Source: Candidatus Hydrogenedentota bacterium (GTDB lineage: Bacteria; Hydrogenedentota; Hydrogenedentia; Hydrogenedentales; CAITNO01). From it: DNA of 37,097 nucleotides. The stretch spans positions 1-37,097 of the forward strand of contig CAIUWO010000251.1 of NCBI GenBank assembly GCA_903902895.1, in the 5' to 3' direction. This document shows, piece by piece, positions 1-37,097 of the stretch (position 1 is the first letter of the stretch; the number at the start of each line of letters is the position of its first letter). Position numbers and translations under genes: made by a program. The notes under the pieces were generated by a model. That model had not been told where the DNA came from and ran no database searches. It saw nothing but the letters and a program-made list of their open reading frames with translations.

Positions 1-13
1 GGGTGAAAAACAA

Positions 14-47
14 CCGGGCCGGAGCCCTCTTCAGGGGTCCGGCCCGG
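14..47 (-). terminator. Rho-independent terminator after the OFA transporter
   Basis: A 10-bp GC stem (CCGGGCCGGA at 14-23 pairing with TCCGGCCCGG at 38-47) is followed, when read on the minus strand, by a T-rich run (complement of the A5 at 6-10). It lies just beyond the stop codon of the minus-strand transporter. Confidence 0.8.
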
Positions 48-84
48 GATGACGCCGTGCGTTTTGAATTTGGCAGCCCGCGGT

Positions 85-1335
85 CTATTTTGCCGCCAGG
101 CCCCTGTGTTTGGGGGTCTTCAGGAGGAAGGTGAGGGCGGCGGCCAGGATCAGCAGGACGATGGACCCGTAGTAGGCGATCGCGAAGGTCTTGTAGACGT
201 CGTAGGCCTTGCCCGCGGCGAAGGCGAGCACAAATCCGCCGCAACCCCAGGCGGTGAAGACGAGACCGTAGTTGACGCCGAAGTTCTTGAGCCCGTAGAA
301 GTCCTTGGTGACGCTGGGGAAGATGGCCAGGTTCGCGCCGTAGTTGGCGCCGATAAGCGCCGACAGCACGCAAAGCACGACCGGCTGGGCAAGGGCTGTG
401 CCGGCGCCCGCGCGCGACAGGAGGAAGATCATAACCGCCTGGATGAGGAAGACGATCAGCAGCGTATTCTTTCGGCCGATCCTGTCGGACACCATGCCGG
501 CGACGATGCGGCCCGCGCCGTTGCCGACCGCAAGCGCGGCCACAAGCAGGAAGCCGAGGTTGAGGTTGGCCTGGGTTTTGGCGATGGCGGCCAGTTTGCC
601 GATGACCATGAGGCCGGCGCCAGCGCCGCAGGCGTACATGAACCACAGCAGGTAGAACTGCGGGGTGCGCAGCACCTCCATCGGCGAGTAGTCGTCGGCG
701 GGGGCCGCCGCGGCGGAACCGGCTGCGGCTTTCGCGTTCGGATTGTATCCCGCCGGCGGCGCTTTCAGCAACTGCGCCAGCAGGGTCACCACGACCAGGA
801 AGGCGCCGCCGAGGACCAGCATGGTCTTGCTGACGCCGAGGACATCGGGCTTGGTGAGGTATTCGGTCAGCGGCGCGATGTACACTGAGGCGAGACCGAA
901 GCCGCTCACGACCAAGCCGGCGATCAGGCCAACCTTTTCCTTGGGGAACCACTTGACGGCGGGCGGCGTGGCGGAGGCGTAGCCGAAGCCGATGCCGGTG
1001 CCGGCCAGCACGCCAAAGCCCAGAATAAACATGACCAGACCGGTGGAGGTGCTGGCCAGAATCATGCCGAGGCCCACCAGGACGCCACCAATGCTGGCCA
1101 CCACGCGCGGGCCGATCTTGTCCTGGAGCCGTCCGGCGGGAACCATCATCAGCGAGAACACCAGGCACGCCACCGCGTAGGGCAGCGACTTTTGCGCCTC
1201 CGTCCATCCCCAGTCGGCGGGGATGGCCTTGCTGATCACGCTCCACGAGTACAGAATGCCGAGGGCCAGATTGATGCCGATGGCGGCCATGGTCACGGTC
1301 CAACCGTGGTTCTTCACTGTTGCCGGATTGTCCAT
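85..1335 (-). CDS. OFA-family MFS transporter (oxalate/formate antiporter-like)
   Basis: A 416-residue inner-membrane major facilitator with about 12 hydrophobic segments. The opening (NLALGILYSWSVISKAI) and the cytoplasmic loop GRLQDKIGPR after TM2 are typical of the oxalate/formate antiporter family, which moves small carboxylates or monocarboxylates. The second half repeats the loop signature as SDRIGRKNT. A low-complexity Ala-rich stretch near residues 203-213 is probably the central cytoplasmic loop. The start is supported by AAAGGAG eight bases upstream of ATG. It lies about 200 bases downstream of acetyl-CoA synthetase on the same strand, so acetate or another short carboxylate is a reasonable substrate guess. 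The family assignment is firm, the substrate is not. Confidence 0.88.
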   Translation of the reverse strand: MDNPATVKNHGWTVTMAAIGINLALGILYSWSVISKAIPADWGWTEAQKSLPYAVACLVFSLMMVPAGRLQDKIGPRVVASIGGVLVGLGMILASTSTGLVMFILGFGVLAGTGIGFGYASATPPAVKWFPKEKVGLIAGLVVSGFGLASVYIAPLTEYLTKPDVLGVSKTMLVLGGAFLVVVTLLAQLLKAPPAGYNPNAKAAAGSAAAAPADDYSPMEVLRTPQFYLLWFMYACGAGAGLMVIGKLAAIAKTQANLNLGFLLVAALAVGNGAGRIVAGMVSDRIGRKNTLLIVFLIQAVMIFLLSRAGAGTALAQPVVLCVLSALIGANYGANLAIFPSVTKDFYGLKNFGVNYGLVFTAWGCGGFVLAFAAGKAYDVYKTFAIAYYGSIVLLILAAALTFLLKTPKHRGLAAK

Positions 1336-1369
1336 TGTGTTAACTCCTTTGGATCACCGTGCCAAGAAA

Positions 1370-1445
1370 ATGTGGGACAGGCGCCCTCGCCTGTCGGTCC
1401 ATGGCATTTACTGCAGATTGACAGCCGAGGGCGGCTGTCCCACAT
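1370..1445. repeat. Paired palindromic repeat between acs and the transporter
   Basis: Two 26-base arms (1370-1395 and 1420-1445) are near-perfect inverted copies sharing the outer end ATGTGGGACAG. Each arm is also a hairpin of its own: GACAGGCG/CGCCTGTC on the left and GACAGCCG/CGGCTGTC on the right. The inner bases differ between arms but remain paired within each. No coding potential is seen. It resembles a dispersed REP-type element. Confidence 0.75.
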
Positions 1446-1538
1446 GCCCGAATCCGGGCCTGCGTTAATGAAGGCCGTGCGCACCGTCGGAAAGCGTTGC
1501 GGCACGCACGGCCATGCATGTTCCTGTTGGGTCCTTTC

Positions 1539-3542
<2,004 letters not shown>

Positions 3543-4095
3543 GATCAATACCTTTCTGGTTGGTCAGGCCTGATGTTGCCGACTCGTTCCACTACGGCAA
3601 GTCGACCACCAGGCGACACGGGCAACGCAGTCCGTCTTGAACCGCGAAAGAACTCGATAAAAACTAGAATGGCCCGGCATTTGAGCGCCATGCCTGCGCC
3701 ATGCGCGCTGCCAAGAAACTTGTCTCAAGGCCCAAATCGAGCTAAAAAATACTTACCGTTCGTTAGGACAACTGAATTATAGACCAATCTTTTAGCACTT
3801 TTCAATAAATCGCCTGGCATTGGGGTTCATACCGCCGAAAATGCAGAAAATAAATTCGCGTATCGGTGCGGAGTATGCCATGTACACTGTGTCTGCCCCA
3901 TTTTCAGCAAGTACACGGAGGGCGGCAATACTTTCATAGATTGCGCAGCATGCGGGCGCGGCACTGCGGAGGGATGGATGCCGCGTTGGACGGCAGCGGG
4001 AAGGGGGCTCTGTCCCGGCGATGTTCAGTCATGATAGACTGAGAGCCATTCTTGTCATGCCAATGGTTTTCGATGCGCAAGGAACGCTGCAACTG
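3543..4095. other. Divergent intergenic region, acs / Rel-Spo
   Basis: About 550 bases without a credible gene. It is clearly more AT-rich than its surroundings around 3740-3860. It holds the acs promoter (3776-3805) and a roughly 230-base acs leader in which I recognise no riboswitch. A small perfect inverted repeat, TCAGTC-ATGATA-GACTGA at 4025-4042, lies just upstream of the alarmone gene and could be an operator or hairpin. No convincing promoter for the plus-strand gene was found. Confidence 0.6.
3776..3805 (-). promoter_or_regulatory. Sigma-70-type promoter of acs
   Basis: On the minus strand, TTGAAA (complement of 3800-3805) is followed by an 18-base spacer and a perfect TATAAT (complement of 3776-3781). 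The predicted transcription start is near 3769, giving an untranslated leader of about 227 bases before the acs ATG. This is the closest match to the sigma-70 consensus in the window. Confidence 0.75.
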
Positions 4096-6138
4096 ATGCG
4101 AACGCTGTACATGAACCTGATGAAACGCCTCCGGCGCACCTCGCCGGGGACGAATCTGGACGTGGTGCGCCAGGCGGCGCGCCTTGCGGAGCGGGCGCAC
4201 TACGGACAGACACGGGCGTCGGGGGAGCCTTATGTCACCCACAGCCTGAATGTGGCGCTCATCCTGGCCAACCTTGGGCTGGACCCGATCACCTGCGCGG
4301 CGGGAATACTGCACGACGTGCTGGAAGACACGGCCGTGACGCGCGAGGAGCTGCGCGCGCAGTTCGGCGACGACATCGCGCGCGTGGTGGACGGGGTCAC
4401 GAAGATCAACAAGCTGAGCTTCCACGACGACCGCACGACGATGGAGAGCAAGCAGGCGCAGAACATCAGCAAGATGCTCGTGGCCACGGCGCAGGACCTG
4501 CGGGTGATCATGATCAAGCTCGCCGACCGCCTGCACAACATGCGCACGCTCGAACACCTCGCGCCGGCGCAGCGCGAGCGCATCTCGCGCGAGACGCTGG
4601 ACATCTACGCGCCGATGGCGCACCGGCTCGGCATCTCGAGCTGGAAGTGGGAGCTGGAGGACAACGCGTTCCACCATCTTGAGCCGGAGAGCTACAAGGA
4701 GGTCGCGCGGATGGTGGCGATGAAGCGCCGCGAGCGCGAGGCCTACCTCGCGGAGACGGTGTCGCAGATAGAGCGCGGGCTGAAGGAGTCGGAGGTGCGC
4801 GCGCAGGTCATCGGGCGGCCCAAGCACCTGTACAGCATCTATGAGAAGATGCAGAACCAGGGCAAGGACTTCGGGCAGGTCTTCGACGTGCTGGGCATCC
4901 GCATCATCACCCAGTCGGACTCGGAGTGCTACAACGCCCTCGGCGTGGTGCACAGCCTGTGGACACCCATACCGGGCCGCCTCAAAGACTACATCGCCAT
5001 GCCCAAGCTGAACATGTACCAGGCGATCCACACGACGGTGATGCGCGAGAACGGCCGGCCCATGGAGGTGCAGATCCGCTCCGCCGAGATGGACCGGGTC
5101 GCCCGCGAGGGCATCGCGGCGCACTGGCGCTACAAGGAGGGCGGCAAGGCCGCGGACGACAAGCTCGACAACCAGCTCGCCTGGCTGCGCAAGATGTACG
5201 ACTGGCTCAAGGACGCCGGCGGCCAGGACGGCATGATGGACACGATGCGGCGCGAGTTCCGGCTCACGTTCATCTACGTGTTCACGCCCAAGGGCCAGGT
5301 GAAGGAGCTGCCGCAGGGCGCGACGCCGCTGGACTTCGCCTATTTCATCCACTCCCACGTCGGCCACCACTGCATCGGCTCGCGCGTGAACGGCCGCATG
5401 GTCACGCTGCGCTACAACCTGCAGACCGGCGACGTGGTGGAAATCCTCACCTCGAAGAACCAGGAGCCCCACCGCGACTGGCTCGACGTGGTGGTGACCG
5501 GCCGCGCGCGCACGCGCATCCGGCAGCGGCTGCGCGAGATCGGCGAGCTGGCCCCCATCGAGGAGCCCAAGCCGGTCGAGACCAGGCCGCGCGCCCATGC
5601 GCCGGGCCGCTTCCACGCGAAGCACACCGAGGTGCGCGAGGTGGACGAGGCCACGCGCCAGAAACTGGTGCGCATCGACGGCATCAAGGGCATGGCCGTG
5701 CAGTTTGCCAAATGCTGCAACCCCATGCCGGGCCACCACATCGTCGGCTATGTGACCAAGAGCCCCGGCCTGTCGGTGCACCGGGCCGACTGCGCCAGTT
5801 TCCAGCGCGGCGCCAAGGACCCGCGGCGCATCCTGCCGGCCGCGTGGGAGGGTGAGGGCTCCTTCACCGCCAAGGTGCGCGTGGTCACGCGCCACCGTCC
5901 CAACCTGCTGGCCGACGTGACCAACGTGCTGCGCCCGCTCAACATCGACATCACCAGCGCCTCCTTCGAGAAGACCGCGCCGGACCGCTACCATTTCGAT
6001 TTCTCCTTCGTGACGCCCGACCACCACACCATCGAGGGCGTGGTGGCGGCGGTGCGCACCGTGCCGGGCGTGTTTGAGGCCACCCAGCTTGACGTGAAGG
6101 AGCAGCGCCACGGCGCGGCCGTCAAGGACGCGGGCTGA
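4096..6138 (+). CDS. Bifunctional (p)ppGpp synthetase/hydrolase (Rel/Spo family)
   Basis: Makes and degrades the stringent-response alarmone (p)ppGpp. Domain order: HD hydrolase ([17 protein letters not shown] with the His-Asp pair at about 73-74, [12 protein letters not shown]), synthetase ([51 protein letters not shown]), TGS ([19 protein letters not shown]) and a C-terminal ACT domain. Key hydrolase and synthetase residues appear intact, so both activities are expected. The usual NGYQSLHT reads NMYQAIHT here, a mild deviation near the nucleotide pocket. The ATG at 4096 has AAGGAA eleven bases upstream; longer in-frame starts exist from 4021 without a better ribosome site. The protein is about 680 residues. 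uvrB follows after one base. Confidence 0.94.
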
Positions 6139-6139
6139 C

Positions 6140-8146
<2,007 letters not shown>

Positions 8147-8190
8147 GCCTTCCCGCCCGATGTGGCGGCGGCCTCCGCGTCAATGCAAAA

Positions 8191-8216
8191 GGCCGCCCGG
8201 GCTGTCCCGGGAGGCC
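8191..8216 (-). terminator. Hairpin terminator between uvrB and the protease
   Basis: An 11-base stem with one mismatch (8191-8201 with 8206-8216, loop CTGT) is followed on the minus strand by TTTTGC. It sits between the converging ends of uvrB and the metalloprotease gene and may serve both, but the T-run favours the minus strand. Confidence 0.65.
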
Positions 8217-8246
8217 TAGAATCAACGTTTGTTCCGCCTCAGCGCG

Positions 8247-11200
8247 CTACCGGCGCAGGGCCCTGTTGACAACGGACTGAATGTCGCTGGCGCTCACTTT
8301 GCCGTCGCCGTTGATGTCGGCGTCAACGGCCGCCTTGGCGATGGCGGCGTTTTGCAGCACCGTTCCGGTGACGAGCTGGACGTCCACCGCGTCCACGCGG
8401 CCGTCCTTGTTCACATCCTCCTTGAACAGCTCGGCGCCGTCGCCGACGAAGCGGAAGCCGCTCGTGATGCGGCCGATGCCGTCCACGGACTCAACCACGA
8501 CATCGACGAGCCCGGACGGGTGCAGCGGGGTGGTGATCTGCACTTCGGTGTCGCCCATCACCCGCAGGTTGACGCCCTTGACGCCGCCAAAGGTGACCGC
8601 CGTGGCGCCGGAAAGGCGCTCGCCAAAAATGCTGACCTTGTCGCCGCCGACGGTAAGGCCGAAGGCCGGGGTGACGGAGGTGAGCACGGGGAATCCGACG
8701 ATGGTCACCACCGGGGAAAGAACCATGTCGCCCGTGACAAAGGCGGCGGTCACCGGAACCACGCCGAACCACCAGCGGTCGCCGGCGCGCGGCGCCTCGG
8801 CGGGAACGACATCGCGGTCGATCAACTCGTAAACCACCTGGCCGTTGCGGAACCAGTAGATGGAGGTCGGACCCTCGCCGTAGTACTCGGGGTCCACCGT
8901 CTCCAGCGGATGCACATACTCATAGGAGGCGGTCAGGGCGCGCTTGACGGGCACCGACCGGCTCTGGGTGGGGTCTTCAAAGGGCGTGCCGGTTGAAATG
9001 GCCAGGTTTTCCGCCGTGGGCTTGTCAAAGGTCCGTCCGACAAAGAGGCGGATGTCCTGATACGCGGTCTGTCCGCCCTGCTGGGCGAGGACGCGCAGGT
9101 TCCAGATGCCCCGGTCCTGCTCGGTGGTCTGCCAGTTGAGGCGGCCCGTGCCGTTCTGCAGATCGGCGAAGGGTGCCGGTCCCGAATGGTCCCAGGTGGC
9201 GGTGTACACCGGCACGCCGGTGAGTCCCTGCGGGTGGTTGGACGTCACGTCCAGCGTGATGAGATCGCCCGCGTCCACCGTCACCGGCGCGACCGGCTCG
9301 ATGCTCAGCTCCTGCGGCACTGTGGGCAGCATGGACAGGTCGGGCATGGTGTAGGCCTGCTGCAGATTGGGGAACTCGAGTGACGGCTCGCGCGGCGCGC
9401 CCAGTCCGTCCGAGAGGCCGATGTCGGCGTTGGTCACGCCAAGGCCCTGGTAGGTGAAGCGTATCTTGCCGCTGTAGAACAGTTCGACCTGCACCGTGCT
9501 GCGGCCCACATTGTTCGAGGGCAATGTGGTCGGCCACGACGGCATGTTCACAAAGGTGACGACCATGCGGTCCGGCAACCTGCGGGCCCACGCCTCGCCG
9601 CCCATGTTGGGCGCGAAATCATTGAAGAGGAAGGAGATGCGCGGCACGGCGAAATGCGCCGCCAGAGACGGGAAGTTCAGTTCGGGGATGAGCGTCAGGT
9701 CCTGGAATGAGATGTACCCGTTCGCGGCGATGAACAGCTCGGTGTAGCGCTTGCCGAAATAGGGGAAGCTGTTGTCCTGTGTGCCCACGGGAATGGCGCC
9801 GTCATCGAGAAAATTCAGAATGATGGCCCCGCCCTGCAGGTCATTGCGCGGCACGGGCAGCGCGTAGACGTTCTTCTGGAAGGTGCCCTCGTAGCTCTCA
9901 TAGGAGGCGCCCGGCGAATCGCCGGCAATCGGGCCGGTGGGCGCGCCGATCGGCGAGAAGGTGAGCTGCGAAAAGGCGAGGTCCACGGGCCCCATGGTGC
10001 CAAGAAGCGCGTCGGTCCCAAAGGCCTGCGAGAGGAGGTTGGGCGCCTGCGTGCCGGCAACGGCGCGCGCGTAGGCCACCTGCGGGAACCCGGCGGCCAG
10101 GTCGGCGATGAGCGTGTAGAAATACTCCACACCGGGGCTCACGTTCATGTCGAGGTACTTGGTGTCGGTCACGGCGACCGTCAGGAGCGAGCCGTCGCTG
10201 GGCTGCGTGGCGAATTTGCCGATGCTTCGAATAAGCACCAACTGGCTGGCCGTGCCCGCCGGCGGGTTGCTCCAGGTGAGGGCGATGCCGGGCTTGCTGT
10301 CCTTGTCCTTCACGGGCACGGCCCGGAAGTCGCGCAGGCCCAGCAGCGCCAGCTCGGGGGGCTCAATCTCGACGGCCCGGCCGGCGGCGGCGATGTTCAT
10401 GCGCTGGTCAAAGGTCATGCCCGACTCAATGCTGGAGCCGCCCAGGGCGACATAAAACTCAAAGAAGTCCGACGTGGGCGTCATCAACGGCATGGCGTTG
10501 TAGTACAACTGGGCTGTGGTCGGGATGCCCATGCCCGTAACCGTCTGGCCGTTGAAGGTGTCGCCGTCAGTCAGCAGGTAGGTCAGCTTGTTGATCACGC
10601 CGCTGTTGCTGTGCACGCCGCCGTTGTCTTCCAGCGAATAGGGATTGCGCAGGTAGGGGCTGTGAAGCCGGTCCGGGTCGCCGAACACGGTGGGGTCCTT
10701 CATGTAGCGGATGGCGGTGGGGGGGATGCCGGAGTCCTCGGCAACGGGTGCCAGCGCGATCTGGGCGTCTTCACCGATGTACCAGCGCACGGCCGGGGAG
10801 TCGTTTCCCTTGCCGTTGGTCAGGTCAACAAGCTCGCCGCCCCAGTCCGAATAGGCCTCACTCAGCGCGCCGGAGAAGCTCTGGTAGAGCAAATCCACAT
10901 CCGTGCTGGTCACGCCGTGGGTCATTTCGTGCGCCGTGACGTCATCGGTGATGAGCAGGTCGTCAAACAGCATCTCCGTCCCGGTCCAGTAGGCGTTGAG
11001 CAGGGGCATGTGCACATAGCCCGCCATCACCCCGCCCTTCGCGTCCCAACTGTCGCGGCCAAAGTTGTTCTTGTACCAGTCATAGGTGTCGCCAAGGAAG
11101 TCGTACGCGTTGTCCACGGCCACGTCGCCCGTGGCGGGATCGCCCTCTTTGCGCGCCAGCGTCGCGAGGGTGATGTCTTCCTGGTTCTTGGTGTCGTAGA

Positions 11201-12005
11201 TGTTGCGCGACTTGGCGTCGGGGCGCAGCGGGTAGTGGAAGGCAAAGGCGCCGGAATGGGCGTTCACGAAGACGGCGACTTCCGGCTGGCGCACGTCGAG
11301 CGGCCGCACCACCACGCGCCAGACAAGCTGCGGCTCGCCGCCCCGGTCAAACAGCTCCGGCGCGAAGACCATCAGTTCCGCGCCCGCCGCGGTGAACTCG
11401 CGCTCGGCGCGGCCCTGCATGGCGGCTTCGAGGCGCACGGCAATGGCGGGGGCCTGGTCGGCGGCGACGGTCGGGTTGAGCGCCACCTTGCCCGAATCCA
11501 GCAGTTCGGTGTCCTTGGCCAGACCGTTCATGATGTTGCGCACGCTGCCGTCGTCATTCACTTGGACAACCAGCTCGGCGCCCAGCACGGACAGGCCGTC
11601 GTAGGTCTGCGCCATGTGGACAAACGCGTTGGACTCACGGCGTATGGTGCGCTCGCAGAAGTCGGTTTTGGGGCTGAGAATGCCGAAGGCGCCGGCATGG
11701 TCGGTGGCGAAGTTGCGGGCTATGCCCTCGGCCCCGGCCGACTTGTCGGCGGGCTGACGCGCCGTGAAGCGGCCGCTGGGCGGCGCGCCAAGGAAGTGGA
11801 TAAATCCGCCCGCGTCTTTGAGCAGCACGGGTTGCTCCGTGGCGCCCGGCGCCTCAAGGGTGCGGAAGACCTTGTTCAGGTCTTCCGGCGCGGCCTGCGG
11901 CTGCGCCAGTGCGGGCATGGCCGCCAGCAGCGCCAGCGCCATGCACGCCACCGCGTAACCCATCCATCCGTGTCCACCGCCCGCCAGAACCTGCTGCGCG
12001 CGCAT
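8247..12005 (-). CDS. Secreted thermolysin-family (M4) metalloprotease with TIG and dockerin domains
   Basis: A 1252-residue exported zinc endopeptidase. Order: signal peptide (to about residue 35, ending ALAQ), FTP/PepSY-type propeptide, M4 catalytic domain with HEMTH at 359-363, the third zinc ligand in GALSEAYSD (Glu about 383) and the catalytic His in NGGVHSNSG (about 465). Next come fibronectin-like segments, a beta-rich domain containing IAANGYISF, Ig-like regions, an IPT/TIG domain (FPVLTSVTPAFGLTVGGDKVS), and a terminal dockerin with two calcium-loop repeats (DVNKDGRVDAVD and DINGDGKVSASD). The ATG at 12005 has AAAGGAG seven bases upstream. A promoter with perfect TTGACA lies about 280 bases upstream. 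No cohesin or scaffoldin gene is nearby. The protease assignment is firm; the role (protein scavenging or surface attachment) is inferred. Confidence 0.92.
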   Translation of the reverse strand: MRAQQVLAGGGHGWMGYAVACMALALLAAMPALAQPQAAPEDLNKVFRTLEAPGATEQPVLLKDAGGFIHFLGAPPSGRFTARQPADKSAGAEGIARNFATDHAGAFGILSPKTDFCERTIRRESNAFVHMAQTYDGLSVLGAELVVQVNDDGSVRNIMNGLAKDTELLDSGKVALNPTVAADQAPAIAVRLEAAMQGRAEREFTAAGAELMVFAPELFDRGGEPQLVWRVVVRPLDVRQPEVAVFVNAHSGAFAFHYPLRPDAKSRNIYDTKNQEDITLATLARKEGDPATGDVAVDNAYDFLGDTYDWYKNNFGRDSWDAKGGVMAGYVHMPLLNAYWTGTEMLFDDLLITDDVTAHEMTHGVTSTDVDLLYQSFSGALSEAYSDWGGELVDLTNGKGNDSPAVRWYIGEDAQIALAPVAEDSGIPPTAIRYMKDPTVFGDPDRLHSPYLRNPYSLEDNGGVHSNSGVINKLTYLLTDGDTFNGQTVTGMGIPTTAQLYYNAMPLMTPTSDFFEFYVALGGSSIESGMTFDQRMNIAAAGRAVEIEPPELALLGLRDFRAVPVKDKDSKPGIALTWSNPPAGTASQLVLIRSIGKFATQPSDGSLLTVAVTDTKYLDMNVSPGVEYFYTLIADLAAGFPQVAYARAVAGTQAPNLLSQAFGTDALLGTMGPVDLAFSQLTFSPIGAPTGPIAGDSPGASYESYEGTFQKNVYALPVPRNDLQGGAIILNFLDDGAIPVGTQDNSFPYFGKRYTELFIAANGYISFQDLTLIPELNFPSLAAHFAVPRISFLFNDFAPNMGGEAWARRLPDRMVVTFVNMPSWPTTLPSNNVGRSTVQVELFYSGKIRFTYQGLGVTNADIGLSDGLGAPREPSLEFPNLQQAYTMPDLSMLPTVPQELSIEPVAPVTVDAGDLITLDVTSNHPQGLTGVPVYTATWDHSGPAPFADLQNGTGRLNWQTTEQDRGIWNLRVLAQQGGQTAYQDIRLFVGRTFDKPTAENLAISTGTPFEDPTQSRSVPVKRALTASYEYVHPLETVDPEYYGEGPTSIYWFRNGQVVYELIDRDVVPAEAPRAGDRWWFGVVPVTAAFVTGDMVLSPVVTIVGFPVLTSVTPAFGLTVGGDKVSIFGERLSGATAVTFGGVKGVNLRVMGDTEVQITTPLHPSGLVDVVVESVDGIGRITSGFRFVGDGAELFKEDVNKDGRVDAVDVQLVTGTVLQNAAIAKAAVDADINGDGKVSASDIQSVVNRALRR

Positions 12006-12386
12006 ACGCAATCTCCTTTGCCGAAACCGTCCGTGCGGTTCCAGAATGCCGGAAACCTGTTGCTCGTCTTACGTCCCGCACCCGTTGCGCATCCGTGTTG
12101 ATGCGCAACCCTTCGGCGAGGGATATCTCTTGTCAAATCTGTCCGTACTTGAACGACCGACAGCGCGCATCAGGCGCGCCCGGCTTGGTGCCGCGCATGC
12201 TCCCGGCCAAAATCTGCCATCCCCGCCGCCATCAAGCAGATAGAGACAGTAATTCCGTCCAGTCCGCATGCTTATGCATCGTATCTGTTATAGACGAGAC
12301 CCCTTCATAATGTCAAGAGAAAACTTGCAACGGAAGGTCGGCAAGCCGCTAATACTGCGCATACTGCGGTCAGTGCCCCGACAATA
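12006..12386 (-). other. Leader and intergenic region upstream of the M4 protease
   Basis: About 380 bases with no gene. From the promoter at 12287-12316 the protease transcript would have a roughly 275-base leader. The leader contains a perfect 10-bp hairpin at 12084-12109 (GTTGCGCATC, loop CGTGTT, GATGCGCAAC). No known riboswitch was recognised. No clear terminator for the upstream sulfatase-like gene was found. Confidence 0.55.
12287..12316 (-). promoter_or_regulatory. Promoter of the M4 protease gene
   Basis: On the minus strand, TTGACA (complement of 12311-12316, consensus) lies 18 bases before TATAAC (complement of 12287-12292). The predicted start is near 12280. Confidence 0.65.
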
Positions 12387-13670
12387 CTATCTGCCGTAGC
12401 CCAAACTGCGCAGGGCCGCGACATCCTCCGCGTCAAGCGCAGCCTCTGCGGGGGGGGCAAGGGGGCGATTGCTTTGGGTCCATGCGTCCAGCGCGTCCAA
12501 AAGCGCCGCCACCCTGCCGGCCTCGTCCCCGGCGCGGTTGCGCTCTTCTCCCGGGTCATCGGCCAGACAAAAAAGTTCGGCGTGGCGGTCTCCGGAGAGG
12601 ATGAGTTTCCATCCATCGGCAATGACGCCCCGATGACTCGGCCCGGCCCCCGCCAGCAGTTGGCGCACTCCCGGCAGATGGGGCACGGCCCCGCCGTAGG
12701 TTTCCACAAAACGCTTGCGGTCCGCGCCGGGCGGCTGCCGCAGCAGGTCGCGCCCGCACATGCCGGGCGCGGCGGCCACGCCGGCAAGCCCCAGCAGGGT
12801 GGGCGCGATGTCCATGCCCTGGGCCGGCACGCCGGTGCGCCCCGGGACGGTGCCGGGGGCGCTCAGGAGCAGCGGCACCCGCAGATTGTCTTGATAAACG
12901 CGGCGGCCGTGGCCTAGGTAGTTGTGCTCAAAGAGGCTCTCGCCGTGGTCGGCCGTGAAGACAACGATGGTGTCGGGGGGCAGCGCGTCCAGCAAACGAC
13001 CCAGTTCATGGTCCATGAAGGCGACTTCGGAGGCGTAGCGCGCGCGCACCTGCTCGCGCGGGGACAGCGTGTTTTGGGGCTTTCCCCAGGGGTCAAAGCG
13101 GTGGTGCATCCGGTAGGGCGCGTGGGGGTCGATATAATGAACCCAGCCGAAAAAGGGCGTGTCGGCGGGGCGCTCGCGAAGGCGCCGCAGCGCGGCGTCC
13201 GTCACCGCGCTCGCCGGACGCTCGGGGCTCATCACGCCCCAGCGCCGGTGGTGGAAATCCTGGTCGTACACCGCAAAGCCGCGGTCAAGCCCGCACAACT
13301 TTGCCTTCAGCGTCCAGGTGCTCTGCACGCAAAAGGTGTGCCAGCCGGCGTCGCGCAGCAGTTCGGCGACGGTGGGAATGCCGGGGGCGACGGGCAGTCC
13401 GTTGCGGGTGGCGCCGGTCAGCCGGGACGGCAGGGAGGTCATCATGGCGGCGAAGGAGGGGCCTGTCAGGGGCACGTTGCACAGGCAGTCGTCAAACACA
13501 AGAGCCCCGGCCGCAAAGCGGTCGAGCGCGGGGGACGCGCCAGACGGCGCGCCATAGCAGCCCAGATGGTCGGCGCGAAGCGTGTCGGCGGTGACGAGCA
13601 GGATGTTGGGCCGCGCCGGCGCCGCGCCGGCCAAGCCGGCCGCGAGCACCAATGCCAGCAGGCGGTTCAT
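12387..13670 (-). CDS. Sulfatase-like hydrolase, alkaline phosphatase superfamily, Thr at the nucleophile position
   Basis: A 427-residue exported enzyme with a short signal peptide (to about Ala19). Metal-binding features of the superfamily are present: ILLVTADTLRADHLGCYG near the N-terminus and FTADHGESLFEHNYLGHG in the middle. The C-terminal LRSLGYGR is common in this subgroup. The position that holds the formylglycine-forming Cys or Ser in CxPSR sulfatases reads PLTGPSF, so residue 69 is Thr and the Arg is Phe. It may therefore be a hydrolase of phospho- or sulfo-esters with an unmodified Thr nucleophile, not a classical sulfatase. It starts one base after the stop of the lipoprotein gene, so they are cotranscribed. 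Fold confidence is high; substrate is unknown. Confidence 0.85.
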   Translation of the reverse strand: MNRLLALVLAAGLAGAAPARPNILLVTADTLRADHLGCYGAPSGASPALDRFAAGALVFDDCLCNVPLTGPSFAAMMTSLPSRLTGATRNGLPVAPGIPTVAELLRDAGWHTFCVQSTWTLKAKLCGLDRGFAVYDQDFHHRRWGVMSPERPASAVTDAALRRLRERPADTPFFGWVHYIDPHAPYRMHHRFDPWGKPQNTLSPREQVRARYASEVAFMDHELGRLLDALPPDTIVVFTADHGESLFEHNYLGHGRRVYQDNLRVPLLLSAPGTVPGRTGVPAQGMDIAPTLLGLAGVAAAPGMCGRDLLRQPPGADRKRFVETYGGAVPHLPGVRQLLAGAGPSHRGVIADGWKLILSGDRHAELFCLADDPGEERNRAGDEAGRVAALLDALDAWTQSNRPLAPPAEAALDAEDVAALRSLGYGR

Positions 13671-13671
13671 G

Positions 13672-14106
13672 TCACTGCGTCTTCAATATCCGGATGGGGA
13701 CGGACGCCTGCAGCGGGTTGACGATGCCTTTGGGGTCGCGCACGGAGACAGGCTTGCCGTCGGCGTCCAAGGCGGTGAGTTCAAGGATGTACTGGCCGGG
13801 CGGCGACTGGAACGGCACATCGACGGCCATGCTCCACACGCCGTCGCCCGCCTTGGTGTCGGGCTCGGCGCCCGCATCATTGAGCCGGAAAGTGATGCGG
13901 GGGTCCTCGATGACAACGCCCTCCACGCGGCGCACCACATTGTTGCGGTCCTGGAGATCAACGGTGATCACGGCGCTGTCGCCGGGCTTGAGCTCGGGCG
14001 GGGTGATTTCCGCCCTGCGAATTTCCGGCTGTCCGGACAGCGTGTTGCAGCCGGCCATGACAGCCAGGCACGCGGCCAAGGCCGCCCATGTCATCATGCG
14101 TTTCAT
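13672..14106 (-). CDS. Putative lipoprotein with one Ig-like domain
   Basis: A 144-residue product. A type II signal peptide ends in VMAGC with the lipid-accepting Cys at about position 20. The rest looks like a single beta-sandwich (ITPPELKPGDSAVITVDLQD, then DAGAEPDTKAGDGVWS), reminiscent of adhesive or anchor Ig-like domains in extracellular bacterial proteins. I chose the ATG at 14106, preceded by GGAAGGGAG, over an upstream in-frame start that would bury the signal peptide. It is followed after one base by the sulfatase-like gene, suggesting the two act together in the cell envelope. No specific function is recognised. Confidence 0.72.
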   Translation of the reverse strand: MKRMMTWAALAACLAVMAGCNTLSGQPEIRRAEITPPELKPGDSAVITVDLQDRNNVVRRVEGVVIEDPRITFRLNDAGAEPDTKAGDGVWSMAVDVPFQSPPGQYILELTALDADGKPVSVRDPKGIVNPLQASVPIRILKTQ

Positions 14107-14213
14107 GGTGTCTCGCTCCCTTCCGTGCGGCATTGCCGCCGACGGGGGTTTTAGCTCCGGACCCTGATCCCTTGAGTCCGGTGTTCCAGACTATCGCACC
14201 GGCCGGGAACCTG

Positions 14214-14702
14214 TCAACCTGCCGCCTCCGGCGCGGTCGTTCCGCAGCGTCGGCCCGCCTCGGCCAGCCGCGCCGCAATGTGCCCTTTCGCCAGCGCCTC
14301 GTCCGCCAGGGCCGGGTTGAGTTCCCGCACCCGCGCGAAGGCTTCCACCGCCTCGCGTTCCCGGTCGGGCACCGCAAAGGCGTAAAAAAGCGCCAAATTC
14401 AGATGGGACTGGGCCCGGGAGGGCTCCAAGTCCACCGACAGCCGCAGTTCCCGCTCGGCCTCGTCCAACTTGCCCAAGCGGCTCAATGCCGTGCCGAGCG
14501 CCTCGTGAAAATTGGGCGCGGCGGGCCAAATGCGCAGGCATTTCCTGAATGCCGCCACGGCGGCGGCGTCATTGCCGCCGGCCAGCGCCTCATGCCCCGC
14601 GGTCCACCAGTGTTTGATCTGGTGCACGCGGAACCGTTTCCAGCCCAGCATGATGCCGATGTAAACGCCGCCCAACAGCAGAATGAAGACAGCATCGTTC
14701 AT
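14214..14702 (-). CDS. Membrane-anchored tetratricopeptide-repeat protein
   Basis: A 162-residue protein with an N-terminal transmembrane helix (AVFILLLGGVYIGIMLGW) followed by three or so TPR units. Examples are FRKCLRIWPAAPNFHEALGT, LDEAERELRLSVDLEPSRAQ and FARVRELNPALADEALAKG. TPRs are protein-protein scaffolds; the partner is unknown. It begins 12 bases after the stop of the Glu-Gly-repeat protein and is followed by a lipoprotein and a sulfatase-like enzyme, so it probably belongs to one envelope-related operon. TPR modules and sulfatase-fold enzymes often neighbour each other in planctomycete-like genomes. Confidence 0.75.
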   Translation of the reverse strand: MNDAVFILLLGGVYIGIMLGWKRFRVHQIKHWWTAGHEALAGGNDAAAVAAFRKCLRIWPAAPNFHEALGTALSRLGKLDEAERELRLSVDLEPSRAQSHLNLALFYAFAVPDREREAVEAFARVRELNPALADEALAKGHIAARLAEAGRRCGTTAPEAAG

Positions 14703-14714
14703 AAGCGCGTTCCG

Positions 14715-16430
14715 TTACACACGCGGGGTCCGCGCCCGGACGCGGCGCGCGCCCAGCGCAAGCAGCGCGAGCGCCATGACCGCGGCCAGCAGGTCGGCCG
14801 CCCCCCCGCCGGAGGCGCCCGCCGCCCCATGGCAGCCAAAGACCGTCACTGTTTTGGGCGGCTTCGCACCGCCGCTGCCGGTGATGTTCACGGTCTGCGG
14901 CCCCGTGTCGCCGCCGGTGAAGGTGAGCGCGGCGATGTAGTCGCCGGGAATCGGGGGGATGAACTGAAGGCTGAGCGTGGCGGAGTGTCCGGGTTCAAGC
15001 GTGTATTCGGGGGGCTGCTTGATCGTGAACACACCGGAAGGGTCGTCGAGCGTCACCACGCCGGAAAGGGGCTGGCTGCCGGTGTTGGACAGGGTAAAGT
15101 CCTGCGTGAGCGCCTGGGTTGCGGGCGTTATGCCGAAACCGAAGCGGCCGGCGGCGCCGCCCGGCGTGACCACCAGCCGGGGCGGCTGGGGTGTCTGGAA
15201 CGGCGCCAATGCGCCGGCCCGCGCGATATTGGCCAGCATGCGCCCGGCGGTCTCCGGCGCCTCAAGCAACAGAATTCCGCTGCGCGTCCAGGGCGCGTCG
15301 CCTGCAATCACGGTCAGTCCCGCAGTGCCGTCGCCGTCCACCATGGCATCGCGGCCCCACAGCGCCGTGGTGTTGCCGGCGGTGGGCCGCAGGCCATCCC
15401 ACTGCATCACCAGCGGCTGGGCGCCCAGACGCTCCGCGCCGACCTCGTCAAAAGTCTTCCCGCTGTCGGTCGAAACGATCAGATGGGCCTCCCAGAAGCC
15501 CGCGCCGGGCACAATGGTTCCGGGCCGTTCCTCGGCGGACGGGGCGGTTTCGGGGGCGTCGAGGCTGGACTCGTCGCAGGCCTTGGCGAGCATGATCATG
15601 GCGCGCTCGCTGTCAAGAACCAGCCCGGCCGGCACGGTTGCGGTCCACAGTTGCGCGAGGTTTGCGGGGTTGGGCATGTACACGGTGACAGGCACGGCGG
15701 AGGCTTTCAGCGCCGACACAAACACCAGCCGCGCGCAGGAATCGGTCTCGTAGAGGCCGTGCCACTCGTCGCCCGCGCCTGGCAGCGCCTTGAACGGGTC
15801 GTCGGGATAGCCGCTGGCGTCGAGGTCGTCGGCGAAGCGGACGGCAAAGGAAAGCGGTTCGGACTGCACTACTTCAATGACAGGCTCCGGTTCGCCCTCG
15901 GCGACCACTTTGGCGGCGGCGGTTTCCACCTGGGCCTTTGCGGCAACCTTGTGGGATGTTCCCATGGGCAGCTCGGCAATGGCCTGCCAGAGGCCGTTGC
16001 GCAGCGCGGCGGGGTGCTCCTTGCCGTCCAGCACGAAGGAAACCTCCGGCACGGTGCCTGCGGGCGCGTCTTCAGTCAGGGTCACTTTGGCGACAAAGAA
16101 GACCGACACGCTTTTCATGCTGCGCGGGGCCACCACATTGCCGCGCGGCGCGAGCAGTGTGACCGTATCCAGAGACGGCGGCGGGGGTTCGCCTTCTCCC
16201 TCACCCTCGCCCTCTCCTTCGCCTTCCCCCTCGCCTTCCCCCTCGCCTTCGACGGTCACGGCGGCCTTGGCAGCGTCGAAGGCTTGGCTTATCTGAAGAG
16301 GCGGGGTGCTTGGGCTGTCCGCCGGGGCGGTTTCAGCCGCGACGGCGACCCCCACAACGGTCAGCAACGCCAAGGCCAGCAGACCGGCCAGGGCCAATTC
16401 AGTTTTCACTATACGGGCACGGATTCGCAT
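14715..16430 (-). CDS. Exported protein with Glu-Gly repeat, choice-of-anchor-like domain and C-terminal sorting-type tail
   Basis: About 571 residues from the ATG at 16430. An N-terminal signal peptide (LALAGLLALALLTVVGVAVAA) leads into a perfect Glu-Gly alternation at residues 61-81, then PPPP. The middle is beta-rich with no enzyme motif recognised. A region near residues 440-530 (QDFTLSNTGSQPLSGVV, ATLSLQFIPPIPGDY) resembles choice-of-anchor-D/ASPM-type beta domains. The end carries FGCHG, a small Gly/Ala linker, a hydrophobic helix and an Arg-rich tail, the layout of a protein-sorting signal. A start 46 codons further upstream is possible but would hide the signal peptide. It is probably displayed on the cell surface; the function is unknown. 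Confidence 0.75.
   Translation of the reverse strand: MRIRARIVKTELALAGLLALALLTVVGVAVAAETAPADSPSTPPLQISQAFDAAKAAVTVEGEGEGEGEGEGEGEGEGEGEPPPPSLDTVTLLAPRGNVVAPRSMKSVSVFFVAKVTLTEDAPAGTVPEVSFVLDGKEHPAALRNGLWQAIAELPMGTSHKVAAKAQVETAAAKVVAEGEPEPVIEVVQSEPLSFAVRFADDLDASGYPDDPFKALPGAGDEWHGLYETDSCARLVFVSALKASAVPVTVYMPNPANLAQLWTATVPAGLVLDSERAMIMLAKACDESSLDAPETAPSAEERPGTIVPGAGFWEAHLIVSTDSGKTFDEVGAERLGAQPLVMQWDGLRPTAGNTTALWGRDAMVDGDGTAGLTVIAGDAPWTRSGILLLEAPETAGRMLANIARAGALAPFQTPQPPRLVVTPGGAAGRFGFGITPATQALTQDFTLSNTGSQPLSGVVTLDDPSGVFTIKQPPEYTLEPGHSATLSLQFIPPIPGDYIAALTFTGGDTGPQTVNITGSGGAKPPKTVTVFGCHGAAGASGGGAADLLAAVMALALLALGARRVRARTPRV
16188..16250 (-). repeat. In-frame hexanucleotide tandem repeat coding Glu-Gly
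   Basis: About 10 tandem units of a six-base repeat (plus-strand forms CCTTCG, CCCTCG, CCTTCC, CCCTCA) encode alternating Glu and Gly in the exported protein above. Synonymous differences between units show it is not a fresh expansion. Changes of whole units would alter linker length without a frameshift. Confidence 0.85.
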
Positions 16431-16499
16431 GATTCCGGTTCCTGTCCTGTTGTTCCATACCGGGCGGCCTGAGCCATTCGGCACGACCACCCGGAGGCC

Positions 16500-16505
16500 A
16501 TTGTA
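16500..16505 (-). promoter_or_regulatory. -10 element (TACAAT) of the Glu-Gly-repeat gene
   Basis: The minus-strand TACAATGGCC lies about 70 bases before the chosen ATG. A weak -35 candidate, TGGCAA, is 17 bases upstream. The same TACAATGGCC occurs at two other promoters in this window. Confidence 0.45.
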
Positions 16506-16615
16506 CCCGGCGCGCCGCCCGGTTGCCACCCGGCACAGTGAAAAAGACGCCACCGGACGCACCAGCACACCTGTACTAATGCCTTGTCACCGCCCGAAGT
16601 TCCCTGTTTTCCCTG

Positions 16616-16645
16616 CTGAAACCCAGTCGGGGAACGTGCTACAAT
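16616..16645 (+). promoter_or_regulatory. Promoter of the ceramidase-like gene
   Basis: CTGAAA (16616-16621), an 18-base spacer, then an extended -10, TGCTACAAT (TG at 16637-16638, TACAAT at 16640-16645). The leader would be about 85 bases, ending with AAGGAG at 16722-16727. Confidence 0.55.
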
Positions 16646-16735
16646 GGCCGGGATTGCTGGAATGCCGCGCATTCCGCCGGTTCCGCCGGGAATTCCGTGC
16701 GGCCCGAAACCTACGCCAATTAAGGAGTTATGCCG

Positions 16736-18538
16736 ATGTTCTCCGAAGATTCATTCATTCGCAGGCACAAGATCATCACGGCCCTGGCCCTGGTGCTCAT
16801 TCTGATCGTGCTGTGGTTCCTGTCGCTGCGACGCGGGCCCTTTCACAGCTATTCGCTGGACATCATGATTCCCAAGGACGGCAAGGCGCTCGAGGCGCCC
16901 GGTCCGTTGCAGGTGGGCGTGGCCGTGCGCGACATCACGGCCAACCTGGCGGAATATGAGAGCTGGACCGACGGCAACAACAACAGCAAATATGACGTGG
17001 TGGAGGACTGCCTGAAGGGCTGGCAAAAGCCGCTCCTGCGCGCCGTAAACAGCAAGTTCAAGTTCTATGACATGGCCAAGGCGGCCCAGTCCGGCGACAG
17101 TTACGTGGAAAAGAACGGCAATGGCCGCTTTGACGGCTGCTGGATTGCGGGCTTCAGCTCAAACCGCCCGGCCAAGGGCATCCACGATCCGCAGTGGGCC
17201 CGCGCGGTGGCGGTGCGCAACAACGGCGTGACCGTGGTGATGGTGTCGGTGGACGCGATCGGCATCTTTGACAGCGACATTATCGCCATCCGCAAAATGA
17301 TCAACCCGGCGTTGAAGGTGGACCATCTGGTGCTGTCCTCGACCCACAGCCACGAGGTGCCGGACACAATGGCCAACTGGAGCGGGCCGCTGCCGCTGTT
17401 CAACTACGACCGGCGCTACATGGACAAGATCAAGAAGCTCACAAAAGAGGCGGTGGAGGAGGCGGTGGCGTCCATGTCCCCGGCCGACATGTACTGCGCG
17501 ACCGCCAAGGTTCCCGAACTGGGCTATGTGGACGACTCGCGCAAGCCGATCATACAGGATATGAACCTGTACCTGTGGCGCTTCACCAAGCCGAACTCGG
17601 ACCAGACCATCGCCACGTGCATCAACTGGGGCAACCACCCCGAGGCGCTGGGCGGCGACAACTCGGAGCTGACCTCGGACTTCTGCCACTATGTCCGGGA
17701 GGGCCTGGAAAAGGGCGTGCCCGAGCCGAACGGCGTGAAGGGCTTCGGCGGCACCTGCGTGTACTTCCAGGGCATGATCGGCGGCCTGGCGACGCAGCTG
17801 CACACGGACGTGCCCAAGCGCGACGGCAGCGGCCTCATCAGCGACGGCACCTTCGAAAAGGCGGAGCACCTGGGCTACAACGTGGCCATCCTCGCCGCCA
17901 ACGCGCTGCGCGGGCCGGAGGTGTGGAAGAACGAGAAGCCCTTCGTCGCCGTGGCCGCCAAGACGATCAACGCCAAGATGACCAACCCCATTTTCAAGTA
18001 CGGCATCATGCTTGGCCTGATCCACCAGGGCTATTACTGGGGCGGCTATTCGCGGACCGAGACCGACGCGATCCGCATTGGCAACGTGCTGATTGCCACG
18101 ACGCCGGGTGAAATCTACCCCGAGATCGTGGTGGGCGGCGTGGAGGCGCGGCCGGGCCGCGACTTTGACATCCAGCCGGTCGAGGTGCCGCCAATCCAGA
18201 GCGAGGCGAAGAAGTTCGCCAAACAGACACCGGTCTTCGGCCTGTGCAACGACGAAATCGGCTACATGGTCCCCAAGAGCCAGTGGGACACCAAGGCGCC
18301 CTGGACCTACGGCAACGGCGACCAGTACGGCGAGGAGAATTCCGGCGGCTACGAAGTGGCGCCGGCCGTGCATCGCGGCATGCTGGAAATGGTGCGGCGC
18401 GTCAACACGACCTTTGAGACGTCCCCGGCGGCCCCGCCGGTCCCCGTGACTCCGGCCGCCCCGGCGGCGGCGGCCCCGCCCCCGGCCGTGTCCACCATTC
18501 CGGCCATCTCCGCCGCCCCGCCGGCCGCGGCGCAATAG
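16736..18538 (+). CDS. Membrane-anchored neutral/alkaline ceramidase-like protein
   Basis: About 600 residues. An N-terminal helix (IITALALVLILIVLWFLSL) with basic residues before it looks like an uncleaved anchor, placing the rest outside the cytoplasmic membrane. The body matches the N-terminal domain of neutral/alkaline non-lysosomal ceramidases: an opening VGVAVRDIT strand, a His-rich metal-site motif SSTHSHEVPD near residue 201, GNHPEALGG, TTPGEIYPE and NDEIGYMVPKSQW. Ceramidases cleave the amide of ceramides, but this broad family includes many uncharacterised hydrolases, so the substrate is uncertain. The last 45 residues are a Pro/Ala-rich tail. ATG 16736 is eight bases after AAGGAG; an in-frame ATG six bases earlier sits too close to it. 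It is monocistronic with a strong terminator. Confidence 0.82.
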   Translation: MFSEDSFIRRHKIITALALVLILIVLWFLSLRRGPFHSYSLDIMIPKDGKALEAPGPLQVGVAVRDITANLAEYESWTDGNNNSKYDVVEDCLKGWQKPLLRAVNSKFKFYDMAKAAQSGDSYVEKNGNGRFDGCWIAGFSSNRPAKGIHDPQWARAVAVRNNGVTVVMVSVDAIGIFDSDIIAIRKMINPALKVDHLVLSSTHSHEVPDTMANWSGPLPLFNYDRRYMDKIKKLTKEAVEEAVASMSPADMYCATAKVPELGYVDDSRKPIIQDMNLYLWRFTKPNSDQTIATCINWGNHPEALGGDNSELTSDFCHYVREGLEKGVPEPNGVKGFGGTCVYFQGMIGGLATQLHTDVPKRDGSGLISDGTFEKAEHLGYNVAILAANALRGPEVWKNEKPFVAVAAKTINAKMTNPIFKYGIMLGLIHQGYYWGGYSRTETDAIRIGNVLIATTPGEIYPEIVVGGVEARPGRDFDIQPVEVPPIQSEAKKFAKQTPVFGLCNDEIGYMVPKSQWDTKAPWTYGNGDQYGEENSGGYEVAPAVHRGMLEMVRRVNTTFETSPAAPPVPVTPAAPAAAAPPPAVSTIPAISAAPPAAAQ

Positions 18539-18559
18539 CGGAAACCACGCAGCATCACG

Positions 18560-18602
18560 CCCCGGCGCGCGGTCCACGGACCCGCGCCGGGGCGCTTCTT
18601 TT
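18560..18602 (+). terminator. Terminator after the ceramidase-like gene
   Basis: A long GC stem (18560-18575 with 18578-18592, one bulged base) is followed by CGCTTCTTTT, 22 bases after the stop codon. It is a classical intrinsic terminator. Confidence 0.85.
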
Positions 18603-18638
18603 GCGCGGGGCGCAAACCATGCCGCACCGGGGGAGACC

Positions 18639-18987
18639 CAGGGCAATCGCGTTAAAATCGGCCTTGTTTCAAACCCAGACAACGCACACACGCCCAAGCG
18701 TGGCGCGGTCTTAAGTCCCCCTTCGAAGGGGGACTAATAACATCCTGATGTTTAACACTTTAGCGGACTGGCGCGAAGAGTCTTCTTCTTGCTCTTGCTC
18801 TTAATCCTGCTCTTGCTCCAGTTTGGGATCGTGGAAATATCGAGACTAATGAAAACCCTTCCGGAAAGAGCCTGGTGGAGCTTCCATAGTTCTCACCAAT
18901 TTCGGGCAAGATTAAGAGCAGGAGCAGGAGCAAGAGCAAGAGAGAAGAACCAAGCAGCCCATGCCAATCGGCTAAACGGTTGCCCTG
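18639..18987. repeat. TIR-bounded palindromic element (copy 1)
   Basis: The left boundary is CAGGGCAATCGCGTTAAAAT (from 18639) and the right boundary is the inverted, degenerate CGGTTGCCCTG (18977-18987). Inside are a perfect 22-base palindrome at 18714-18735 (AGTCCCCC, TTCGAA, GGGGGACT) and an inverted array of six-base units at 18781-18949. The same left motif bounds the element at 32536-33002. No coding sequence was recognised inside. It lies in the 540-base gap between the ceramidase-like gene and truA. The status as one unit is inferred from the shared ends. Confidence 0.5.
18781..18949. repeat. Inverted array of hexamer units
   Basis: The left arm (18781-18820) is built of six-base units GCTCTT, GCTCTT, AATCCT, GCTCTT, GCTCCA. 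The right arm (18908-18949) is the inverted counterpart with units AAGATT, AAGAGC, AGGAGC, AGGAGC, AAGAGC. The arms are separated by about 87 bases of ordinary sequence and could form a long imperfect stem. Confidence 0.7.
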
Positions 18988-19066
18988 ACGTTTATAACAA
19001 CACACAACAACGATCCTGTATTTGCGGTTCTTTCACGCGGCATGGCGCGGCCGGGGCTCCGTTCGC

Positions 19067-19072
19067 TACAAT
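19067..19072 (+). promoter_or_regulatory. -10 element of truA (probable leaderless start)
   Basis: TACAAT ends seven bases before the truA ATG at 19080, so transcription would begin at or next to the start codon. There is no ribosome binding site between them, only a C-run. No good -35 box was found. Confidence 0.45.
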
Positions 19073-19079
19073 CCCCCCC

Positions 19080-19886
19080 ATGGATTCCACCACCATCCCA
19101 CTCAAGGGCGTGTGCCGCTACGACGGCACCGGCTTCGCCGGCTGGCAGCGGCAGGACAACGGTCCGACGGTGCAGGCGGCCATCGAGGACGCCTTCGCGC
19201 AGATCGCGGGCCGGCCCGTGCCCATTCAGGGCGCGGGCCGCACCGACGCGGGCGTGCACGCCCTGGGCCAGGTGTTCTCATGCCGCTGGCCGGGCAAACC
19301 GCCGGTGCGGCTACGCCACGCCGTGTCCAAAATGCTCTCGCCGCGGGTCCGCATCGAAAGCCTCGAGCCCGTGCCGGAATCGTTCAACGCGCGCTTCTCC
19401 GCGCGCGGCAAGCGCTATGTCTACGCCTTCGACTTCGGCCGGGCGGCCGACCCCTTCGCCGCGCGCCATGCCTGGCACGTGCCCTACAGGGTCGATCTTC
19501 CGCTGCTGGAGGCCTGCCTGCCCAAGTTCATCGGCAGACGCGACTTCGCGGGCTTCCAAAGCGCGGGCAGCCAGATGAAGACCACGGTGCGCACGGTGCA
19601 CAGCATCACGCTGCGCCCCGGCGGCTGGGCCGGCCCGGTGGACCATCCAAGCCTGTGGCATTTGGAGTTTCACGGCGACGCCTTTCTCTATAAAATGGTG
19701 CGCAACATCTGCGGCACGCTGATCGAGGTGGCGCGCGGCCGTTTTGAACCGGAGTTCATCGACAACCAGTTGGCAGCGCTCGGCCCCTTTCGCGGCCACT
19801 GCGCCCCGGCCCAGGGCCTGGCGCTGGCGGAAGTGTTCTATGACCCGGCGGACACCGCGCCAGGAATGGATGAAGAGGTGGAGTAA
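19080..19886 (+). CDS. truA: tRNA pseudouridine(38-40) synthase
   Basis: Isomerises uridines 38, 39 and 40 in the anticodon arm of tRNAs. The 268-residue length is normal. The catalytic Asp lies in GAGRTDAGVHALGQV (Asp56), preceded by the typical N-terminal strand CRYDGTGFAGWQRQ and the NGPTVQ region. FNARFSARGKRYVY and the C-terminal FLYKMVRNICGTLIEVARG are also family signatures. The reading frame stays open further upstream, but that stretch is composed of the hexamer repeat array and has no family similarity, so I start at ATG 19080. The glutaminase-like gene follows after 58 bases on the same strand and may be cotranscribed. Confidence 0.96.
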   Translation: MDSTTIPLKGVCRYDGTGFAGWQRQDNGPTVQAAIEDAFAQIAGRPVPIQGAGRTDAGVHALGQVFSCRWPGKPPVRLRHAVSKMLSPRVRIESLEPVPESFNARFSARGKRYVYAFDFGRAADPFAARHAWHVPYRVDLPLLEACLPKFIGRRDFAGFQSAGSQMKTTVRTVHSITLRPGGWAGPVDHPSLWHLEFHGDAFLYKMVRNICGTLIEVARGRFEPEFIDNQLAALGPFRGHCAPAQGLALAEVFYDPADTAPGMDEEVE

Positions 19887-19944
19887 ACGCCGACGCGGCG
19901 ACGCACCTTTTGCGGAACGACACCTTAACGACGGGAGACCGCCC

Positions 19945-21975
19945 ATGATGACCGTAACTTTGCTCGCAGTGACCCTTGGCTCGATGCTGGGCGCCACGGA
20001 ATCCGCGCCCGCGATGCGGCCGCCGGCCGTGCCGCTGGTCACGCACGACCCCTATTTCAGCGTGTGGTCTTGCGACGACAAGCTCACGGACAACTGGTCG
20101 CGCCACTGGACGGGCAAGGTCAACGCGCTGTGCGGCCTGGCACGCATCGACGGCAAGCCCTACCGCTTTGCCGGGCCGTCACCCAAGAATGTGCCCGCGA
20201 TGGAGCAGCGCGCGCTCGCGGTGGACGCGACGCGCACGGTCTACGATTTTGAGGCGGGCGGTGTTGCGCTGCGGGTGACCTTCCTCTCGCCGCTGCTGCC
20301 GGATGACCTTGACATTTTGTCGCGCCCCGCCACCTATGTGACCTTTATGGCCGTGTCCAAGGACGGCGCGGAGCACGCCGTGCAGGTCTACCTCGACATC
20401 ACCGGCGAGTGGTGCGTGAACAAGCCCGAGCAGGAGGTGCAGTGGGGCCGGATGGACTTTGACGGCGGCGCGGCCGTGCACATGGGCACGACGGAGCAGC
20501 CCGTGCTCGCCAAAAAGGGCGACGACCTGCGCATCGACTGGGGCCGGGTCTATCTCGCCCTGCCCAAACAGGAAGGCGTGTCATCGTGCATAGAACTGGC
20601 CGACCTCTCCCGCGCCGCCTTCGCCAAAGACGGCACGCTGCGCCCGGCGGACGCCAAGGGTCCGCGACGCGCCAACGACGACTGGCCCGTGCTGGCCGCG
20701 CGGCTCGACATGGGCAGGGCGGGCAGCGAGCCGGTGACGCGCCAGGCGATTATCGCCTATGACGACGAGTACTCCATTGAGCTGATGGGCGCCAAGCTGC
20801 GGCCCTACTGGCGGCGCGACGGCATGGATGCGGCGGGGATGCTGGCCGCCGCCGTGAGGGACCACGCCTCCCTGGACGGGCGCTGCGCCAGGTTCGACGC
20901 GGAACTCGCCCAAAGGCTCGACAGCGCCGGCGGGCCGATGTACGCGCGCATGTGCGCGCTGGCCTACCGCCAGGCAATGGCCGCGCAAAAGATCACCGCC
21001 GACGGCAGCGGCGCGCCGCTCATGTTCTCGAAGGAGAATTTCAGCAACGGCTGCATCAGCACGGTGGACGTGATGTACCCGGCCGCGCCGGTCTTTCTGC
21101 TGCTCAACACAAAACTCCTGGCCGCGCAGATGAAGCCCGTCATGGACTATGCCATGGACGGCCGCTGGAAATGGCCCTTTGCGCCGCATGATTTGGGCAC
21201 CTATCCGCTGGCGAACGGCCAGGTCTACGGCGGGGGCGAGAAGACGGAAAAGAACCAGATGCCCGTCGAGGAAAGCGCCAACATGGTCCTGCTCCTGGGC
21301 GCGATGGCCAAGAAGGACGGCAACGCGGACTTCGCGCAGCAGTACTGGCCGGTGCTGGTCCGCTGGGCGGAGTATCTCGCGGAGAAGGGTCTGGACCCCG
21401 AAAACCAGCTCTGCACGGACGACTTCGCGGGGCACTTGGCGCACAATGTGAACCTGTCCGCCAAGGCCATCCTCGCGCTCGGCGCGTTCTCCCAGTTGTG
21501 CGAGGCCACCGGGCGGACTGACGATGCGGCGAAATACCGCGACATGGCCAAAGGCATGGTGGAGAAATGGGTCAAGATGGCCGATGACGGCGACCACTAC
21601 CGCCTCGCCTTCGACAAGCCCGGCACCTGGAGCCAGAAGTACAACCTCGTGTGGGACAAACTGCTCGGGCTGAACCTGTTCCCGGCCGGTGTGGCGCAAA
21701 AGGAAGTCGCCCAGTACCTCAAGGTGCAGAACCTGTACGGGGTGCCGCTGGACAACCGCAAGGACTACACCAAAATCGACTGGCTGGTGTGGTCGGCCAC
21801 GCTGGCGGAGAAGAAAGAGGATTTCGAGGCGCTGATTGCCCCGGCATACGCGTTCCTCAGCGCAACCCCGGACCGTGTCCCCATCACCGACTGGTACGAC
21901 ACCAAAACCGGCAAAATGGTCGGCTTTCAGGCGCGGCCCGTCATCGGCGGACTCTTCATCAAGGCGATGCAATAA
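19945..21975 (+). CDS. Secreted glutaminase A-like protein (DUF4964/DUF5127/DUF4965/DUF1793 architecture)
   Basis: About 676 residues starting at ATG 19945, with GGGAG seven bases upstream. A short signal-like N-terminus (MMTVTLLAVTLGSMLGATESAPA) precedes RPPAVPLVTHDPYFSVWS, the hallmark opening of this family. A beta-sandwich region follows (LRVTFLSPLLPDDLDILSRPATYV). The C-terminal half is helical and barrel-like, with KENFSNGCISTVDVMYPAAP, WKWPFAPHDLGTYP, MPVEESANMVLL and LCTDDFAGHLAHNVNLS. Fungal relatives are described as glutaminases, but many bacterial members sit in glycan-utilisation settings, so the true substrate is open. The family assignment is firm. It likely acts in the periplasm or outside the cell. 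Weak hairpins follow the stop. Confidence 0.88.
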   Translation: MMTVTLLAVTLGSMLGATESAPAMRPPAVPLVTHDPYFSVWSCDDKLTDNWSRHWTGKVNALCGLARIDGKPYRFAGPSPKNVPAMEQRALAVDATRTVYDFEAGGVALRVTFLSPLLPDDLDILSRPATYVTFMAVSKDGAEHAVQVYLDITGEWCVNKPEQEVQWGRMDFDGGAAVHMGTTEQPVLAKKGDDLRIDWGRVYLALPKQEGVSSCIELADLSRAAFAKDGTLRPADAKGPRRANDDWPVLAARLDMGRAGSEPVTRQAIIAYDDEYSIELMGAKLRPYWRRDGMDAAGMLAAAVRDHASLDGRCARFDAELAQRLDSAGGPMYARMCALAYRQAMAAQKITADGSGAPLMFSKENFSNGCISTVDVMYPAAPVFLLLNTKLLAAQMKPVMDYAMDGRWKWPFAPHDLGTYPLANGQVYGGGEKTEKNQMPVEESANMVLLLGAMAKKDGNADFAQQYWPVLVRWAEYLAEKGLDPENQLCTDDFAGHLAHNVNLSAKAILALGAFSQLCEATGRTDDAAKYRDMAKGMVEKWVKMADDGDHYRLAFDKPGTWSQKYNLVWDKLLGLNLFPAGVAQKEVAQYLKVQNLYGVPLDNRKDYTKIDWLVWSATLAEKKEDFEALIAPAYAFLSATPDRVPITDWYDTKTGKMVGFQARPVIGGLFIKAMQ

Positions 21976-22003
21976 GCCGAACGGGGCTGACAGGCGTGGA
22001 TTC

Positions 22004-22058
22004 TTCGGGCGGTCCCGCCGGGGCCGCCCGAACCGCATTTGCCGCCAGAAAAGGCGGC
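22004..22058. terminator. Two hairpins between converging genes
   Basis: TTCGGGCGG (22004-22012) pairs with CCGCCCGAA (22024-22032), and GCCGCC (22041-22046) pairs with GGCGGC (22053-22058). They lie between the converging ends of the glutaminase-like and methyltransferase genes. T-runs are poor on either strand, so termination strength is uncertain. Confidence 0.5.
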
Positions 22059-22096
22059 TTGCCCCGCGGCAAGGCGGAGAACCGGAACTCGCGGCG

Positions 22097-22852
22097 TCAG
22101 TCGGCGGCGCGGCGGAGAAGGTAGAAGACGTAGCCGTAAGCGGCGGAATGGCGGCGATAGAGCTCGATTTCGGCGCGAACGCCGGCAATCAGCGCAATCA
22201 GCACGGAATCTTTCGGGTAGCGCCGCTCCAGCGTGGCGAGCTTGGCGAGTTGCGGGGTGTAATACTCGTCCCACCACGCGCTTTCCGGCAGGGTGAATGT
22301 GTCGAGGGGTTCATACCCGGCGCGGCGGGCACGGTCCAGGTTTTCGCTGATTTCGCCCATGGCCGGGTAGGCGGTGCTCCAGAAGCTGCGCGCCGCCTCG
22401 GGCGGATAGGCGGTGAGCCAGGTCAGTTCGCTGACGGCGGCGCAGCCGCCGGGCCGCAGCAGGCGGCGCCATGCGCGCAACCCCTTTTCAAAGCCCATGT
22501 TGTACACGGCGCCCTCGGACCAGAGCAGATCAAAGGTTCCGTCGGGGAAGTCGAGCAGTTCCATGGACATGGCGCGGGTCTGGATGCGGTCCTCGAGCCA
22601 GGCCTCGCGGGCCGATTCCTCCAAGGCGCGCAGAAAGGGCTCATGGATGTCGACGGCGGTGACGCGCCCCCCGGAGCACAGGGCCAGTTCAACGGTCTGC
22701 GCGCCCGAACCGCAGCCGATATCGAGGATATCGGGTCGTCCGGCGGCTATGGGGAGCATTTTGAAGGCGCGGCGGGTGGCCTCGGCACAGCCGGGGCCCT
22801 GGCGCGGCAGCCCTTCATAAAGCTCGAATTTACGCTCCTCGGCGCTCGACAT
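22097..22852 (-). CDS. Class I SAM-dependent methyltransferase
   Basis: About 251 residues of a cytoplasmic Rossmann-fold methyltransferase. The SAM-binding motif I is ILDIGCGSGAQTVELA, followed by the acidic end of strand 2 (VTAVDIHEPFL), motif II-like FDLLWSEGAVYNMGF and LLRPGGCAAVSEL. The C-terminal part (TLPESAWWDEYYTPQLAKL) is typical of a widespread uncharacterised small-molecule methyltransferase group; I cannot name the acceptor. I chose ATG 22852 (MSSAEERKFELYEG) because AGGAG sits just upstream and similar proteins begin there. It has an extended -10 promoter and is transcribed divergently from glgC. Confidence 0.85.
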   Translation of the reverse strand: MSSAEERKFELYEGLPRQGPGCAEATRRAFKMLPIAAGRPDILDIGCGSGAQTVELALCSGGRVTAVDIHEPFLRALEESAREAWLEDRIQTRAMSMELLDFPDGTFDLLWSEGAVYNMGFEKGLRAWRRLLRPGGCAAVSELTWLTAYPPEAARSFWSTAYPAMGEISENLDRARRAGYEPLDTFTLPESAWWDEYYTPQLAKLATLERRYPKDSVLIALIAGVRAEIELYRRHSAAYGYVFYLLRRAAD

Positions 22853-22877
22853 GGGGGTTCTCCTGGGTGAAAGTAGG

Positions 22878-22886
22878 ATCATAACA
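22878..22886 (-). promoter_or_regulatory. Extended -10 promoter of the methyltransferase gene
   Basis: The minus strand reads TGTTATGAT (TG, one base, TATGAT). The predicted start is about 19 bases before the ATG, leaving room for the AGGAG site. No good -35 was found, as often seen with extended -10 promoters. Confidence 0.45.
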
Positions 22887-22938
22887 GGATTTGACGCCTA
22901 AAGATAGGACTATTTCTGGCCACCGCGCCCGAAGCGGT

Positions 22939-22967
22939 TTGGTTCCGGGGTGCCGGTTGGATACAAT
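22939..22967 (+). promoter_or_regulatory. Promoter of glgC
   Basis: TTGGTT (22939-22944), a 17-base spacer and TACAAT (22962-22967). The short leader contains a perfect hairpin, GGTCCGC/GCGGACC (22982-23001), immediately before the GGAAGGAG ribosome site. Confidence 0.6.
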
Positions 22968-22981
22968 GCGTACCATGGTGC

Positions 22982-23001
22982 GGTCCGCAAGGGTGCGGAC
23001 C
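22982..23001 (+). promoter_or_regulatory. Hairpin in the glgC leader next to the ribosome binding site
   Basis: A 7-bp perfect stem (22982-22988 with 22995-23001) with a 6-base loop ends three bases before GGAAGGAG (23005-23012). It could modulate ribosome access or mRNA stability. No sequence match to a known riboswitch class is recognised. Confidence 0.45.
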
Positions 23002-23021
23002 CCCGGAAGGAGCCGTCAGGA

Positions 23022-24332
<1,311 letters not shown>

Positions 24333-24354
24333 GCGGGGCAAACAAACGCGCCGC

Positions 24355-24454
24355 CATTGCGGGCGAAGCGCTGCAATCTCCCGCCCGCCAAGGCCGCGCA
24401 TGCGGGCTGTGGTTTCAAGAGATTGCCGCGTCGGGCTTCGCCCTCCTCGCAATG
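24355..24454. repeat. MITE-like inverted-repeat element after glgC
   Basis: The left arm (24355-24380: CATTGCGGGCGAAGC, then GCAATCTC) and right arm (24419-24454: GAGATTGC, then GGGCTTCGCCCTCC and GCAATG) are inverted, imperfect copies about 40 bases apart. The wording (CATTGCG, GCGAAGC, GCAATCTC) is that of a short dispersed element I recall from several unrelated bacterial phyla. It lies in the 180-base gap between glgC and the sugar transporter and encodes nothing. Confidence 0.65.
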
Positions 24455-24512
24455 ACCATGTAACAAGTCCGCCCGCCCGGTTTTTCTTGCGCATACGGTC
24501 AAGGAGTCATCT

Positions 24513-26693
24513 ATGGAAAAGGCCAAGGGACCTGAGTTTTCGTGGGTTGAGGGGCTGGCCATCTGCCTGTCGATGATCGGCGTGCAGTTGTGCAGCGAGG
24601 TCATCAACCAGTGGGGCCTGTATTTCTACTCCCCCTCGGGCGGTGTCGGCCGCACCATCTACGTGTCCGTCGGCATGGTCGGCATCATCTTCATCATCGG
24701 CACCGTGTGGGACGCGTTCAGCAGCCCCGTCATCGGCATGCTGTCGGACGGGACCAGCACGCGGCCCGGCCGCTGGCGCCTCATTCCCATCCCCGGACGC
24801 CGCCTCCCTTATATCTTCTGGGGCGGCGTCCTCATGGTGTTCACCATGATCGGCTTCTGGTACCCGCCGGTGAACGGCACCTCCTGGCTCAATCTGGCCT
24901 ACGGCACCGTGCTGCTGTGCACCCACTGGACGCTGTTTTCCCTGGCCGTGGTGCCGCTGACGGCGCTGGGGCCCGAAATTGCCCGGTCCGACGCGGCCCG
25001 CGTGGCCATTGGCACCTGGACGGCCATCGGCATGATTCTCGGCCTGGCGCTGGCCAACGCGCTGCCCGGCGTGCTCATCGCCGCGATGGACCCCGGCCGG
25101 GTGGAGAGCAGTCTGGCGGTAAGGATGGACAAGGCAGACGGTGACCAGGCCAGGCAAATTGCGGCACGGCTTTTCTCGGCCGCGCCGGACCTTGCGGGAA
25201 AAACGCAAAAGGATGCGGCGGGCATCCGGCTGGACGGTTTCGAGCCCGGCGACATCACGCTGGCCACCGACGGCGACAAGACGGTGCTGACGGTCAAGGG
25301 CACGCTTTACGACAGACTGCGCGAGGAGACCGCCGCCGCCGCCATCCGCGGCCTGATCCCCGAGGCGCTTCGGGACAAGTACACGCCCGTCACCCGGAAG
25401 GCTTGGTATGGCGCGGAGTTCCGCGACGGCGCGCTGAGCGCCGAACTGGTCGAGCATGTCCGTGCGGAGGCGCTGGCGCCGCTGACGGCTTCGATGGACC
25501 GCGAGGCGGAGTTTGGCGCGGCGGGTTCCACCGCGGCCATAACCTTCCCGACGCTCATGGCGGAACGCATGGACGAGACGGCACTGCAGGCGGTCGCGGC
25601 CAGGATTCCCGGGGTAACGGGTGACGCCAGGGCCACGCTGGGACCCGGCTTTGTGCGCTACGACCTGCCGCAGGACGTGAAGGAGCTGCCCGCCGGGGCG
25701 CGCGCCTATCTGGCGGACGCCACGGCGCGCGAGGCGCTGCGCAGCAACCTCATCCAACTCGGCGCGGACGGGCCGACCCGCACGCTCGTCTTTCCCAAGG
25801 CATTGCGGTCAGACCTGACCATTGCCCACCTGCGCGGTGTGATGGGGGGCGTGCCCGGCGTGGCCGCGCTGGAGCGGCGCGAGGAGTCCTTCTCGCCCGC
25901 GGGCTACCGGCGCGTGTCCACCATCTTCGCGTTCCTGTCGCTGCTCCTGTTCATGCTGCCCGTCATCTTCGTGCGCGAGCGCTACGACTCCGAGGCCGTG
26001 CAGAGCGAGCCGCTGCCCTACGGCCGCGCCGTGCTCGACGCGCTGCGCAACAAGCCCTTCATGATCTACGCGTTCTCGTTCTTCTTCTTCACCATCGGCT
26101 TCCTGGCCGTGCAGCGCGCGCTTCCCTACTGGGCCGAACTGGGGCTCGACGGCGACGAGGGCACCATCACCAAGCTGCTCGCGCCGTTCATCCTGATCGC
26201 CGTCGTGTCCTACGCGTTCATCCCCATCCTCGCGCGGCACCTGCACATGAAATGGCTCATCTTCATCGCCCTGACCATCATCGCCAGCGGCATGCCCTGC
26301 ATGTATTTCATCGGCCAGTCCAACGCCAGCTTCGCCACGCGCCAGATCTGGGGCATGATCCTCTTCGGCTACTGCGGCGTGGGCCAGGCGCTGATGTACG
26401 TCATGATGGTCCCCATGATCGGCGACATCATCGACTACGACGAGCGCCTCTCCGGCGAGCGCCGCGAGGCGCTCTACAACGGACTGAGCGCCTTCATCTG
26501 GAAGGCGTCCATGGCGGGTTCGGTCCTGCTCGCCTCCCAGTCCATGAACCTCTGGGGCAACCGCATCGAGCAGTACACCGGCGTGCTGCTGGTGGGGCCC
26601 TTCGCGGGTCTCTTTGGACTCATCGGCATGGTCCTGATTTGCTTCTATCCCGTGCACAAGGCGGAGAGGAATGAGGGGATGGGAAAAAGATGA
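24513..26693 (+). CDS. GPH/MelB-type sugar:cation symporter with a large extracytoplasmic insert
   Basis: A 726-residue inner-membrane transporter; relatives are usually 450-500. Helices 1-5 (about residues 13-192) carry GPH signatures: WDAFSSPVIGMLSDGTSTRPGRWRL and the TM5 region GTWTAIGMILGLALANALPG. Helices 6-12 resume at SPAGYRRVSTIFAFLSLLLF (about 461) and include GDIIDYDERLSGERREALYNGL, a hallmark of the family. Between TM5 and TM6, residues about 193-460 form a soluble segment that by topology faces outside the cytoplasm. It contains three related blocks (about 255-290, 338-372 and 420-453). It probably imports sugars, glycosides or uronides with Na+ or H+. AAGGAG is seven bases before ATG. 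The next gene overlaps its stop. Confidence 0.88.
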   Translation: MEKAKGPEFSWVEGLAICLSMIGVQLCSEVINQWGLYFYSPSGGVGRTIYVSVGMVGIIFIIGTVWDAFSSPVIGMLSDGTSTRPGRWRLIPIPGRRLPYIFWGGVLMVFTMIGFWYPPVNGTSWLNLAYGTVLLCTHWTLFSLAVVPLTALGPEIARSDAARVAIGTWTAIGMILGLALANALPGVLIAAMDPGRVESSLAVRMDKADGDQARQIAARLFSAAPDLAGKTQKDAAGIRLDGFEPGDITLATDGDKTVLTVKGTLYDRLREETAAAAIRGLIPEALRDKYTPVTRKAWYGAEFRDGALSAELVEHVRAEALAPLTASMDREAEFGAAGSTAAITFPTLMAERMDETALQAVAARIPGVTGDARATLGPGFVRYDLPQDVKELPAGARAYLADATAREALRSNLIQLGADGPTRTLVFPKALRSDLTIAHLRGVMGGVPGVAALERREESFSPAGYRRVSTIFAFLSLLLFMLPVIFVRERYDSEAVQSEPLPYGRAVLDALRNKPFMIYAFSFFFFTIGFLAVQRALPYWAELGLDGDEGTITKLLAPFILIAVVSYAFIPILARHLHMKWLIFIALTIIASGMPCMYFIGQSNASFATRQIWGMILFGYCGVGQALMYVMMVPMIGDIIDYDERLSGERREALYNGLSAFIWKASMAGSVLLASQSMNLWGNRIEQYTGVLLVGPFAGLFGLIGMVLICFYPVHKAERNEGMGKR

Positions 26694-27379
26694 GCGAGAA
26701 GGGAAAGCGGTGTCATCGCAAAACAAGCGATGTACGCAAGTGGCCGCGCAGGTTAATTGCTGTCTTGGGGATTGTTTGCGTAGTTCTCTTTTATTTGCTT
26801 TGGGGTTTCATGCTCACCGACATGGTCCATGACGGACGTGGATTTGATTTGATGGGAAAGTCCACGCCCATGCGGACGCTTGTTTCCCTCGGCACCGCGT
26901 ACGTTGCGCTGCCCTTGGTAGGTGCAGTATGGGCGGTACAGAAATTTAGGAAACGAAAGACGCAGCCGATACAGAAGTCCCCGGCGCTGAAAGACGGGCC
27001 GCATCAGGAGGGAGGGGCCTGCGAGGAAGGCATCGGGCGGAGATGGTTGCCCAGTACGCTTGCGTTCTTTGGAATTACCGCGACAGTCCTGTTCTTCGCG
27101 TTCTACTTTCTGGGACACGAGTTGCGTATGTTCCAGATGCTCCAAGAGGGCCGCGGGCTTGACTGGCAACTCACTCGATACGGCAAGACCACGGCCCTGA
27201 ATCAGTTTCTCATGCTGGCGTGCGTAGTGGCCGCACTCGTCGTGGCGGCGGCCATCGCGATCACGCGAAAAGTGGTGGCTGCATGGTGTCGCGCAACCGG
27301 TGCCAAGGCGAACCAAGGGGGTTTTGAGGATGGGTCGGTCATAAATACCGATGATTATCCTCATGGTGATGCGCAGTGA
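26690..27379 (+). CDS. Uncharacterised four-helix membrane protein with internal duplication
   Basis: A 229-residue protein overlapping the transporter stop by ATGA, so translation is probably coupled. Two halves repeat the same plan: RKWPRRLIAVLGI, hydrophobic segment, HDGRGFDL, second helix, basic end (about 16-90), then RRWLPSTLAFFGI, hydrophobic segment, QEGRGLDW, second helix, basic end (about 117-195). A charged linker and a polar acidic C-terminal tail complete it. GC content is visibly lower than in the transporter, and codon choice is less biased, which may mean more recent arrival or weaker expression. No known family is recognised. An accessory role for the transporter is only an inference from coupling. 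Confidence 0.7.
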   Translation: MSEKGKRCHRKTSDVRKWPRRLIAVLGIVCVVLFYLLWGFMLTDMVHDGRGFDLMGKSTPMRTLVSLGTAYVALPLVGAVWAVQKFRKRKTQPIQKSPALKDGPHQEGGACEEGIGRRWLPSTLAFFGITATVLFFAFYFLGHELRMFQMLQEGRGLDWQLTRYGKTTALNQFLMLACVVAALVVAAAIAITRKVVAAWCRATGAKANQGGFEDGSVINTDDYPHGDAQ

Positions 27380-27450
27380 CACACAGGGACGCGCTGTTCG
27401 TGCTGCGATAGGCACCTCAGACACACACCGTACGCCTTTCGGAAAAGCAA

Positions 27451-27471
27451 CGCCCGCCACAAGGGCGGGCG
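27451..27471 (-). terminator. Terminator after htpG
   Basis: CGCCCGCC (27451-27458) pairs with GGCGGGCG (27464-27471) around a five-base loop. On the minus strand it is followed by TTGCTTTT, 29 bases past the htpG stop. It may also end the plus-strand membrane protein transcript. Confidence 0.65.
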
Positions 27472-27499
27472 CTACGGGAGCATGCTCTATGTATGGGTC

Positions 27500-29425
27500 T
27501 TACCCTGCGGCTTTCACCATGACCTCGGCGACGAGCCGGGCGAATTCGGCCGGGTCGGCGAGCTGGCCGCCCTCGGCGAGAAGCGCCTGGCCGTGGAGCA
27601 GCTTGGCGTAGTCGGCCAGCGCGGCGGACTCGGGATCGGCGTCGTAGACGCGCTGCAGCGCGTCGAGCAGCGGATGGCCGGGGTTGAGTTCGAGGATCCG
27701 CTTGGTCTCGGGCAGTTCCTGGCCCATGGCGCGGAACATCTTCTCCAACTGCGGCGACACGTCGCCGGCGTCGGTGACGAGGCAGGCGGGCGACTCGGTG
27801 AGACGCGTCGAGAAGCGCACCTCCTTCACCAACCCGCTCAGGTGCCCGCCCAGCTTGCCAAGCAGCGACGCGTGGGCCTTTTCCTGCTCCTTGCGCGCCG
27901 ATTCGGCCTCCTTCTGCGTCTCGTCGTCGGCCGGCAGATCAACCAGCCCCTTGGCGGCGGACTGCAGTTTCTTGCCCTGGTATTCGTGCACCGCCGAGGT
28001 CCACACCTCGTCGACCGGGTCGTCCAGCAGCAGCACCTCGTAGCCCTTGTCGCGGAAGGCCTCCAGGTGGGGCGAGCGTTCCAGCCGCGCGCGGGACTCG
28101 CCGCAGAGGAAGTATATCTGCTCCTGGCCGGGCTTCATGCGCCCGATGTAGTCGTTGAGCGACACGCTCTCGCCCGCCGAGGCGGTGGTGACGACGCGCA
28201 GCAGCGACAGCAGGTCGTCGCGGTGGTCCGTGTCGCCGATGAGCCCCTCCTTCAGCACGCGGCCGAACTCGGCCCAGAGGGCCTTGTACTTGTCGGCGTC
28301 CTTGGCGGCCAGGTCCTTGATCGCGTCGAGCACCTTGCCGACGATGCCGCGCGACATGCGCTGCACCTGCCGGTTCTGCTGGAGGATTTCGCGGGAGATG
28401 TTGAGCGGCAGATCCTCCGAATCGACCACGCCGCGGATGAAGCGCAGGTATTCGGGGAGCAGCTCGTCGCAGTCGTCCATGATGAAGATGCGCTTGACGT
28501 ACAGGCGCACGCCGCGGTGCGTCTCGGGGTGGCGCATGAACAGGTCCCAGGACGCCTTGGACGGAACATAGAGGAGCATGCGGTATTCGAGCGTGCCCTC
28601 GATGCGCGCCTGCACGCGCAGCATGGGGTCGGTCCAGTCGTGCGACACGTGGCGGTAAAACTCGTTGTACTCCTCCTCGGCGACCTCCGCCTTGTCGCGC
28701 AGCCAGATGGCCTTCATGGAGTTGAGCGTCTCGGCGCGGCGCACGGTCGTTTCGGCGCCGTCCACCTCCTCCTTTTCCTCCACCTCCATCTGGATGGGGT
28801 AGGCGACGAAGTCGGAGTACTGGCGGACGATGTGGCGCACCACGCCCTCGTCGGCGTAGTCCTTCATGCCGTCCTCCTGGTCGGCGGGCTTGAGGTGCAG
28901 CGTGACCGTCGTGCCGGCCGTGTCGCGCTCCGCCTCGTCGAGCGTGTAGAACCCGTCGCCCGACGACTCCCAGCGGGTCGCCGTGTCCTCGCCCGCGCGG
29001 CGCGTGAGCAGGGTGACGCGGTCGGCGACCATGAACGAGGCGTAGAACCCGACGCCGAACTGGCCGATCAGCTCGGCCGGCGCGGCGGCGTCCTTCGACG
29101 CGCGCACGCGCTTGAGGAACTCCTGCGTGCCCGACTTGGCGATGGTGCCGATCAGGTCGCCCACCTCCTCGCGCGACATGCCGATGCCGTCGTCGGCCAC
29201 ACTGAGCGTGCGGGCCGCGGCGTCAGCCTCGATGCGAATCGCCGGCTCCAGCCCGGCGGGCATCAGGTCGGGATGCTTGAGGGACTCGAAGCGCCGCTTG
29301 TCTATGGCGTCGGAACTGTTGGAAATCAGCTCGCGCAGGAAGATGTCCCGGTTTGAATAGACGGAATGGATCATCAGGTCCAGCAGTTGCCGGGCCTCGG
29401 TCTTGAATTCATGGCGCTCACTCAT
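27500..29425 (-). CDS. htpG: Molecular chaperone HtpG (Hsp90)
   Basis: ATP-dependent cytosolic Hsp90 chaperone, 641 residues, the normal bacterial length. The N-terminal GHKL ATPase domain shows LRELISNSSDAIDK, DDGIGM, IGTIAKSGT and QFGVGFYASFMVAD. The middle domain carries RRIFIMDDC-type wording (VKRIFIMDDCDELLPEYL) and LNISREILQQNR, with its catalytic-loop Arg. The C-terminal dimerisation domain ends without a eukaryotic MEEVD motif, as expected. I start at ATG 29425 (MSERHEFKTEA), with GGGAG upstream; an in-frame GTG four codons earlier is less likely. A promoter with TTGCCC and GATAAT lies about 35 bases upstream. No CIRCE-type operator was seen. Confidence 0.97.
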   Translation of the reverse strand: MSERHEFKTEARQLLDLMIHSVYSNRDIFLRELISNSSDAIDKRRFESLKHPDLMPAGLEPAIRIEADAAARTLSVADDGIGMSREEVGDLIGTIAKSGTQEFLKRVRASKDAAAPAELIGQFGVGFYASFMVADRVTLLTRRAGEDTATRWESSGDGFYTLDEAERDTAGTTVTLHLKPADQEDGMKDYADEGVVRHIVRQYSDFVAYPIQMEVEEKEEVDGAETTVRRAETLNSMKAIWLRDKAEVAEEEYNEFYRHVSHDWTDPMLRVQARIEGTLEYRMLLYVPSKASWDLFMRHPETHRGVRLYVKRIFIMDDCDELLPEYLRFIRGVVDSEDLPLNISREILQQNRQVQRMSRGIVGKVLDAIKDLAAKDADKYKALWAEFGRVLKEGLIGDTDHRDDLLSLLRVVTTASAGESVSLNDYIGRMKPGQEQIYFLCGESRARLERSPHLEAFRDKGYEVLLLDDPVDEVWTSAVHEYQGKKLQSAAKGLVDLPADDETQKEAESARKEQEKAHASLLGKLGGHLSGLVKEVRFSTRLTESPACLVTDAGDVSPQLEKMFRAMGQELPETKRILELNPGHPLLDALQRVYDADPESAALADYAKLLHGQALLAEGGQLADPAEFARLVAEVMVKAAG

Positions 29426-29460
29426 GGCTGTGCACACTCCCTGGTTGTGTGAAGGGCCCC

Positions 29461-29490
29461 ATTATCCCATGCGGCGGCGGGCCGGGGCAA
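29461..29490 (-). promoter_or_regulatory. Promoter of htpG
   Basis: On the minus strand, TTGCCC (complement of 29485-29490), an 18-base spacer and GATAAT (complement of 29461-29466). The downstream GGGGCCC wording resembles the other promoters of the window. No heat-shock sigma-32 consensus was evident. Confidence 0.5.
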
Positions 29491-29576
29491 AAGAGGCCCG
29501 GCCCCGGCGGCGATGAGGGGCGCGGCGGTGCCGTTTGCAGTCGCGCTGACGGTGCCGTGCGCCCCGTCCACGGCCC

Positions 29577-32021
29577 TCACCTCAGGGCCCCGGCCAGCAG
29601 CCTGATATAGTCGCTGTATACGGCGGAATAGTTCTGCGCGGCGTCATAATACTGGACCCGCACGGTGTGGTAGCCCGGCCCGGCCGGCAGCGTGTGCGCC
29701 CGCGTGGCCTTTAGCGGCTCCCAGGCCGTCCAGGTTGCGCCGTTGTCGCTGAAGCGCATGCGCCTCACGCCGGACCCCGCATCCGCCCAACTCAGGTTTA
29801 GCATGACGGCCCGGGTGCTCGTCGTCGGCGCATTGTTGTTGATAAGGATGCCGCCCGTGGGCGGCGCGGTGTCCAGGCGGATGTAGTCGCTGAAAACCGC
29901 GGAGCGGTTCTGCAGCTTGTCCAGGTACTGCACGCGCACCGTCTTGTAGCCGTCCCCGGCCGGCAGCGTGTAAGCCCGCGTCGCCGCCACCGGCTCCCAG
30001 GCGGACCAGGTTGTCCCGTCGTTGCTGAACCGCATCTTGACCACGCCGGTCCCCGCCCCGCCCGACCAGGTCAGCGCAAGCGTGGCATTGGGATTGTCCG
30101 TGACGCTGCGGTTGCCGTTGATGGCTATCGTGCCCATGGGGCAATCGGTGATCAGCGTGACGCTGTTGTCCCTGCCCGTGGATGCCCTGTTGCCGATGCC
30201 GGTGGCGCCGGCGCAGCGGCCCGCCGCGATGGACGGCACCAGTGTGCCCTCGCTGCCGGCGGTCACGCGCAGCGTGTAGAGCGCTCCCGAACCGCTGACG
30301 CTGGCGCTGATGCCCGTGGCCGTGCCGCTCCAGGCCACGTCGTTGACGTCTAAGCCCGTCACCGGCACGTTGAAAGCCACGGAGAACAGGACGGGCATGG
30401 CGCTGCCCGGCGTGGGGGCCGGGTCCGCCTGGCCCGCCGCCTGGTTCACGGTGGGTGTTGGAATCTCCAGCATCCAGTTCGCACGGCTCGGGTGTTTCAT
30501 GCAGTCGAGCGTGGTTGGCGGGTCGGCGGCGGTGGCGTGGCCTCCGTCATAACGCACCGTGACCAGCCCGGACTGGTCCGCGTAGAAGGAGGGCTCGCTC
30601 CCGGTATAGCAGAATGGGTCCATGTTCACCCAGTACTGCGAGGGAGAGATGCTGCCGATGATGAACGCATACCCGCCAATGACGCCGACAATACAGCCCA
30701 AAAGAAACGGGGGGGCTGCACCTGTCAGTAAGGCAGGGCTGGCCGAGTACTGCTGGTTTACAGCAAAGAACGAGTCCTGCGCCCGCATGAGCGAGCAGAG
30801 GGCGTCCTTGGCCTGGGCGAGGGGGTCATAGGCGCTGCTTTCCGGGAGCCGCCCCTGGGCCAGGGGCATAGAAGCTGCGGTAGCCCCAGCGCCAGGGGCG
30901 ACACGAATCAGGCCGGTTTCGTCTGCGAAGAAACTGCGAATTCCCGTGGAGCCCTGTGTTGTCGCGGTCGCAACCACTGAAAAGTGCATACCACCTCCGC
31001 CATCAAGGCTAAAGACATAACCATTTTTGCTTCCGCGCCAGTCGTCTCCCGTCAGCACGGGTGGAACGGCGTTCAGCAATTCGGTAAAGCTGTCTGCAAA
31101 ATACCCGTGGGCATTGCAGTACGCCCACTGGGCATAGACGACCTTGGTGGTGTCCTGCCGGGCAAGCTCCTCATTTTTCACTTGGCGCTCGCGCAGGCGG
31201 TTGACCCGGCTCGGATGGGCCAGACAGGGCTCGGCGGTGGGCGGGTCCAGCACGGTTGCCGCCGCGCCAATTCTTTCCCGGATGACACCGGTCTGGTCCA
31301 GAAAGAAACAGACCGAGTCCGGGAGGATGGGGTCAGGCGCGGCGGTCATCTGGTATCCCCCGCAGGATGTGGCGTCGGCGGCGCCGAGCTCAAAGGTGTA
31401 GCCGAATTCCTGATCCGTGCCAACAAGAAAGGGGGGGGTGCTAGATGTCAGTGTGGAGAAAGTGAACGCATAGAGATAGGGCGTACACTCCTGGGCGAAC
31501 ATTGCGAACATCTCCTGCGCACGGTGAATGGCGCAAAGATAGTCCCGGGCCTGGTTGACCGGAGATTGGGCGTCTGCCATGGGGAGGTGCCCCTCCGGCG
31601 CGGGCAGGTCCGAGGCCGATGCCGGCCCCATGGGGCTAAACCGGATGACACCGCTCTCGTCGGCGCCAAAATACCGGTTGCCGGTGACCCCCAGCACAGC
31701 GGGCTCGGCAGAAACCCAAAAGCTCCAATAATAAGAACTTGAAAGGCTGAACAGATACCCATTGCGCGCCGCCAGCCAGTTGCCGCTGAGATAGTTGCCG
31801 GCAGGCGGGGCAAGCGCAGCAAAGTCAGTGGCGAAGCACCCGTGATCCTCATAATACGCATACTCCGCCTCGATGACCGTGGTGATATCCTGGAGAGCCA
31901 GGAGCTCGTTGGTCTGAATATCCACCGATGCGTCCCCGGCGACCACGGCCCGGCCCGCGCTTGCGGCGAGGCACAGCATCAATGCCAGACCCAGCGCCCG
32001 CACACTTTCTGTTCCATTCAT
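29577..32021 (-). CDS. Secreted protein with A-B-A-B duplicated pseudopilin-like domains and Ig-like repeats
   Basis: 814 residues. A signal peptide (LGLALMLCLAASAGRAVVAG) precedes four related segments of about 110-125 residues. A1 (38-148) and A2 (283-395) share QD-T--V, AYY/AYC, HG-FA, NGY-FSL, TG-R-F-ADE-G-IR. B1 (150-275) and B2 (397-515) share QA-D-LC, RAQ--F, PPFL-G, DQ-G, DPPT and C-HPSR-N. The wording (Ala-rich helix start, Gly-Tyr-x-Phe, Tyr/Phe-Ala-Asp-x-Ser-Gly) is that of the globular head of type II secretion pseudopilins, but the N-terminal pilin helix is absent. Then come an Ig-like domain (about 540-625) and two near-identical repeats (MRFSNDGTTWSAWEP / MRFSDNGATWTAWEP). ATG 32021 has GGAGG upstream. 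It is probably extracellular; the function is unknown. Confidence 0.78.
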   Translation of the reverse strand: MNGTESVRALGLALMLCLAASAGRAVVAGDASVDIQTNELLALQDITTVIEAEYAYYEDHGCFATDFAALAPPAGNYLSGNWLAARNGYLFSLSSSYYWSFWVSAEPAVLGVTGNRYFGADESGVIRFSPMGPASASDLPAPEGHLPMADAQSPVNQARDYLCAIHRAQEMFAMFAQECTPYLYAFTFSTLTSSTPPFLVGTDQEFGYTFELGAADATSCGGYQMTAAPDPILPDSVCFFLDQTGVIRERIGAAATVLDPPTAEPCLAHPSRVNRLRERQVKNEELARQDTTKVVYAQWAYCNAHGYFADSFTELLNAVPPVLTGDDWRGSKNGYVFSLDGGGGMHFSVVATATTQGSTGIRSFFADETGLIRVAPGAGATAASMPLAQGRLPESSAYDPLAQAKDALCSLMRAQDSFFAVNQQYSASPALLTGAAPPFLLGCIVGVIGGYAFIIGSISPSQYWVNMDPFCYTGSEPSFYADQSGLVTVRYDGGHATAADPPTTLDCMKHPSRANWMLEIPTPTVNQAAGQADPAPTPGSAMPVLFSVAFNVPVTGLDVNDVAWSGTATGISASVSGSGALYTLRVTAGSEGTLVPSIAAGRCAGATGIGNRASTGRDNSVTLITDCPMGTIAINGNRSVTDNPNATLALTWSGGAGTGVVKMRFSNDGTTWSAWEPVAATRAYTLPAGDGYKTVRVQYLDKLQNRSAVFSDYIRLDTAPPTGGILINNNAPTTSTRAVMLNLSWADAGSGVRRMRFSDNGATWTAWEPLKATRAHTLPAGPGYHTVRVQYYDAAQNYSAVYSDYIRLLAGALR

Positions 32022-32101
32022 GACACATCCTCCCAGTGGTTCCCGCTGCTGCGTTGTTGCCTGTTTCTGACCGGACACTGCACCCACTTCATTCCGGCAG
32101 C

Positions 32102-32129
32102 ATAGTACACTACGCAACATTCGTGCCAA
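32102..32129 (-). promoter_or_regulatory. Promoter of the pseudopilin-like repeat protein
   Basis: On the minus strand, TTGGCA (complement of 32124-32129), a 16-base spacer and TACTAT (complement of 32102-32107). The leader would be about 75 bases. Confidence 0.45.
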
Positions 32130-32535
32130 CCGCCTGGTGCGGCGGAGCCGTGATCAAAGAATACAGGAGTCAGGAGTCAGCATGGAATACAGCAAGCCGC
32201 TGGACGGCTATCTCCTTTTGTGGCAATAGATTGTCTTAAGCGTTACGGAGGATTCTTCGAAAGGATTGGCCAAGGTTGCCAGGTAAGAGTACAGCATGCT
32301 GCTTTGTCCACATGATGCTGTCCAGCAACGGGACGCTCTCAGGAGAAGCGCTTCAACAGCTTGCCAAGACGGACAAGAAATGTCGCTCATGGACCACATT
32401 TGTCACCATGGGGGCCAATTTTGGCGAGAGGAAGCGTGGGGACGGCCCGCGGCGAAACGCGTCCTCTTTCGCCAAGGCGGCCGGGACGGCGGCACGCGGC
32501 GCATGCGTGACGACGGCCCTGTTCGGCGCATGCCT
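32130..32535. other. Non-coding stretch upstream of the palindromic element
   Basis: About 400 bases between the minus-strand promoter and the left end of the palindromic element. Short open frames exist on both strands but lack ribosome sites, codon bias and recognisable motifs. I see no gene or RNA here. Composition is more even (less GC) than the flanks, so it may be decayed sequence. Confidence 0.4.
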
Positions 32536-33002
32536 CAGGGCAATCGCATTAAAATCGAAGCCGTGCCGGTGGAGAGGACGGAAGCAGGGTGGTGCAGATT
32601 CTTTTGAAAGGATGCAAGGTCTGTTAGCCCGCTTCAGCGGGCTCCTCTTTGCCCCCGGCTTCAGCCGGGGGGCAGCGAGTCCAATCTTCCCTTGTTAGCG
32701 CGCTTTAGCGTGCTTGACGAAGGCTTGAGCCTTGGATTGAGGACAGGGGCTAAAGCCTGTTGAGAAGCACGCTGAAGCGCGCTGTCCTTGGTGTGTCGCA
32801 TTTTAGACGTCCCCCCGGCTGAAGCCGGGGGCAAAGAGGAGCCCGCCAGAGGCGGACAAGCCGGCTAAAGCCGGCTGAAAAGACATCTGCTTCCCATTGG
32901 GAAGGCCTTCGCTTGCCGCACGGGAGGCGCTGTGTGACGGGACAGCGGCCACTGTTTCTGTCTGTGGTGTCTTCCATATGGCATTCTAATGCGATTGCCC
33001 TG
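32536..33002. repeat. TIR-bounded palindromic element (copy 2)
   Basis: The left end CAGGGCAATCGCATTAAAAT (32536-32555) and right end (32983-33002) are inverted copies matching at 19 of 20 positions; GCATGCC wording lies just outside both. The interior has a perfect 36-base inverted repeat (32637-32672 with 32811-32846) and, nested inside it, a 19-base pair of arms (32697-32715 with 32765-32783, 18 of 19 matched). Each arm is itself made of small palindromes with cores GCTTCAGC, GCTAAAGC or GCTTTAGC. No coding sequence is recognised. It ends 20 bases before the -35 of the rhamnosidase promoter. Confidence 0.65.
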
Positions 33003-33022
33003 CCGGGCATGCCGACGGCGGC

Positions 33023-33051
33023 TTGCCCGATGCGCGGCCGCCCGGTACAAT
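33023..33051 (+). promoter_or_regulatory. Promoter of the rhamnosidase operon
   Basis: TTGCCC (33023-33028), a 17-base spacer and TACAAT (33046-33051) followed by GGCCCGGG. The leader to the ATG is about 70 bases and ends with AGGAA. Confidence 0.6.
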
Positions 33052-33127
33052 GGCCCGGGCTGCGATGTGCCTCCCGCCGGGGCGGCGGGACGGCGGGCCG
33101 CGAACTCAACGTACAGGAACCCCATCG

Positions 33128-36100
33128 ATGACCAAGCATTTGTCCCTGTTGGTATTGGCTCTTACGCTTGCCGCCGCGCCGCTGTGGGCGGCGGAGAAGA
33201 CGGGCGCGATTCGCCCGGCCGAGCTGCGCTGCGAATACCGGGCCGACCCCATGGGCATCGACACGCCGCAGCCGCGCTTCACCTGGATCGTGGTGGGCGA
33301 GGGCCAGGCCCGCGGTCTGGCGCAGACGGCCTACCAGTTGGTTGTGTCGGACTCGATGCAGGCCATTCAGAAGAACAAGGGCACGCTGTGGGATTCGGGC
33401 CGGGTGAAATCGGACAACACAGTGCTGGTGAGCTATGCCGGCAAGCCGCTCGCCTCGCGCACGATGTGCTACTGGAAACTGCGCGTGTGGGACCAGGACG
33501 GCCGGCCCTCGGCATGGACCGAGCCGGCCATGTTCTCGATGGGCCTGCTGAAGGCGGAGGACTGGTCCGCCGACTGGATCGGCTATGACGCGCCCGACCC
33601 CGGCGGCCAGGAACCGCGGGAGCCGCTGCTGGGCGCCATGTGGGTATGGCATCCCGAGGGCGACCCCGCGAAGGACGCCCCGGCCGGCAAACGCTGGTTC
33701 CGCAAGGTGGTGGAACTGAACGAGGTTTCCGGCATACGCGAGGCAACGCTCTATGTCACCTGCGACAACAAGGCGCGTGTCAGCATCAACGGCAAGCGCG
33801 TGGCCAAGGGCAAGGACGAGGTTCAGGACCACAGGCAGTTGTATGAGTTTTCGGTGGCCGACCTGCTCAAGCCCGGCCGCAACGTGCTCGCCGTCACGGC
33901 GGAGAACAAAACGGGCGCCGCCGGGCTGATAGCCCGGCTGGAAGTGGTCTTTGCCAACGGCAACGTGGCCGCCGCTGTGACAAACGACGCCTGGAAAGTC
34001 GCCGACAAGGAACCCGACAGCAAATGGAGCAACGAGGACTTTGACGATTCCGGCTGGGCCAACGCCAGAGAAGTGGCGGAGTACGGCGCCGAACCCTGGG
34101 GCAAGGCGGTCTGCAAGCACACCTACCTTCCGCCCGCCCCCTACCTGCGGCACGCTTTTGCCGTGACAAAAAAGGTGCGGCGCGCCACGGCCTATGTGTC
34201 GGCGCTCGGCCTTTACGAACTGCGCCTCAACGGCCGTCGCGTGGGCGACTACCTGTTCACGCCGGGCTGGACGGACTACAAGAAACGGGTCTACTACAAC
34301 AGCTACGACGTGACCGGGCTGCTTCGGGCGGGTGAACCGAACGCTGCGGGCATCATCCTGGCCGACGGCTGGTATGCCGGCCACGTCGGCAACTACGGGC
34401 CGGCGTACTACGGGCAGAACCCGCGCTGCATGGCCCAGATCGAGATTGAGTACGAGGACGGCAAAACGGACCGCATCGTGACCGGCGGCACCTGGAAGGC
34501 GGGCTACGGCGAACTGCGCGAGGCCGACCTGCTCATGGGCGAGTCGCACGACCTGACCAAGTCCATACCGGGCTGGGACGCGCCGGGATTCAACGACAAC
34601 GGCTGGGCACCCGTTGCGCTCACGCCGCGCGCCGAGGTGAAGATTCCCGTGCAGGCCTATCCCGGCGAGCCGGTGCGCCGCTTTGAGACCATCATTGCCC
34701 GCAAGATGGCCGAGCCCAAGCCGGGCGTGTTTGTCTATGACCTCGGTCAGAACATTGTCGGCTGGGCAAAGATTGCGCTGGACGGCAAGGCGGGGCAGAA
34801 GGTCGTGGTGCGCCACGCCGAAATGCTGCAGCAGGACGGCACGCTTTACACCATCGCGCTCCGTTCGGCCCGCGCCACGGACTACTACACGCTGGCGCAG
34901 GACGGCACGGTGACGCTGGAGCCGGGTTTCACCTTCCACGGATTCCGCTATATCGAGATTACCGGCGTGGACACGGCGCCCGCGACGGACGGCGTGCGGG
35001 GCGTGGTGATGCATTCGAATATCCCGCGCACGGCCGAGTTCGAGGCGTCCAACCCGCTGCTCACCAAGCTGGCCGAGAATATTGTCTGGGGCCAGAAGGG
35101 CAACTACTTCGAAGCGCCGACGGACTGCCCGCAGCGCGACGAGCGGCTCGGCTGGACGGGCGACGCCCAGTTCTTCATGCCGACCGCGCTCTACACGGCG
35201 GACATCGGCGCGTTTCACACAAAGTGGCTGGTGGACCTGGTGCAGGACGCGCAGTTGGACGACGGCTCCTTCGCCCATGTCGCGCCCAATGTGAACCAGG
35301 GCGGCGGCGCGGTGGCCTGGGGCGACGCGGCCATCATCTGCCCCTACCTCATGTACCGCTTCTACGGCGACACGCGCGTGCTGGAACAGCACTTCGACCA
35401 CATGGTCAAGGGCATGGACTTCCTCGAGGCGACCAGCAAGGATTACATTCGCGACAAGCTGGGCTTCGGAGACTGGCTCAATCTGGGCGGCGGCGCCAAG
35501 GACGAGGTCATCTGCACGGCCTACTACGCGTACCTTGCGGGGCTCATGTCCGAGATGGCCGGCGTCATCGGCCGCACGGCCGAGCAGGCCAAATACGCCG
35601 ACCTGCACACCAAGGTCCGCGACGCGTTCATCAAGAACTTTGTCGGCCCGGACGGCAAGATTCTTGAGAGCAGCCAGACCGGTTACGCGCTGGCCTTCGC
35701 CTTCGACCTGATTCCCGAGGAATTGAAGAAGGCGGCGGCGGACCGTTTTGTCGAAGAGATAAAGCGCTTCAACGGCCACCTCGCCACGGGCTTCATCGGC
35801 ACGCCGCGACTGCTGCCCGCGCTCACCCTCGCGGGCCGCGAGGATGTGGCCTACAGCCTGCTCATGAACACCACCTTCCCCTCCTGGCTCTATCAGGTCA
35901 CGCTCGGCGCCACCACCATGTGGGAACGCTGGAACGGCTGGACGCCGGAGAAGGGCTTTGCCGATCCCGGCATGAACAGCTTCAACCATTACGCCTTCGG
36001 CGCCGTGGGCGAGTACCTCTACGACCACGTCGCGGGCATCATGCCCGACGGCATCGGCTTCAAGAAGATCATCCTGCGGCCCCGTCCCGGCGGCGGGCTG

Positions 36101-36385
36101 GCTTCAGCCAAACTGTCGTACCGCTCCATCCACGGCGGCATCCTTTCGGACTGGAAGATCGAGAACGGCAAGTTCATGTACAACGTGGAAGTGCCCGCCA
36201 ACACCACCGCCACCGTGTGCCTGCCCTCCGCCGCGCTCGAAACCGCCCGCGCCGACGGCGCGCCGCTGTCGCAGGCAAGCGGCATCACCGCGGCACGCCT
36301 GGAGAACGGCGAGGTCAAGTGCCAGGTCGGCTCCGGCAGGTACACGTTTGAGATTGCCTATACGCCGCCTGCGGCGGGGAAGTGA
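33128..36385 (+). CDS. Secreted alpha-L-rhamnosidase (GH78)
   Basis: Releases terminal alpha-L-rhamnose from plant or bacterial glycans outside the cytoplasm. 1085 residues with a signal peptide (LSLLVLALTLAAAPLWAAE). Order: N-terminal fibronectin-like domain (LRCEYRADPMGIDTPQPRFTW), an inserted carbohydrate-binding-like beta domain (about 170-330), the GH78 concanavalin-like domain (LNGRRVGDYLFTPGWTDYKKRVYYNSYDV), the (alpha/alpha)6 barrel with the signature APTDCPQRDERLGWTGDAQ (acidic motif at about 671-681), and a C-terminal beta-sandwich. Catalytic-motif acidic residues look intact. ATG 33128 has AGGAA eight bases upstream; the frame is open further upstream but without a signal peptide. 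It heads a tight three-gene plus-strand operon. Confidence 0.95.
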   Translation: MTKHLSLLVLALTLAAAPLWAAEKTGAIRPAELRCEYRADPMGIDTPQPRFTWIVVGEGQARGLAQTAYQLVVSDSMQAIQKNKGTLWDSGRVKSDNTVLVSYAGKPLASRTMCYWKLRVWDQDGRPSAWTEPAMFSMGLLKAEDWSADWIGYDAPDPGGQEPREPLLGAMWVWHPEGDPAKDAPAGKRWFRKVVELNEVSGIREATLYVTCDNKARVSINGKRVAKGKDEVQDHRQLYEFSVADLLKPGRNVLAVTAENKTGAAGLIARLEVVFANGNVAAAVTNDAWKVADKEPDSKWSNEDFDDSGWANAREVAEYGAEPWGKAVCKHTYLPPAPYLRHAFAVTKKVRRATAYVSALGLYELRLNGRRVGDYLFTPGWTDYKKRVYYNSYDVTGLLRAGEPNAAGIILADGWYAGHVGNYGPAYYGQNPRCMAQIEIEYEDGKTDRIVTGGTWKAGYGELREADLLMGESHDLTKSIPGWDAPGFNDNGWAPVALTPRAEVKIPVQAYPGEPVRRFETIIARKMAEPKPGVFVYDLGQNIVGWAKIALDGKAGQKVVVRHAEMLQQDGTLYTIALRSARATDYYTLAQDGTVTLEPGFTFHGFRYIEITGVDTAPATDGVRGVVMHSNIPRTAEFEASNPLLTKLAENIVWGQKGNYFEAPTDCPQRDERLGWTGDAQFFMPTALYTADIGAFHTKWLVDLVQDAQLDDGSFAHVAPNVNQGGGAVAWGDAAIICPYLMYRFYGDTRVLEQHFDHMVKGMDFLEATSKDYIRDKLGFGDWLNLGGGAKDEVICTAYYAYLAGLMSEMAGVIGRTAEQAKYADLHTKVRDAFIKNFVGPDGKILESSQTGYALAFAFDLIPEELKKAAADRFVEEIKRFNGHLATGFIGTPRLLPALTLAGREDVAYSLLMNTTFPSWLYQVTLGATTMWERWNGWTPEKGFADPGMNSFNHYAFGAVGEYLYDHVAGIMPDGIGFKKIILRPRPGGGLASAKLSYRSIHGGILSDWKIENGKFMYNVEVPANTTATVCLPSAALETARADGAPLSQASGITAARLENGEVKCQVGSGRYTFEIAYTPPAAGK

Positions 36386-36389
36386 CCAG

Positions 36390-36644
36390 ATGATGTTCAC
36401 TAAGAAGCGAATCATAATAGCCACGTGCGCTATTCTGGCAGTTTTGGCATGTATCTATTGGTCAGCGTATGTGGAGTCGGGCAAGTTCTTATTGATGGAC
36501 AGATGCAAGGAGGAGGGGGGCAGGTGGGATTTTCAGACAGACACATGCGTGTACGGGGATGATCAGGATATCCGGACACTGGAGAAAACGGAACAACCTG
36601 GGAAGCCAGAGGAATCCAAGGGTGCTTCCACGGGTAGGGAATGA
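36390..36644 (+). CDS. Small membrane-anchored protein with a Cys-pair motif
   Basis: 84 residues. An N-terminal helix (IIIATCAILAVLACIYW) after a basic start (MMFTKKR) is followed by DRCKEEGGRWDFQTDTCVYG, where two Cys about 13 apart flank GGRWD and could form a disulfide in the periplasm. The C-terminus is polar and disordered-looking. It starts four bases after the rhamnosidase stop and overlaps the next gene by ATGA. It is lower in GC than the rhamnosidase. I recognise no function; similar short Cys-GGxW-Cys proteins are seen in many bacteria without assigned role. Confidence 0.65.
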   Translation: MMFTKKRIIIATCAILAVLACIYWSAYVESGKFLLMDRCKEEGGRWDFQTDTCVYGDDQDIRTLEKTEQPGKPEESKGASTGRE

Positions 36645-37097
36645 GGGGCGCTGGACTTTATGACGGGACGCAACTGATGGCCGAGGACCTGAGAGTTTGG
36701 TTGAAACGGGCCGTGGCGCTGTCCAAAGCGCCCGGCGCGACCGCGTGTGTCGGCCGGGCCGGCGACAAGGATCTGTTTCTGGCCGCGGAAGGCCTGCGCC
36801 AGATTACGCCGGTCACCGAGGCGGCGACCGAGGACACGCTCTATGACCTGGCGTCGCTGACCAAGCAAATCTCCACCACCACGTCCGTCATGCTGCTGCA
36901 CGAGGACGGCAAGCTGAACCTGGACCAGAAGGTGTCGGAATTCCTGCCGATTCCCGGGTTGGAGCAATACACGCTGCGCCAGTGCATCACGCACACGGCG
37001 GGGCTCGCGCCGTTCAAGCCCTGGCACACCGACATCCATTCGCCGGAGGAGATCGTGCAGCGCATCGCCGACCTGCCACCGGCGCATCCCGCGGGCA
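36641..37097 (+). CDS. Beta-lactamase-family serine hydrolase, class C-like (partial, runs off the edge)
   Basis: The N-terminal 152 residues are present. The catalytic Ser-x-x-Lys motif is LASLTKQIS, and the following LLHEDGKLNLDQKVSEFLP and LRQCITHTAGLAPF are typical of the serine beta-lactamase/DD-peptidase/esterase family. The Tyr-x-Asn and C-terminal motifs lie beyond the window. No signal peptide is seen, so it may be cytoplasmic: an esterase or peptidase more likely than a resistance enzyme. The ATG at 36641 overlaps the previous stop (ATGA); a second in-frame ATG at 36677 gives a more typical N-terminus and is an alternative start. Confidence 0.82.
   Translation, partial: MRGAGLYDGTQLMAEDLRVWLKRAVALSKAPGATACVGRAGDKDLFLAAEGLRQITPVTEAATEDTLYDLASLTKQISTTTSVMLLHEDGKLNLDQKVSEFLPIPGLEQYTLRQCITHTAGLAPFKPWHTDIHSPEEIVQRIADLPPAHPAG

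Follow-up and report, generated by a model that had tools for sequence, protein, structure and literature searches.

Insertion sequences (ISs) of the ISAs1 family usually generate target duplications of 8 to 10 bp. The REP, BIME, and REPIN elements that accompany RAYT (TnpA_REP) proteins are dispersed, inverted palindrome pairs with covarying stems, and in REPtrons the gene for a Y1 HUH transposase lies between such repeats. Typical REPs carry the foot GT[AG]G (PMC6006769). Two groups of Y1 transposases described in the same report also bear on the locus presented here. TnpA_Y1 subclass 1.2 has the signature Y---Q--HH, generally lacks the typical terminal IS200 secondary structure, and occurs mostly in Cyanobacteria and Bacteroidetes, and TnpA_Y1 class 3, from Planctomycetes and Acidobacteria, has the foot CnGA and a Y motif that is printed as Y----Q (PMC6006769).

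The locus occupies positions 32536–33002 of contig C251 in the draft genome (7.64 Mb, 1056 contigs) of a Candidatus Hydrogenedentota bacterium. This contig, 37,097 nucleotides in length, is referred to as the window. We consider the locus to be probably a transposon inside a transposon, neither of which carries its own enzyme: an outer MITE with ISAs1-type ends and an inner REPIN-like palindrome. Both kinds of element are known, and it is their stacking that makes the locus new. A REPIN-like palindrome residing within a classical MITE would place HUH single-strand and DDE double-strand chemistries on top of one another in 467 bp.

A repeat search of the window located terminal inverted repeats (TIRs) at 32536–32555 (plus strand, CAGGGCAATCGCATTAAAAT) and 32983–33002 (minus strand) that match at 19 of 20 positions in inverted orientation. 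The same search returned a perfect (100%) inverted repeat of 36 nt (32637–32672 and 32811–32846) and a second inner repeat matching at 18 of 19 positions (32697–32715 and 32765–32783), and thus all three of the repeats listed in the initial annotation of this DNA were recovered. The best 20-mer inverted match among 15 shuffles of the same kilobase ranged from 14 to 17, compared with an observed value of 20 that is itself part of the 36-mer repeat. Folding, a check proposed in the initial annotation, yielded −150.8 kcal/mol for the 467 nt as single-stranded DNA versus −85.1 ± 4.6 kcal/mol for shuffled versions (z = −14.4). The ORF list bears out the annotation's statement that no gene is present inside: 32536–33002 contains no ORF large enough for a transposase, and every ORF of at least 80 aa that overlaps the element enters from the flanks.

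To be a bounded, non-autonomous mobile element, as initially suggested, the locus should not have terminal motifs that occur genome-wide as single, unpaired copies. The TIR core CAGGGCAATCGCATTA, with up to two mismatches allowed, has 38 matches in the source genome and none when reversed as a control. Twenty-four of these matches form 12 inverted pairs with spacings of 223 to 717 bp, and about five of the unpaired matches lie less than 450 bp from a contig end. The motif is thus not confined to single copies, and these results support a bounded, non-autonomous mobile element. Perfect 10-bp target duplications (GTAGCGGGCC, GAACCGTCCC, and TCACGGCAGC) flank three of the 12 pairs, where the chance expectation for each is approximately one in a million, and MITE target duplications of 10 bp are also present in genomes G036 and G007. 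No perfect target duplication flanks the window copy (GCGCATGCCT on one side and CCGGGCATGC on the other), and offset GCATGCC matches were rejected as a candidate for one because they are not adjacent to the element. A second element, at positions 18639–18987 of the window, has the same left TIR (CAGGGCAATCGCGTTA) together with a AGTCCCCCTTCGAAGGGGGACT palindrome; its right end is decayed (CGGTTGCCCTG) and a target duplication was not seen. Most sister MITEs (L025, L028–L030, L035, L037, L039, L047, and L054) bear AGTCCCCCTTTGAAGGGGGA-type palindromes, which constitute another internal module.

Autonomous relatives of the outer element were found in related genomes, and therefore a transposase gene between the same terminal repeats, for which the initial annotation had advised a search, does exist. 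With up to one mismatch allowed, same-order genomes frequently contain the TIR motif and the genomes sampled from outside the order rarely do. A contig scan located the 19-nt end in numerous phyla, and named Hydrogenedentota bins were among the matches. Ends of the CAGGGCAATCGCAYT type bound elements of 1.33 to 1.36 kb that encode ISAs1-family transposases in genomes G035 (1327 bp), G062 (1361 bp), and G026 (1333 bp), and their TIRs are the same or nearly the same. The transposase of these relatives matches NF033564 (E = 1.9e-123) as well as PF13808 and PF01609. Two ISAs1 elements of the order, the one in G026 and a 1591-bp element in G016 that is more distantly related, are flanked by 10-bp duplications, as are the sister MITE copies noted above. 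The first 19 nt of the left TIR are identical to both ends of the ISs in G035 and G062. In contrast to these ISs, the window element is 467 bp in length, lacks a transposase gene, and has an unrelated interior that houses a foreign hairpin module; identity between MITE and IS is limited to the terminal 18 to 19 bases or so. Given its shared TIRs, its short length, and its multiple copies, the outer element (32536–33002) is almost certainly of a known kind, namely a MITE with ISAs1-type ends.

An ISAs1 transposase was not found in the source assembly or in those of its two congeners, all of which are drafts. We therefore regard the window copy as a non-autonomous MITE that would need a transposase supplied in trans, and the enzyme in question would be either unassembled or now lost. 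The former option corresponds to an alternative in which the TIR elements are not an orphaned MITE population and still depend on an ISAs1 element that resides in the strain. The fragmentation of the assembly into 1056 contigs is compatible with this possibility, and contig ends truncate several TIR copies, as is the case for multi-copy ISs in drafts. Nevertheless, we judge a resident element to be somewhat unlikely, given that no piece of the transposase was found in the three congeneric genomes and that perfect duplications are missing at most TIR pairs, which suggests age.

Within the MITE, two four-hairpin arms in inverted orientation span approximately 32624 to 32880. On the plus strand, the left arm comprises H1 (32626–32643; AGCCCGC-TTCA-GCGGGCT with the 5′ foot TTAG), H2 (32652–32671; CCCCCGGC-TTCA-GCCGGGGG), H3 (32697–32715; AGCGCGCTTTAGCGTGCTT), and H4 (32719–32735; GAAGGCTTGAGCCTTGG). 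These are mirrored on the minus strand by H4′ (32745–32760), H3′ (32765–32783), H2′ (32812–32831), and H1′ (32859–32876), and an additional short repeat (32840–32858) lies between H1′ and its CAAAGAGGAGCC spacer. H3 and H3′ correspond to the 18-of-19 repeat described above. H1, H2, H2′, and H1′, which do not appear in the initial annotation, are self-complementary, with TTCA, TGAA, or TAAA loops. The GCCCGCCAGAGGCGGACAAGCC unit in the right arm (32840–32862) matches another dispersed repeat, which is found in tandem on contig C342, singly on C689, C505, and C144, and also in genome G031.

The inner module recurs in the source genome as a unit of about 225 to 235 bp on contigs C435, C850, C774, and C472, and variant or partial modules are present on C475, C793, and C859. 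Additional copies, often as a single arm, occur in six other genomes (G001, G002, G026, G033, G058, and G062). Each arm has the order foot TYAG, H1, spacer CTCCTCTTTGC, H2, H3, H4, and the second arm is its reverse complement, which gives H1-H2-H3-H4/H4′-H3′-H2′-H1′ for the whole palindrome. In the H1 and H2 stems of 21 aligned arms, 99.4% of the cells are paired. Compensatory change affects six of the 15 base pairs, with 27 such cells compared with 7.6 in shuffles (0/500), although relatedness among the arm sequences can inflate compensatory counts. Controls in which the alignment was slid gave two compensatory pairs at most.

This organization, an inverted palindrome pair dispersed in the genome, is that of REP and REPIN elements. 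The differences are that each arm here has four different hairpins (eight per unit), that the source genome contains about 15 matches to the spacer motif and not hundreds, and that 32 of 34 arms have the 5′ foot TYAG and not GT[AG]G. On account of this foot, we classify the module as REPIN-like and not as a typical REP.

A link to Y1 transposases is provided by genome G026, where a Y1_Tnp ORF on contig C25 (locus L282) lies between a left and a right arm of the same type as those in the window, with an extra copy of the H1-H2 hairpins downstream. The 146-aa product belongs to the IS200/IS605 family (NF033573, 58 bits against a cut-off of 55; PF01797, E = 9.9e-16), and the arrangement parallels that of a REPtron and is what a full unit should look like. 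G026 is the only genome in which this repeat was found to flank a Y1 transposase gene; this single full arms-plus-gene unit belongs to another family of the order, and its best relatives elsewhere are mostly 24 to 40% identical. The Y1_Tnp genes fetched from the source genome were rejected as the origin of the inner module, as none has these arms nearby. With its unusual four-hairpin arms and different foot, the module very probably derives from a Y1 system as a REPIN-like element.

The Y motif of the G026 protein, YVANQKEHH, fits the Y---Q--HH signature, and by motif alone the protein would be placed in subclass 1.2. Because members of this subclass are reported to be generally without such terminal structures, the inverted repeats that bracket the genes here, in what is probably another phylum, constitute a difference worth testing. 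Among the 30 Y---Q--HH genes of the order that had adequate flanks, 25 have inverted repeats matching at 17/18 or better on either side of the gene, versus 27 of 870 (3%) mismatched pairs of upstream and downstream flanks. These genes would offer a natural reservoir for testing hairpin and foot recognition by enzymes of the Y---Q--HH type. The G026 unit also resembles class 3 systems in having atypical hairpins around the gene that are dispersed in the genome, but neither the CnGA foot nor the Y----Q motif was seen here. Many Y1 genes of the order, of both Y---Q--HH and Y---NP types, are flanked by gene-specific inverted repeats (L055–L064, L272–L296, and L327–L356).

To the right of the element lies a gene for an alpha-L-rhamnosidase (33128–36385), the orthologue of which is present in both congeners with 83 to 85% identity. 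Homology with the congener DNA resumes at 33018–33021, which is 16 to 19 bp outside the right TIR, and neither genome has the element next to the orthologous gene. However, gene order upstream differs in the congeners, and thus there is no clean empty site for the window copy. An equivalent search for the module on C793 found homology on one side only, stopping before the module. Thus, of the two genome searches recommended in the initial annotation, that for both ends succeeded, with the 12 inverted pairs as its outcome, and that for empty sites produced no clean example. The 850-aa ORF upstream of the element gave no match in a PADLOC scan. A promoter-like sequence (TTGCCC-17-TACAAT, 33023–33051), about 20 bp to the right of the element, is common to the window and both congeners.

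The intergenic position of the palindrome, its stable RNA fold, and its strong compensatory changes could also suit a host regulatory or structural element, such as a bidirectional terminator, an mRNA stabilizer, or a protein-binding site, that is maintained by selection and is not a mobile remnant. REPs and BIMEs are reported to act as protein-binding sites (PMC2817692). We find this explanation improbable because the element is missing beside the orthologous gene in both congeners, the Rfam scan of the window returned zero matches at the gathering threshold, and the same arms enclose a Y1 transposase gene in G026. A host role and an origin as a mobile remnant are nonetheless compatible with each other.

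The initial annotation treated the TIRs and the inner palindromes as one unit that could fold into a single long cruciform. Joint movement as one such MITE is highly improbable despite the fold of the 467 nt, which far exceeds that of shuffles, and the MITE on C472, which contains TIRs and module alike: these TIRs do not accompany the module on C475, C435, C850, C774, C793, and C859 or in several other genomes (C472 being the only source-genome copy outside the window that sits between TIRs), the module is missing from most TIR pairs, its arms surround a different type of transposase in G026, and nothing among the fetched loci is convincingly related to the non-palindromic part of the window copy's interior.

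Our preferred reading is therefore that of a nested locus. In this model, the outer 467-bp MITE would rely for its movement on an ISAs1 DDE transposase that acts in trans and leaves 10-bp target duplications, and the REPIN-like palindrome would be its cargo. The palindrome itself would be a gene-less version of the unit seen in full in G026, where an IS200/IS605-type Y1 gene lies between the same arms, and by analogy the Y1 enzyme may recognize the hairpins as single-stranded DNA. We infer trans action of the enzymes, as well as mobility of either element, now or in the past, through such mechanisms. Most simply, the MITE would have existed first and the inner module would have entered it later. 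More tentatively, and with somewhat less than even confidence, we propose that the Y---Q--HH Y1 genes of the order, each between its own arms, spawned gene-less units that DDE MITEs then picked up. If this is true, a single-strand element can be spread by a double-strand transposition system.

Two comparisons indicate that MITE interiors in the source genome are modular. The MITE on C472 holds the inner module, whereas it is missing from one on C932, which has a perfect duplication and whose outer ends are closely similar. Likewise, MITEs on C214 (L039) and C362 (L045) apparently occupy the same insertion site but have interiors of 305 and 223 bp, respectively, the difference being the segment that two AGTCCCCC palindromes enclose.
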